A stretch of 64,000 nt of DNA from Chionoecetes opilio (lineage: Eukaryota; Arthropoda; Malacostraca; Decapoda; Majidae), in NCBI GenBank assembly GCA_016584305.1, contig JACEEZ010020869.1, forward strand, positions 95,001 to 159,000, read 5' to 3'. Of the stretch, positions 1 through 64,000 are shown one piece after another (within the stretch, counting starts at the first letter, position 1; each line of letters opens with the position of its first letter). The notes beneath the pieces are model-generated. The model had not been told where the DNA came from, did no database searches, and was given only the letters and a program-made list of their open reading frames with translations. Both the position numbers and the translations under genes were made by a program.

Positions 1-515
1 GGTTAGAATGGACGAGAACTCGCGCGTCATTTCAGAGACACCGACTAATTTTCCTGGCCTACAATAGGTGCTTTTTCTAATGGAGATACGTAGTTTTATT
101 TTCCGGAAAAACCCATTATAAAAAAAATTATAACCGAATTTTTATGCAAGGTAAGGTTAGTAGTTTTCACCTATAATGTTAGGTTAACCTTATAAGGTTA
201 GTTTTAGGTAGTAACGTAGTGGTTAAGGTTAGTTAGGTTTCATTAAAAACCTATAAGGTTAGGTTTTTATGTTCTATCAAGTACTTCCCTGTTATCTGAG
301 ACCCTGAACTGACGGCAAGGTTTTAGTTGCTTTATCTGATGGAGATAGGTTTTTAATGGAACGGGCGAACATAAAATTCTGTGATGACTACCCCCAACTT
401 TACAATGGGTTCCGGGAAAAACAAAAACTATCTCCTTTAGAAAAAGCATATTGTAGGCCAGTAAAAATTAGTCGGTGTCTCTGAAAACGAACGGAATTCC
501 TCGTCCATTTATTAC
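1..515. mobile_element. MITE with ~80-bp inverted ends
   Basis: The ends at about 7-88 and 432-511 are inverted copies of each other. Both carry GGACGAG, CAGAGACACCGACTAATTTT, GGCCTACAATA and CTTTTTCTAA blocks. The middle holds several GGTTAGGTT motifs with TTAATG spacers. There is no credible coding sequence. Partial copies of this family recur at about 2936-3535 and 54590-55030. Superfamily unassigned; the target duplication cannot be judged because the element starts at the window edge. Confidence 0.6.
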
Positions 516-1002
516 CGGGTCTGGAATGGGGGCTGGCATTTATGCAGGAGAGTACAATACGGGAGTCTGGTTGAAAAACTGCATATTTACAAATATTTAT
601 TACAAGTGGAAATACTGTTGGTTATGGATAGATAAAACTTTAAATTTCTTTTCAGTAAAAACACCAACTTACTGAGGGGATGTTTAACTCGTGTTTTATA
701 GATTATTATGTGTACACCCAGCTGGTTTTTTTTTTTGGTGGGGGGGGGGGACCTTTCTCAAGTTCATTTCAATGTATATTAGGTTAGGTACGTTCCTCGG
801 TATTATTCCAGAGGAACCACCGAATCACCTTGCGTGTACGAAACTATTTTTCTGGTGAGTTTTATGTGTCTTGATTATTGTGCTAACCGTTTTCTGTCGC
901 AAATACTTTTTTTCTTTCGTTAGGTTAAAGGTTAAGTTAGGATAGGTAGGTTAGGTTTAGAATGGTAAGGTTCGGGTTACTTGGTTGATCGGGTAAATCG
1001 AG
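516..1002. other. Non-coding stretch with a MITE end fragment
   Basis: No gene seen. About 780-915 resembles one end of the inverted-repeat element at 11233-11850: both share an ACGAAAC block, a TTTCTGGTGAGTTTT block, a GTGCTAACCG block and TCTGTCGC. TTAGG-like doublets follow at 920-970. Confidence 0.4.
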
Positions 1003-1135
1003 CCCAACGACACGTTAATTGTGGAGCCTTCAGCCCCCGCAAAACGCGGCAGTCGGCACCGACTGGATTGACGGAATAAGTCCGTCGTGCCGGAGATGTG
1101 AACGGGCTTGTAGGGGACCATAAACCAACCTTTTT
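1003..1135 (+). other. GC-rich hairpin block ending in T8
   Basis: A compact GC-rich block in AT-rich DNA. It contains two perfect small stem-loops, CAGTCG-gcac-CGACTG and GACGGA-ataag-TCCGTC, and is followed by TTTTTTTT, which would stop RNA polymerase III. It could be a SINE-like head, a structured RNA or a transposon end. No convincing A or B box was found, so no ncRNA class is assigned. Confidence 0.25.
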
Positions 1136-2935
1136 TTTCACTTAATAATAGAAAATAACGGTAGATAATGGGTTCTCATCATCTAAAATAATAAAATAAA
1201 GTATGTAAGTGGAGAAAGAAAAGCTAATCAACCCGGATAAATATTTTGTTTAATCAACAAAACATAAGATAAGATCAAGTAGGCCAGTCCATGATGCTTA
1301 ATTGCTGTTGATTACAGGTGTGAGCAAGAGTGAGTGAGAATTTATCGGTTTTAAGAATGAATGTCTCGCCCCACCAATAACCAATTAAACGATAGCCGGA
1401 TTAAGCATTCATACACAACCTAGCTAATTATATAGTAGTATAATATGCAAAACAACACTAAAATAAAATATATAGGTAGTGGAAATATTTTAACATAAAA
1501 TTAGTTTAAAACTATTAGGTAAATAAAGCAATGTGGGAGACATCTTAGATAGGGATAGTGATAGGATAGGTGAGTGATAATTGGTAATGTAGGATATTTA
1601 CTGATTCAGGTTTAATAATCTCATTCAAGCTTTAAAATTCCAAACTTGGGCGTTTTCTATGAAAACTGTTCGTGCATCTAACTTAAAATCTGCCGATATC
1701 AAACCATACTATTAAAAATAATGACTCTTTTTTCAGCTATCATGGAATTTTGTGGGCAATGGAAAATGACAGGTGCCTTGGAAAAGGGTCTCATGAGATC
1801 GGTGATCCTCTAGAGTCTTAGATGTCAGTGACAAACCACCACCTACGGTATTACACATACCATGCATGATATACTTGCAGCTCTGTGAGGAGATTGGGCC
1901 ACAGCTTTCCAGACCACCAATAGGGACTGTAGCAATTCCAACCACACTCAGTCTTGTTTGCCTGCACTCTTTGCTAGGAATCATTCAGTGTGTTAGGTGA
2001 CACTGTGAGCTCAGTTAGGATTACTTAAATTCCCCATACCCCAATAGCTGACAAACAAAAACAGGTTGAAATCCAACTAAGGTAATGCATAAGAATTAAG
2101 TACTTAGGTACTTACTCAGTGGTATTTCACAAATATCACTTTTCTTTATTTCATCCACTGGCTATTTAAATAACGCTTAAACTATTTCAACTTAATTATC
2201 AGCAAGAAAAGTATGTTGGATATGTCTTGTCTTTTCCTGTTTGAATAAAAAGTGAGACTTAATACATTGCTTGAAATCATTCATTTGAATTTTAATTATT
2301 TATTAGATATTAAGCTGTAAGTTGTTTAATCGAAATGTAAGCGTGAATTTTAGTGTACGTACAAGGTTATGAAGTAATGAATCATAACTCAGCGACTCGG
2401 AGTACATAAAATGAATTTAGAATATGCTAAAATTTTTTGTCAAATACCGATTCTGTATGGCCTCACACGATCATGACCCCCCCTTAGCCTGTACGGGCTC
2501 CTGCGCTTGCCAAAATCATGGGCTACACAGAATAAATTTTACCTGCACCCACCCCACCCTCGCCTTTGCAACTTTGTGGTACGTCAAGGACAATGCCATT
2601 ATGATTTCATTATATGTTAGACATTTGAGTAATCCCTTCCAAATATCACTTCATACACGGTGGAAGAACGATTTCCCAATGGCCACCTGCGCATTTTTTA
2701 TTTACCCTAAATCCTCAACCCCCCTAACACACTGTTAAAAAAGCTTATGGAAAGATTCGTTACAGTGACCTCACCATTTTCAGACGAAACTATAGTTTTC
2801 TGATAGAATATGCTGTTTTAAGAGACTCTGACTTTGTTTTGTCATGACCAATCACTAGATTTTTTTTTACCCTCTAGACACCCCTGTAAAAAACTAGTGA
2901 CACTAGTTTTTTTCGATTTCAAAGTAAGATACAAA
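1136..2935. other. AT-rich stretch, nothing recognised
   Basis: Only short ORFs without recognisable motifs. No inverted ends, tandem array or RNA gene seen. Confidence 0.4.
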
Positions 2936-3535
2936 TGAACGAAGGACTGCGCGGTCATTTTTCTCTAGGACACTGACTAGATTTTTTCTTTGCCTAAAAT
3001 TAGTGCTTTTTTTTCAGATATGCATATTCCGGAAAACCCTTTTTTTTTTTTTTTTTTTGTCACCAAAACCTACGCCTTTCCATGCCGAACAATGTATCTA
3101 ATTCAGCAAAAGCACAAAACTTGGCCAGAAAATAATAAGCAGTTTCCAGAAAACAGAGAAGTAATGGAATTGCTACGGAAAACACGTGATTTCCCGCCCC
3201 GCATTCGCCAGCCGCGAGTGATCCGCTCTGCCTAGAATATTATTATACCGAGACCCTAGCTCGGCACGCCCTGGCCGGGACCATTATTACCTTAACCGAA
3301 CTGAACCTAACTCCCCTCGGCCCCTGGCGGATTATAAAATCACCGAACATTAAACCTAACCTAAAAGGGTTAAGGGGCTATATAATTTCTACAATAGGTA
3401 TGATAAGTTTTGAAAGGTTATCTGGAAGTTGATTAAAACTGCGCAGCATACTGAACAAAAAATAATACACGAAAGCATAAGTAGTAACGGCGGTAGCAAC
3501 CGCGCAGTCTCGTCCATTATAAACCAATACTTCCT
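2936..3535. mobile_element. Degenerate MITE-like segment
   Basis: The left side has GGACTGCGCGGTCAT and ACACTGACTAGATTTT, which resemble the element at 1-515. The right side near 3490-3530 carries the inverted form (ACCGCGCAGTCTCGTCCATTA). Between them are a long T tract and TAACCTAA motifs. Boundaries are approximate. Confidence 0.4.
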
Positions 3536-3679
3536 GACAACTGGGGGGGGCGGGGGGGGTGCGCAGAACCTCCTGCAGTTAACTAACTACCTGGGGCATT
3601 GAATCACGTAACCAACCTCAGTGGGAGTTTCGCCCCTTCCCAGATCCCGCTTGAGTTATTTTTAATTTCGGTAAATTTC

Positions 3680-4275
3680 TTAGTGTGTGCCCATACTCTC
3701 CCACTTCCCCCAAACAAGTTTGGGGACCGGTGGAATACGGGGTTTTTGGGGGGCAACAAATTATGGTCGGAAAACACGTAAATTTAAGAGTTGTGTAGCG
3801 GGGCTAATCTAAAATTCCCTAGATTATAGGGAATTTCCTTAATCTAGAGGAAATTTGCATAACCCCCAAAATTAACCTAACGTAGCCAAATTAACCAACC
3901 TAGCTTGGGGTTGACACACCAATAACTAACCTAAGCAACTAACTAAAGCTAACCTAACCAAATCTAATCTAATCTGAACCAAATAACTTACCTAGCCTAA
4001 ACCAAATATAACCTAACCTAGCGAGGGTTTGGGAGGGGGTTTCTCGACACTTCGGTCATCATTCTTGTGAGGATCGTCAGGTTCATACGTCTCTGGACTC
4101 AGTAGAAATCAATACATTTTCCCTAGATCTAGGGAATTTTTTGAACACTCTAACTCAAAACTATGTGGTTGCATTGCATATTTTTTTTATCACAGCCAAA
4201 TATCCCGCATTCCCCCAGGTCCCAAGCTGCTTTGTGGGGGGAGGGGGAAGGATGCGGCAAACCACTAGAATAATA
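3680..4275. mobile_element. TIR element, CCCATACTCTCCC family, copy 1
   Basis: The left end carries GTGCCCATACTCTCCC and CCCCCAAACAAGTTTGGGGA. The right end at about 4200-4270 carries the complementary form (CCCAGGTCCCAAGC, GGGGGAGGGGGAAGGATG). The core has many TAACCTAACC motifs and CCTAGATCTAGGG palindromes. A better preserved copy sits at 16925-17583. Non-autonomous and non-coding. Confidence 0.55.
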
Positions 4276-4389
4276 CCTTAATTTCCGAGGGATGTTGTAG
4301 GTGTAAAAATTACTCTTTAATAAGAAACGAAACGTTCAGAAAACCACCACAGATTGTGTATGGTTTAAAGCTGCACATATAGCCGGTTT

Positions 4390-4672
4390 ATGGACTGTCG
4401 CCGATAGAAACTCTCGCCGAAACGGCCAACCGAAAACTCTCGCCCCGACAGGGAACACTCGCCGACGTGGAAATTTTCGGAGACAGTGTCCATGGTAAGA
4501 CCGTTTCACGAAACACTAACCTTGATTATTGGTTCAAACTAGCCAAATTAACCTAACCCAGAACCAACTCAAGATCAAGAACTAGAATTGTCGCCAGAAA
4601 TAGGAACACACGCCGACATGAAAAATCGGAACATTGGCCGACGTCGGCGAGAATTCCTATCGGCGACAGTTC
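4390..4672. mobile_element. Small TIR element with TCGCCGA motifs
   Basis: The ends are inverted: GGACTGTCGCCGATAG on the left and CTATCGGCGACAGTTCC on the right. The inside repeats CTCGCCGA-like motifs about six times. No ORF. It looks like a roughly 280-bp MITE of unknown superfamily. Confidence 0.5.
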
Positions 4673-4759
4673 CAGGTACCAAATAGCCTACCCTTTCACA
4701 CTCGTTTTGCAGACCTATAAATAACAGTAGAAAGGTGAAAAATACTTTAATCCAGGGGG

Positions 4760-4935
4760 GTCTTTCTTAAAACCCGAGCCCCTGTCCACCCAGCAGTTAA
4801 TTGGTACCGGGTGTTAGCCGGGAGTTTGTGACCCCCCCTCCCGGGGTGGTGGCTTCCCCCAACACTAATGCTGCAGCGGTAGATCACTATGGATCTGAGG
4901 CATTATCCTCTAAACAAACAAACAAACAAAACCCA
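4760..4935 (+). repeat. SINE-like unit with (AAAC)n tail
   Basis: A GC-rich body (CCACCCAGCAGTTAATTGG, GGGTGTTAGCCGGG, CCGGGGTGGTGGCTTCCCCC) is followed by an AAACAAACAAACAAAC tail. This body-plus-simple-tail layout is typical of tRNA-derived SINEs. Clear A and B boxes were not identified, so the call rests on layout. Confidence 0.4.
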
Positions 4936-5605
4936 CTGGTCATGTTATACATACACAAATATTAGCCAAATTCTCCACTTTTTCTCCTTGACAGATAATT
5001 GATTGATTGATTTAATGCCTAAAAAGGTGAATGTGCCAGATCCTTGACAGATAAAAAGACGAAGAATCATTGCATATGTGTAGAATCACACACGGACACA
5101 TCATATCAGGCTATTTTGTTGTGTTTTTCAGCAAAAGTCATGATTTTTTGTTAATAGATTACCTCGTATCAGGTGACAGGCGTGCAAAACGAACCTTTAT
5201 GATGCACAATAATGATAAATAAGCTCTTGAGACATCATTTACTACAATTATGGAGGTATCATACATGAACTTTAAATGAAATTTGTTTGTAAACAAAAGC
5301 ACGTGTAAGCCCAACACGCATCATGTAAGCGTGGAGATGATTGGCTGTTGCGCGACACGAGACCCCTCTGGTGGCTACCAGCGGCGATGGACCTCGTAGC
5401 TTACTAGGTGCTTACAATATCGTTGCCGAATACAGTTTTGCCATCTCTCGTAGCGGTCTAGTAACTTCGACCTCGTAACAGGGTATCGCTGGTAAGTTTG
5501 CTGAATCCGGCCCCTGGACTGGGCTGAACCGTTCTAGACTGCCTCGCAAAAACAGTGACCGCCCGGGACTAGCCCAGTCCAGACCGGGCCAGAGCGGTCG
5601 CGAAA
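4936..5605. other. Intergenic, nothing firmly recognised
   Basis: No gene seen. About 5400-5600 is GC-rich, with repeated GGTCTAG/CTGGACTGGGC-like words. A similar block is at 41160-41240, so it is probably the end of an unnamed repeat. Confidence 0.3.
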
Positions 5606-5609
5606 ATAC

Positions 5610-5905
5610 GCTATAAGTATTATCTTTTGTCTGGATATCCACCTGTGCATCTAATTACTTTCATAAAATAATAAGTGTCTCAGAGTACCCTGTAACATGT
5701 TTCAAGGCAGCAGTAAAGCTGTAAAACATGCAAATCAAAGAATATACTTAGGTAGGTGGTAACTTACGAGGTTAAACTTTTTCTCTTTAATTTGCATGTT
5801 TTACAGCTTTAATGCTGCCCTGAAACATGTTACAGGGTACTGAGACACTTATTATTTTAAGAGCAGTTAGTTGAACTGGTATCCAGACAAAGGATACTAA
5901 TTATA
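5610..5905. repeat. Foldback (hairpin) element
   Basis: Arms at about 5610-5745 and 5785-5905 are inverted copies. Shared blocks are AAATAATAAGTGTCTCAG, TACCCTGTAACATGTTTC and GCTGTAAAACATGCAAAT. The loop is about 40 bp. A further fragment of the same sequence (CCTGTAACATGTAACAGGGC, AGCTGTAAAAC) sits at 8415-8455, on the far side of the LINE at 6048-8400. The LINE therefore landed inside a larger palindromic repeat. Confidence 0.7.
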
Positions 5906-6142
5906 CCAGATAAGAACCACACAGTAGGCTACTCCTGTTTCCACAACCTGACTGAATCAGACTTATTCACTTTTACTTTTTTGCGTGCTTTTGAGTAACT
6001 ATTATTACCTGTAACTATTCTCATGGAAAGCTAGTGCCTCAATGTTGTTGTTGTTGTTGTTGGGGGTTTGATGGGGCCGTGTAGGCTGTGGTGCCACAGC
6101 CTCTAGTGCCCCGAAGGTGCAGTATGCAGATGGGTTAGCAGG

Positions 6143-7183
6143 TTAGATCCTGTGCAGTTGGCCCGAGTTGTGTAGGAAGGTCCTGGTGTGTTTGAGAATT
6201 TTGAAGGCCAAGCCGGGGTCTGGAGAGCCACCCAGGAGGTCAGCTAGAGTTGGCCTGCGGAGGAGGAGTGGGGATAGTGATTGGAGGAGTGCCGTGCGGT
6301 GGGAGTGGTGACGAGGACATTGCAGGAGGAGGTGTTCAGGTGTGTCCGGGTAAGTGGGGCACCAGGGGCAGTGAGGGTCAGCTGTCATGCCCAGTTTGTG
6401 TAGGTGGGCGTTGAGGCGGGTGTGGCCAATCCGGAGTCTGGTGACTGCGGTGTCCAGGGCACGGCTGGGGGAGTGGGTCCACCAGTGGTGTCGTGTGTCA
6501 TGTCGTATACGTCCAAGTGAAGTGTACTGTAAGGCGTCAGTCAGTTCATTGTCCCAGTGTCGGTTGCATGTAGTCTGAAGGTTAGTCAGTGAATCAGTCA
6601 GGTCTGTGGTCATGTCTATGGGAGAGGGGAGGGAGTGTGCCTCCGCTGCCGCCCTGTCGGCCACAGTGTTGCCCCTGACACCAATGTGGGAGGGAACCCA
6701 CTGAAGGTGGATGACATGGCCAGAGGAGGATAAGTGAAGCAAGAGGTGGTGGATGTGAAAACAAAGGGCATGGTGAGTGATAGGGCGGTGACGTCGGAGA
6801 AGTTGGAGGGCTGTGAGGGAGTCAGTGAAAATGGTTACAGCACAGGAGGGGGGCACGGTGGTGGCATATTTGATGCCCTCCCTGATGGCAAAAAGTTCTG
6901 CCGTCAGGATGGAGGCAGTGGGTGGCAACCTCCAGGCGGTGGCAAGTGACCTGGCCGGGATGAACATGGCCGCACCTACAGACGGAGGGGCTGGCAGACG
7001 GGAGCCGTCGGTGTAAATGTGGAGGGAGTTATTGTAACGGGTGTGTAGGAGGGAGTAAAAAGGTACCTGCCCTGCACCGGACAGGCAGCCTTGGACCATG
7101 GTGTAGGTGTGTGAAGGGACAGAGAAATTAGAGAAGAGAGAGGAAACCAAGGGCCCAGGGGAGAGGTCTTCTCCAGAGTGCAA
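6143..7183 (-). pseudogene. LINE RNase H domain and C-terminal Cys motif
   Basis: The C-terminal part of the same LINE polyprotein. RNase H residues visible: YTDGS (first Asp), ELFAIREG (Glu), FTDSLTAL (Asp) and WVPSHIGVRGNTVADRAA (His and last Asp). A CPWC-PEHLLLQCPRHHSHR motif follows near the end, as in I-group elements. The domain removes the RNA strand after first-strand synthesis. All catalytic residues are present, but the frame is cut off from the RT by frameshifts. The terminal stop lies about 95 bases from the CAA tail. Confidence 0.8.
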
Positions 7184-7232
7184 AAGGAGGGGGGAGTCAC
7201 CCGGATAGAAGCAAAGAAGGAGAGGGCTCGCT

Positions 7233-8348
7233 CTACGAAAGGTGTGTGGCTTGATACTGGCAGGGGGCCATGAAGTGGTTCCCTACCGTGTCGGAGGAGG
7301 AGGGAGTGGAGGACATGGCAGCTAGGGGAGGAGGCAAGTTTGGTGTAGGTGCGGACAAGGAGGGTGGAGCGTCGGTGTGACAGCGGAACGGCGGAGGGAG
7401 TGAGCTCTGCACATACGAAGGGCTGTGACTGGGAGGACCTGAAGGCCCCCAAGCTATACGAAGGGCATTATTCTGGATTACATCTAACTTGTGGAGGAGG
7501 GAAGGTGAGGCCTCACCATAAACCTCACACCCGTAGTCTAAGCGGCTACGGATGTAAGTGCTATAGAAATGAAGGAGGGTATTCCTGTCCGCACCCCACT
7601 TGACCCCTGCAAGGGACTTCATTAAGTTAAGCCTCTTGAGGCACGAGGTCACCAAGTACTGTATGTGGCGGCCCCAGGTTAGGCGGGGGCCATCCAACAG
7701 TAAACCAAGGAATTTGTGCTGGGTTTTGAAGGAAATTGGGGACCCATTAATGGTGACCATTGGGATGTTGGGATTGGGAATACGCCTTCGGGTGAAGCAC
7801 AGAAGGCTAGACTTCTGGGCACTCACCGTCAGGCCCCAACGGGAGGTCCATGAGTGGACGGCATCAAGCCCACGTTGAAGATGGTCTTGAGCCTCCTGGA
7901 TAGTGGGAGCAGAGCAAATGAGAGAGATGTCATCAGCATAGATGAGTGCATGTGTGCATGGAGAGCAGGGAAAGTCTGAAAGCAAGATGTTGAAGAGGAC
8001 AGGACTGAGGGGAGAACCCTGTGGGACGCCTCTGGTGACCGGGTAAGACCTGGAATGGGTGTTCCCGATCACCAGAGAGAAGGACCTGGAAGACAGGAAG
8101 GATTTAACCCATTGGAGAGGGGAGCCATGCAGTCCTAGGCGGGCAAGTTTTCCAATGATGGCATTATGGGAGGAGGTGTCAAAAGCTGCTTGGAGGTCAA
8201 TAAAGGCTATTAGTGTGAATTGTTTGTGGGTAAATCCTTCCTGTATGTGGTGCTCCAGCTGGAGCAGGGCATCCAGGGTGCCCCGGTGAGGACGAAACCC
8301 GAACATGTTTGATGGAAGAAGGTGTTTGTGTTCCAACCACCATGTCAA
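7233..8348 (-). pseudogene. LINE reverse transcriptase fragment
   Basis: The reverse transcriptase domain of the LINE at 6048-8400. Seen directly: FGFRPHRGTLDALL (finger region), IDLQAAFDT (first catalytic Asp), the GVPQGSPLSPVLFN turn, and YADDISL (catalytic YADD box). The thumb follows (KTQHKFLGLLLDG, YIRSRLDYGCEVYG). The RT copies element RNA at the target nick in the nucleus. This reading frame starts inside the RT domain, so it has no true start. Near 7240-7450 the homologous reading moves to another frame, then to the RNase H frame, so at least two frameshifts have occurred. Not functional as it stands. Confidence 0.85.
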
Positions 8349-8985
8349 CCTACACCGTACTATTTGTTCTACCTTACTGAGATTAGAGAGAAGGCTAATG
8401 GTGCCTCAATGTTGCCTGTAACATGTAACAGGGCAGCAGTTAAGCTGTAAAACCAGTGAAATCAGAGAGATGAATGGAGGGGTCTCCAGGATTTCGCGCT
8501 TCAACAACATTTAGCACAAGTCACGCGAAATATTGTTCTACGTAGATTTCGCGCGTCAACAACATTTAGCATAACACCGTTCACCCATCACGACGCCACG
8601 CCGTCATCCGCCTCACCTGTGCCTTCCTGAGGAAGACTAATAAACTCTCGCGACTATGATTAATTCATAGGTGTAGACCAGGGCGAATATCGTCAATTTC
8701 GACATCACTGCCCTTCAACAACAACCTTAAGTGCACCGCCTACGTCTGTCCCCTGAGCCTCAGTGCCCCTGGTGCAAGACCCTCCAGGTCCCACCGGAGA
8801 CTCCTGAACACATGCTGCAGTGTCTCCTCCTCCTCCTCCACGCCTACCGTGTGTTAGTACTACACTCAACTCCTCACCCTGAACGTCACCACCTTGGACC
8901 TGCTGGCGTACACCCCTCACCACAACACGCCTAACCTGTGCCTTCCTGAAGAAGACAGGTCAGCTGCCACGCCTGTGATAGCATC

Positions 8986-9455
8986 GGTCACCACCCAATG
9001 CGGCCGCCCGTATGATCCACATATGTAGAGGGCAGTCGCGCGGAGCAAACTATTGTTATACGTATATGTTTATTGTACGTTATGTTTAACATATATAACT
9101 ATATGTTAAACATAAGATATGTCATAATTTACTAACCTAACCTCACTATAACCCCTAAAAATGACTAACCTAACCTCACTATAACCCCCTAAAAGTTACT
9201 AACCTAACCTCTCACTATAACCCCTAAAAGTTACTAACCTAACCTCACTATAACTCCCTGAAAGTTACTAACCTAACCTCACTATAACCCCTAAAAGTTA
9301 CTAACCTAACCTCACTATAACCCCTAAAAGTTACTAACCTAACCCTACCATAACCCCCTAAAAGTTACTAACCTAACCTCACTATAACCCCCTAAAAGTT
9401 ACTTATATTGCCGTAGGCGGCCGCATGGGGCCCGCGGCCGCATTGGGTATACACC
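8986..9455. mobile_element. TIR element with 8-bp TSD and satellite core
   Basis: The ends are GGT(4 bases)ACCCAATGCGGCCGC in inverted orientation. The flanking 8 bp, ATAGCATC, is duplicated at 8978-8985 and 9456-9463, and the LINE sequence is continuous once one copy is removed. The core is a 34-bp tandem array. An 8-bp duplication with GG-starting ends fits hAT-, P- or Merlin-like elements; which one is not settled. Non-coding. Confidence 0.75.
9130..9404. repeat. 34-bp tandem repeat, about 8 copies
   Basis: The unit is CTAACCTAACCT, then CACTATAACCCC, then CTAAAAGTTA, with small indels between copies. Each unit carries a CCTAA doublet, the complement of the arthropod TTAGG telomere motif. 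It forms the core of the element at 8986-9455. Confidence 0.9.
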
Positions 9456-9815
9456 ATAGCATCATAGGACATCAGCAGAACTCATAGGATTCATCCTGGA
9501 ATCCTCCCACCCCTAAACAACAACATTGGCGCTTAAAACCAACAAAGCAAGACCGCGAAGCAAAGGCTGACGACATTACACCAAGAAAACCCGGGAAAGA
9601 GGAGGCGACCACTACTAATACTATCACATGTGTATGTGTGTACCGCGCAGGAAGCCTTAAGCCAGCATCAGCACAAATGAGGTAAGACACTTGACCTGCA
9701 TCTGTAATATTTAACCATTGTTTTCTGATAAGTTTAGATGTGTTTGTGTTTGTGTTTGTGTTTAGATGCATAATAACACTCGTTTGCTGGAAATCAATAT
9801 ACGTATATATATATC

Positions 9816-10056
9816 AGGCGCCTAGAATTGAAACGGCACAAGTGCCACTCTTAAAAAACAGAAAAACGCAAACAAACCCCATTACTATATCTTCATTTGT
9901 TGCTGATTTACTTTGAAAACACTTTAGGTGCATTTTTTTCATTGATAAAAAGTGGTGCTTGTGCCGTTTCATATCTTGATTTTCTTAGATTAAACTTAAA
10001 GCGCGTTTTTCTCAGTTTTTTAAAAGTGGCGCTTGTGCCGTTTCAATTCTAGGCGC

Positions 10057-10058
<2 letters not shown>
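9816..10058. mobile_element. MITE with ~60-bp near-perfect TIRs
   Basis: The ends read AGGCGCCTAGAATTGAAACG in both orientations and extend about 60 bp, through CAAGTGCCAC/CAAGCGCCAC to a run of A residues. The element is 243 bp and sits inside a TA microsatellite, so TATATATC flanks one side and its complement the other. The AGGCGC...GCCAC pattern resembles the ends of the larger element at 53011-56111. Confidence 0.8.
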
Positions 10059-10088
<30 letters not shown>

Positions 10089-10089
10089 C

Positions 10090-10500
10090 TAGCCGCAAAG
10101 CCGCCCTCTGGGCGGCCTTTTTAGGCTAGCTCCTGCGGAGGGCTATTGGTGGGCCTTTGGCCCACCACATGTGTTTGGTGGGCCTTCGGCCCACCAAACA
10201 CAGACTCTCCAGATAGCCCCTTCTAACTTTCCTGAAATCGGGATGTAGAAATGTATGTATTAACGCCAACTCATTCACATCATAGCCCCTTCTAACTTTC
10301 CTGAAAGCAAAGCCGCCCTCCGGGCGGACTTTTTGGCTAGCTCCTGCGGAGGGCTATTGGTGGGCCTTCGGCCCACCACCTGTGTTTGATGGGCCTTCGG
10401 CCCACCAAACACAGACTCTCCAGATAGACCCATTACCCACCACCTCGGCCCACCAAACACAGACTCTCCAGATAGCCCCTTCTAACTTTCCTGAAATGTA
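10090..10500. repeat. GC-rich hairpin tandem repeat
   Basis: Two and a half direct copies of a roughly 220-bp unit. Each holds three perfect stem-loops: GCCGCCCTCTGGGCGGC, TTGGTGGGCC-ttt-GGCCCACCA and TTTGGTGGGCC-ttc-GGCCCACCAAA. TTTTT or CTTTTT follows the first stem. Copies also share CTAGCTCCTGCGGAGGGCTA and CAGACTCTCCAGATAG. No ORF. Origin unknown. Confidence 0.8.
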
Positions 10501-10504
10501 TGTA

Positions 10505-10760
10505 TTCCCCCCACCCATTCACTCACCCATTACCCATCACCCCCCACCCATTCACTCACCCATTACCCATCACCACACACCCATTCACTCACCCATTACC
10601 CATCACCACACACCCATTCACTCACCCATTACCCATCACCCCCCACCCCCCACCTATTCCCTCACCCATCACCCCCCACCCATTCACTCACCCATCACCC
10701 CACACCCATTACCCATCACCCCACCCATTCACTCACCTATTACCCATCACCCTACATCAA
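10505..10760. repeat. ~30-bp minisatellite (CCCATTCACTCACCCATTAC)
   Basis: Imperfect tandem copies of a unit built from CACCCATTCACTCACC and CATTACCCATCACC. Overlapping His/Pro/Thr-rich ORFs here arise only from the repeat. Confidence 0.9.
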
Positions 10761-10956
10761 GGTTTCCTCAATTCTCGCAACCCACTTTTTTTTCTTCACA
10801 GTTCTCGGTAATAGGCTGCTAAAAAAAAAGAAAAAAAAAAGTGATCGGATCATCCTATAAGTGGGCTTAAAACCTTCCCCTGGTCAACCTGATTCCAAAA
10901 CTGACATATGATGGGATTCCGCCACAGGGGGCAGCACCTATCACGGACAGACAGAC

Positions 10957-10957
10957 A

Positions 10958-11035
<78 letters not shown>
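10957..11035. repeat. (CA)n microsatellite
   Basis: An almost pure CA tract after a short (GACA)n lead. Confidence 0.98.
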
Positions 11036-11036
<1 letters not shown>

Positions 11037-11046
11037 TCGCTTATAT

Positions 11047-11131
<85 letters not shown>

Positions 11132-11150
11132 ATATATACGTATATATATC
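11047..11150. repeat. (TA)n microsatellite
   Basis: An almost pure TA tract adjoining the CA tract. Confidence 0.98.
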
Positions 11151-11232
11151 CTTTTGAGGTTAGATTAGACATGAAGTTTGCTTTAGTAACATGATATCAT
11201 TAAAAAAATCAAGGTATTACCTATTCCAGTTT

Positions 11233-11850
11233 GACACCGAATTCACTTTGGTGGACGAAACAATTTCTTTCTGGTGAGTTTTGATGTGCTTTGAATTAAT
11301 CTAATCTGCTAACCGTTTCTGTCGCTAATCATTTTTTTTTTTTTTTTTTTTTAATTAGATAAAGGTTAGGTTAGGTATGGGTTATCTTAGGTTAGAGGTC
11401 GGCAACCTAGAATTCGAGAAGAGCCAGTTTCTTTAAACGGCATAAAAGCAGTGCTGATGGAGCCGCAGTGTACATTATGAATGGAAATTACGAACAAGTA
11501 CAAGTGAATAAGTACAAAAACTCATCCCAATATTTTCCTAGAGAACTAGGACCAAGGTCACATACACTATTGTACTGCGGCATAAATACTATGCCAGTAT
11601 TTTATCCCTTATTTTTTTAACGATAATTTGGACATTATTGAGTAGGTTGCAGGAGCCGCACAGGTCTCTTAAAAGAGCTGAGGTTAGGTATAGGTTCGGT
11701 TAGGTTCAAATTTTTTTTTGTCATTTTTGTTACAAATCACCGAAAAACAAAGATTTGCGACAGAAACGGTTAGCGATTAATTCTAAACACATCAAACCTC
11801 ACCCAAAAAAATTTGTTTCGTCCACCAAAGGAAGTTCGGTGTTCATCTGG
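11233..11850. mobile_element. TIR element with ~95-bp ends
   Basis: The ends at about 11233-11327 and 11755-11850 are inverted copies. Shared blocks are TTTGGTGGACGAAACAA, GGTGAG/AGTTTGATGTG and GCTAACCGTTTCTGTCGC. TTAGG motifs and a T tract lie just inside. The same end sequence occurs alone at about 780-915. Non-coding. Confidence 0.65.
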
Positions 11851-11885
11851 AAATGTAACAAAATCAATAATACGGCAATGCGTAG

Positions 11886-12046
11886 CTGAGCGGGATGTTT
11901 GCGGGGCGGGGCGGGCCGCCCACAACTGACAACAAACATATGATTTCCGCCAAAACCGAGTCCCAGAATGATTCAAAACACATCAAAACAATTCAGGAAA
12001 ATAAAGTTTCGTCCTCGAAATCAGTGGTGCCCAATAACAAAAATTT
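11886..12046. repeat. Interspersed repeat, copy 1
   Basis: A GC-rich start (TTTGCGGGGCGGGGCGGGC) leads into TTCAAAACACA, TCGTCCTCGAAATC and GTGGTGCCCAATAACAAAAA. A second copy in the same order is at 26698-26885. Probably one end of an unclassified DNA element. Confidence 0.55.
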
Positions 12047-12104
12047 CCTTTGTTCTTGGTTCATCCTTTACTCAAAATTTGAACTGAAAATCTCACGTTT
12101 CATC

Positions 12105-13440
12105 TGCTAAAACAGCTTCAAAGAAGTTAGGTGTCCTGTGGTGTCTGCATCCATTTTGTCTCCCTCCCAATTGCTTGCTCTGTACAGGGGCCTTATCCAC
12201 CCATGTATGGAGTATGCCTCTCATGTTTTGGGGGAATCCACTCATACAGCTCTCCTAAACAGGGTTGAGTCAAAAGCTTTTCATCTCATCAACTCCCCTC
12301 CTCTGACTGACTGTCTTCAATCTTTAAATCACCGTCGCAATGTTCAGTGCCGGATTTAGATGTCACGGGGCCCCTACGCTGCGGGGCCCCCTATGATCTT
12401 CCTATAATCACGTGAGCTACTATGCCTACTAATTGCGTGTTTCATAATGTCATATAGTGGGATTAAAATAATTAAAATTAGTACAAGAATCCAAGCCAGA
12501 CGTGAACATTTTGCACTGTGTCCATATTAGCTATATTCCTACTTTCTATGACTGAAAAAAACGAATGCGTCAAGATAAACATAACTGTACAATAAAAAAG
12601 GTCATGTAGAGATGTAAACATGCTATAGCCTATAATCCAAGCTCCCTTATTTTGTCGGTAGTGTTTTTTTCCTTAGCTTAGTTATTTATGTGACAGTATG
12701 ATAATCATAATATGAAGCAAAATATCAAATGCATCCGATTGCTTAAGGTAGCATTAAAAACTAATAGAGAAATGAAAATTTACCTTAAAAAATAAGCTGG
12801 TCAGTGCACGCTGAACCAAGCCGGCCTATGTAACACTCACGCCAGCTGATTCCGCTGAGACACTGAGCTTGACACATGGGTTTGGTGCATTGAAAAATTA
12901 TTCAATATTTGGAGTTGGAAAAAAAGTATAACAAAACTTGTTTTTTTTCTTAATCATAGCCTATATTATAATGAAGTTATGTTTTTACTCAGACAGTCCT
13001 AGTGGGACGATGGGGGACCCAAATAATTACAATTGATTTCTGGTAATTACCTAATGCGCGGGGTCCCTAAAAGCGCGAGGCCATGGGCACAGGCCCGTTG
13101 TGCCCTGCCCTAAATCTGGGCCTGGCAATGTTGCTTCTCTTGCTATCTTCTACCGTTATTTTCATGCTCACTGCTCTTCTGAACTTGCTAACTGCATGCC
13201 TCCCCCCCCTCCTGTGGCCTCGCTGCACAAGACCTTCTACTCATTCTCATCCCTATTCTGTCCATCTTACTAATGCAAGAGTTAACCAGTATCTTCACCC
13301 TTTCATCCTTTTCACTGGTAAACTCTGGAACTTTTCCTGTTTTTATTTTCCATGTGCCTACGATTTTTTTCAAGAAAGGAGTGTCAAGAATATTCACCTC
13401 CCAAACTAAATTGGCCCACCCCCTTTTCTGCAGTCTCTTA
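12105..13440 (+). mobile_element. Decapod-type Jockey-like LINE tail, split by a hAT-like insertion
   Basis: Two pieces of one reading frame. 12105-12344 encodes LLALYRGLIHPCMEYASHVLG, FHLINSPPLTDCLQSLNHRR; 13125-13440 encodes CMPPPLL-like, THSHPYSVHLTNARVNQY and LHPFILFTGKLWN. This is the C-terminal region after the RT palm of a LINE family that I recall as common in crab genomes. The break is the hAT-like element at 12345-13124, flanked by the perfect duplication GCAATGTT. Frameshifts in both halves make it a dead copy. Confidence 0.75.
12345..13124. mobile_element. hAT-like non-autonomous element
   Basis: 780 bp flanked by a perfect 8-bp duplication, GCAATGTT, at 12337-12344 and 13125-13132. 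The inverted ends are CAGTGCCGGATTTAG on the left and CAGGCCCAGATTTAG read from the right, close to the ends of the larger element at 16759-20469. The interior is non-coding. Its right two thirds (CATGCTATAGCCTATAATCC onward) recur at 29634-30132, and its first 70 bp recur at 13441-13512. An 8-bp duplication and CAG ends point to hAT. Confidence 0.85.
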
Positions 13441-13512
13441 ATGTCACGGGGCCCCTACGCTGCGGGGCCCCCTATGATCTTCCTATAATCACGTGAGCTA
13501 CTATGCCTACTA
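13441..13512 (+). mobile_element. hAT-like left-end fragment
   Basis: Near-identical to 12361-12430 (ATGTCACGGGGCCCCTACGC and onward), without a matching right end here. It directly follows the LINE tail. Confidence 0.75.
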
Positions 13513-13819
13513 CTACTACTATGCCAGTTCACACTGGTCAAATGTCAGCACTTTGTAGCGCCGGGAAGTCGGTGTTTAGCGGCCGAGTGCCGAGATTACG
13601 TTCACACATGCAATTCGTTCCGGGGAACAAATGCTGGTTTGTTGTTCCCGCGTCCCCGCCATCAACAGTGTTTACAGTGTACATTCAACCATGAATCGTC
13701 ATTTTTTCTTTGATATCATCTACTAAATCAAACCCCACGTCTAACCTAACATAATCTGATTTAACCTAACAACTGTTTCTGGCTGTAGCTAAAACATAAA
13801 ATGTTCAGTATTATATGTA

Positions 13820-14818
13820 CAGGAGAACCTCATTTAACCGGCATTTAAAACAACGGCAGCCTCAAAACAACGGCACTAATCGACCCAGGCATTAATTAGG
13901 TATAATTATTTCAAAAACTGAGAAAATCGGCAGAAATTTAGTTGGGCAAGGCTGTGGTCTACACAGACTCCCTCTCCTCACTCCAACTCCTCTCCCGCCA
14001 TCCACGATCCTCTACGTCCCTCGTCCACACCATCCAGAGGGCCCTTCACCTTACCAATGAGGGGTGGGAGATCGCCTTCCAGTGGGTTCCCTCCCACGCT
14101 GGTATCCCAGGCAACGAGGTGGCTGATTCTGCTGCCAGGATGGCCTTAACAGATGTAAACACGACACCCTTCCCTCTGCCGCTCTCCACAGCCACACGCC
14201 TCATCTCCCTCATCTCACACACTCGGCGATGCCCTCCGCATCACCTCCATGGGCCAATACCGCAGTGACTCTTCCCCCCAGCCGTGGATACGGAAAAAGT
14301 CCCGCGTCCTTGATGTCACTCTCACCCGCCTCCGCCTGGGGCACACGACACTCACAGCTCACCTGCATCACCTCCGTCTATCCCCTGACCCCCACTGCCC
14401 TTGGTGCATGAATTTTCCTGAGACTATTGAACACTTTCTGCTGCAGTGTCCGCGCTTCCACTCACACCGTGTAGTGCTACATTCTCAACTCCTCGCCCTG
14501 AACGTCACCACCTTCGACCTGCCCACCCTGCTAGCGGCAGCTGGCGCTCCCCCCTCTCGGCAACACGCCGTCATCTGCCTCACCTGTGCCTTCCTGAGGA
14601 AGACAGGTCAACTACCGCGCCTGTGATAGCATCATAGGACATCACCAGGGCTCATAGTGTTCCCCAAGGGATCCTCGCAGCCCTAAAACAACAACAACAA
14701 CCACAGTATTTATTGGGATTTTGGGCGATTCCATAAGAGTAACTCTCAAAACAACGGCAAAATGAGTTATCCGGCATGCGCTCCCCCCCGAGGGTGCCGG
14801 ATAAACGAGGTTCTCCTG
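13820..14818. mobile_element. Tigger/pogo-like MITE carrying a LINE
   Basis: Ends CAGGAGAACCTC and GAGGTTCTCCTG are flanked by TA on both sides (13818-13819, 14819-14820). Just inside are AACGGCA-type subterminal words and CCGGCA(CC)CTCGGGGG on the right. Such ends with TA duplication are typical of pogo/Tigger relatives. A LINE fragment fills 13940-14702. A second copy of the element is at 62770-63451. Confidence 0.8.
13940..14702 (+). mobile_element. LINE RNase H/3' fragment with CAA tail
   Basis: Plus-strand 3' end of an I-group LINE. It encodes YTDSLSSLQLL, FQWVPSHAGIPGNEVADSAA (RNase H His and Asp) and then, after a frameshift near 14230-14250, LTRLRLGHTTLTAHLHHLRL, CPWC and ETIEHFLLQCPRFHSHR, and finally CAFLRKTGQLPRL with a TGA stop at 14624-14626. 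The UTR reads ATAGCATCATAGGACATCAC and ends CCTAAAACAACAACAACAAC. It lacks RT and was inserted 5'-truncated. Confidence 0.8.
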
Positions 14819-15047
14819 TACTATCGCCATTGCCATGGGAAATTGGAATTCAAAGTAAGGATGAAAAGTTTACACAATGATGTAATTTAAATTTGTTAGT
14901 TTTTAGTCCCCAATACCGAAATTATACCAATAATTGGGGTGAGTGGGGAAGAGGGTGGTGCTGGCTTCTGCGTTTGTTTGAATTTGGCGCGTGAAAATTC
15001 TCGGCAACTCAGCAGATACAGACCAATCGAGCGGTGTAGGTTCTTCG

Positions 15048-15107
15048 GCAAACATAGGCTGAGATTTACTCCCCAAGGAGTAAACTCAGCCTATGTTTGC
15101 CGACATT
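15048..15107. repeat. Short perfect palindrome
   Basis: CGGCAAACATAGGCTGAG is followed by TTTACTCC, then the inverse GGAGTAAA and CTCAGCCTATGTTTGCCG. Arms are about 27 bp with almost no loop. It lies at the tip of the inner left arm of the foldback at 13518-16180. Confidence 0.9.
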
Positions 15108-16924
15108 TGGTCAGTGTGAACCCCCCTTTACTGTCTTCTCTATAGGGACTCACAGCCAGCGGGATTATTATTTTTTGGGGGGGGGGCAGTCCTTTAAAAG
15201 ATACACCTAAGCTCGATTTCCCACCAGTCCCCTTAGCTTGTACGCTGGGGAAAAGAAAATGGTGATTGGCAGTATTGGTCGAAAATGCACAATTACCCTT
15301 GTTTACTACCTTATGAAGAACAAAGACCAAGCAGCAGACTCAATCACGAAAGCAACAGCAGCAGCTGCGTAGCATTAGCAGAAATGCTTCACATGAGTCT
15401 ACTCACGGAAAACTTTAATTAACGGTATTTATTGGGATAATACACTGTATTCAAGGGATAAGGCACAATACCCAGACCTGCTGCATCTAATGACTCCTCA
15501 CATTGAAAAACAAGACAAGAAGGAACAAAAGTCACTGCATTAGATTCTGTTCAAAGATTACCTTAAGGGTGGTTCACACTGGCCAAATACCGAGGAATAA
15601 GTGCTGGATTTACTTCCCGGGGAAGAAATCGCAGGAAGTATTCCCCCGAAAAACCTACACCGCTCGATTGGTCTTTTATCTGCTGAGTTACCAGGAACTT
15701 TCGCTCGCCAAATTCAAACAAAAGCAGAAGCCAGCACCACCGTCTTCCCCACTCACCCCAATTATTGGTATGATTTCGGTATTGAGCACTAAAAACTAAA
15801 AAAAATTAACTTACATCATCGTGTAGATATTTTCATCCTAACTTTGAATCCCAATTTCCCATGGCAATGGCGATACATATAATATCGAAAAATTTCCGTT
15901 TTAGCTACAGCTAGAAACGGTTGTTAGGTTAACTCAGATTAAGCAAGCAAGGATTAATCAGATTAATCAGCAAGGAGAGTAAATCTAGTACGGGTGTGAC
16001 GATTCATGGTTGAATGTACACTGTAAACACTGTCGATGGCGGGGATGTGGGAACAACAAACCTGGCAATTTGTTCCCTGGAACGAATTGTGTGTGTGAAC
16101 GTAATTGCGGCTTGCGGCCGCACAAACTGGTTTCCCTGGGCAAAAAAGTGCATCTATTTGGCCAGTGTGAACCAGCCTTAATTAACTGTTCACAAGTAAA
16201 AAGAAATGGAGCAGGGAAAGTACTAAAAAAAAAACCTGCAAATACAAATTTCTGCTGAAGCTAAGTCAGGTTAGATTCTCTCATGCACATTTATAACAAT
16301 TGAAGATAGAGTAGGTAATACACCGTATTTGCCGGCGCATAAGACACACCTCCGCATAAGACGCACCCGTTTTTTACATACGGTAAATATTTTGAGAAGA
16401 AAAAAATATTAGTGTTTTGAGTGTTGATTAGATAAGTAGGGTAGTCATAAGTTTGTTGGTATTATGATGTCTCGGTGTCTCGAAGCAGGTGAGCTGCTGA
16501 TGTGGCAACACTGATGTGGCCAGTCAGGGAAGGCAGCTATCAGCTGTTTTGGTAGGAGAGTGGGAGAGTGTTGACAGAGGTCGGGAGCTCCTGTTTGTAG
16601 TGACAGTTCAGCTGCTGGGTACATAGCTACTGGGGTATTGACGGATATTTGTTGCTGGAGTGTTCATTAATGGTATCTGATGCTGTTGTTGAAGGATATT
16701 GGATTGTTCTTCGTTTGGTGAGGTTTGGCTTTGTCTGGCAAGTTTGTTGACGTTGAGTCAGGGCCGGATTTAGGAGTGGGCAAAGTGGGCAGCTGCCCAG
16801 GGGCCTCCACAATCAGGGGGCCTCCACAAAAATGAGGAAAACTGCCAAACTGGGCCTGGGGCCTCCACATATTACAATTTTTGTTCTTATTTATTTATTT
16901 ACTGGTATTATTTCTGGTACTGTT

Positions 16925-17583
16925 CTAGTGTTTGCCCATACTCTCCCCTCTCCCCCAAAACAAGTTTGGGGACCTGGGCTAATGCGATATATTTGGCTGG
17001 GGTACAAAATATGCGTCGCAACCACATAGTTTTTGAGTTAGGGGTGTAGTATAAATGGCCAAAACTCCCTAGATCTAGGGAAAATAGATTGCAATTCTTC
17101 CAAGTCCAGAGACGTGTGAACCTGACGATCTTCACAAACAAAATGATAACCGGTGTGTCGAGCCTCCTCCCCCCCCCTCCCACTTAGGGTAAGGTAAAAT
17201 TTTGTTAGGATTGCCGGGGAGTCTAGAGGGACGGAGTCCCCCCCCGTTAGAAAGTTAGGTAAAATTAGGTTAGGTTAGATTATCGGGTGATTATTGCTAA
17301 GAGGTTAGGTTAAATTAACGGGGGTCGAGAGGGGCAGAGCCCCCCGCTAGGTTAGGTTAGATTACTGGGAGGTCAAGGGGAACGGAGCCCCCTCGCAAGG
17401 TTAGGTTAGGTTAAATTTTCCTAGATCTAGCAAAATTACTCTATATCTAGGGTATTTTGGCTCTTTTACATAACTCCAAAAATACGTGTTTCCGACGCTT
17501 TATTTGCTCCCCGAAAACCTCGCATTCCCACAGGTTCCCAAGCTTGTTTGGGGGAAGGGGAAGAGTATGGGCAAACACTAGAA
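16925..17583. mobile_element. TIR element, CCCATACTCTCCC family, copy 2
   Basis: The ends CTAGTGTTTGCCCATACTCT and AGAGTATGGGCAAACACTAG are inverted and extend about 48 bp. The core has four TTAGG doublet blocks separated by GAGGGGCAGAGCCCCC-like hairpins, and two CCTAGATCTAGG palindromes. Related to 3680-4275. It is nested in the hAT-like element. Confidence 0.75.
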
Positions 17584-17587
17584 ATTT

Positions 17588-17830
17588 AGAACATAAGAAC
17601 ATAAGAAAATAAGGAAGCTACAAGAGGCCGCGAGACCTACACAAGGTAGTTCCTGTTATGGTGTGGCTTTTGACAAAAGGTCTGCTTCAAAGTATACTAC
17701 TAAAAAACTAACTATCTCACTCATCACATTTTAGCACCTATTAAGGGTGATAACAGTCCAGGCACAAACCAACACGTGCCTCAATACGATACCTACGCAT
17801 GGACCAAAACCTCTCCTCTGGCAGCACCAA
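17588..17830 (-). mobile_element. CR1-like LINE 3' tail
   Basis: The complement of 17588-17665 reads AGGAACTACC, CTCGCGGCCTCTTGTAGCTTC and two TTATGTTC 8-mers. It matches the 3' end of the LINE at 45208-46310 (46240-46310). The rest, to about 17830, is presumably UTR. Repeated 8-mers at the 3' end are typical of CR1-type LINEs. Confidence 0.7.
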
Positions 17831-17835
17831 AGGCC

Positions 17836-18362
17836 TAGCGGGAGAAAATTAATTCCTCCCTCGTAGAAGAAAATTCATTCCTCCCTCGTAGGAGAAAATC
17901 AATTCCTCCCTCGTAGGAGAAAATCAATTCCTCCCTCGTAGAAGAAAATTAATTCCTCCCTCGTAGGAGAAAACTAATTCCTCCCTCGTAGGAGAAAATC
18001 AATTCCTCCCTTGTAGAAGAAAATCAATTCCTCCCTCGTAGGAGAAAATTAATTCCTCCCTCGTGGGAGAAAACTAATTCCTCCCTCGTAGGAGAAAATC
18101 AATTCCTCCCTCGTAGGAGAAAATCAATTCCTCCCTCGTAGGAGAAAATCAATTCCTCCCTCGTAGGAGAAAATCAATTCCTCCCTCGTAGGAAAAATCA
18201 AATTCCTCCCTCGTAGGAGAAAATCAATTCCTCCCTCGTAGGAGAAAATCAATTCCTCCCTCGTAGGAGAAGATCAATTCCTCCCTCGTGGGAGAAAATT
18301 AATTCCTCCCTCGTAGGAGAAAACTAATTCCTCCCTCGTAGGAGAAAACTAATTTCTCCCAT
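17836..18362. repeat. 25-bp minisatellite, about 21 copies
   Basis: The unit is GAGAAAATCAATTCC followed by TCCCTCGTAG, with AAAATT and AAAACT variants. It lies about 175 bp beyond the stop codon of the CEP43-like gene. The unit length is not a multiple of three and there are no unique spacers. Confidence 0.95.
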
Positions 18363-18535
18363 GTATATCTTAATTTTGATTAGCGTGATTACAGATAAAT
18401 TCTAAGCAACAATACATCCTATGTTATGGAATGGCACTGGCATGTTGGTGAAGGAGTGATTCCCCTGTCAATAAAGGAAGGACTTATCTTGCTTCAGATA
18501 CAGAGGAATAGAGTTGACAGGGAGAGTAAGTAAAG

Positions 18536-19642
18536 CTATAGATCCTCTTGGTACCCTGGCACGCTGCTGGCCTGCGAGAGAGACTGGTCCTTGGTGATGT
18601 CCGAGACCCCAGAGGCAGATGAGCCTAACAGATCATCAACAGAGGTGTCTCCAAGATCTTCTTCAATATCCTCCTCCTCCTCCTCCTCCTCCTCCTCCTC
18701 CTCCTCCTCCTCCTCCTCCTCCTCCTCCTCCTCCTCCTCCTCCTCCTCCTCCTCCTCCTCCTCTTCCTCAGGCCCATCTTTCTCACTCATGGAAGAAAAG
18801 TCATCCTCGTATTGTTTGTCTTCACCACTGATGGAAGTGTCACTGTCAGGCTTGCTCTCATCTGGTGAAGGAGGATTTGACAGTCTGGGAGAGGACGCGT
18901 TTCCACTGACACTGATCCCAGCAGTCTTTCCTGAGCCTACAATTACTTCAGTCTCCTTGTTCCCATTCTCCACAGTCAAGGGAGGGAGGACGGGGGGGGG
19001 GTGCATATCCTTGTCCTCCTCCTGGCTCTCTTCAACACCCTTCTTGCCCCACAGATGGTTCTCAGCTTTTGGGAGATGGTCTGGTGTGTGTCTGAGTGTG
19101 TCTTGCAGCTGCTTGTGTGGCTGCTGCATATGCTGTTCCCTGCTGCTACTGTTGCTGTCACTTGAGATGCTGCTGGCCTCTCCGTTTTGCTCCCGTGCAG
19201 ATAAAGGTTGGGTCTTTCTCTCTCTCAGAAGCTCAATCAAAAGAGGGGTTTTCTGACCCTTTTTATCAGCAGTCGCCTTTTCTTCCTTCCCTCTGGCCAG
19301 ACCTAGAGAAGTGGAGAGCGCCTCAGGGCCGAGGAATGACCACAGGACCGGGTGGCCAGACTCTGGGGCAAAGACAGCCAGGGAGAAGTCCAGACCATCT
19401 GTAGAAAGAACTGTAGAAAAGTCCTGCACCAGACTGGCCGCCACCGGCCCCTCCTCCGTGCCCAGGACTCGCTGTGTGGGCTGGCTGACTAGTGGAATAT
19501 TCTTATCTCTAAATTCTTCTTCCAGTGCAAGAAAAACACTTGCTCGAAGTTGTGCCTGTATTTTGCCCAGAACCCCATTAGTCTGCAGTGTCTTAGTGAC
19601 CAGATCCTTGAGGCTGGCGTCCTCCTCATCCTCGATGGACAT
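18536..19642 (-). CDS. CEP43: CEP43/FGFR1OP-like centrosomal protein, intact intronless copy
   Basis: 368 residues from the ATG at 19642 (MSIEDEEDAS) to a TAG stop; no in-frame ATG lies further upstream in this ORF. CEP43 (FOP) is a centriole/centrosome protein that helps anchor microtubules and build cilia. The N-terminal dimerisation region is clear: TLQTNGVLGKIQAQLRASVF (18-37) then LALEEE, followed by a LisH-like segment (GPVAASLVQDF...LDFSLAVFAPESG, about 65-97). A long Ser/Pro/Glu-rich middle follows, then 33 consecutive Glu (292-324). The C-terminus keeps the family's acidic motif (YEDDFSS before the Glu run, DIEEDL and SVDDLL after it). Length and order match the vertebrate family (about 380-400 residues), which has many introns; none is seen here. 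It sits inside a hAT-like element within a copia LTR, so it is a transposed copy. No poly(A) remnant is seen downstream. Family call recalled, not searched. Confidence 0.88.
   Translation of the reverse strand: MSIEDEEDASLKDLVTKTLQTNGVLGKIQAQLRASVFLALEEEFRDKNIPLVSQPTQRVLGTEEGPVAASLVQDFSTVLSTDGLDFSLAVFAPESGHPVLWSFLGPEALSTSLGLARGKEEKATADKKGQKTPLLIELLRERKTQPLSAREQNGEASSISSDSNSSSREQHMQQPHKQLQDTLRHTPDHLPKAENHLWGKKGVEESQEEDKDMHPPPVLPPLTVENGNKETEVIVGSGKTAGISVSGNASSPRLSNPPSPDESKPDSDTSISGEDKQYEDDFSSMSEKDGPEEEEEEEEEEEEEEEEEEEEEEEEEEEEEEEEEDIEEDLGDTSVDDLLGSSASGVSDITKDQSLSQASSVPGYQEDL
18671..18769. repeat. CTC/GAG triplet tract coding poly-Glu
   Basis: 99 bp, all CTC except one TTC codon near the right end. 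On the minus strand it is 33 in-frame GAG/GAA codons within the CEP43-like gene. Confidence 0.98.
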
Positions 19643-19720
19643 CACGGACACTCAAACACAACACACGCAAAGAAAGAAAGAAAAACGAAATAAAAGAGCG
19701 GCCTCGGCTGCCTCAAAACA

Positions 19721-19770
19721 ACTGAACCGACAGTTTTGAAGTATTTACCATACTTCTTTGTATATTTATA
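19721..19770 (-). promoter_or_regulatory. Possible promoter of the CEP43-like gene
   Basis: On the minus strand a TATAAATATA (19761-19770) lies about 45 bases before a TCAGT (19721-19725), the arthropod initiator pentamer, and the ATG is about 80 bases further on. The TATA-initiator spacing is longer than the usual 30 or so, so this is only a candidate. Confidence 0.2.
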
Positions 19771-20596
19771 TAATAAATTTCTTCAAATCAAGAGGCCTTA
19801 ATTTTTAATCAAATTAATAATTTATCTTATATCCAACTGCCTAGCTAGTGTTGCTTGATTGCCTTGATGCTTTAATCGGAAGCCAACAGCCTCTTTTTAG
19901 GTAGGCATGGCATCGACTGTAGCTAGGCTATAGCCAGTGGTTTAGGTTAAAGTTTCATATAATTCATATATACCAGAAAAACACTCATTAAAAATAAATT
20001 AACCTTGAAAGTAACTCCCGTCAGTAAATTTCATATCAACCAAATGTCTAGGCAGTGAGCTCAAATTTCAGAAAATATGGGGCTTAGGCTACTTCTATAC
20101 TTCATGCTTTCAACAAGGGGTGACCCGACTCATAGTCTCGCAACATCAATGTGTTACTTCTCAATCTGAATACTTTATTGAGCTGTGTAAAGCTGTGTTC
20201 CACTTAAAAAAAAAAATCTTTACCCAATTAGGTCATAGAATACCCCAATTTTGTCACAATATACTAGAGCTAATATACTTTCTCAATTCAGCTTTGTTTA
20301 TTGCTTCAAAATGCTCCTAAAAAGGCTAAAATTTCCAAAAAATCCCCGGACCCCCCAGCTGCGCAGTCTTGCTTCGCTCAAAACCCCATACTTTGTAAAA
20401 TTTTGTAATGAAAGGGGGCCTCCACACAGAGGCTGCCCAGGGGCCTCCACTGGTCTAAATCCGGCCCTGCATTGAGTACTGTCAATTGGAGAGTGTGGAG
20501 GCCACAACGAATCAAGGTAACGTGTTGATATCGTTACATGTATATCTGAATCTACAATTGTGTATTTGTTGATGGTGATTGCCAGTAATTTATCAA

Positions 20597-20608
20597 TGGT
20601 AGCAGAGC
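20597..20608 (+). promoter_or_regulatory. Primer binding site for initiator tRNA-Met
   Basis: TGGTAGCAGAGC, one base after the 5' LTR end (TTTATCA), is complementary to the 3' end (GCTCTGCTACCA) of initiator tRNA-Met. This fixes the LTR boundary. Confidence 0.85.
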
Positions 20609-20652
20609 AGTTGGAGAGAAGTGACAGTGGTCCCATTGTGGGTCTATTCAAC

Positions 20653-21280
20653 ATGGCGTCTGTGCTTAAACCCCCCCCCCCCCCCCGTACTGGAAGATAT
20701 AGAAAATTATGAACAATGGAAGGAGGATGTTTTGATGTGGAAAGAAATAACAGATTTAAGTAAGAATAAGCAAGGACTGGCTGTACATCTCACGTTGAAA
20801 GGCCAAGCTAGGGAAGTGGCAAATCAAGTTTCAACTGCAGACAAAAAGCAAGATAATGCACTAGATATTCTCTTAGATAAACTGGATGAAGCTTTTCTTA
20901 AAGAACCAAAGAGAAGAAAATTTATGGCATATCAAGATTTCGAGGAATGTGTCAGGAAGGAAGGGATGCAAATTTGTGATTTTATGAGAGAATTTGATAC
21001 AAAGTATTTTAAAATGAAAGAGAAAGGAATGGTATTACCTGATGAAGTGCTTGCATTTAGACTTGTTAAGAATTGTAGACTATCTGAAGTGCAGAGGGAC
21101 CAAGTGATGGCTTCAACAAAACCATTGTCATTTAAGGAAGTAAGAGCAACACTGAAAAGAATGTTTGAATCAAGTGCTGGAATTAGTGACTTGGATCATG
21201 GGGTACAGGTGAAGGAGGAACCATTGTATGTAACTAAGGCCCCTGACACGCAGGAGAAGAGAGGAGGATCAAGACTATAA
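20653..21280 (+). pseudogene. Copia Gag capsid region
   Basis: The Gag capsid part of the copia element. The natural start is probably the ATG at 20653 (MASVLK), just after the primer binding site. A run of 16 C at 20671-20686 then shifts the frame relative to the long ORF. That ORF reads VLEDIENYEQWKEDVLMW, GLAVHLTLKGQAREVANQV, LLDKLDEAF and FREF-type capsid text (ICDFMREFDTKYFKM), typical of the copia Gag (UBN2-type) fold. Gag forms the virus-like particle that packages element RNA. A TAA at 21278 ends the frame just before the zinc knuckle. Confidence 0.75.
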
Positions 21281-21289
21281 GATAATTAT

Positions 21290-21511
21290 ATGAAGAGTCA
21301 GGAGGAGGACGTCAGGTGGACCACAAATTATGGAAACCAAAGAGATTATGGCAGAAATTGGAATAGAGGTAGAAGGTACAGTAGGTATGGCAGATACCCA
21401 AGGAGAAACTGGAGAAGTGCGGGATATGACAGTGGCTGTTTCGAATGTGGTTCTAAGGTTCATTGGGCAAGGAATTGTGATAAGAGGAAAGAGGAGGACA
21501 AAGTGATATGA
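21290..21511 (+). pseudogene. Copia Gag nucleocapsid with zinc knuckle
   Basis: Same frame as the Gag capsid region but beyond its stop. It is Arg/Tyr-rich (RNWNRGRRYSRYGRYPRRNW), followed by CFECGSKVHWARNC, a CX2CX4HX4C knuckle that binds RNA. It ends at a TGA soon after. In an intact element this would be the C-terminal part of Gag. Confidence 0.8.
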
Positions 21512-21570
21512 CTAGATAATTTTTTTGAGGACCACAGTAGCACAATGAAGTTAAGAAAAGAGACAATAGG

Positions 21571-22161
21571 ATGTGCTGTATTGGCACGGGCTGTAATGTA
21601 AATGTATGTGGTGAAAAGTGGTTACAGGAATATGAGGAAATGTTAGATAAAAATGAAAGAGGTCTTGTTGAAGAATACAGAACCAGTAAATATTTCAGAT
21701 TTGGTGATGGACAATCTTTAAAAGCACACAAAAGGGTGAAAATACCTGGATATATAAATAAGGAGAAAATAGAAATTGAAACTGAGGTCATTATGTCAGA
21801 CATACCTCTATTGCTCAGTAAAACCTTTATGAAGGAAATGAGCATGGTGATACATTTAGGGGATGACCGTATCCATTGGAAAAGAGGTGAGATCAAAGGT
21901 TTGAAAATAACTGGTACTGGGCATTATGCTATTCCCATAAACAAGTGCCAGAATTTTGAAGGTGAAAGAAATTTCATGAAATATGTCCTGCACACTCATG
22001 GAGAGGAGACCTCCAGGAAGAAAGCGTTAAAATTGCACAAACAATTTGCTCATCCCTCAAAAGAAAAGTTGCTCAAATTAATTAATGTGGAGCTGGAGGA
22101 AGAAATTAGGAAACTTGAAGAGACATGCGAAACATGTATCAAGTTTCAGAAAACCCTGTGA
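21571..22161 (+). pseudogene. Copia protease and pre-integrase region
   Basis: It begins at the protease active-site region. The visible reading is CCIGTGCNVNVCGEKWL; the catalytic Asp expected just before the T-G is absent, apparently through a small deletion with a frame change. The body of an aspartic protease fold follows (FGDGQSLKAHKRVKIPG, IPLLLSKTFMKEM). The C-terminal part carries a zinc-binding pre-integrase motif (LHKQFAHPSKEKL, then CETC). The frame shifts near 22150 before the integrase. Confidence 0.75.
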
Positions 22162-23018
22162 GACTGATAGTCAGTGTGCCAATGGCTAATTATTTTAATG
22201 AGATGATCAGCATGGACCTTAAGGTTTGGAAGGAGAAATACTTCCTGGTTATGGTTGATATGGCCACAAGATATTGCAATGCCTGTGTAATCACAAGTAA
22301 AGCAGCAGAGGTTATCATAGATGCAGTGATGAGACATTGGGTGGCATTGTTTGGGGCTCCCAAGAAAATTTTAACTGACAATGGAGGTGAATTTAATGAC
22401 AATGAAATCAGGAGTATGTGCGAAAATTTTAACATCAGAGTAATGTGCACTGCAGCGGAAAGCCCTTGGAGTAATGGGGTCTGTGAAAGACTCAATGCAG
22501 TGTTGAAGAACAATGTGCTGAAGATTAAAGAGGAAAACAAATGTAACATTGACACTGCACTGGCTTGGGCTATGGCAGCCAGGAATGCACTACATAACAA
22601 CCACGGGTTTTCCCCAAATCAGTTGGTTTTCAGTTTTAACACAAATCTGCCCAATATAGGAGAGGGTGGCCCTTCAGCATTAGAGAATATTACACCATCA
22701 CAGACTGTAGCCAACAATTTGATAGCTCTGCGGAAGTCAAGAGAAGAATTTATCAAAGCAGATGCTAATGAGAGAATTAGAAGAACCTTATCTCATAACA
22801 TTAGAAAAACTGAGGATGAGAATATTGAAACTGGCAGTTATGTGTATTACAAGCGTGATGGTGAGGACAGATGGCGGGGTCCGGCACGAGTTATTGGGAA
22901 GGATGGTAAGGTTAACGTATTGAGACATGGCGGACAAATGGTGCTAGCTCACATATGCAGAGTAAAAGGAATGGTGGACCAAAGCAACAGTGTTGACAGT
23001 GACATGAAGGAATACTAG
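22125..23018 (+). pseudogene. Copia integrase
   Basis: Integrase core with its acidic triad visible: Asp in ISMDLKVW, Asp in LTDNGGEF and Glu in NGVCERLN. A C-terminal region follows with a GSYVYYKRDG and RWRGPARVIG chromatin/DNA-binding type domain. It inserts the cDNA and makes the 5-bp target duplication seen around the element. The frame ends at a TAG at 23016, although the RT-upstream linker continues in the same frame, so this is a simple nonsense change. Confidence 0.85.
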
Positions 23019-23099
23019 AAGTGTAAGGAGACAAATGAAACAGGAAGTCAGCAAAGTCAAGAGTATGAGAGTGAAGATGATGACGACAATACCAATGGA

Positions 23100-24325
23100 G
23101 TGGATAATGGAAAGGAAGTGACTACAAGAGTTGATGAGCCAGAAAGAAAAACAACTGCACCTAAGGTAGGAAAAAGATATGAAGTTACGCTGGCAGATTC
23201 CAATGAGAATATTAACGTCAAAATTTTGAGTAGAGCTGGGAAGGTGACAGGAAAGTACAAGGAATGCTTTAATTTTCGCAATGAACAGAATGGGGAAGAA
23301 TCGTGGATGGATTTTGGAAGAGATGTGATAGATATGAGAGAGATGCAGGAAGATGAAGAGATTATGATCACCATATCAGATGAGAAGACTATGGATGCCA
23401 AAAGGAAAGAAATTGAAAATTGGGAAGCAAATGAAGTCTTCGAGGATGTGGAATGGGAAAGCCAAGTCACTATATCTACAAGATGGGTGGTAACAGAAAA
23501 GCAGAACAATGAGGGCGAGACAGTAAAAGCTAGATTAGTAGCAAGAGGATTCGAAGAAGAACTTGAGGATGGTATAAACACGGAGTCGCCAACTTGTAGT
23601 AAGGAAGTTCTAAGACTGGCATTAAGTACTGTATTATGTTAATGAAGAAATGAACATGTCATACAATTGACATAAAGGCAGCGTACAGTCAAGTTCATCA
23701 GATCAATCGGGAAGTGTTCTTGCAGCCACCACCAGAGTTTTTCTGTGGCAAGGTTTGGAAATTGAAGAAAACTGTATATGGTCTTAATGATGCTGCTAGA
23801 GCCTGGTATGAGACCGTAAAAGACGAGCTGGTGAGACTGGGTATGAGACCATCGAAATATGATCCGGCTATGTTTGTGTTCAACGAAGGTGACATCTTAG
23901 AGGGAATAGTGTGCATCCATGTCGATGATTTCTGTTGGGGAGGCACAAGGAAACTTGAAGAAAGTGTGATATCAAAATTGCAGAAGGCATTTATGATTGG
24001 TGACACTGATTCTGGGCAGTTCAAGCATGTAGGTATTAATGTAAAGCAAGAAAATGATGGAATAAGCTTAGATCAGGAGAGCTACATAAAATATCTGCAT
24101 CAAGTGGAGATAAGTCAGAAGAAGAGCCAAATGAAGGAAATGCCATGGAATGAGGAGGAAGTACATTTGTACATGTCGCTTGTAGGTCAGCTAAACTGGA
24201 TAGGGACACAGACAAGACCTGATATCTCATTTGAAGTGTGTTCATTGAGTACGAGGTTTGGAAAATGCACAATGGGAGATCTTATGGAGACTAACAAGGT
24301 GATCAAAAGAGTGAAAACAGACTAA
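23100..24325 (+). pseudogene. Copia reverse transcriptase
   Basis: The RT is split over two frames at about 23640. The upstream part has IENWEANEVFEDV and TRWVVTEK...VKARLVARGF, the classic copia RT entry. The downstream part starts before 23714 with TIDIKAAYSQVHQ (first catalytic Asp), then WKLKKTVYGLNDAARAWY and HVDDF (HVDD in place of the usual YVDD). SLVGQLNWIGTQTRPDISF follows. A TAA at 24323 interrupts it before RNase H. Confidence 0.85.
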
Positions 24326-24349
24326 ATCAGCCTATTCTTCCCAGTGGTA

Positions 24350-24827
24350 ACTGACGATGTATATCTGGAGTGTTACAGTGATGCAAAATTTGCTAATCTA
24401 AGTGATTGTGGTTCTCAGGGTGGATTTATTATATTTCTAGCTGATGGAAATAGTAAGAGATGTCCTATCATGTGGAAATCAAGGAAAATCAGAAGTCGTT
24501 AAGTCAACTTTAGCTGCTGAAACACTGGCATTATTGGAAGTGGCTGAGAGTGCCTATTACATAGGAAAAATCTTGGAAGACATTGGTATAGGCAAAAGTG
24601 TACCTATAAAATGTTTTGTAGATAACAAGTCACTTGTTGATGCTTTAAGGTCCATGAAGAAAGTGGAGGATAAATACCTTAGAATTAATATGGCTTGTCT
24701 GAAAGAAATGTTAGAAAAGCAAGATATTTCGTCAGTGGAGTGGATAGCTACCAATAAGCAAATGGCAAATTGCTTGACCAAAAAAGGACCATCACTTCTG
24801 ACACTGCTTGAAGCCATTACGAAGTAA
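24350..24827 (+). pseudogene. Copia RNase H
   Basis: Residues of the copia RNase H are present: YSDAKFANL (first Asp), a WKSRK block, STLAAETLALLE (Glu), FVDNKSLVDAL (Asp) and the terminal WIATNKQMANCLTKKG. A frame break separates the first Asp from the rest near 24440. A TAA at 24825 is directly followed by the polypurine tract and the 3' LTR. Confidence 0.8.
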
Positions 24828-25236
24828 GAAGGGAGAAAAAAAATAGAGGGAATTTTGTTGATTAGATAAGTAGGGTAGTCATAAGTTTGTTGGTATTATG
24901 ATGTCTCGGTGTCTCGAAGCAGGTGAGCTGCTGACGTGGCAACACTGATGTGGCCAGTCAGGGAAGGCGGCTATCAGCTGTTTTAGTGGGAGTGTTGACA
25001 GAGGTCGGGAGCTCCTGTTTGTAGTGACAGTTCAGCTGCTGGGTACATAGCTACTGGGGTATTGACGGATATTTGTTGCTGGAGTATTCATTAATGGTAT
25101 CTGATGCTGTTGTTGAAGGATATTGGGTTGTTCTTCGTTTGGTGAGGTTTGACTTTGTCCTGGCAAGTTTGTTGACTTTGAGTGCTGTCAATTGGAGAGT
25201 GTGGAGGCCACAACGAATCAAGGTAATGTGTTGATA

Positions 25237-26056
25237 CAGGGATGTCAATTTTCTGCGGATTCGCGGATTTCCGAGTATTTTATTGCCAGCTGGGTCATTT
25301 CTGTGAATCGTGTAGATTCGGGTTAAAAACATTTTTTGGAGGTGGTGTACATAGTTGCCTAGCCCACAGCTGAACCTGACCCTGGCCACTGATCTAGCAC
25401 AGACCATAACACATTTTTTGGCTGCCTAGCGGGAAGTTAATACTAGGCTGCCGATATCTCCTGACTCCACTGCTATAAGTTTGCTCAGGAGGCAGTATGT
25501 TGGGGGTGGAATACAGCAGCCCACAGCCAGTATGTTGGGGGTGGATTACAGCAGCCACAGCCAGGTGAGATAGCTCTGGTGATCCAGGGGTCTGGTATCG
25601 ATTGGCACACTGCCCTCACTGTGTCAAGTTTGCAGGCTCCAGGCCTAGAGAGTTCAATGCAGGGATGCCACAGCAGGAGGCAAGCCAGATTGGCCAGAGG
25701 GTATATACTCAATATAGTATGGCCAGAGATATATACATATACACAAATTGTGGACACAAAAACAGACAAAATTGAGACCAGAAATGATTATATTCAGATT
25801 AAGTTAGTACATACAAGAGGACCTCTACGTATCGCCATGATGGTCCCTTTTTTCAATTTTCTCAAGTTGAACAATGATTGATCAATTTAATACCAAATTA
25901 CTTCATCAGAACCTCTTCCGCATTCAAACAACCACCCTCCGGGACAGGTTCCCTCGCTCACGGTTTCGGTCAGCCTCGCTGGCGCTCGGATGAGTTGTCG
26001 CCCTATTTCTTTATGTCAGAGGTTTTTTTCTTCAAGATGACATCTGGTTTGATTCA
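25237..26056. mobile_element. Insertion within the copia 3' LTR
   Basis: The LTR text stops at TTGATA (25236) and resumes at TACATGTATATC (26057), compared with the 5' LTR. The left edge CAGGGATGTCAATTTTCTGC looks like a hAT-type end. No clear partner end or duplication is visible, so the insertion carried a small deletion or has rearranged. Inside is a roughly 34-bp unit in two copies (CAGTATGTTGGGGGTGGA) at 25494-25560. No ORF of note. Confidence 0.6.
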
Positions 26057-26122
26057 TACATGTATATCTGAATCTACAATTGTGTATTTGTTGATGGTGA
26101 TTGCCAATAATTTATCATTAAG

Positions 26123-27386
26123 GACATATTTACTTGTAAATTTATGAAAAGTTATTAAAAAAAGGTTTTGTAAGGGAAAACAAATGATTTTGAGAATGTA
26201 CCCAAATACAATATTCACAGTGCAGTGAATGTGAATGAAAATTTTTTACTAGTTAGAATGTAAAGAGAATGTGTTACCTAGGTAACCAAAATCGGTCATT
26301 TATTGCAGGATGCTCCACGAATTTATATTCTAATATTATCTACCTATGACATGTAGCTCAGATTTAATGTTGTAAGTATACCTTTATTGCTTTTCTGCTA
26401 TGTGTTTAAACTGGAAAATTTGCAGTAAATATAATGGTATTATTTCGGTAGTGGGCTTTCAAAAGTCCTAGGTTCTTACCTCCATTACCATGTATCTTTC
26501 TTTCTTCCTGTGTATTTTGAGCCCCATTTCCCATGGCGCAATCGAATATTAATGGCATTACATGTACTACCGAAAATCTACCGTTATTTCAGCCAGAAAG
26601 TTAAGTTAGGTTAAATCAGATTAGGTTAGGTTAGAGGTGTGGTTTGGTTTAGTAAGAAGATATAGAGATAAAACGAAAATTACCAATACTATGGCAGTGT
26701 GAAGCTTAGCAATGTTTGCGGGGCGGGCCTGGAGGGGCAGGGCGGGCACCCCCACCAACACACATGTAAACAAACATTGATTTCCGACAAAGACGAGAGC
26801 CAGATTAATTCAAAACACACCAAAACTATTCATGAAAACTAAGTTTCGGCCTCGAAATCGGTGGTTGCCCAATAACAAAAATTTACCAAGATATTAAGGT
26901 AACACTGTAAGGTAAACATCTCTACCTTTTTGTTATTGTTGAAGGGCACCGATGTCGGGATCGAAGATATTCGCCATGGTTTACACCTGTGAATCTATCA
27001 CATTTGCGAGGGTTGATTAGTCTTCCTCAGGAAGGTAGAGGTCAAGGCATGATGGTATGGTGTGATTTGGCCTTGAGGTGGATAAAGTTGTGGCGCTGTG
27101 ATGGGTCTTGGTCTTGGTGTGATGTGTGGAAGGCTTCTGTCCTGTCTACAGGTATCGTTGCAGCCTTTTTACTAACACTCTTTCCAGTTACAGTTTACCA
27201 TTTCCTTATCCATAGAGATACAGGGGTGAGGATTGAGGGATCGAGGTGGTATAAAGGCCTACCCTGTCTCCCATCCATTTACAGTGGAGAGTGGCAGCGG
27301 GACTGCGGAAGGAGGGTGATGTTTACATATGACGGCCATCTTGGTAGCAGAAATAGCCACCTTGGTGCCCCACCTCTTGTTTTCTC
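26123..27386. other. Inside of outer element with repeat fragments
   Basis: 26425-26640 resembles the right arm of the foldback at 13518-16180 (CCCATTTCCCATGGCG, ATTTCAGCCAGAAA, TTAGGTTAAATCAGATTAGG). 26698-26885 is the second copy of the repeat at 11886-12046. The rest is AT-rich without a recognisable gene; an ORF at 26989-27390 shows no motif. Confidence 0.4.
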
Positions 27387-27789
27387 TTAAAGTAATCGTC
27401 CAGACCCATTTTTTTTGTGCCTAATTATGTTGAATGTTCATTCAAAACACCTAATCCACCAAAACTAATTTATTTCCAGGCCTTATATCCGTAAAAACAC
27501 GACTTTTGTAAAAAGCGCTCGAAAAAAACTTCCCTCCAACAGGGCCACGAATATTATTGATGACGTCACAAGAGGTGCTCAAATGTAAACAAGAGTCGTC
27601 TGCATTTGTGACACCCATCGTATCGACCAGCAAATGTAAATGATGAGCAATTGTAGTTCGGTGTCAAACAGTGAATCTGTCGCTGTGACAGATGTAGAGT
27701 ATGATGCTCAATCTGAGACTGAAGTAGATGATGCTGGTCGCGTATATGTGAAAAACCAACCGCCGAATGTGATAAGATGTTCGAGCCAG

Positions 27790-27818
27790 AATACAAAGCC
27801 CGCTATGGTGTGTGGCAG

Positions 27819-27896
<78 letters not shown>

Positions 27897-28640
27897 AAGG
27901 TGAAATATACGATGATAAATAAGAAAAAACACTAAGAAACCAATAAAAATGCATGTTTGAAGGAGGAAGAAGAAGGGGAAGACCAGAGGGGGAGGAAGAC
28001 TCAGGACAATAATGACCTCGTGATGTTAGTAGACGATTTAGCAAAGAGGAGAGAGGGAAGGAGGGAGAGAGCCGACTGGCGAACAGGTGTTAGCGGAACC
28101 TGAGAATCAGGAGGACCTGGCACCTCTCCAAAACATGGATTGGTAAGTGGGGGAAACTATAATCTTTGCGTAGGAATCACAATGAAGGTACTTTCGAGAA
28201 AATCCTATGGTTAGTTTTGAAACACACACACACACACACATCTCTGATTGTCGGACGAAAGGATAAGGAGAGAGAGAGAGAGAGAGAGAAAAAAAATAAT
28301 AATCGACTAGAAATAAGGAAATGGAGAGGAGGCCTCTTTCTCTCCGACAGGGGCTTAATTTAGAGGAACCCTCAAATTTTCTCATTCCCTCCCTCCATTC
28401 TTCTCTCCTTCCTTCCCTCTCTCCTCCTTGCTAAATCGTCTACTAACATCAAGAGGTCATTATTATCCTGAGTCTTCCTCCCCATCCTCCTCTTCTTCTT
28501 CCCCCTCCTATTCCTCCTTCAAACATGCATTTTTATTGGTTTCTTAAGTGCTTTTGCTTATTTATCCTCGTATATTTCATCTTGCTCTCTCTCTCTCTCT
28601 CGCTCTCTTTTCTGTCACACACCATAGCAGGCTTTGTACG
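27790..28640. repeat. Long inverted repeat (hairpin) with GA-rich arms
   Basis: The left arm 27790-28080 and right arm 28385-28640 are inverted copies with only scattered differences. Shared words are GCTATGGTGTGTG, the (GA)n tract, GAAATATACGA, CCAATAAAAATGCATGTTTG and TGATGTTAGTAGACGATTTA. The spacer is about 300 bp and holds a small CA tract. A transcript through it would fold into a stem of about 250 bp. Confidence 0.85.
27820..27897. repeat. (GA)n microsatellite
   Basis: A pure GA tract in the left arm of the hairpin. The Arg-Glu and Ser-Leu ORFs read from it are artefacts. Confidence 0.98.
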
Positions 28641-29633
28641 CTATAGTGTGTGGCTACGGGATGGGTGGGTGGGTGTAGGGTGATGGTAATCTACCCATGT
28701 CCGCCGCACTAATCTTTTCAACACATTTAACGTTGTCGTATCGGTCTGAAACGTGTGCAAACTTCTCTGGAAAGCCACAGCTGTCTTGCTGCACCCATAA
28801 AGGATTCATGCATATGGCATATCGCAAAAAAATCTATCAGAAACACCTAAAAATCTTAAAATACTATATTTATCTCGTGTGTTTACGTGCTTTTGTATTG
28901 CCGTGGGGCTGGGAGGCTTACTCCTGTGACGTCACCGAGCCGTGGTGTGTCGTCTGCAAGCCTTGAGGAGCGTTTTCGAAGCTCGGGGAATTTGCAGATT
29001 TTGATTGCGGATTATTTAAATCTCTGCGGATTATTTAAAAACGGCTGACTGGATGCAAAAAGTGACAATATATTGTTGATATACTCGATAATGGCTTTAA
29101 TTTTATTGCATTAAATCAGGAATGATGAAATGGTCTGGACGATTACTTTAAACTCCAACTTTTTCTTGGTGTTATGCATTACTGTTGACATTATTAGTAA
29201 CGCAGTTACAAATTTGTGTTCGGTGGTCTACTGCTCAACACAGATCACTCCAGACCCCCTTAGTAATACACCTCCAGCCATTCTGCCTTCTCTGCCCGAC
29301 CTCTCATTACTAATATGGCCGCATTAGACGCATGGTGAATTTTGCATTCCCTTTCTGAGGAAAAAACTGTGTCTTATGCGCCGGCAAATACGGTATATAT
29401 AATTAATTACAGTAAAACAACAAAATAACAGTTTAACCTGTTGGTGACATTACTATATATAATATTTGGGAGATGTGAAGAAGTCCACATGCCGTGATGA
29501 CAGGGCATGGCTTGTCAGGACTTAGACCAACTTACCGGTGTAAAACTTGAGGCCGCCGCTTTAGCTGACCGATGGCTTTCTACACGGTGCTTCATGTCCG
29601 CTCGTGTGCCCTGCAAGTATCACATTAAGAAAA

Positions 29634-30132
29634 CATGCTATAGCCTATAATCCAAGCTCCCTTATTTTGTCGGTGGTGTTTTTTTCCTTAGCTTAGTTAT
29701 TTATGTGACAGTATGATAATCATAATATGAAGCGAAATATCAAATGCATCCGATTGCTTAAGGTAACATTAAGAACTAATAAGAGAAATAAAATTTACCT
29801 TCGGAAATAAGCTGGTCAGTGCACGCGCTAAACCAAGCTGGCCAATGTGACGCTTATGCCAGCTGACTCCGTTGAACCTGACACATGTGTTTGGTGCATT
29901 TAAAAATGATGCAATATTTGTAGTTGGAAAAAAAAGTATAACAAAACTTTTATTTTTCTTAATCATAGCCCATATTATAATGAAGTTGTGTTTTTATTCA
30001 GACAGTCCTAGTGGGACGATGGGGGACCCAAATAATTACAATTGATTTCTCGTAATTACCAGATGTGCTGGGCCCCTAAAAGCGCGGGCCCTGCGCACAG
30101 GCCCGTTGTGCCCTGCCCTAAATCCGGGCCTG
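29634..30132. mobile_element. hAT-like element remnant
   Basis: It matches the right part of 12345-13124: CATGCTATAGCCTATAATCC at the start, GGGACGATGGGGGACCCAAA, and the right end CCCTAAATCCGGGCCTG. The left end is missing. Confidence 0.8.
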
Positions 30133-30503
30133 GGAGTGAGCGTAAGGAGAGCGAGCAAGAATCAAGTCATGGCATGTTATGTGCTTGCTCTCAGTCTAAG
30201 TGTGCCGCCTCCCGTCCTCCTCCCATGCAGGATAAGTTGCCAGAATACACAAAAATGTATTAGTATGTGACTATTTTGTCATATTTATTGAAAATAGGTC
30301 ACAAAACCTACTATCATCAGACACACGCTCGGCGGCGTGCCACGCCCACCCGGTGGGTATTTAAATTCCCCCGGCCCAGGACATTAAAATTTTCGGATTT
30401 TGAAAAAAATTTCGCCATTCGACACTTCTAGGCCAGATCAATTTGCCTGACCGTATAACTCAAACTCTTTATTATTTTTATATATTCATAATATACTCTA
30501 GTG

Positions 30504-31655
30504 CAGTGCTCTTCAATCTTTTTTGATGTCGTCCACCCCTAGTAGTGATTTGGTAAGAACTGTCCACCACAATTTTTTTCTCTTTAAAATCTCACGGCTC
30601 TGACATTTTAAATCTAACTATATCATTCTACAAAATATATAGGTAGGAAAAGGCAGCTTCACTCATTTTAAATTTACAGTTTACATATTCTTCTGTATAA
30701 TAACACATGCAGTCGAAAACTATAAATATACAAGGAAAAATTAAGCATACCTTCGGAAATCCACAGCAAATGCATTTTTCTTCATGAAACCATATTAAAA
30801 TTGCACCTAATATGCGATTCTTTGGTAATCCAGAAAACTAAGCCTTTTCCTTCAAGAAACAAATATCTGTGGCTTGGCTGCTGTTGCAATTTGTCTGCTA
30901 TCAGCTTAAATCGAGGCATCAGACAATTTTAAAGTGCAACCCACATAAGAGGATCCAAATTCAGAATGGCATTCCTTTTCTATGCCTTGATTAAAATTAA
31001 GCTTGAGAAACTTTGTTGACACAGACGTGATGTTGGCATCTGCACAAACATGGCTGTTGCCTTCTCAGCTTACTCCTTGTAGCGTGACTATCAAGCAGGA
31101 CAACCCAGCAATGCAATGCATAGGATGGCCAAATGTTTTGAAAGCTGCGTTTTAAGAATAATCCACTGGAAGCTCTAATAGGGCATCAGAATGATCAGTT
31201 CCATCATCTGAGAATGGATGAAGCTTCCACATGTTGGAGGTCTGAGGTGTCTTGGAAATAGAAGTCAAGGTTTTCCTGCATCAAAGTCAGGTGTCTGGTA
31301 ATTCAGGGGGACATTCGTACCGCCAGTGTCTGCTCTGCTGTCTGCATACCATGTGCCCAGCCACTGCCAGCCAGCCATATAGGTAGCAAAGACTTCAAAA
31401 TCAGAACAACACCTCTTTTCTACATTGCTTTTAATTTTTTTCACCTTCAGTTTGAATCCATATATTTTCCCTATACTACTTGTAAAAATATCCCCACCTT
31501 TACCTAGTTTTATACCATAGATTTATTTTCCCTTATCTATACCGACACGTGGCATGATCTCGTCCACCCACCTGTCCACCTCATGACAGCCGTCCACCCC
31601 TCACTCAGTCTCGTCCACCTTTAGGTGGACCGTTCACCCAGGTTGAATAGCACTG
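30504..31655. mobile_element. hAT-like element (CAGTGCT ends)
   Basis: The ends CAGTGCTCTTCAATC and its inverse from the right, CAGTGCTATTCAACC, start a 1.15-kb element. GTCCACCCCTA and GGTCCACCTAAAGGTGGACG are subterminal. TCTAG occurs just outside on both sides, but no clean 8-bp duplication is seen. The interior has no intact ORF; it may be decayed transposase. Confidence 0.6.
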
Positions 31656-32444
31656 TGTCTAGCGAACTCTCCCCTCAAGGCCTTCTGAATTAAGAATACA
31701 GCTGTCATGGCTGTATCCAGCAGGCCACAACACTTCACAGGTTGTAGCTGGCATCACACACCACCTGTGCAGTAATGCTGTCCTACCTGTGCCTGTTAAC
31801 ATACAGCATCCCATTGTGCACAGGTGCAACTTTTTTTTCACATGGGTTTTTAACAGCTGCCACCACACCTGGGAAGCCAGTCATTCAGTGGGACAGGTGC
31901 ACAGCTTCCTGAGTTGTTGGAGACACCATTAAGTGGGACACCATGTTAGGGCAAGCTGCAACATCAACTCTTTGGGTTATCACTGGGCTCACTGTAGGCA
32001 GGAACACACCCAGGTCATCGCCAGCACATAGAATTGTATGCGTCCAGTGGCCGGGTAGTGTGAGATAACCACTAATGGGGAGACACCTTAGTTCCTCTTG
32101 GTCCCACTTGCACTCTTATCTTTGAGAAGGTCAGGGGTGATCGGTATTCCTGCTCAGTCAAATCACCGCCATTGCATTCTGTCGCTGCATCACCACTTGG
32201 GCGGAAAACTGGTCCTCGTCTTCTTAACCTCTTTTCGCGTCCTTCCTCCGCCATGTCTCGCCTTTGTTTACCTTAAGCGGCTTCTTCGGAGCAGCAAACA
32301 CTTATTCATATACTCTGCAGGGCTATAGCTTTGCCTAACAAGCTAAACAAAACTTTTTAGCTTTACTTATAGCAACTCATAGAAGCGTCATCCGAGTAGC
32401 TCTGGGCCGGTCCCGCCACTCATAACATTTTGGCCACTTGAGAG
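31656..32444. other. Intergenic with one unassigned small ORF
   Basis: A minus-strand ORF at 32072-32254 begins GAGACATGGCGGAGG, a good translation context, and encodes 60 Arg/Gly-rich residues (MAEEGREKRLRRRGPVFRPS). It could be a first exon, but no partner exon or homologue is recognised. Nothing else seen. Confidence 0.2.
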
Positions 32445-33476
32445 TACCGTATTTTATGGCTTATAAGACGCTGCATCTTGGAAGACGCACCCTGATTTTG
32501 GAAAGAACTTTCTAAGAAAAAAACAAAAACAGACCACCAAAACTGTTGTCCGATACATTTGCACACAAGAACACATTCACTATTCATTATCTTCATTCAG
32601 CACTGCTCATCAGCCATTTTTATTTTCTAGCTTGTATGCGATAGTATAAGTAAACCGTCAGCAGGAGTGAAAACAAACCCGACCACGGCGGTGCAGCTGC
32701 GTGCCTGCCTGGCGTGCCGATCAGCTGAGTCTGGCTTTGTTGTCCTGAGTGACCGGTCCTGAGACCGGTTCCCACTAGTCTGCTTCTACGGCCGCCGTTG
32801 CCTTTCACCGCCCAACAATGATGTCACCATCATCACCTCTTGAGTGGCTGTAGTGGTAACCGGGCACAGTTTGCACCTCCGCTTGAGCGGACACCACTGA
32901 GCGGGAGAGATGACTTTTAATTTAACTTTGTACGGCAGCCAACTCAAGGCCGCTCGGTGTGGTCAACTTTTTTGTGACGTCATTGTTGGGCGGTGAACGG
33001 TAACGGTGGACGTAGAAGCGGACTAGTGGGAACCGGCCTTAAACACCTCTCACGTCCTCTCGTGCCTCACTACGTAGCCTGCCTCCTGTGCCTCACCACG
33101 TAATGTTATAAATTTCCTGTATGCGTGTAGTATTTGTGATGGCTGCATGTACATAAGTATACAAACTTTCATCTAATGTAACAAACAAAGTTCCTTATAC
33201 ACGGAATGGCTGTTGGCGCCAATCTGCCGAGGCGGAATGGCTCCTGCCAGTACTGCAGTAAACATCACAGCATGAAGACATATTAGTTGATTTGAATGTC
33301 TTATGGTATTCAAAATACTTGTAACAGTTAAGTACTGAGGTTACATCATATAAGAGACTGAATTAAATAGCTACCTAAGCTAACCTCCTACAACATTCGT
33401 CTTGGAAGACGCATGAGTGTTTTTCTGGGTATTTTTTAGGGAAAAAAGTGCGTCTTATAAGCCGTAAAATACGGTA
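32445..33476. mobile_element. TIR element, CCGTATTTTATGGC family
   Basis: The ends TACCGTATTTTATGGCTTAT and ATAAGCCGTAAAATACGGTA are inverted and TA-flanked. Both have AAGACGCA words and CTTGGAAGACGCA just inside. It is related to the ends at 16321/29395 and 44690-44757. A smaller MITE is nested at 32759-33042. No transposase. Confidence 0.75.
32759..33042. mobile_element. Nested MITE, Harbinger-like ends
   Basis: Arms of about 65 bp: CCGGTTCCCACTAGTCTGC...CACCGCCCAACAATGATGTC on the left and the inverse on the right, ending GGAACCGG. TGA and TTA flank it, compatible with the TNA duplication of PIF/Harbinger. The spacer is about 150 bp and non-coding. Confidence 0.65.
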
Positions 33477-33790
33477 TCTCATAAATATTCTTTGCCATTC
33501 AGAGCAACTGAAAGCACTGAGTAGCAAAGATTCTTTATAAAAGCCACCCCTGATCTAAAACACACTACACAAACGGTTTCGCACTCAAGTGCTTTTCATA
33601 TTCAACGGAAATGGTATCAGGAAATATTTTTTCTATTAATGAGATGAAGTAGAGTTATTCGTTTTTAAGTGAAAATATGATGTCCATAGCAAACTAGCCC
33701 TTATGGATAGGTGAGCTGGAGGGAAGCAGTCACTTGTCTGTATCCCATGGGAGGGATTGACACCTCTGCTTTCTCTCGCTCGCTCTTTTT
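33477..33790. other. Intergenic, nothing recognised
   Basis: AT-rich, no ORF or repeat structure seen. Confidence 0.4.
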
Positions 33791-33794
33791 TAAT

Positions 33795-35304
33795 TTAAAA
33801 AAATGTATACTTTTACCGAGTTACAAAATATCATACAGAGTATGTTACTATTCACATTACATAAAAATTGTAACATTTACAAGCTAAAGGAGACATAGTT
33901 AGTGTTCCCTATCTAAAAGCCCAACTCTAAATAATTGTGATCTCCTTGCCTTCACCTCAGCAGCCACGCATTCACAAGTTCCTTGAACTCTTGAACAGTT
34001 GTACCGCCAAAGCGTGGCTGCGAGGCAAGGAGAGCATTCCACCAGCTGACGTAGATGAACTGGCACTGGTGGTGCCAAGGACGGCAGCGGGGCTGTAGTA
34101 GCTCTGCGGGGGCTAGGGCAACGGCCCTTGTAGTAACCAAGGCCTGCCGTAGGGGCTGCCGGAGTGTTTGTAGGTGAGGCACCCGCTGCTGATGCACCTT
34201 GTACATCACGGTGAGGCCCGCTACGTCTCGGCGGTGCTGAAGGCTGTAGAGTCGTGGTTCCTGCCCGGCACCACTGTCCCTGATGAGCCCTGTACCTTGT
34301 CAAGGAGAACGAGGTGCTTTTTGGCCGCGTCGCCCCACCCAAGGCACGCATACTCCATGGAAGAGCGAACCTGTGCCTTGTAGAGGACTTTCAACCCCTT
34401 GCTGTCAAGGAGCCATGACATCCTCCTCAGGGATGCCAGCTTTCCCGAAGCCTCTCTGGCGAGCCGCTCAATGTGGGCTCTGAATGTCAGACTGCAGTCA
34501 TAGGTAACCCCCAACACCTCAACCTCGTCCTTGGGCACCAGCGTCTTCCCATTGCAGATAAGGCACAGGCTGCACTCGACCTGGAGACATTGAGCAGCTG
34601 TGTCTTGTGAGGGGCGAATTTTACTTGCCACTTGTTGCCCCAGGCCACGATGCGGCTCAGCGGCGTTTTCATCTGGACAGCAGTGACAGTCTCCTCCCTT
34701 GGGCCGTAGCTCTGCGTCAGGGTGAGATCATCGGCATAGGCCCTCGAGCTGGGGATTAAATTCAAGAGGTCATTAATATATACATTCCAGAGCAGGGGGC
34801 CGAGGCTTCTTCCCTGAGGGACACCTGCTCTGATTGGCTGCAACTCAGACTCCTGCCCATTAATTACCACCTTTAGCTGCCTCTCTCTCAGGTAGTCGCT
34901 GAAAAGTTGAAGGAGTGGCCCATCCACACCTGCAACGCGTAGATTTGTGATGAGGGCTGCGTGCCACACCCGGTCGAAAGCCTGTCGAGAGCCACGACAG
35001 CAGTGGCCATCCCTTGGTCCAGGGCTGCGCTCCATTCCGAGGATAACAGCAGATACAGGTCTGCAGCTGACCTGCCCGGTTTGAACCCAAACTGTTTAGT
35101 GTTGAGCAGGTGGTGCCTCTCAAGGTGCTCAGTGACTCTCGAAGCCACAATAGTCAACAGAACCTTACTGAGCACCGGCAGCATGGACACGGGACGGTAG
35201 ATTTTGGCCTCAATCTTTGCATTTTTCTTATGCTTTTGGCCACCTGATGGTTCTTGGGCAGTAATTGAATAGTGTGGCGAGTGGACGCGCCAGCTCCTCG
35301 GCAC
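33795..35304 (-). mobile_element. CR1/Jockey-type LINE, 5'-truncated
   Basis: Minus strand. In order: IYRPVSMLPVLSKVL, FGFKPGRSAADLYLLL, FDRVWHAALITNLR (catalytic Asp region), the AGVPQG turn and YINDL, AYADDLTL (YADD), WQVKFAPHKTQLL, VEVLGVTYDCSLTFRAHIER, and the C-terminal VSWWNALLASQPRFGGTTV and FKELVNAWLLR ending at a stop near 33952. Frameshifts occur near 34990, 34500 and 34230. This family is familiar from decapod genomes (recalled). It starts mid-RT at a CT-rich tract near 35315. The 3' UTR runs into an A-rich stretch at about 33795. Confidence 0.85.
34221..35035 (-). pseudogene. LINE reverse transcriptase core
   Basis: The catalytic core of the LINE at 33795-35304, split in two frames joined near 34500-34630. 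It contains the palm (YADD box), thumb and the start of the connection region. No start codon is expected here; the copy is truncated and frameshifted, so no active enzyme is encoded. Confidence 0.8.
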
Positions 35305-35814
35305 ACTGGCAGAGTAGACTCTCTCTCTCTCTCTCTCTTTGTGTGTATGTATTGATTTAATGAAAATGATTTACTGTATAGTTTTATTATTACTTATGCA
35401 CTTATACACATTCCTGAGCAAATTTCAATTGAATATAAAAGTATTCATGTTCATATTCCGTCCTTGCATGGTAATTGAGAGAGCGAGAGAAAGTCAGCCA
35501 GCCCCTCTCTCTCACTCACCCATTAAATCCCCCATTACCCATTATTGGTTGTGCCTGATATGCAAGGTTTAGCTACACTTGCCTGCATTGAAGGTCACTA
35601 GCCACTCACCACTCCACTCCTCCACCATGTAGAGTGGTGGCGTGAGGCTCCTATGGTGACCTTAATCCTTGGCTACAAACACTGGCTAGGTGTTAGCTGG
35701 AGGGTGAAGCAGGAAGCACCCATAAGGGGAGCGTCTGGCTATAAATACGAAAATAATAGTGGAACATTTTTCAATACCGAAAATTCCTGAGGAATGACAA
35801 AACGTTTAGTAGTA

Positions 35815-36496
35815 CACTGGTACCTCGACTTACGAGTGCCCCAACTTACGAGTTTTCCGAGTTACGAGCAGTCGCTCGGTCGATTTTTTGCTTTGAGTTG
35901 CGAGCCAAAATCCGAGTTACGAGCTTTTATTTATTTTTCATTATTATTATTATTTTTTTTTTTTTTTTTTTTACGAGCGAGCTTCAGATACACCACCGCT
36001 AGTTGGCGCAGCAAACGCCACAACATCCGCCCAGCATCCCGCGTCTCACTCGTTCACTTCATGTGGTTACCTCGCCGTGGAAGCATCTCTGTTGTGTTGT
36101 GCTCACACAGGCGAATGCAAATGGCGGAGGGTGAGTGCAGTACGTTTAGCGGCAGTTCCACCCACAGCTGTTTCCAACAGCTGATACACAGAGTATAAAC
36201 ACTGGCGAATGCAAATGGCGGAGGGTGAGTGCAGTACGTTTAGCGGCAGTTCCACCCACAACTGTTTCCAACAGCTGATACACAGAGTGTAAACACTGGC
36301 GAATGCAAATGGCGGAGGATGAGTGCAGTCCAGTCATATAGGTACAGTAAAAAAATTGGGGTGGTTTTTTTGGGGCTGGAATGGATTAATGGTATTTCAA
36401 TTAATTTCAATGGGGAAAACTGATTTGATATACGAGAAAATTGAGTTCCGAGCTCGATCAATGAACAAATTAAACTCGTAAGTCAAGGTACCACTG
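35815..36496. mobile_element. Tigger/mariner-like MITE (CAGTGGTACC ends)
   Basis: The ends CACTGGTACCTCGACTTACG and, from the right, CAGTGGTACCTTGACTTACG are TA-flanked (35813-35814, 36497-36498). GAGTTACGAGC words are subterminal. The inside has a roughly 94-bp tandem duplication at 36112-36330. No transposase. Confidence 0.8.
36112..36332. repeat. ~94-bp tandem duplication, 2.3 copies
   Basis: The unit runs GGCGAATGCAAATGGCGGAG to CAGCTGATACACAGAG. Three starts are visible (before 36112, at about 36203 and about 36298), the last copy partial. Confidence 0.85.
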
Positions 36497-36499
36497 TAC

Positions 36500-37600
36500 T
36501 AGTATAATTCCAAAGTTTTAGCGCAAAATTCCTTATGGTTCTGTAGTTATAGATGGCTCCCCCAACCTATCCTCCCTACTACCCACCTTACATCGCACGA
36601 CATCCTGGAGAGATGTGTCTGTAGACTGACACAGAATGCAAATGAGAACTTCCACAGCAAGATGTGGTCACGTGCACGGAAAGCTAAGTTTATTGGCTTC
36701 AAAAGACTATCGTTTGTTGTAGAGTCAGCAATATTGGACCATAACTTCGATTATCAGAAGGCAAGTCTGATGAAATCCTTCAAAGTCAACTCGAAGGCAC
36801 AAAGAAAATCCCTCTCACAACAAAATAAAGAAAGAAGGCACAGCAAAGGCAAGCTACAACCCAAAGCCAAAAAGAGAGAACAAACATCAGGAGACTATGC
36901 ACCTAGTGACTTCTAAGTTCACATTATTTTCCTAGCCAGTGAGGAGTCTGGGCAACTCTGAAGAGATAATACCTTGCCCTGAGGGAGGGCAGAGGGGGAC
37001 TAGGAGCCTGATTTGCTATAAATACATGTGAATTTCTTATCAAGATGTAAATAATCCAAAAAAAACAAAGAAGTATACCTGAAATCACTTCATGTTTTGC
37101 CATTACAGGTGTACCATCGATGGACAAACTTCATCGGCCCGTATCTCAAAACATAAGTTTTCTATGTTCAAAATTCTATTTCTCAGTAAGTGTTTGGTTG
37201 ATTGCATTGAAACAAAAACTAAGAGCAAGAACAATCATTGCTCTTCAAACGACAATTATGTTTAAAAAAATTATGAACTGTGATTTTTATTAGATTTTTT
37301 TTTTGTCAAAAAAATGGAATTTTTCTACATTTAGAAAAAAAAAAAAAAAATCACAATAGACAAATAACAAATATATTGTAACAAAGAAATAAACACCACT
37401 ATGACGTGTCTTAGCCATAATATTTTGAAGGGGGGGGAGCAATAATAACGGAGAACTAGCGCTTTGAAAATTTAGAAAGGGGTGAAAGAGGCACGGAAAG
37501 AAGGGGGGCTAGAAAGGGGCTTGGGATCTAATATTGATGTACATGTTGTCACTACTTCATAACATGAATATCACATTGATTCATGCATATTTAATGTAAA
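36500..37600. other. Intergenic with a possible TTAA-element right end
   Basis: A Lys-rich plus-strand ORF at 36662-36916 has no recognised domain. Near 37610-37637, AGCCGGATGCTCCCCTTAA resembles the end of a TTAA-type element, without a clear partner. The rest is AT-rich. Confidence 0.3.
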
Positions 37601-37624
37601 TATGGCATATCCAATTCTAGCCGG

Positions 37625-38533
37625 ATGCTCCCCTTAAAGGGAGCACTTGCCTGCTTTTGTACTGATGGCCACCAGTGTTACAGGTGCGGAGGTAAAGAGT
37701 TCAGGTCGGCGCCTACGCCAGAACTCCTCCCTGCTTCCCTTGTATTAGGGAATGCTTGGTTAATCCCTGGAGCAGCCTGGCCGGCCTCCACCAGGATTCC
37801 TGCAGGACCAGCTGACGCCTACCACCACATGTGTGCTGGCAGAAGTAGTGCTGCAAAGGAGGACGTGAGGACCTACACTTGTGACGACTGTGGTAAAGTG
37901 TGCTCCAGCAAGGCTGGCATTAATGCACACATCCTCACCCATACACGCAAGACAGGACTGAGGTGTGACCACTGTGGCAAAGTGTTAACTTTTAAGGCTG
38001 ATCTTAGGAGGCACATGCCCATCCACACTGGTGTGAGAGACTTTTGAGTGTCAGGAATGTAGGAAAACATTTATCCACAAGAGCAGTCTTAGGACACACA
38101 TCCTCACCCACACTGGTAAGAGAAACTTTGAGTGCCAGGAGTGTGGGAAAACATTTACCCAGAAAGGCAATCTTAACACACACATGCTCACCCATACTGG
38201 TGCGAGAAACTTTGTGTGTCAGGAGTGTGGGAAAACATTTACCAGCAAGAGCATTCTTAACACACACATGCTCACCCACACTGGTGTGAGAGACTTTGAG
38301 TGCCAGGAGTGTGGGAAAACATATACCAAGAAAAGTAATTTTAACAGACATATGGTCACCCACACTGGTGTGAGAAACTTTGAGTGTCAGGAGTGTGGGA
38401 AAACATTTACTCGCAAGAGCCATCTTAACACATGCTCACCCACACTGGTGAAAGGAAATGCAAGTGTGATGTTTGCGGCAAGTGTTTCCTTACCAAGAGT
38501 CATGTTGCCAAACATATCAAGACACACCTGTGA
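37625..38533 (+). pseudogene. C2H2 zinc-finger gene exon with two frameshifts
   Basis: A terminal exon of a C2H2 zinc-finger protein. A likely splice acceptor ends TGTTACAG at 37683. The text then runs through a Pro/Ala-rich linker to eight fingers: TCDDCGK..HILTH, RCDHCGK..HMPIH, five of the CQECGKTF..HMLTH type, and CKCDVCGK..HIKTH before the TGA at 38531. Linkers are TGVRNFECQ-like instead of TGEKPY. One extra T near 38041 shifts the frame in the third finger. A 4-base loss near 38430 (in the His region of the seventh finger) restores the original frame, so the last finger is in phase with the first. Presumably nuclear DNA-binding when intact. Sequencing error is possible for the first break. 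A related locus is at 47881-48630. Confidence 0.75.
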
Positions 38534-38739
38534 GGAGGGAGTAGCTGTGTGTGGGTAGTGCTTGTGGTGGTGGGTGAGGGGCTTGGAATGACAATCTCAA
38601 CACACGTGTTCACTCACACAGGTGAAAGAAAGTACAAGTGTGATGTTTACTTAACTGAAAGGTTTATTATACAAACTGTAAGAGTATTTTAAACAAGATA
38701 GATTTACTGAGAGGAATATCTAGTGTAAAAGATTTTGAT

Positions 38740-39440
38740 ATACACACAACCCTCGATTTCCCGGACCTCCATTTCCCGGATATCGGATTTGCCGGACAAA
38801 ATCCGAGGTCTGGGGATATGTCAGAGTCCCGGACAATTTTTTTATTTTTTATATTTTTTTAATTTTTTAAATTTTATTATACGTTGTAATGCCTGGTCCT
38901 GTTCGTAAATTGACAAAGTTGTCCGGCGGTCCGAGCGTCTCCTGTCACTCCTGGTCAGTGTCCGCGCCTCCCGCCAGGTGGCAGCATGCTCAGCGGTCGT
39001 ATTGTTTACATTTGGGAACACGACACTCACAGTACACCTGCACCGCCTCCGTCAGTCCCCTGACTCCCACTGCCCCTGGTGCAGAAACATCTCTGAGACT
39101 ATTGAACACTTTCTGCTGCCTCCCGCCAGGTGGCAGCATGCTCAGTGGTCGTATTGTTTACATTTGGACACGACACTCACGGTTCACCTGCACCGCCTCA
39201 GTTAGTCCCCTGACCCCCACTGCCACTGGTGCAGGAACGTCTCTTGAGACTATTGAACACTTTCTGCTGCCTCCCGCCAGATGGCAGCATGCTCAGCGGA
39301 CGTAAAAGTCCGCGGCGGGGTAGTTGATATTAGCGGTTGACGGACAGTAAATACTAGAGTAGGATAAACGTCCGGGGGTGGGTAATGGCATCAGACTGTT
39401 GCGATTCTCGGATTTTTCCGGTTCCCGGACCAGTGCTCCC
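38740..39440. mobile_element. Tigger-like end plus tandem LINE-tail unit
   Basis: 38750-38830 reads ACCCTCGATTTCCCGGACC and GATTTGCCGGAC, as in subterminal regions of Tigger-like elements. A related CTCGGATTTTTCCGGTTCCCGG lies near 39405-39430. Between them is the 151-bp tandem unit. Boundaries uncertain. Confidence 0.4.
38966..39300. repeat. ~151-bp tandem duplication containing a LINE tail
   Basis: GCCTCCCGCCAGRTGGCAGC starts at 38966, 39118 and 39269, giving units of 152 and 151 bp plus a partial copy. Each full unit joins a CTCAGYGGTCGTATTGTTTA block to a scrap of I-group LINE (CACGACACTCAC, CACTGCC(C/A)CTGGTGCA, ACTATTGAACACTTTCTGCT). Confidence 0.85.
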
Positions 39441-40560
39441 CCCTATTAGTCTGGGAAAAAGAGGTTTGTGTGTAATAACATTAACAGAAACATGGTCAGC
39501 TATGACAGGCAAAGTATTTAATCCAGAAATGGAGATAGAGGGGTTCAAGTTATTACACAAGGACAGGTTAGGCAGGAGAGGTGGAGGAGTTGCACTGTAT
39601 GCCAGAGATACATTGCATTGTTTTGTTAACAATGTTATAAAAACAGATGATAGAGTAGTCTATATGGGTGGAAATTATTGAAGGAACTGATAAGATGGTC
39701 TTGGGTATAGTGTACAGGCCTCCAAATTTATGTAAAGAGGATTCCGTTCCTATATGGCAGGAAATAAGCAAGGCTTGTAGATATAATTGATTATGCATGG
39801 TAGGAGATTTTAATCTAATGAACATTGATTGGGATTTAATTGTAGGTGATAATGATGCAGAAGAATTCTTAAAACTAGTTCAGGATAACTTTCTAAAGCA
39901 AGCAATCAAGGAACCTACTGGGGGAGACAATATCCTAGATTTAGTAATAACAAACAGGGAAGATTTAGTTACGGTTGTTGAAGTTAGAGGTCAGTTACGT
40001 AATAGCAATCATTGTGAAATTAGGTTTTGCTTAAAATGGGAGGAAGGTTCTAGAAGTGTTAATATGCAGAGTACCTGACTTCAAAAAGGACTAATTATGC
40101 AGGATTAAGAAGAGATCTGGAAGGGATTAACTGGGAGAGGATAGAGGGTGAAGTGAGGTCTGATGTCGGGGCAGAGGGTGGAGTCAGTGCTAATGAAGTG
40201 TATACATTCTTTGTGAACAAGTTAATTACAGGTCAGAAGAAAAAAAAATCCATAGGACTAAAAAGGAACATGTATAGGAAGGCTAAGGCAGGGCAGGTGA
40301 ACAGTGATCAGTATAATGTGATGGCTAGGACAGTCAAGAAGTTAACAAGAATAGCAAAGAAAAAGTATGAGATTAAGGTTGATGGCCTGGCAAAGACCGA
40401 TCCTAAGGGATTTTTTCAGCTCTATATATAAGACAAAAAGTAGGGAATTGGTGGGTCCGTTAAGAATATATCGGGGGGAGATTGTAAGTTCTCATGCGAT
40501 ATGTGTAAAATTTTAAATGATTTTTTATGAAGTGTTTTTACTCAGGAGGATATGATATGA
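39440..40560 (+). mobile_element. CR1-like LINE endonuclease segment
   Basis: Apurinic-type endonuclease text in several frames: LTETWSAMTG, RLGRRGGGVALYARDTL, then VGDFNLMNIDWD (catalytic Asp/Asn) at 39797, DNILDLVITN, and SNHCEIRF (SDH-like box) near 40010. A linker toward the RT follows (VGPLRIYRGEIVS near 40450; FTQED near 40540). In-frame stops and frame changes show decay. It may be the 5' part of the same family as 45208-46310. Confidence 0.75.
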
Positions 40561-40599
40561 TTTAGAAAGGAACCTAAGGAGGAACCTTTCCTTCCTGCA

Positions 40600-41156
40600 A
40601 AGGAATGCAGAACAGGAGGTCCATGGGAGCTGCTATATGCAGATGATTAAGTCTTGACAGCTGAGACAAAGGAGGAAGTTGAGAGGAGATTTATAGATTG
40701 GAAGCAAGCAATGGAGAGAAGAGGTCTGAAGGTGAATATTTCCAAGGCGAAGATGATGGTAACAGGCAAGAAAATAGCAAATTATACAAGTGGGAAGGTT
40801 TCCCTGTGAAGTGTGCGATAGTGGAGTAGGAATAAACTTTATTCGATGCAAGGAATGTGACAAGTTGTGCCATAAAAGATGTTCGGGAATAGGAAACCTG
40901 AATGGGGTTGTAGATTTCTGTTGTCCAACAGAAATCTAGTGTGTCTTAAGTGTGTGTAAGAAAAATCAACAAAGGGGGCCCACCAGAAGAGGAAGAGGTA
41001 GAAACTATAGAAGTGAATGGTGATGTAATAGAAAAATTGAAACAGTTTTGTTATCTTAGTGACATGTTAGATAGCGAGGGTAGAGTGGAGAGAGCTGTAA
41101 GAAAACGAGTAGCAACTACATGGATGAAGTGGAGAGATATAGCGCGCGTTTTTTAA
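40600..41156 (+). mobile_element. LINE reverse transcriptase fragment with Cys-rich domain
   Basis: WELLYADD near 40630 is followed by a stop where Leu is usual, then KEEVERRFIDWKQAMERRG and LKVNISKAKMM. After a frame change comes a zinc-binding segment, CEVCDSGVGINFIRCKEC, CHKRCSGI (40805-40890). Then VNGDVIEKLKQFCYLSDML and RVATTWMKWRDIA (40950-41150). This RT type with a PHD-like Cys insert is distinct from the neighbouring CR1-like fragment, so two LINE pieces abut near 40570. Confidence 0.7.
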
Positions 41157-41649
41157 CGTTTACGAGGCCGGTCTAGGACGGGCTAGACTGGTCCAGGCTG
41201 CATCGATGCTCGCAAAAATACATCTAGACTGGCCCCGTCCCATTCGTCGTTCCTATTGGCTGGGGGATCAAGTGGGCGGTCCTAGCATCCTGCAAGCTTT
41301 ACTCTCCCCCCCCCCCTCAAGACACACCAAAGGGTTATTAATTTGACTGCAGGTAATAACCTCCTAGTTGGCATAGGAAAGGTGAACCGTGGTCATCATT
41401 CTGTGTGTGATGAGAGTCAGGTTTATAAATCTCTGGATGGAGAAAAAATCCCAACAACACAATATTGCAAGACCTGTCGCAGCCATGTCAAACGTTTACT
41501 ATATATAACCTATATAACCATCATGTATCATATCTATAGGTACTGGCATCTACTACCTGGGGATTTCCATATATAGCAGGCCTTTTACTGGTGGAGTACG
41601 TGTTATTAGCCCTATTATCATGCAAGTTTTAGAGTTACGGTAAATTAAT

Positions 41650-41945
41650 TAAGGGTATGTTCTGGAGACTATTGAACACTTCCTGCTGCCGTGTCAGCGC
41701 TGCCACTCCCACTGTGTAGTGCTACACTCTCAACTCCTCGCCCTGAATGTCCCCACCTTTAACCTGCCCACCCTGCTGGCGGCGGCGGGCGTCCACCTCC
41801 TCACGGCAACACGCTGTCATCCGCCTCACCTGTGCCTTCCTGAGGAAGACAGGTCAGCTACCACGCCTGTGATAGCATCATAGGACATCACCAGGGCTAG
41901 TGTTCCCCAAGGGATCCTCGCAGCCCTAAAACAACAACAACAATA
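41650..41945 (+). mobile_element. I-group LINE 3' fragment
   Basis: Nearly collinear with 14420-14702: ACTATTGAACACTTCCTGCT, GTGTAGTGCTACACTCTCAA, CACCTGTGCCTTCCTGAGG, ATAGCATCATAGGACATCAC and the CCTAAAACAACAACAACAAT tail. Only the last Cys/His motif region and UTR remain. Confidence 0.8.
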
Positions 41946-41949
41946 ATAG

Positions 41950-42185
41950 GCATATTGTTGCTTACCTAAAATCTAATAGGGATAATGTACAGGGGGTGAG
42001 GGGTTCCGTGTCATAAGCCTGGTTTGACTCTCGCTTGCGTACCTCGCCAGAATGCCCCGTCTGGTCGGGGCTCGCCCGCCCACAGCTGATAACTTGTAAA
42101 CAAAACCACAACGACGAAAGTGTACCGTCGAATGAAAGCCATCAATAAATTACGATAACTGACGATATTGTGAATGGATCACAAC
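41950..42185. repeat. Dispersed repeat, also at 51.8-52.6 kb
   Basis: It contains GGTTCCGTGTCATAAGCCTG, CACAGCTGATAA(C/T)TTGTAA and the block GTGTACCGTCGAATGAAAGC...GATATTGTGAATGGATCAC. That block recurs at about 51915, 52365 and 52560. Confidence 0.75.
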
Positions 42186-42188
42186 ATA

Positions 42189-42897
42189 CAGTACTCGTCA
42201 AAAGTATGCGGCGCCCTGCTCCTGCCTCCGCACAACAAACAATACATAGGTAAGGAAATTTATAGAAAATAATGTATTATAATTACCTTTTAATACTTGG
42301 TTGAGTGGCCTATTCTCTTCTTCACGGCTTGGAGACGTCAGGGTAGTGAAAGAGCTAGGTTTCTTAGGTGTTCAGGTGAGATGTTTGCCCAGGACTCACG
42401 GATGTCCTTCTCGAATATGGGTATAGAGCTGACGTCTTTCCCCTGCAGATCCTTCTTGACCATGTGCCAGAGGTTCTCAATTGGGTTGAGGTCCGGGCTG
42501 TTACCTGGCCAATCCTTTATGAAGGGTACCATGCAGTAATCAAGCCACTTAGTGACAGATTTGGCAGTGTGAGCAGGAGCACCGTCCTGTTGAAACACAC
42601 TGGGACGTGTGAGATCGAAAGAATCTGGCAAATGTTCGCAAAGTACCTCCAGGTAAACAGCTTGATTCACTTTAAGGTTTTTAGGAAGCACAACAAGCTT
42701 GCCTAAACCTCTGCCAGAGAAACAACCCCACACCATAAGTGAATCTGGGTGTTTTACGGTGCTCTCCACATACCGTGAGTCGTGACCCTGCCTTGTGTTT
42801 TGCACTTATCAGTGGTGATTGTGGTATCATATTTTTATTATGGCACCTACCAAGGAACTAAGCAAAGAAACCATTGCTCAGATCATTGGTTTAAAGC
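42189..42897 (-). mobile_element. Tc1-like DNA transposon, rearranged
   Basis: The left end CAGTACTCGTCAAAAGTATG at about 42189 is a Tc1-type terminal repeat. The transposase C-terminal half is on the minus strand (42290-42805). The N-terminal text (MAPTKELSKETIAQIIGLK) lies on the opposite strand at 42841-42897, so the element has been internally inverted and truncated. No right terminal repeat is seen. Confidence 0.75.
42290..42805 (-). pseudogene. Tc1-like transposase, C-terminal part
   Basis: The DDE catalytic domain of a Tc1 transposase: SLMVWGCFSGRGLGKLV (first Asp region degraded), FQQDGAPAHTAK (second Asp) and WPGNSPDLNPIENLWHMVKK (Glu). It cuts and joins at TA. A TGA at 42336-42338 interrupts the text where Arg fits (CGA to TGA), after which the reading continues in frame (RLQAVKKRIGHSTKY) to a TAA at 42290-42292. 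The helix-turn-helix N-terminus is missing from this strand. Confidence 0.8.
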
Positions 42898-44665
42898 AGT
42901 GATTCTCAAACTGTGCGCCGTGGAAATCCCCTAGGTGCGCTGCGTAATTTTTCATAGAAATGGGTATTTTGCGCTTTGAGGTAGCAGTTTTTGTTTTTTA
43001 TATTGAAGATGGAAAATCGTAAATGAATGAGTTAATATGTAACTAGGCAGGTAGATGCAAGGTCCTTTAAAAATATTATAAGTACTTTGGGTAGATGGAT
43101 AAAGTAAGAAATAGAGAATAAATAAATAAGTTATTCATGCTTAAAAAAAATACTTCCCGCTTCCACCACAATACATGTTGAACGAGTACTGTACACGTAC
43201 TGTACCAGTCTGAGCCGCAGCCTGCTGGTGTTACTGAGTTACCAACTTACTAGTTTTATCACGCGTTCATGTGAATTGTTTTTAGCGACATATAAAAGGA
43301 AAAAGGATGATGAATAGAAACTGATGCATACGTATATCAGTAGGCTTTATGCAAGTTTGACTGTTTGACGTGATTTACGTGAACCCTGATCGATAAATAA
43401 CATCTATAATTTGGCAACACACGTAGGTAGAGCGCTGGGTAGGCACCTCCCGTGGTCAGTGTAGCCGTGAGCCTCAGTAAGTATCGCTGTTGTGGTGTTA
43501 ATGAGGTCCAAGCTTAAAAAATGGATAAGTACCTCATTAAAAAGCGAAAGTGTACTGAAGGCAATAGCGGTGAAGTCGCAGTTGATCATGAATCAAAACG
43601 TAAATGTGTCGAAGGCACCGAAGGCGAAGTAACAGTAATAACTGTTGAAAGTGAGTCCTCTCATCCAGACCCTAGTGTGGAAAGTGAAGAAAGTGAAGTG
43701 ACAGTTGAAAATGAGCATAGTCGTACAGGTCTGTGCTGGCAAAGTGAAGTGACAGTTGAAAGTGACCGTAGTCGTGCAGGTCCGAGCGGGCAAAGAGAAG
43801 TGACAGATGAAAGTGAGTTTTGTCATCCAGGTCTGAGCGTGGTCAAAACGACGACACGTGCCAGCAAAAGTAACCGCAGCAAGTCATTTCGCCTGTATAA
43901 CGACAGTTATCTTGGACTTGGGTTCACTTGCTGTGACAGTTATCTTGGACTTGGGTTCACTTGCTGTGATGATGAAAATAGTCCAAAGCCAAAATGTGTT
44001 GTTTGCGGCATTGAGCTATCAAATGAATCTATGACTCCTATGAAAATGAAGAGACATTTAACAACAAAACATAGTCACCTTTCTCAGAAGCCTATAGATT
44101 ACTTTAAAAGACTCTTGAAAGATAACAAACAACAAAGGCTTGGGTTTGAGAAAAAGGTGAAGGTGGCAGAAAAGGCACAGAAGGCAAGCTATTTAGTGCC
44201 AGAGCATACAGCAAAACAAATGAAACCCCATTCAATTGCAGAGTCATATTTCCTTCCAGCCTGCTGTGCTGTGGTGAAAACATTGTTTGGGGATGAGGCT
44301 GAAAAGGAAGTGAAAAAAATTCCCCTCTCAGACGACACGATTGGTAGGCAAATCAAGGACATGTTGTCTGATATTGAAAAAAAGTGTGTGTGAACTCGTG
44401 AAAGGTAAAATGTATGCTTTACAAGCGGATGAATCAACAGACATTGGAGGAAAACCTCAGTTATTAGTGTTCATCCGTTATGTTGCTGATAACAAAATAA
44501 CTGAACATTTCTTATGCTGCAAAGAACTGGTGCAAACCACAGGACAGGAGAGGTGCAAACCACAGGACAGGAGACATTTTCTACAGTGACAGAATACTTG
44601 AAAAAAAAGGACTCGTCATTGAAATTATGTGTAGGAATTTGCACAGATGGCTGTCCATCAATCTG
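42898..44665 (+). mobile_element. hAT (Charlie/ZBED-type) element, 3'-truncated
   Basis: It starts with CAGTGATTCTCAAACTGTGC, the typical Charlie-type end (CAGTG-TTCTCAAAC). The transposase gene begins at 43521. The sequence stops at a T-rich junction near 44665, where a different TIR fragment follows, so the right end is lost. Confidence 0.7.
43521..44650 (+). pseudogene. ZBED5-like hAT transposase, N-terminal half
   Basis: The ORF from ATG 43521 (MDKYLIKKRK) to TGA 44391 gives 290 residues. Then a frameshift leads into KMYALQADESTDIGGKPQL (about 44410) and LKLCVGICTDGCPS (about 44640), both typical of the hAT catalytic region. About residues 30-110 are SEVTVESE-like imperfect repeats. A BED zinc finger follows (CVVCGIEL, then HLTTKH). 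Then KASYLVPEHTAKQMKPHSIAE and LPACCAVV, and IPLSDDTIGRQIKDM, as in ZBED5/SCAND3-like proteins. A 33-bp tandem duplication at 43903-43968 repeats DSYLGLGFTCC, and a 22-bp one lies near 44530. The C-terminal dimerisation domain is absent. Not active. Confidence 0.8.
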
Positions 44666-44689
44666 TTTTTTTCTTTTTTTTTCTTAGAA

Positions 44690-44757
44690 ATTTCTTTCCA
44701 AAATCAGGGTGCGTCTTCCAAGATGCAGCGATAAAAGATAAGTTGTAAAATACGGTA
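44690..44757. mobile_element. TIR fragment, CCGTATTTTATGGC family
   Basis: GGTGCGTCTTCCAAGATGCA and GTAAAATACGGTA match the subterminal and terminal parts of the element at 32445-33476. Only one end is present. Confidence 0.7.
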
Positions 44758-45207
44758 CTCATAAATATTTACCGTAACTCGTAAATTATCACCTACATAT
44801 ATATCCAACCACTGTATTTTCACTAAATTTTCACATCATGATATGTACTGGCCGTCTGTCTGCCATATGTACTAACCGTCTGTCTGCCTTGTCGGACCCA
44901 TGCGTGCGTGGTGCTGTCTGGCATCGCCAACCGAGTGAAAGTCGGGATGTCGTACTCACCGCTCATTGCTCTCATGATCTCATCACATAACAAAAACACC
45001 ACAAGTGCCTGGGTTTGTTTTATGGCATAATTTCGTTTGTATACTTGCCCTATTAATTTATTGAGTCAGAAAACATCATATATACTCAATTAATGAAGAT
45101 TTGTATGATGATTGCTATCATAACACCACCTCAGAGGCAGATGTTAGCTGGGCATCGCTGAAACGTCATAAATCTTTGCTTTGATTCCAAAATGACTCTT
45201 AAATAAG
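44758..45207. other. Intergenic, nothing recognised
   Basis: No ORF of note. A short direct repeat of ATGTACTRRCCGTCTGTCTG lies at 44835-44890. Confidence 0.35.
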
Positions 45208-46310
45208 GTTAGGGCTCATGGAATAGATGGGAAGGTTCTTCATTGGATCAGAGCTTGGCTAAGTAATAGGCAACAAAGGGTTACAATTAATGGTTCTAAA
45301 TCTGAATGGGGACTGGTGACAAGTGGAGTTCCACAAGGGTCTGTTTTGGGTCCATTACTATTTTTGATTTACATCAACGACTTGGATAGTGGGATTAGCA
45401 GTGATATCAGCAAGTTTGCTGATGATACTAAGTTAGGTAGGATTATTGGATCACAGTCTGATGTAAACATATTGCAGGGAAACTTATATAAACTTAACGA
45501 GTGGGCAGTCAGATGGCAGATGGAATTTAATATTGATAAATGCAGCGTTATGAATGTTGGTAGAAAAAACCCTGGTAATAGATACACCATAAGCAATGTA
45601 TTACTGAAAAGATCAGAAGGTGAAAAAGATCTTGGAGTGAGGGTGAGCCCAGACCTCCGACCTAGGAAACAATGTATTGAGGTCAGAAATAGAGCTAATA
45701 GAGTATTAGGATTCATTACCAGAAGTGTTAAAAGTAGAAGTGCGGAAGTTATTCTAAAGCTTTATCTGGCTCTAGTCAGGCCTCACCTAGACTATGCGGT
45801 TCAGTTTTGGTCTCCATATTACAGGATGGATATAGCCTTGTTAGAAACAGTGCAGAGAAGGATGACCAAAATGATACAAGGGATGCGTAACTTTAGTTAT
45901 GAGAGGAGATTGAAGTTATTAAAATTACACTCACTCGAGAGATGCAGAGTAAGGGGCGGTCTGATAGAAGTTTTTAAGTGGATAAAGGGATTTAATAAAG
46001 GAGAGGTAGGAAAAGTTCTTACGGCTTTTAACCAGGGTAGAACAAGAAGTAACGGATTCAAGCTGGAAAAGCGTAGATTTAGAAAGGAAATAGGGAAAAA
46101 CTGGTTCACAAATAGGGTGGTGAATGAATGGAATGGTCTCAGTAGACAGGTAGTTAGTGCGGAGTCATTAGGGAGCTTTAAAGAGGAGCTGGATAGGTTC
46201 ATGGATGGGGATGAAAGGTGGATGTAGGTAATGTTAGGTGACAGGAACTACCACGTGTAGGCCTCGCGGCCTCTTGTAGCTTCCTTATTTTCTTATGTTC
46301 TTATGTTCTT
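45208..46310 (+). mobile_element. CR1-like LINE 3' half
   Basis: RT to 3' end. The open frame 45316-46227 is uninterrupted. The tail at 46245-46310 reads AGGAACTACC, CTCGCGGCCTCTTGTAGCTTC and repeated TTCTTATG 8-mers, the hallmark of CR1-type 3' ends. The 5' end is truncated at about 45208. A tail copy sits at 17588-17665. Confidence 0.85.
45316..46227 (+). pseudogene. CR1-like reverse transcriptase, open C-terminal half
   Basis: 303 codons without a stop. SGVPQGSVLGPLLFLIYIND and SKFADDTKL (FADD catalytic box) lie near the start. WQMEFNIDKCSVMNVG, VRVSPDLRPRKQCIEV, LALVRPHLDYAVQFWSPYY, LETVQRRMTKMIQGM and NGLSRQVVSAESLGSFK follow. The first catalytic Asp region is only partly present upstream (WIRAWLSNRQQRVTING in the same frame from about 45245). 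Being this intact, it is one of the youngest insertions here, but the missing 5' part makes it non-autonomous. Confidence 0.85.
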
Positions 46311-46332
46311 AAAACATATGGTGGAAGTTGTT

Positions 46333-47533
46333 AAGGGGATCGTCCGTGGGTATTTTATTTATTGGCAGATTTTGATTATTTTATTATATGTTATGCATAC
46401 CTAGAGTATAATAATAATCGCTAAGTTTCAGGTCATTCGACTCAGAATTTTTAAATTTATTTTATATTTTATTTAGTCCATATCTATGTCCATATTTTGA
46501 AGTGTTATTTTTTACCAATTTTGATGTAAAAAATCTCAAATGTAGTTTATACAATTACTAAAAAGATAGCTAAGATATAATTTTAAATTTCTTTTTCGTT
46601 TTAGTGGGATACTTTTTATTTTTAGTTTGCCTTGTCTAGAAAAAAATTCAATATATAAGATAAATGTCCTACAACAATTTGTTTTAATCTTGGCCAATAC
46701 ATCGCATTTTCTTTTTTGTTTCAAATGATTTATAGCCCATTGAAATCCTCCAAATAGTGACGGGAGAAATTACGAGAAATATCAGAACTTTAACGGTTTT
46801 GAGATATTGGCCTTTAAATATTTTTTTTCTTTTCATTAACTCTGCCCTCATATGAGGAGCCCCAACATGTAGGTATTTATTATGCAGCAATCTTGATACA
46901 TTCTATGGCATCCACATGGCATTCTAAAGTCTATAAATTGCATCGTGTACCCGGTTTCCCCTATTGAAAGGTATTATTTGCCCAAACGCAAAAGTATCAT
47001 TAACACCACTTCTCTCATTTTTGCCAGGTTTTCATATCTTAGAAACTTCTGGGTACATAAATTTCCCCATGATGCCCTGAGTAAAGTACAGGAAGGTATG
47101 TAAGAGCTAAGTACAAAAAAAAAAGAAAAAAAAAGTAACAACCACCAAAAGCATAAAAAAAAGCAACAAGCAGTTCCACTCTCTTGTTTTGCTGCGAATG
47201 CTGAGGCTTCCACTCAGCTCATACTATTTATATACCTCTCAGGAGAGTTGCCAGGTAGTCTAGATACCAGTGAATGCCATGGGAGCAATTTTCCTCATTT
47301 GTAGTAAAACTAAAGTCCCTGCGTGGACTAAAATGCACGAACTGCGCTATACAGAGCATATCGGGGGGCTCAGAAGAAGTGCTATACCTCATTTATTTTT
47401 TTGTGAATTTTGCTGTCACATTTCTTCATACACAAGAGGAAAGGTGCTAGAGCCTGGGCATTTTTTCACTGAATATTTCAATATGTGAAAAAAAATCCAA
47501 AAATTCGTGGCGGGGATTGTTGATGATCCCCTT
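46333..47533. mobile_element. Possible TTAA-type element (GGGGATC ends)
   Basis: The left edge TTAAGGGGATCGTC and the right edge GATGATCCCCTTA are inverted. The left is preceded by TTAA-like text and the right shows TTAG, so the duplication is imperfect. The interior is AT-rich with no clear transposase. A similar right edge occurs near 37625. Confidence 0.4.
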
Positions 47534-47880
47534 AGGCTAGCAACCTAGTTTGTACACCGCTTTGACTCCCACCCCAGGGGCCAGATGAAAGACACAGTGC
47601 TAGGATTCATATAGGGGGGGACCAGAAAAACTTAGGTAAGAAGAGTTGGGATGAACATGTTTGCTTGCTGTGGCAACTGAGGAGGTATTTATGCAAAATG
47701 TAGACAGACAGATAGACCTGCTATTCCCCAAAGCAAGGAGGAGGAGGAGGAGGAAGGAAAGGAGGCCTCGCCAAGTGTGGTGTGAGTGAGGCAGGAAGCA
47801 GTGTGTGGGCCCCACAGGCAGGAGCAGTATGTCCAGGCAGCTTGTGGCTCTCTTTGTTCTGACTGTCATCACTGTTGCAG

Positions 47881-48630
47881 GTACTGAGGTCACAGTTCAA
47901 GCTGGCTGCTCCCCCCGGCCTGCTCCGGCATCGTCGAGGGTTCCCGCAGGACTGGGCATCGACTATTGCTGCGGTGGAGGCTGTGGGGCCGTGCAGCAGC
48001 ATGAGTGGCCGGAAGCGGCAGGATCAGTCTGCTTCAGGTGTAGGGAGGAACAGGTGTGATGGCAAGAATCACCTGGAGGTAGGTAGCTCCGGCCACAAGG
48101 CAAAGAGTGAACTGATGTGCCACCAGTATGGCAAAATATTTAAATACAAGAGTCATCTTGAGAGACATTCAGTTACACACAGTGGTGTCAAGAATTTTGA
48201 ATGTCCAGAGTGTGGGAAAAGATTTACTAGAAAGGGTAGCTTCACTCTACACATCCTGACACACAGTGGTGTTAAGAAGTATGAATGTCTAGAATGTGGG
48301 AAAAAATTTACTGAAAAGGGTACCCTAGCCTCACCAAACACCGTGATACACCATGGTGTAAAGAATTATGAATGTCTAGAGTGTGGGAAAAGGTTCACTC
48401 AAAAGGGTCCACTCACCAAACACACCCTGAATCACAGTGGTGTAAAGAAATATAAATGTCGAGTTGAAAAACATTTGCTAGAAATGATGTCTTCACAACA
48501 ATTGTATTTGGAATGTAAGGGTATGGGGAAGGGGAGGGTTGGCAGGGTGGGAGGTGTAAGGGCTGGGACCACCCATTTTATGACGTGGACCAATGAAAAT
48601 AATTCAAAATATAGACTGGAATATTGTTGA
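47881..48630 (+). pseudogene. C2H2 zinc-finger gene exon, degenerate paralogue
   Basis: Starts after a likely splice acceptor (CACTGTTGCAG, ending 47880). The N-terminal linker (QFKLAAPPGLLRHRRGFPQD) aligns with EFRSAPTPELLPAS at 37.7 kb, so the two loci are paralogues. The first finger (MCHQYGKIF..HSVTH) lacks a Cys. FECPECGKRF..HILTH and YECLECGKRF..HTLNH are complete. YECLECGKKF..NTVIHH has an altered spacing. The fifth breaks at its second Cys by a small deletion near 48460, after which the frame reads nonsense to a TGA at 48628. Linkers are SGVKNFEC-like. Probably not functional, unless an alternative splice removes the last part. Confidence 0.7.
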
Positions 48631-48639
48631 AGCATTTCC

Positions 48640-48974
48640 ATGTGAGCGGGAGATTCAAATCTGACTGAGTCTCGCTGTGAGCATTTAGTAGCGGGCAGAG
48701 GTCCCGCGCGGTATCGCTGTGAGCACATAATAATGACGGAGTTAATGTAATGCACAATAGCATTTTTCCCTCCTCTCTACTTCTCACCTCATGCATCAAC
48801 TTTCTCCTAGTTTAACACAAACAACCCTCCAGTAGTATTATATTTCAGTTGACAGTTTACTATTTACTTATATTTAACATACTACAATATAACCTCTTAA
48901 AGTTGGAACAAGAGGAGCTCTACTCCCTTCCGACTTACCGGAAATAATTCCCCCCCTCCCCCCCACGTACAATA
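48640..48974. other. Intergenic, nothing recognised
   Basis: A short GTATCGCTGTGAGCA / CTCGCTGTGAGCA repeat at 48670-48725; no gene. Confidence 0.3.
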
Positions 48975-49849
48975 CACTAGGGTCCCACATAGAACGAGAA
49001 ATTGGTCGATAAACGAGATCGTTCTATGTGAATTCACTATGTGAAACACATAACCTATGGGAAAAATTGATATTGGTCGATTGGTCCTCCCTTCCATACC
49101 CGTACATTTATACTCATCTACACCCATGCATGCCAAAACATATATAAATGATAAGTTATGCCATAGACCACTGTATACCTGGACTGCACACACGACAATG
49201 TTTTGAATTGCGGGGCTGCATAGGGGTCTGCGGGGCGCCCGACAAAGAGATATAGTGGTCTACGGACTATCATATAGACTGGTTTATCAGTATATATGAT
49301 ATACTGTAATCTTCGTAAATGTTTGTTCTATAATATTATCAAATAAAAAACAGTAAAACACGCTAAAGAAATACCATTACGAGACTATAAATATGCATGA
49401 ACTTACATTCACTTAACTCTTCGCCATTTAAAACTTTGTGAGTCAAGTTTTATCATGAAGGGTATCAATAGAAGCGCAATTTTATTAGCTTTCCATTGCT
49501 ATATTTCGTTATCTGATAAATTAATTAGAACCATGCATAAATTAGCGTTAAATAAATAAATAAAATCGTCAATCGGGTAATTTTCCCGATTGATGAGGTT
49601 ATTTATTTAGTTAACGCTAATTTATACATGGTGCTAATTCATTTATCAGAAAACGAAATATATAAGTAAATAAATAACATCATCAATCGGGAAAATTACC
49701 TGATTGATGATTTTTTTTATTTATTTAACGCTAATTTATGCATGGTTCTAATTAATTTATCAGATAACGAAATATGGAATAATATCCTAGGTCGTTCGTT
49801 CTATAAAGGAAACGTTCTATACGAACACGTTCTATGTGAGACCCTAGTG
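48975..49849. mobile_element. CACTAGGGTCCC element, copy 1, with inner foldback
   Basis: The ends CACTAGGGTCCCACATAGAA and TTCTATGTGAGACCCTAGTG are TA-flanked (48973-48974, 49850-49851). TA flanks suggest a mariner/pogo relation; the CACTA start alone would suggest EnSpm, so the class is left open. The middle (49260-49790) is a three-part inverted repeat built of AACGCTAATTTATGCATGGT, ATTTCGTT(A/T)TCTGATAAAT and TCAATCGGG blocks, related to the foldback at 56368-57534. Confidence 0.75.
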
Positions 49850-51249
49850 TAAATGCACAAAAAATACAATAAATATACTTGAATAAAAAATAAAATTAAT
49901 AAAACACCAAAAACCAACACTCACTTGTTTTGATTCAGCAGTTGAGTCTTGTCAGCAGAGGGAGGCTTTGTATATACACTATTTTTCAACCACTACTCTG
50001 AATCACTATACCCGCACCCTGCCTAGTAAACGATACTAAACGCTTCACAATATGTACACATTGCTACCAAGATAGCAGCTGCCGAAATTTATTTATGTGT
50101 TCATTCTTATTGTCGCAGAATAACTTGTTGATGACCATGTATTTGATGCAGCATAAGTTATAGGAGCAGAAAATGAAATATTAAGGAGGCAAGAAGAGGA
50201 GAGACTTTTTTTGCCCTTTGTTTACATAATAACCTTAATCGTGGCACAAGCTGGCAACTCAGTGGCAATCCATCTCTCCGGGCCGTAGTGCGGGGGTAGT
50301 GTGCACTAGTGAGGCCTCTGCGCTAGAAAAAGTAGGCATACAGTATGATTGCAGCAGTTGGTCACCGTGCGCCTCCGTGCCCACACGTGCCCACACGTGC
50401 GCATTGCACTACTGAACGCAGCCCCAGCCTCTTGTGGCCATATTTTCTCGGTAGACATTGCTGTTAGCACATGCCGATGGTGAAGCCTGTGCTGCAAATA
50501 CTGACGTAGTGCTTCCACATAATTTGCCATAACATTAGACCCTCAGCCTGATAGAGCTCATCAGACAAGGGAAGGTGATTATATGCATTTCTGTAAGACC
50601 ATACACATCCATGATAATAAACCTAGCTATAGATATACACAGTAGTACAGTAAAGCAGCTACACTCAACTCTCATAGCCAAACTGTGCGCTGTATATTCA
50701 ACTCAAATATTTGCTACAATCACGTCATAACCACGTACAGTTTGTGTTAAACTGTAGTGCGGTGTAGTGTAGTGTAGTATCAAAATATTGTTATTCTCAA
50801 CTCAAAACAGTTACATTTTTGTCAAGAATATTCTATCGTAAAATTATCATAAATGAGGTCTGCTGCCTCATGTCCTATAATGCTGACATGGCTGGGGGAT
50901 TCAGTTTTGAGTGAATATTACTGTTCTGACTATGTACAGTGTTTGCCTATGTCAGGATACTAGTGATTAGATTGCTATTATCAGTTGGGTGTTCATTTTT
51001 TATGGGTTGTATGGTAGTCAGGGGGTCTGTGTGTGTTATCACTTGTCCTCTGTAGTGACTGCTCAAGGCTTCATGATATATCTCGGTAATCCAAGTCTGT
51101 TTATTGTGCAGGAGTACAGAGGTGCTTCCCGTTGCCTGGCAGGTCCTGTCTCACCTCCACTGTAATATATCCCTTCTTCTTTCTGTTTAACGTCAGATTT
51201 TTCCATAATATCTTATGAGGTTAGATGGCCGATGATACGCTTCCAACTA
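49850..51249. other. Intergenic with an unassigned minus-strand ORF
   Basis: A 74-residue minus-strand ORF at 50306-50530 (MANYVEALRQYLQHRLHHRH) has a coding look but no recognised domain; it may be a transposon relic. CCACACGTGCCCACACGTGC is a short direct repeat at 50380-50400. Otherwise AT-rich and silent. Confidence 0.3.
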
Positions 51250-52944
51250 CACTAGGGTCCCACATAGAACGAGAAATTGGTCGATAAACGAGGTTGTTCT
51301 ATGTGAATTCGCTTTATGTGAAACATAACCTATAGGAAAAATTGATATTGGTAGATCGGTTCTCCCGTCCGTACCCATACATTTATACTCATTCACACCC
51401 ATGCATACCAAAGCATATATATAAATGATAAGTTATGCATAGAAATGATGAAATAGGGATTATGTACAGGGGGCGAGGGGTTCCGTGCCATAAGCCTGGC
51501 TTGACTCTCGCTAGCGTGTCTCGCCAGAACGCCCCGGCTGGTCGTGCTTGCCCGCTCACAGCTGATAATTTGTAAACAAAACCACAACGTGTGGTTGTGG
51601 TGTATACACTAGGGTCCCACATAAAACGAGAAATTGGTCGATAAACAAGGTCGTTCTATGTGAATTCGTTCTATGTGAAACACATAACCTATGGGAAAAA
51701 TTGATATTAGTCGATCGGGCGGGAGATATGTAAATGATAAGTTATGCATAGAAATTATGAAATAGGCATATTGTTGCTTACCTTAAATCTAATAGGGATT
51801 ATGTACCGGGGGCGAGGGGTTCCGTGGCATCTTGATGGAGGTCACTCATCTTCACATCTGTCGGAGCTCGCACGCTTACAGCTGATAATTTGTAAACAAA
51901 CCCACAACAATGAAAGTGTACCGTCGAATGAAAGCCATCAATAAATCACGATAGCTGACGATATTGTGAATGGATCACAACATATATCCTTTACATGAAT
52001 GTTTTTTTGGTAATAATGGACAAGAACTGCGCGGTCGCTACCGCCCTTCCCCACCTCACGCCACCTTCACCCCACCTCCGTGGCGATACGCCGCCGCCGT
52101 GTCCCTCCTCACCACATGCTCGGGACACAACCTTCATTCTGTACGATATTTCTGCGCTATATATGAGAACACCTCGGAATTGCCCTACTTTGATGGCGGA
52201 ATCGTTCTATATGATCACATTCGTTCCTACCTAAAATTTTGGAATTTTATTTATTAAAAAAAAAAAAAAAAAAAAAATAATTATTTTAATATTTTAGGTC
52301 CTTCGTTCTATAGGGGAAACACACTCTGCGAACACGTTTTATGCGGGATCCTAGTGTACAATGAAAGTATACCGTCGAATGAAAGCCATCAATAAATCAC
52401 GATAACTGACGATATTATGAATGGATCACAACATATATCCTTCACATGAATGGTTTTTTTGTAATAATGGACGAGAACTGCGCAGTCGCTACTGCCATTA
52501 CATCGGTCGGGGCTCGCCCGCTCACAGCTGATAAGCTGTAAACAAAACCACAACGACGAAAGTGTACCCTCGAATGAAAGCCATCAATAAATTTCGATAA
52601 CTGACGATATTGTGCATGGATCACAACATAATTATATCCTTCACATGAATGTGTTTTTTTGGTAATAATGGACGAGAACTGTGCGGTCGCTACCACCGTT
52701 CCGGCACCCTCACCCCACCTCAGTGATGACACGCCGCAGCCGTGCCCCAACTCACCCCATGCCAGGGACACACAACCTTCGTTCTGTACGATATTTCGGC
52801 GCTCTATATGAGAACTCCTCGGATTTGCCCTACTTTGATGGCGGAATCGTTCTATATGATCACATTCGTTCCTGATGAAATTTTTGGAATAATATTTAAG
52901 GTCGTTCGTTCTATAAGGGAAACGTTCTATGCGGGACCTTAGTT
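51250..52944. mobile_element. CACTAGGGTCCC element, copy 2, hosting copy 3
   Basis: The left end CACTAGGGTCCCACATAGAA is at 51250. A degraded right end (TTCTATGCGGGACCTTAGT) is near 52944. It encloses a complete member of the same family at 51607-52356. Dispersed blocks inside include GTGTACC(G/C)TCGAATGAAAG three times and TAATAATGGAC(A/G)AGAACTG three times. Confidence 0.65.
51607..52356. mobile_element. CACTAGGGTCCC element, copy 3 (nested)
   Basis: The ends CACTAGGGTCCCACATAAAA and GTTTTATGCGGGATCCTAGTG are flanked by TA. 750 bp. The interior has TTCTGTACGATATTTCTGCG and a T/A tract at 52258-52280. Confidence 0.75.
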
Positions 52945-53267
52945 TATATCTATCCATTGCCTCTATTTCTTTAATGCTCAATGCTGCATAACAGTACAAT
53001 ACCATATATGAGGCGATTAGTTCAGAAAGTCGATAAACGCCACTGCGGCCAGAATTGAGTTAGGCATACCACTGAATTCCCCAACCATCCCTCTATCTGA
53101 ATAGCACAAAGAGACACTATTGTGGAAATGTTTAGGTGGTCGAAATTCCCATTATCTACAAGTAACTTTTAGCTGTGTTGCTGGGTGAGGAAAGGGTGGC
53201 ACGTTCTGTAAGTAGGAAGTAGATGAGCGGCACTCTACGTATCTTTAAATAAGGTCGCCGCGCAGAG

Positions 53268-53314
53268 CCAATCACGTTATCCTACAGAATGCGTCTGGCC
53301 GATCATCAGCCAAT
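53268..53314 (+). promoter_or_regulatory. CCAAT-box pair upstream of the 53455 ORF
   Basis: GAGCCAATCACG and CAGCCAATCACAGCGCGCG place CCAAT at 53268-53272 and 53310-53314, about 185 and 140 bases before the ATG at 53455. The block is GC-rich relative to its neighbours. No TATA box in the usual place. Confidence 0.4.
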
Positions 53315-53454
53315 CACAGCGCGCGTAGCAACACTCCAGTAGACGCCACGGTGTGCCTCCAAGTCCCACCCTCCGAGACCATGTAGCACGTGTGCATTGG
53401 ATTATCCTTCCAATTTCGTGCCTTTATCATTGGCGTACAGTGTTGTGTGCTACC

Positions 53455-53889
53455 ATGAGTGATAGCGATAGTGTTATCAACCAGCCTAGCACATCATCTG
53501 GCATACCAAAGAAGTGCAACCCACAACATTGGTAGAAAAATGTGGTCAAGAAACAAAGAAATTTGGGGCAAGATTATACCAGTCTTCATTCCGGTAATAT
53601 TGTGAAGGCAAGATCTGTAGGCTCACCGTGCAGTGATGGGTTTTTCGATAAAATTCCTGCCCTACTGTGTGAGTCTGTGTTTGGGAAGTTTTGGGAACTA
53701 GGTGACTATGCATTGCAAAACGCCTACATCACAAAACACGTTTGCATTCTTCCTACCTATATTCTGTTTTATCCTATTACCTTCCTATCTTTGATTTGTT
53801 TTTTATGTTGGCCGTTACCTCCAACAATCGTTAGCAATTTGCCGTCATTTTCATTGCATTGTGGAAAATATTTTATTTATTATGAGTAA
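53455..53889 (+). pseudogene. Transposon-encoded ORF of unknown function, broken
   Basis: From ATG 53455 (MSDSDSVINQPSTSSG) with a TAG at 53533 directly after a Trp codon. In the same frame the text goes on: KKQRNLGQDYTSLHSGNIVK, ARSVGSPCSDGFFDKIPALL, FGKFWELGDYALQNAYI. This basic start, then an S-G-K/N-I-V-x-A-R, then P-C-x-D-G-C/F-F-x-K, then F-W-x-L-G-D-Y-x-x-Q-N-A-Y pattern resembles the N-terminus of uncharacterised arthropod proteins that I associate with transposons (recalled, unverified). After KHV (about 53740) the text becomes hydrophobic and unrelated, so an intron or truncation begins there. No catalytic domain is visible. Confidence 0.5.
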
Positions 53890-54245
53890 TTTTATGAGGT
53901 CTAGGGAGTGGGATGAAATTCAAAATGGAGCCACAGTAAATGCTTATTCATTCCATATGCCGATAATGTTTATTATTTTTATTGGTATCAGTCACTGATC
54001 TATATAACATGGATCGCGGAAGCCTGGCTCAGCACTGGTTCCAACTGTCCGCCATCTTGCCGTAACCAAAACAAAGCCTTGTTTCTGTGGCTCGTGTTGC
54101 GGTCTGGCTGTGTAATCGCCTCGTCATGCCAAGCTGTGCTTGCTGTCTGGCTGTGTTATCGCCTCGTCATGCCAAGCTGTGCTGCTATGTCCTGTACAAA
54201 CAGACCAGGACCTGGAAGTGGCAAATCTTTCCACCTGTGAGTAAC

Positions 54246-54428
54246 ACCACACACACACACACGCACCCACCACACACACACACACACACCCACCCACACC
54301 CACACCACCCACACACCCACCACACACCCCACCCACACCCACACCCACACACACCCAGACACCCACACACACCCAGACACCCACACACACACACACATCA
54401 CACCCACACCCACACCCACACCCACTCC
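54246..54428. repeat. (CACACCC)n-type microsatellite
   Basis: Mixed CACACA and CCCACACC units. Cys/Gly/Val- and Thr/His-rich ORFs on it are artefacts. Confidence 0.95.
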
Positions 54429-54589
54429 CCACCCAGCCCATCCACTCTTAATCCATCTACCCACTCCAGTCATCCAACTACTAGTTTAAAAAAAATAAAG
54501 GTGGATATGGTATACTTTTTTTTATATAAATAGATATAGATATAAGTATATTTTTTTATACTTGTTAACAATTAGTGGGGAACGGAAGC

Positions 54590-55030
54590 AGACCTGAGTG
54601 CGGTTATGATACAAATGATCATAGCGCTTCCTAATAAGCGGTGCTTGTTCTAATGGAGATAGCTTTATTTTGCGAAGAAAAAAAAAAGAGAAAAAAGTAT
54701 GCCTTGTGGTTAAAGTTAGGTTAGGTTTCATTACAACCTATAAGGTTAGGTTAGGTTTCATTAAAACCTTTAAGGTTAGGTTAGGTTTCATTAAAACCTA
54801 TAAGGTTAGGTTAGGTTTCATTAAAACCTTTAAGGTTAGCTAGGTTAGGTTTCATTAAAACCTATAAGGTTAGGTTAGGTTTCATTAATATTATTATTTT
54901 TTTTTGGGGGGGGAGGGGGGGTTGCGCAAAATAAAACTATCTCCATTGCAACAAGCACCTATTGTAGGCCAAGAAAAAATAGTTGATGTCTCTTAAAACG
55001 ACCGCAAAACTCGTCCATTATTACCAAAAG
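54590..55030. mobile_element. MITE related to 1-515, with 30-bp TTAGG array
   Basis: The left half has GCTTGTTCTAATGGAGATAG and the right half the inverse CTATCTCCATTGCAACAAGC, then ATTGTAGGCC, GATGTCTCTTAAAACGACCG and CTCGTCCATTATTACC. The core at 54715-54890 is five to six copies of a 30-bp unit, TTAGGTTAGGTTTCATTAAA then ACCTATAAGG. Confidence 0.7.
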
Positions 55031-55416
55031 TTGTTTTGTAGTCTATATGAAACCATAGTCGTTTCGTACACTCAGCTCAGAGTTGAACTTGACTACTAGA
55101 GTTACGAAACGACACCAGGTATGTACGAAAATACTCAAAATCAGTGTACGAAACTAACTACTTTCAATTCAATATACCTAATTAAGAAAGGTTTTTTGAT
55201 TAGGCCAAAGGTTTCTGATTAATTTAAACTTCCTGTAATCCCCGAGAGTAGCTTCTATGGACCACTGTGGCTCGTGCCGTACCCGTGGCCGCGGCGGTAC
55301 AGGGCTGGCGCCGTTATAGTGGACGAGAACTGCGCGTTCGCTCATTAGGTCAGACACACACACACTCGGGGGCTAACACTGCACTCTTAGCCTCTTGCTT
55401 TACCACATACACCACA

Positions 55417-55635
55417 CCTGTCACTACACACCTGTACGGCCTCGCAACACACCTGTCACTACACACCTGTACGGCCTCGCAACACACCTGTCACTATACA
55501 CCTGTACGGCCTCGCAAGACACCTGTCACTACTCACCTGTACAGCCTCGCAACACACCTATCACTACACACCTATACGGCCTCGCAAGACACCTATCACT
55601 ACACACCTGTACGGCCTCGCAACACACCTGTTGTC
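55417..55635. repeat. 35-bp minisatellite, about 6 copies
   Basis: CCTGTCACTACACACCTGTA then CGGCCTCGCAACACA. Starts at 55417, 55452 and 55487 fix the period at 35. Confidence 0.95.
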
Positions 55636-55692
55636 TGTGTATCACCGAAAATAAATGACTTGGAAGGTTCGACGATGCACTAGGTTGGAAGT

Positions 55693-55800
55693 TTAGTAGT
55701 AGTAGTAGTAGGTGTTAATAGTAGTTGTAGGTGGTAATAGTAGTAGTAGGTGGTAATAGTAGTAGTAGTAGTAGGCGTTAATAGTAGTAGTAGGTGGTAA
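55693..55800. repeat. (TAG)n and TAGGTGGTAA repeats
   Basis: TAG triplets alternating with TAGGTGGTAATAG and TAGGTGTTAATAG units. Confidence 0.9.
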
Positions 55801-56367
55801 TATAGGCTATCACATGCCAGCAGCCAACACCCAGCCACTGCCTGGCCGGCCCATGTATTTGTTTTGGTTATGACAAGATGGCGGCTGGTGACTTCAGTAT
55901 CTCGGCCACAGCTAGCCCAGATCCGCGATCCATGTTATATAGATCAGTGGTATCAGTCGATAGCCAAGACAATCAGCTACGTTTTCATGCATAATTCATC
56001 AAAAATGTAGTATTTTTTAAATAGATGACATTTTGAACATTGAAAAACTTTGAAGCCATTTTCTCAGTTTTTTTATTTGTGGCGCTTATCGGCTTCCTGA
56101 AATAAGCGCCTCATATAGTACTTCAATAACATATCCCATACCATAGATTTTGTTACATATGAAAGAGATTAAAGCAACATTCGAAACCTAGCTAGCCTAT
56201 TACCCTACACCTATTAATGCTGTAGCTACTATAATACATGTGGGAATGCCTTTCTAACATTTAGATGAACACTAATACATCGTTTACTGCAATTGTTACG
56301 TGCCTGGAAAGTCGTACGATAAGTGAAAAATTTAATAAACTAATTATATTTTCACATTGGTGTCATC

Positions 56368-57534
56368 AAAGACTACTCTATACTGGACTTGCTACTCATT
56401 TTGGGCTATTTCCAGTGGAGGCCAGTTTTGCGATTCCTGCCATTTTCGAACATCACTCCCTTTTCCCTTCCTATGGTTTATCAGTATATATGATATACCG
56501 TTATCTTCGTAAATGTTTGTTCTATAATATTATCAAATAAAAAACAGTAAAATGCAATAAAGAAATGCCATTATGAGAGAGTTAAGAAATATGCATTCAC
56601 TTGAACTCATCGCCATTTAATATTTTGCGAGAAAACATTTTAGATGCTAGCGATATAAATAAGTGGATTTTCATTAGCTTTCCATTGCTATATTTCGTTT
56701 TCTGATAAATGAATCATAATCATGCATAAATTAGCGTTAACTAAAAAAAATAACATCTATCGGGATAATTACCGATGGATGATGTTATTTATTTAGTTAA
56801 CGCTAATTTATGCATGGTTCTAATTCATTTATCAGAAAATGAAATATAGCAATGGAAAGCTAATTAAATTCCGCTTCTATTGATATGTTGCATGTAAAAA
56901 GTCTTCACGCAAAATATCAAATTGCGATGAGTTTAAGTGAATATAAGTTCATGCATATTTCTTCAGAGTCTCATAATGGAATTTCTTTAGTGTATTTTAC
57001 AGTTTTTTATTTGATAATCTTATAGAACAAACATTCACGAAGATAACAGTGTATCATTTATACTGATATGCCATACTCTACTGTATTCATGGAACACTTT
57101 TTTTACTTGTCGATACGATTGATGATGTTATATTTTTAGTTAACGCTAATTTAGGCATGGTGGTAATTCATTTATCAGAAAACGAAATATATCAATGGAA
57201 AGCTAATGCGAATCCGCTTCTTTCTATCGCTAGCATCTAAAATGTTTTCTCACAAAATATTAAATGGCGAAGAGTTTAAGTATATATTGAGGTCATGCAT
57301 ATTTCTTCACTCTCTCATAATGGCATTTCTTTAGTGTATTTTACTGTTTTTTATTTGATAATATTATAGAACAAACAGTTACGAAGATAACGGTATATCA
57401 TATATACTGATAAACCTTAGGAAGGGAAATAGGGGTGATGTTCTAAAATGGCAGGAATCGCAAAACTGGCCTCCACTGGTCATGGGCGGGCTGGCGCGGG
57501 GCACGAGTAGCAAGTCCAGTATAGAGTAGTCTTT
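56368..57534. mobile_element. Foldback element with ~400-bp arms (MULE-like)
   Basis: The ends AAAGACTACTCTATACTGGA and its inverse are flanked by GGTGTCATC (56359-56367) and GGTGTCATA (57535-57543). The left arm is 56368-56760 and the right arm 57118-57534. Between them, 56770-57080 is a further inverted copy of the inner part of the left arm. Repeated blocks are GTTTATCAGTATATATGATA, TTTTTTATTTGATAAT, AACGCTAATTTATGCATG and CATTTATCAGAAAA. Long arms with an 8-9-bp duplication recall Mutator-like foldbacks. No ORF of note. Confidence 0.75.
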
Positions 57535-57544
57535 GGTGTCATAC

Positions 57545-57975
57545 AATTTTAGATCAATTTATGCTGAATTTCAAAATTTGTGTGCAAACTGGTATAACAT
57601 TTTTATATGCCTAACTATATTCGTAAAGCGAAGTTGCGGTAAACAAGGAATGGGTGCGGCTTTCATAAGGGGTTTTTCAAGTTTATTTTGTATAATAATG
57701 GGGTGCCTTTCATCCATATTTGCAAGTGTCGTAGTTTCAGTGGGATTGCTGCACTGAGTTAGGGTGTAGTTTTAACCCCCTTCTTGCAGTTCTCGGGTTA
57801 AAGTAATATGGATTATTGTAATAAGCAACTGCGTCATAATACAACTTGCTGTGAAGAGAAATTAAAAAAATTGCGCCTCACCAAGCTCAGTTTGAGAGAA
57901 CACAAGAATTCACTATATTATAGAATTTGATAATTTCTTTGAATCTAATTTGTAAGAATTAGATTTTTTGAGATT
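57545..57975. other. Intergenic, nothing recognised
   Basis: A hydrophobic 74-residue ORF at 57533-57757 without family resemblance. No other structure. Confidence 0.3.
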
Positions 57976-57979
57976 TTTA

Positions 57980-58344
57980 TATATTTTTTATTATTATTAT
58001 TTTTTTGTTTTACATTCGTGCCTATAGCGCCTGTAGGCAGTGACCTCCAGGGCTTGGATAGTCGGCCCTGGAGGTTCACTCGAGGACTGTGATGGTTGGC
58101 CCTCGCCCGTGGTGGCGCAGGCAGGATTGTTATAGTGATGCCTGTGATTAGAGGCTCATGCCGCCCCCCTATGTCCCGAAGCACTCATAATCGAAGGTAG
58201 AATAATGGGTAGCATGTGGGTGTTTTTAGGCCACTCGGCAGTTGCAGAAAGATTTTAAGTGGATATTCTCCCTCATCGGGGATCTAACTCAAATCACTGA
58301 GCACACTACTCGGAGACGCTAACCACTCTTCTACCGCCTCCCCC
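57980..58344 (-). repeat. tRNA-derived SINE
   Basis: On the minus strand it begins GGGGAGGCGGTAGAAGAGTG, containing an A-box-like TAGAAGAGTGG, then GTTAGCGTCTCCGAGTAGTG. A degenerate B box GAGTTAGATCC lies at about 58280-58291. A tRNA-unrelated body of about 250 bp follows, and an (AAT)n/A-rich tail ends it near 57985. This head, body and tail layout is that of a tRNA-derived SINE. It would be transcribed by RNA polymerase III and moved by a LINE. Confidence 0.7.
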
Positions 58345-58589
58345 AAATATAGGATGTATATTTAGTAAGGATGATTTTTTTTCTTAATTTTGTGTATTTA
58401 GTAAGAATGATTTTTTTCTAAATTTTTCATATTTAGCAAGTATGATTTGTTTTCTCTTAATTTTGTATATTTAGTAAGGATGATTTGTTTTTCTTATTTT
58501 TTGGAAGGAGTTTTATCTTGGTTTTGTGATGCCCTACTAAAAACCTTAGTTATGAAAGAACAAAGAATAGGAAAATAGATGAATGGTTG

Positions 58590-58890
58590 CCAGAATGAAG
58601 TATATGTATTTACCTAGTTGTGATATACGAGAAATGAGTTACACTGGTGGGGTCCCGTCTCCTTGTCTCAATTGGTCAATCTTAGCTTTAAAAACATGAA
58701 TACTTTTGGGATCTATAATTTCACTGTCCAGGCTATTCCACACATCAATGCACCGATAGGGAAAGCTGTCCTTGATGTCCTTCAAGCACCTAGACTTCTT
58801 GAGTTTCTTTGTATGACCTCTTGCTGCTCTTACGTCCTGTACATACATGTCCTCTTTGTCATTTATCTCCATTCCTGACAGAGCTTAATA
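58590..58890 (-). mobile_element. LINE 3' end fragment
   Basis: The minus-strand ORF 58639-58872 encodes YVQDVRAARGHTKKLKKSRC, DSFPYRCIDVWNSLDSEII and IHVFKAKIDQLRQGDG, the conserved C-terminal tail of CR1-type RTs (R-x-x-FPYRxxxxWNSL). The UTR runs to AACTAGGTAAATACAT at about 58610. Only the last 80 or so codons remain. Confidence 0.7.
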
Positions 58891-59288
58891 CATTGTTATC
58901 AATCTCCTCTTTTTCTTCTTTCTTCTGTAATTATTTTTGTGTAATTAGTAGGTAGTTTGTAATGTGGGAAGTTAGTCACATTTGGTGGATAAGAATTGTG
59001 AAATCTATTATGCTTTATTTTTGTTAAGACACATGCATAGACTATATAATTTGATTCGAACAAAGGGGAAATAATTATTTTTTTCCATATCTATTTCAAT
59101 TGTAGTAAAATCTAATCACTTTTATGAAATATATCTATGTAAGAATGCACATATTTTTCTAGGGATTATTTTGAATATGTGAAATATACATTTAGATGGG
59201 TATTTTTTGCGTGTATGTGTGTGAGAAAGAGAGAGATAAAAAAAATTGTGGATAAATTATAGATACTGGGGAAAAAAATATTGACGTA
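58891..59288. other. AT-rich, nothing recognised
   Basis: No gene or repeat structure seen. Confidence 0.4.
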
Positions 59289-59494
59289 CAGTAATCTCCC
59301 GTTTATCCGACGTATAGCAGCCAAGGCCTTGCCGGATAACGTCAAATCTGGATAATGCATCACTACCCCCCTAGGCCCTCCGGCACCCACGAACTCAATA
59401 ATAACCAGCAAAAATGATGATATCAGTAATAATAATTAATAATAATAATAATGGGGCTAGAACAGTATAACTAACAATATTAAGAACATTAATA

Positions 59495-59497
59495 CCT

Positions 59498-59553
<56 letters not shown>

Positions 59554-59570
59554 GTAATAATAATAATAGG
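59495..59570. repeat. (AAT)n microsatellite
   Basis: A pure AAT tract inside the Tigger-like element. Confidence 0.98.
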
Positions 59571-59572
59571 CA

Positions 59573-59722
59573 GGCGATGGCTACCTGTTGTGTTGGCACA
59601 ACACATACAGATACATGTGTTTTGGAAAGCTTGTGGCCAGGTACTGACTTCTCCTTCTCATCGGCCAAGGTATTACTGGGTAAAGACCGAAAGTATAGAC
59701 CAGTTTCATCAGCGTTGTACAC
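59573..59722 (-). pseudogene. Tigger/pogo transposase fragment
   Basis: YNADETGLYFRSLPSNTLA is the motif around the second catalytic Asp of pogo/Tigger DDE transposases (NADETG-hydrophobic). KEKSVPGHKLSKTHVSV then continues as in that family. The reading then runs into the AAT tract, so less than a fifth of the protein survives. Confidence 0.8.
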
Positions 59723-60011
59723 CTGGTTCAGTGATAATCCTTCAGACTCAACCAGGCGGCGCAGCTTATCATTCAGCAGCGCCGAATGGCCCAGCCTTCA
59801 TCCAACTTCTGGAGAATTTTCGCCGGATAATGCATCACATGGACGGATAGTGTTTTAATACAGCTGAATTGCTGGCACCGAATAATGTCGCACGACGGAT
59901 ATTAGAATGACGGAAAAATGGGAGATTACTGTAGTAATGTAGTATAGACTGTACTGTACAATTAAAAGATTTTATAACTTTAATTTTTTATAGTATTTTT
60001 CTAGAGATATA

Positions 60012-60364
60012 CAGTAAACCCTCTCTAATTTGAACTAATTGGGGGGAAGACCTGGTCGAATTAGCAAAGTCAGAATTTTCCGATGGTTACTTCTAGCCCC
60101 ACCACACAATAAGAACTCGTTTAAACATGCCAAAACAGGATAGATTGTATTACTTGTACTCGCCAAAACCATCGTATTTATACAATAGTTATATCTGGTC
60201 ATGCTGGGTAGCCGCGGTAAGCACCGCATGGGAGAGGTCGAACGCGCACTAGTAAGGCCCGGATAATTCAAACTTCTGTTCGAATTATGGAAAGTTGATG
60301 AAAAATTTGAACTGGCCTGAAACAGGTCGAATTATCCGAAGTTTGAATTAAAGAGGGTTTACTG
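60012..60364. mobile_element. pogo/mariner-like MITE
   Basis: The ends CAGTAAACCCTCTCTAATTT and, from the right, CAGTAAACCCTCTTTAATTC are TA-flanked. GGTCGAATTA appears near both ends. 353 bp, non-coding. Confidence 0.85.
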
Positions 60365-61464
60365 TAATTTTCTTGAATTATTCATACTAATTATTTTAAG
60401 TAAAAAATATTAAAAAAAACTCCGAGAAAAGATCAAGGGAAAAATATGATAACCGAGATATTATAGTATGTATTTTTTTTTTATATTCATAGTTATTAAT
60501 TATCAGAAATAGTATGCACTATTAATAATTTATACAGGTATTATTATTATTTATGTATTTATTAATCATTATTATAATTATTTACGTATTTATTGATCAT
60601 TCGTAGTTAATTATTATTCTATATTTATCTATCATTTATACAGTTAATTCTTTCAAAGTCATAAATACTTAGAAGACCGTCCGGAGATTATGTAAGAGGA
60701 AATTATGTTAAGAACTAAAGCTCTCTTGCAATGTTTTATTTGTATTCCAGATATATTATTTGTTGCCATGTTAAGACTGCATCAATAGTTATAACAGTAT
60801 GTCCTAGCAGTGCATCTAGTTATAACGGTATGTCCTAAACAGTTCATCCATAGTTATAACAGTATGTCCTAACAGTATACATATGTAGAACGTTAAATGT
60901 ATATTATATGGTTTTACTTCTAATAAAACCTGTCCCAACACAGTGCTTTGTTTATCATTTGTTTATCATAATTCCAATCACTTTATCTCCGGAGAGGCTT
61001 TCAGGTATTTTCAACTTAGTGTACTATTTAAAAAAAAAAATTTGGTACTTTTTGATTCTCCCGGTAATATTTGACTAAAAACATTGACTTTTGTCTCGTA
61101 TACTTTATATTTTTTCTTTATCTACTTGATTATTATTATATTAAATTGAATTACTATTATATATATTTATTGTTTTTTAAACTGATATGTTTTTGTCTTG
61201 CTGTAACTTTTTCTTGTTTTTATAGATTCAAAAGTATGATATTTAACTACCTAACACATTTGCTACTACACTATAAATTCTTTTAGGTAATTATGAATCA
61301 TCACTAGAAAAGTTAATACTGTTTCTTGATTTCTAAATAAATGTAGTTAATAAAGTATTGAAGTTCATAAGAAGTTAGTTTTTCCTTCAAATTAATGTAG
61401 TAGTTAAAAAAAATCGAAGTTAAACATCTTAAATAGCTATTTGAAAAACTGATCATCTGTATGC
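60365..61464. other. AT-rich, nothing recognised
   Basis: A direct repeat TAGTTATAACRGTATGTCCT appears three times at 60785-60870. No gene. Confidence 0.4.
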
Positions 61465-61483
61465 ACTACCGTCAAGAGTACTA

Positions 61484-61966
61484 CAGGTTGAAGTTCCCAA
61501 ACTCGGCATCCCAAGACTCGGCAACACCCAAAACTCGGCTATGGTTCCGGATTTTCCAAAACACGGCAGAACACCCAAAACCCGGCGCGTAGTTGCCGGG
61601 TCGGCCGCTAGGTGCCACCACACTAGGCCGCTTGGTTTCTCCGCCCGATTTGTTTGTTGTTATTGTTCAGTGGTGTTGTGACTGTAGAGTTGTGTACACT
61701 GTTATTTTGTGTACTTCTACAGGTCTGTTATTGGTATTATGGCTCCCAAACGTCCAGGAACACCTACTGGTGGAAGTGAAAAGAAAAGGAAGAACAATGT
61801 GTTAACTATTTCTGAGAAAATTGACCTTTTGAAGAAGTTGGATGGCGGAACCCATGATTTTCATGCTTTTTTTCCCCTTAATATATCTACGTTCTAAAAG
61901 TCGAAAAATTCCATTACTCGGCTCGGCGCTGGTCCCGAGGTTGCCGAGTTTGGGAACTTCAACCTG
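61484..61966 (+). mobile_element. Tigger/pogo-like element with transposase N-terminus
   Basis: The ends CAGGTTGAAGTTCCCAAACT and AGTTTGGGAACTTCAACCTG are TA-flanked. CTCGGC(A/T) words are subterminal. A start at 61739 gives MAPKRPGTPTGGSEKKRKN then LTISEKIDLLKKLDGGT, the CENP-B-type DNA-binding start of a pogo/Tigger transposase. It breaks off after about 40 residues. Confidence 0.85.
61739..61897 (+). pseudogene. Tigger transposase N-terminal fragment (CENP-B HTH)
   Basis: About 40 residues of the helix-turn-helix start of a pogo/Tigger transposase, followed by unrelated text (HDFHAFFPLNISTF) and a stop. The rest of the HTH, the second DNA-binding domain and the DDE core have been deleted, which makes this a classic internally deleted derivative. 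Confidence 0.75.
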
Positions 61967-62189
61967 TATAGTCGCCACTGCACTAATGTTGCCAGGCTCC
62001 ATATATTATGAATGTTAGCATCACTACAGACTTGTATCTGCCACTGAAGACACATACATAATATAAACTACTGTGCATACCTCTTCAGTGGCACATACAA
62101 GTCTGTAGTGATGCTAACATTCATAATATATGGCACCTGGCGACATTAGTGCAGTGGCGACTATAGTGTTATTGACGGTGGTACTATTG

Positions 62190-62769
62190 ATAAATTTATA
62201 TACAAAAGAATCAGCAGCATAATTATAGTTACGGAAGTTCTTACAGCAAAAAATACAGTTCTTCACATCATCTCGCCTGTAGTCTTGGCTTATCAATGAC
62301 ACTTTTAATACCTTAGAGGCCATCTTGCACATGATGAGTATTGCATTTTGATCCCAACGGCAAACAGGCTTTTTTCACCACCATCAGTACTTCTTCACAC
62401 AAACTGTAATCGGGAATTTTTTTTATAAATAAATAAAATAAAATGTAGCACCAGCATTATTTCACCATCAGTCTTTCTTCGTACATAAACTTTGGTGGGT
62501 GAAAAAATAATGAATAAATAAATTTAAATAACAAAGTGCTAATATAAATATCTATGTGAAATAATCTAAGTAGTGGGAGAAAAATGTTGATAAATAAAAA
62601 ATGAAATATCTAAGTCCTAATATAAATATATAAGTAGAAATATCTAAGTGAAATAATTTCTAAGGTGTGGGGGGAAAAATGTTGAAAAATAAATAAAATT
62701 AAATTAACATCGCGCGGGCTTTTTCACCACCATCAGTCTTTCTTCAAATTACGTAGGAAACCCTAATTA
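62190..62769. other. AT-rich with three copies of a short repeat
   Basis: TTTTTCACCACCATCAGT(A/C)CTTCTTC-like words occur near 62372, 62455 and 62722, each followed by AAATAAAT-rich text. It looks like a roughly 100-250-bp degenerate tandem repeat. No gene. Confidence 0.4.
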
Positions 62770-63451
62770 CAGGAAAACCTTGTTATCCGGCACCCTCGGG
62801 GGGGGAGCGCATGCCGGATAACTCATTTTCCCGTTGTTTTGAGAGTTACTCTTATGGAATCCCCCAAATCCCAATTTTTTTTTTTTTTTTTTCATCACAA
62901 GGAACTGGCCAAGGGCACAACAAAAAGGGTAAAAAAAGCTTGCTTATTTTGCCAGTCCCTATAAAGAAGACAGTAGAGAATAAAAAAAAAAAAGGGGGGT
63001 TTGAGCCAATTTAGTTCGGGAGGTTGTCTTTCCTTTTGAAAAGATGTAAGTCATAGGAAGTGGAAAAATAGAAACAGGAAGAGAGTTCCAGAGTTTACCA
63101 GTGAAAGGATGAAAGGGTTGCCAACCCTGCGTACCCCGCCAAATTTGAACTAAATTTCTGCCGATTTTCTCAGTTTTTGAAATAATTATACCTAATTAAT
63201 GCCTGGGTATCCTGCTGAGTGCCCCTTTCTCCCCCCGCACTCCTTGTCAGGAGGGACAAGCCAGCCCTCGTGTCGCACGCCAGCAGCACGAAAACTCCTC
63301 TTTTTTCACAGGATCTTCTGATGGGCTCAAGCTAGCCCGTGGTCCCCCCTTTGCTGGAGGCCCCAAAAAAAAAAAAAAAAAAAATAAAAAAAAAAATGCC
63401 TGGGGTCGATTAGTGCCGTTGTTTTGAATGCCGTTAAATGGGGTTTTCCTG
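62770..63451. mobile_element. Tigger/pogo-like MITE, second copy, carrying a different LINE tail
   Basis: The left end CAGGAAAACCTTGTTATCC and right end GGGGTTTTCCTG match the element at 13820-14818 in opposite order: GGCACCCTCGGGG and GAGCGCATGCCGGATAACTC on the left, TTAGTGCCGTTGTTTTGAAT on the right. A minus-strand LINE tail lies at about 62885-63125, and an A tract at 63365-63395. Confidence 0.75.
62885..63125 (-). mobile_element. Decapod-type LINE C-terminal tail
   Basis: Minus strand: SFTGKLWNSLPVSIFPLP, then TYIFSKGKTTSRTKLAQT, an A/T run, and LYRDWQNKQAFFTLF and LLCPWPVPCDE. It is collinear with 13290-13440 and is the 3' end of the same LINE family, followed by its A-rich tail. Confidence 0.7.
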
Positions 63452-64000
63452 TTATAATATATTATTTTAATATATATATATATATAATATATATAAAAAT
63501 TATATATTATATATATTTAAAATATATATATATATATATATATAAATATATAGATATATAATATATATATATATTAGGGTGTCCCAAGATCATAGGGGGG
63601 AAAAAATGAAACATGTTTTTTTCACTTGCTCGTGTTTTACTTCTGTTCACACATGCATAAAAACATTCCTGTGAAATTAGATGAAATTCGGAGAATATTT
63701 AGGGGTCGCGACAACTGAACAATTTTCTAATACCTTCAAAAAACAAAAAAACTCAAAACATCCCACATTTTTAGAAGAAACTTATAAGGAAACCAAAACA
63801 GACAGTTTTCATTGTTTCCATTCAGAAAGCCTTCTTTTGAAGGTCCTTCTTTTCCCGCCCCACAAATTTCCGATGGTGGGGACTAACGGAGGAATATCCT
63901 TCTCCTGTGCGGGCCGACTTCGTGGACCCCGGGGTGCACTGGACTGGGGCGATGCCCCCGCTCCGCGCATCGTTGACCACTCGGAGGCCAAGTGCCCGTT
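63452..64000. other. TA-rich tract and unassigned end region
   Basis: 63460-63575 is a TA-rich microsatellite. A minus-strand ORF at 63809-63991 (EKDIPPLVPTIGNLWGGKRR) is open to the window edge, GC-richer than its neighbours and may be coding or transposon-derived, but I do not recognise it. Confidence 0.3.

Follow-up and report, generated by a model that had tools for sequence, protein, structure and literature searches.

A spliced, LINE-tailed copy of the centrosomal gene CEP43 lies inside a non-autonomous hAT-like element, which has itself interrupted the 5′ LTR of a probable copia-type element. This arrangement was found in the window, the 64-kb stretch of DNA analysed here. We put at roughly 90% the probability that a CEP43 transcript was retroposed by a LINE into one hAT copy and that the composite then moved by hAT transposition. 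The insert has lost its introns, ends in a LINE tail and is enclosed by two sets of target duplications. A second copy has other flanks, and the arms of the two copies have derived states in common. From these features we infer the action of two enzymes, a LINE reverse transcriptase and a hAT transposase.

A hAT-like element in a probable copia-type LTR

The hAT-like element occupies 16759..20469 (3,711 bp, no strand assigned). Its left terminal inverted repeat, CAGGGCCGGATTTAG (16759..16773, forward strand), has its exact reverse complement at the right end (20455..20469, reverse strand). The ends thus agree at 15/15 bp, as an earlier note on this DNA had claimed, and each occurs once in the window. 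They are flanked by CGTTGAGT (16751..16758) and CATTGAGT (20470..20477), unstranded target-site duplications identical at 7/8 positions, which bears out the near-perfect 8-bp duplication of that note. The terminal inverted repeats of hAT elements are short, with a consensus that starts CAGGG. The window element has both an 8-bp duplication and short inverted repeats of the CAGGG type, features of the hAT superfamily. Its long open reading frames are that of CEP43 and an antisense serine-rich frame.

The genome (1.94 Gb) was searched for copies of the element and of CEP43. The same ends recur at loci C11557 (one mismatch), L007 and L008, so the window element is not a chance structure. L007 and L008 carry 8-bp duplications of their own (AGCAGTAG and TTTGCCAC, each 8/8), while the end patterns missed one or both ends in three further copies (L004-L006). 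The gene-free element is about 1.55 kb long. At least 35 loci among the matches listed lack the gene, and there the left arm (16759..17588, forward strand) adjoins the right arm (19743..20469, forward strand). Where the gene is missing, the matches to the two arms have 5 bp in common (4 at one locus). These joined arms place the insert at 17589..19742, between unstranded copies of an ATTTA duplication (17584..17588 and 19743..19747).

The host site is a probable copia-type 5′ LTR that the element splits into two parts, 16422..16758 and 20470..20595 (forward strand), both aligned to the 3′ LTR. Pfam matches mark the internal region in pieces at 20735..24827 (forward strand). The match to rve is above the Pfam cut-off and those to Retrotran_gag_2, gag_pre-integrs and RVT_2 are below; the domain order fits copia, with three of the four matches below cut-off. 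The LTRs have TG...CA ends and 5-bp flanks TTGAG/TTAAG (4/5 identical), and over the 443 bp compared the 5′ LTR halves differ from the 3′ LTR at 13 sites, all substitutions (K2P 0.030). The 3′ LTR consists of a first part at 24856..25236 and a second at 26049..26117 (forward strand). At the hAT target it reads CTTTGAGT, unfilled. The 3′ LTR had been described as uninterrupted, and this holds at the hAT target but not further on, where it has a separate insert of about 811 bp (25237-26047). The LTR pair indicates that the hAT-occupied site in the 5′ LTR was filled later. Together with an intron-bearing CEP43 locus elsewhere, it rules out that the gene is in its ancestral place, as the earlier note had argued.

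A spliced CEP43 copy with a LINE tail

The CEP43/FOP open reading frame (18536..19642, reverse strand) encodes 368 aa. Its best full-length protein matches are decapod CEP43 proteins, and it matches the solved FOP domain 2d68 (E 4.7e-5). Both Pfam scores are below cut-off: 24.1 bits for FOP_dimer (cut-off 29.4) and 22.5 bits for LisH_2 (cut-off 27). Judged by these protein comparisons, the frame is a CEP43/FOP homologue. The nearest protein is no closer than 71% in a search that scored 8000 candidates, which thus gave no trace of expression of the CEP43 copy in this species. A net 9-bp insertion (8 + 1 bp; 19397..19417, reverse strand) keeps the frame and puts STVLSTDG in place of LQCLG in the FOP dimerisation/LisH region. 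The same insertion is found in C14651A and C17522 and is absent from C11557 and C15073.

CEP43 at C15073 consists of 8 exons separated by 7 GT-AG introns, and the insert has none of these introns. The insert is therefore a spliced copy, and direct capture of genomic DNA by a hAT element is rejected. The proposed intact, intronless CEP43/FGFR1OP-like frame of 368 codons is thus borne out, and CEP43 is not confined to the window. The earlier note had left two routes: the transposon captured the gene, or a retrocopy landed in the transposon, whether or not it moved afterwards. The C15073 introns and a second composite at C11557 indicate a retrocopy, and one that moved.

The insert (about 2.15 kb, reverse strand throughout) has its 5′ UTR at 19643..19742. 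Beyond the stop codon come adjoining 3′ UTR (18366..18535), a 25-bp minisatellite of 20.8 units that is also in C15073 (17841..18365), and low-copy 3′ UTR sequence (17657..17840). A genome search with 17657-17845 found the latter at 6 loci, C15073 among them. The last part (17589..17656), ending in CTTATGTTCTTATGTTC, is a 3′ tail in common with a CR1/L2-like LINE. A fragment of such a LINE lies in the window at 45520..46313 (forward strand), with an open reading frame at 45520-46227 followed by a 3′ tail at 46241-46313. The retrocopy tail matches this LINE tail at 94.5% over 73 bp and ends with an 8-nt repeat. The LINE frame has no Pfam match; we take it from its C-terminal sequence to be LINE-like, perhaps of the CR1/L2 clade. 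The same tail follows the minisatellite in the 3′ region of C15073, slightly altered at its very end, and three loci with only the 3′ part of the gene (C20443, C18068 and C1782) each end in it. There is no poly(A) at the 3′ end of the insert, and the LINE tail there rules out an L1-type poly(A) retrocopy. The loss of 7 source-gene introns and the ATTTA duplication on both sides are features of a processed retrocopy.

In the proposed pathway, a CEP43 transcript would have run into a LINE 3′ end within its own 3′ region. A CR1/L2-like LINE would then have reverse-transcribed this transcript from the tail. The spliced copy, with most of its 5′ UTR, would have entered one non-autonomous hAT-like element of about 1.55 kb, with a 5-bp duplication. 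CR1 and scarce retrogenes are reportedly the subject of work by Suh in 2015.

The direct source of the retrocopy may be a CEP43 copy other than C15073. The arms of the window and C11557 elements have only 9 derived sites in common over the 1,543 bp compared, so the landing seems recent. The dS of 0.16 between insert and C15073 is large for so short a time, and the tail end of C15073 is altered. We give about even odds to a second CEP43 gene as the source, either one missing from the assembly or the remnant at C17299, where the 5′ part of the gene at C15073 recurs at roughly 91%. Exon 1 is the sole exon seen at C17299, and its codon 12 is TAG; in a second-source history the locus would retain, besides this exon, just the promoter region and part of intron 1. 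It matches the insert at 97.3% over 182 bp, whereas C15073 reaches 95.2% over 186 bp, and the insert 3′ UTR is closer to C20443 (90%) than to C15073 (82%). However, the exon 1 differences are few, the 22 kb examined at C17299 lacks exons 2-8, and this locus may be merely a partial duplication.

Proposed spread of the composite and the state of its frame

The earlier note had proposed a search for other gene-bearing copies between the same ends. One is at C11557:158768-162005, with the ends of the window element and an open CEP43 frame of 344 aa whose FOP_dimer and LisH matches are both above the Pfam cut-offs. Its flanks, CGTCTTGG/CGTCTTGT, form an 8-bp duplication of its own (7/8) and differ from those of the window copy. 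The two composites share the features of Pack-TIRs: host gene sequence between terminal inverted repeats, several copies and distinct duplications. In the favoured account, hAT machinery would have moved the composite as one unit, with the window copy going into the copia 5′ LTR and another to C11557. A point against this account is that the 8-bp duplications of both match at only 7/8 positions.

Measured against the gene-free copies L005-L008, the window and C11557 arms have common derived states at 3 left-arm and 6 right-arm sites. A third composite locus, without the left arm, is present as the stretches C14651 and C17522, which are duplicates of each other; C14651A and C17522 carry 5 of the 6 right-arm derived sites. 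These common states make it unlikely that several hAT copies received the insert independently. They also count against gene conversion, rather than transposition, as the means by which the insert spread among hAT copies. Differences between the composites are clustered and separated by long identical runs, as conversion might leave them, but most differences among gene-bearing arms do not correspond to states of the other copies compared. We regard conversion as very improbable.

An assembly artefact is scarcely credible. The C14651 and C17522 stretches do look error-rich (23 and 24 right-arm indel events, where the seven other copies in the comparison have 1-7), but the window and C11557 do not (4 and 1 events), and nothing is irregular about the ends, the duplications or the splice junctions. 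Since C14651 and C17522 are error-rich and duplicates of each other, they were dropped as decayed controls for selection, and stops and frameshifts there were not counted. Their pairwise dN/dS ratios against C11557 are 0.80.

Youth and selection had both been offered as reasons for the intact frame. Youth can explain the open frames of the composites, whereas the comparison of window and C11557 coding sequences gives no signal of selection: dN/dS is 0.88, from about 10 changes (2.5 synonymous, 7.5 non-synonymous). We think it rather unlikely that the hAT-borne copies are functional retrogenes under purifying selection since landing, despite several observations in that direction. C11557 and C15073 differ by dS 0.160 and dN 0.032, a ratio of 0.198 (0.216 without the glutamate run), and 24.5 of 58 changes are non-synonymous (tested against a ratio of 0.5 with the count set at 24, binomial P 7e-4). 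This low ratio may, however, stem from the life of the source gene before retroposition. In the protein tree the branch of C15073 is 0.055 and the stem of the hAT-borne clade 0.014, with support for that clade (93/86) short of the program's star. Between the composites, coding sequence differs less than the hAT arms (11/1035 versus 45/1543; Fisher P 0.0014), but synonymous and non-synonymous differences are both low, unlike the pattern that selection on the protein would leave. Both frames stayed open in 0.1% of runs simulated at the rate of the arms, against 7.9% at the observed coding rate; the simulation is simple, with assumed indel lengths and compensating indels disallowed. The window copy, moreover, falls below the cut-offs for both FOP domains that C11557 passes.

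At C15073, exon 7 has lost 1 bp, and the reading frame stops at codon 315 as a result. With both intron-bearing loci apparently damaged, C17299 being the other, and C11557 open, with both FOP domains above cut-off, the transposon might carry the working CEP43 of this animal. As read from these sequences, that would be a long shot. If true, a centrosome gene would be inherited as the cargo of a mobile element.

Known systems and a complete gene as cargo

In Pseudocercospora and related fungi, histone H3 retrocopies were amplified by a hAT transposon (PMC6710886). That case is alike in that a housekeeping gene, copied without its introns, was amplified in a hAT element while the intron-bearing gene remains. 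The fungal copies number hundreds, all inactivated by RIP, whereas the CEP43 copies are few and include two complete open frames. The CEP43 case is also in an animal, and its LINE tail points to how the copy arose.

Animal Pack-TIRs hold host gene sequence between terminal inverted repeats, as the CEP43 composite does, and hAT elements carry 208 of 370 (PMC8277862). One retrogene, ARF6, lies almost wholly inside MER20, with recurrent retroposition given as an alternative by the authors. The multicopy example shown there carries 291 bp of 5′ UTR. CEP43, in contrast, is a spliced copy of about 2.15 kb with the whole coding frame, in independent places.

An Alu in the 3′ UTR has been described as a helper of processed pseudogenes (PMC5199112). 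Common to both cases is a retroelement part in the 3′ UTR thought to make the mRNA a better template; for CEP43 the helper would be the LINE's own 3′ tail, where copying would start, with no poly(A). In the CR1-tailed SINEs of birds, a common 3′ tail that ends in an 8-nt repeat is interpreted as recruiting the LINE reverse transcriptase (PMC5729268). Here, by contrast, the passenger is a protein-coding transcript, and in a crustacean. The literature, as far as its text was available, yielded nothing on CEP43/FGFR1OP as a retrogene in crustaceans and no instance of an intact retrogene carried in several copies by an animal hAT element. On these sources, it seems rare for a complete open frame to be carried in more than one copy.

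A single animal gene would thus have passed through two mobile systems, one after the other. Its mRNA would have become a template for retrotransposition by way of the LINE tail in its 3′ region, and a hAT element would then have made the whole frame movable cargo. As the animal survey holds only four multicopy Pack-TIR cases (1.4%; PMC8277862), the CEP43 composite offers a clear case for study, both of how complete genes may be spread by cut-and-paste elements and of whether a retrogene can survive on one.

The carrier and its insertion site

The hAT-like segment at 16759–20469 has perfect 15-bp inverted ends, each present once in the window, and is flanked by the 8-mers CGTTGAGT and CATTGAGT. 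It interrupts an LTR element within the 5′ LTR; the 3′ LTR of that element has the unfilled site. This LTR element has TG...CA termini and 5-bp flanks identical at 4 of 5 positions. Its internal ORFs are consistent with copia (integrase above the Pfam cut-off; gag_2, gag_pre-integrs and RVT_2 below it). Comparison of the LTR pair over 443 sites shows 13 differences (K2P 0.030). The copia insertion is older than the window's composite of hAT-like element and CEP43 retrocopy. An ~811-bp insert (25237–26047, starting CAGGGATGTCA) also breaks the 3′ LTR, and its ends and flanks appear hAT-like.

With the segment as query we searched the crab's own assembly (1.94 Gb, 20,818 contigs), scoring 40 of 6382 candidates and obtaining 175 matches. 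The left arm (16759–17588) and right arm (19743–20469) adjoin at at least 35 loci among the matches listed, overlapping by 5 bp at 34 of those 35 and by 4 bp at one. These loci are hAT-like elements without the gene. The adjoining, overlapping arms therefore place the insert at 17589–19742, flanked by ATTTA copies, within a carrier of ~1.55 kb. Five gene-less copies (L004–L008) were inspected for 8-bp duplications. L007 and L008 have perfect ones, and at L004–L006 one or both element ends were not located.

The left arm itself contains a stretch with inverted repeats (16919–17581; CTAGTGTTTGCCCATACTC...) that resembles a smaller element and is matched in gene-less copies too. Related sequence lies at about 3665–4277, and the retrocopy landing point is directly beside the right end of this stretch. 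The right arm contains a possible promoter, TATATAAATA (19743–19800, minus strand), some tens of bp upstream of the retrocopy 5′ end.

A spliced CEP43 copy with a LINE tail

The insert encodes a 368-aa ORF (18536–19642, minus strand). A protein search, with scoring limited to the 8000 candidates sharing most words, found 78 proteins and showed homology to decapod CEP43 along the product's length. The best named matches are from Scylla (65%), Eriocheir (57%) and Portunus (56%); the closest overall (71%) is a protein without a name. A 219-aa antisense ORF crosses CEP43 (18597–19256, plus strand). Its serine run comes from the glutamate repeat, and it is probably due to chance.

A further protein search located CEP43 exons on contig C15073 (37 matches, many to the glutamate run; 111 candidates scored). 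Eight exons with GT-AG introns can be traced there by homology with the insert, which lacks all seven introns. In its 3′ region, C15073 continues through the same 25-bp minisatellite and the same low-copy stretch to a LINE tail, and the insert ends in the same kind of tail. The insert's tail matches 46241–46313 of the window, behind a LINE-like ORF, at 94.5% over 73 bp. LINE tails can be aligned across eight sources, with that of C15073 altered at its very end. The low-copy stretch occurs at six places in the assembly: the window, C11557, C15073, C20443, C18068 and C1782. Only the 3′ part is present at C20443 (exon 8 onward, from its start) and at C18068 and C1782 (from inside the minisatellite). 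We infer that these three are 5′-truncated copies and that the transcript was retroposed from its LINE tail more than once.

As assembled, exon 7 of C15073 (L022) has a 1-bp deletion, giving a frameshift and a stop at codon 315. The 3′-UTR minisatellite (17841–18365; also L025 and L026) varies in length, with 20.8 units in the window and ~5 in C11557. Motif counts are 26 in C15073, 52 in C18068 and 60 in C1782.

A second composite and the origin of the copies

C11557:158768–162005 matches the window composite end to end, the exceptions being its minisatellite and glutamate run, both of which are shorter. Its flanks are unlike those of the window and carry the duplication CGTCTTGG/CGTCTTGT; its CEP43 frame is open (344 aa). 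Differences between the two inserts are clustered, with runs of >300 bp without change. C14651A, C14651B and C17522 sit in large, mutually related duplicated stretches, and we took them together as one further locus. A left arm was looked for at these three and not found. Right-arm indel events number 23 in C14651A and 24 in C17522 versus 1–7 in seven other copies, marking these stretches as error-rich. Compared with L005–L008, the window and C11557 arms share nine derived sites (3 left, 6 right), and five of the six right-arm sites are also present in C14651A and C17522. These common sites make a single founding composite seem likely. In the nucleotide tree C11557 branches outside the window and C14651/C17522 group (support 95).

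The 44 arm differences between the window and C11557 fall seemingly on the window side at 13 sites and on the C11557 side at 28, with 3 ambiguous; an alternative alignment counts 45 differences in 1543 bp. The stem that both sets of arms share is nine sites. Between C11557 and C15073, dS is 0.160 and dN 0.032. Given so short a stem beside this divergence, the direct source of the retrocopy may be another CEP43 copy. C17299 (L041, L027, L042) carries a ~91% duplicate of the gene's 5′ part, namely the promoter region, exon 1 and part of intron 1. Its exon 1 has TAG at codon 12, and no further CEP43 exons were found in the 22 kb looked at. The protein tree groups C15073 with the hAT-borne copies (98/93), separate from the other decapods used, and so does not indicate transfer from a sampled species.

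Selection or youth

The evidence on whether selection maintains the hAT-borne CEP43 frames points both ways. Favouring selection, the dN/dS ratio of C11557 against C15073 is 0.198 (binomial P 7e-4 against 0.5), although this low value was possibly earned by the source gene; against it, the window–C11557 ratio is 0.88, on 10 changes. Also on the side of selection, the protein branch of the hAT clade is shorter than that of C15073, and the CDS has fewer differences than the arms (Fisher P 0.0014). Simulation at the arm rate leaves both frames open in 0.1% of pairs, which favours selection, but at the observed CDS rate in 7.9%, which does not; indel lengths were assumed and compensating pairs disallowed, though the window copy has one. 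Youth is enough to account for the open frames.

The window copy has a net 9-bp insertion in the dimerisation/LisH region (LQCLG to STVLSTDG), and also R54Q. Both changes are common to C14651A and C17522 and absent from C11557 and C15073. C11557 scores above the Pfam cut-offs (FOP_dimer 34.8 bits, LisH_2 30.8 bits) and the window copy below them (24.1 and 22.5 bits). If one copy works, C11557 would be the better candidate.

A retrocopy carried by a hAT element is known from fungi (PMC6710886), and recruitment of CR1 reverse transcriptase by CR1-derived tails has been described (PMC5729268). Animal Pack-TIRs are also described, with only four multicopy cases (1.4%) among them (PMC8277862). Within the literature searched, the apparent novelty is the combination in a crustacean of a LINE-tailed mRNA copy, a complete open frame, a hAT carrier and presence at more than one place.
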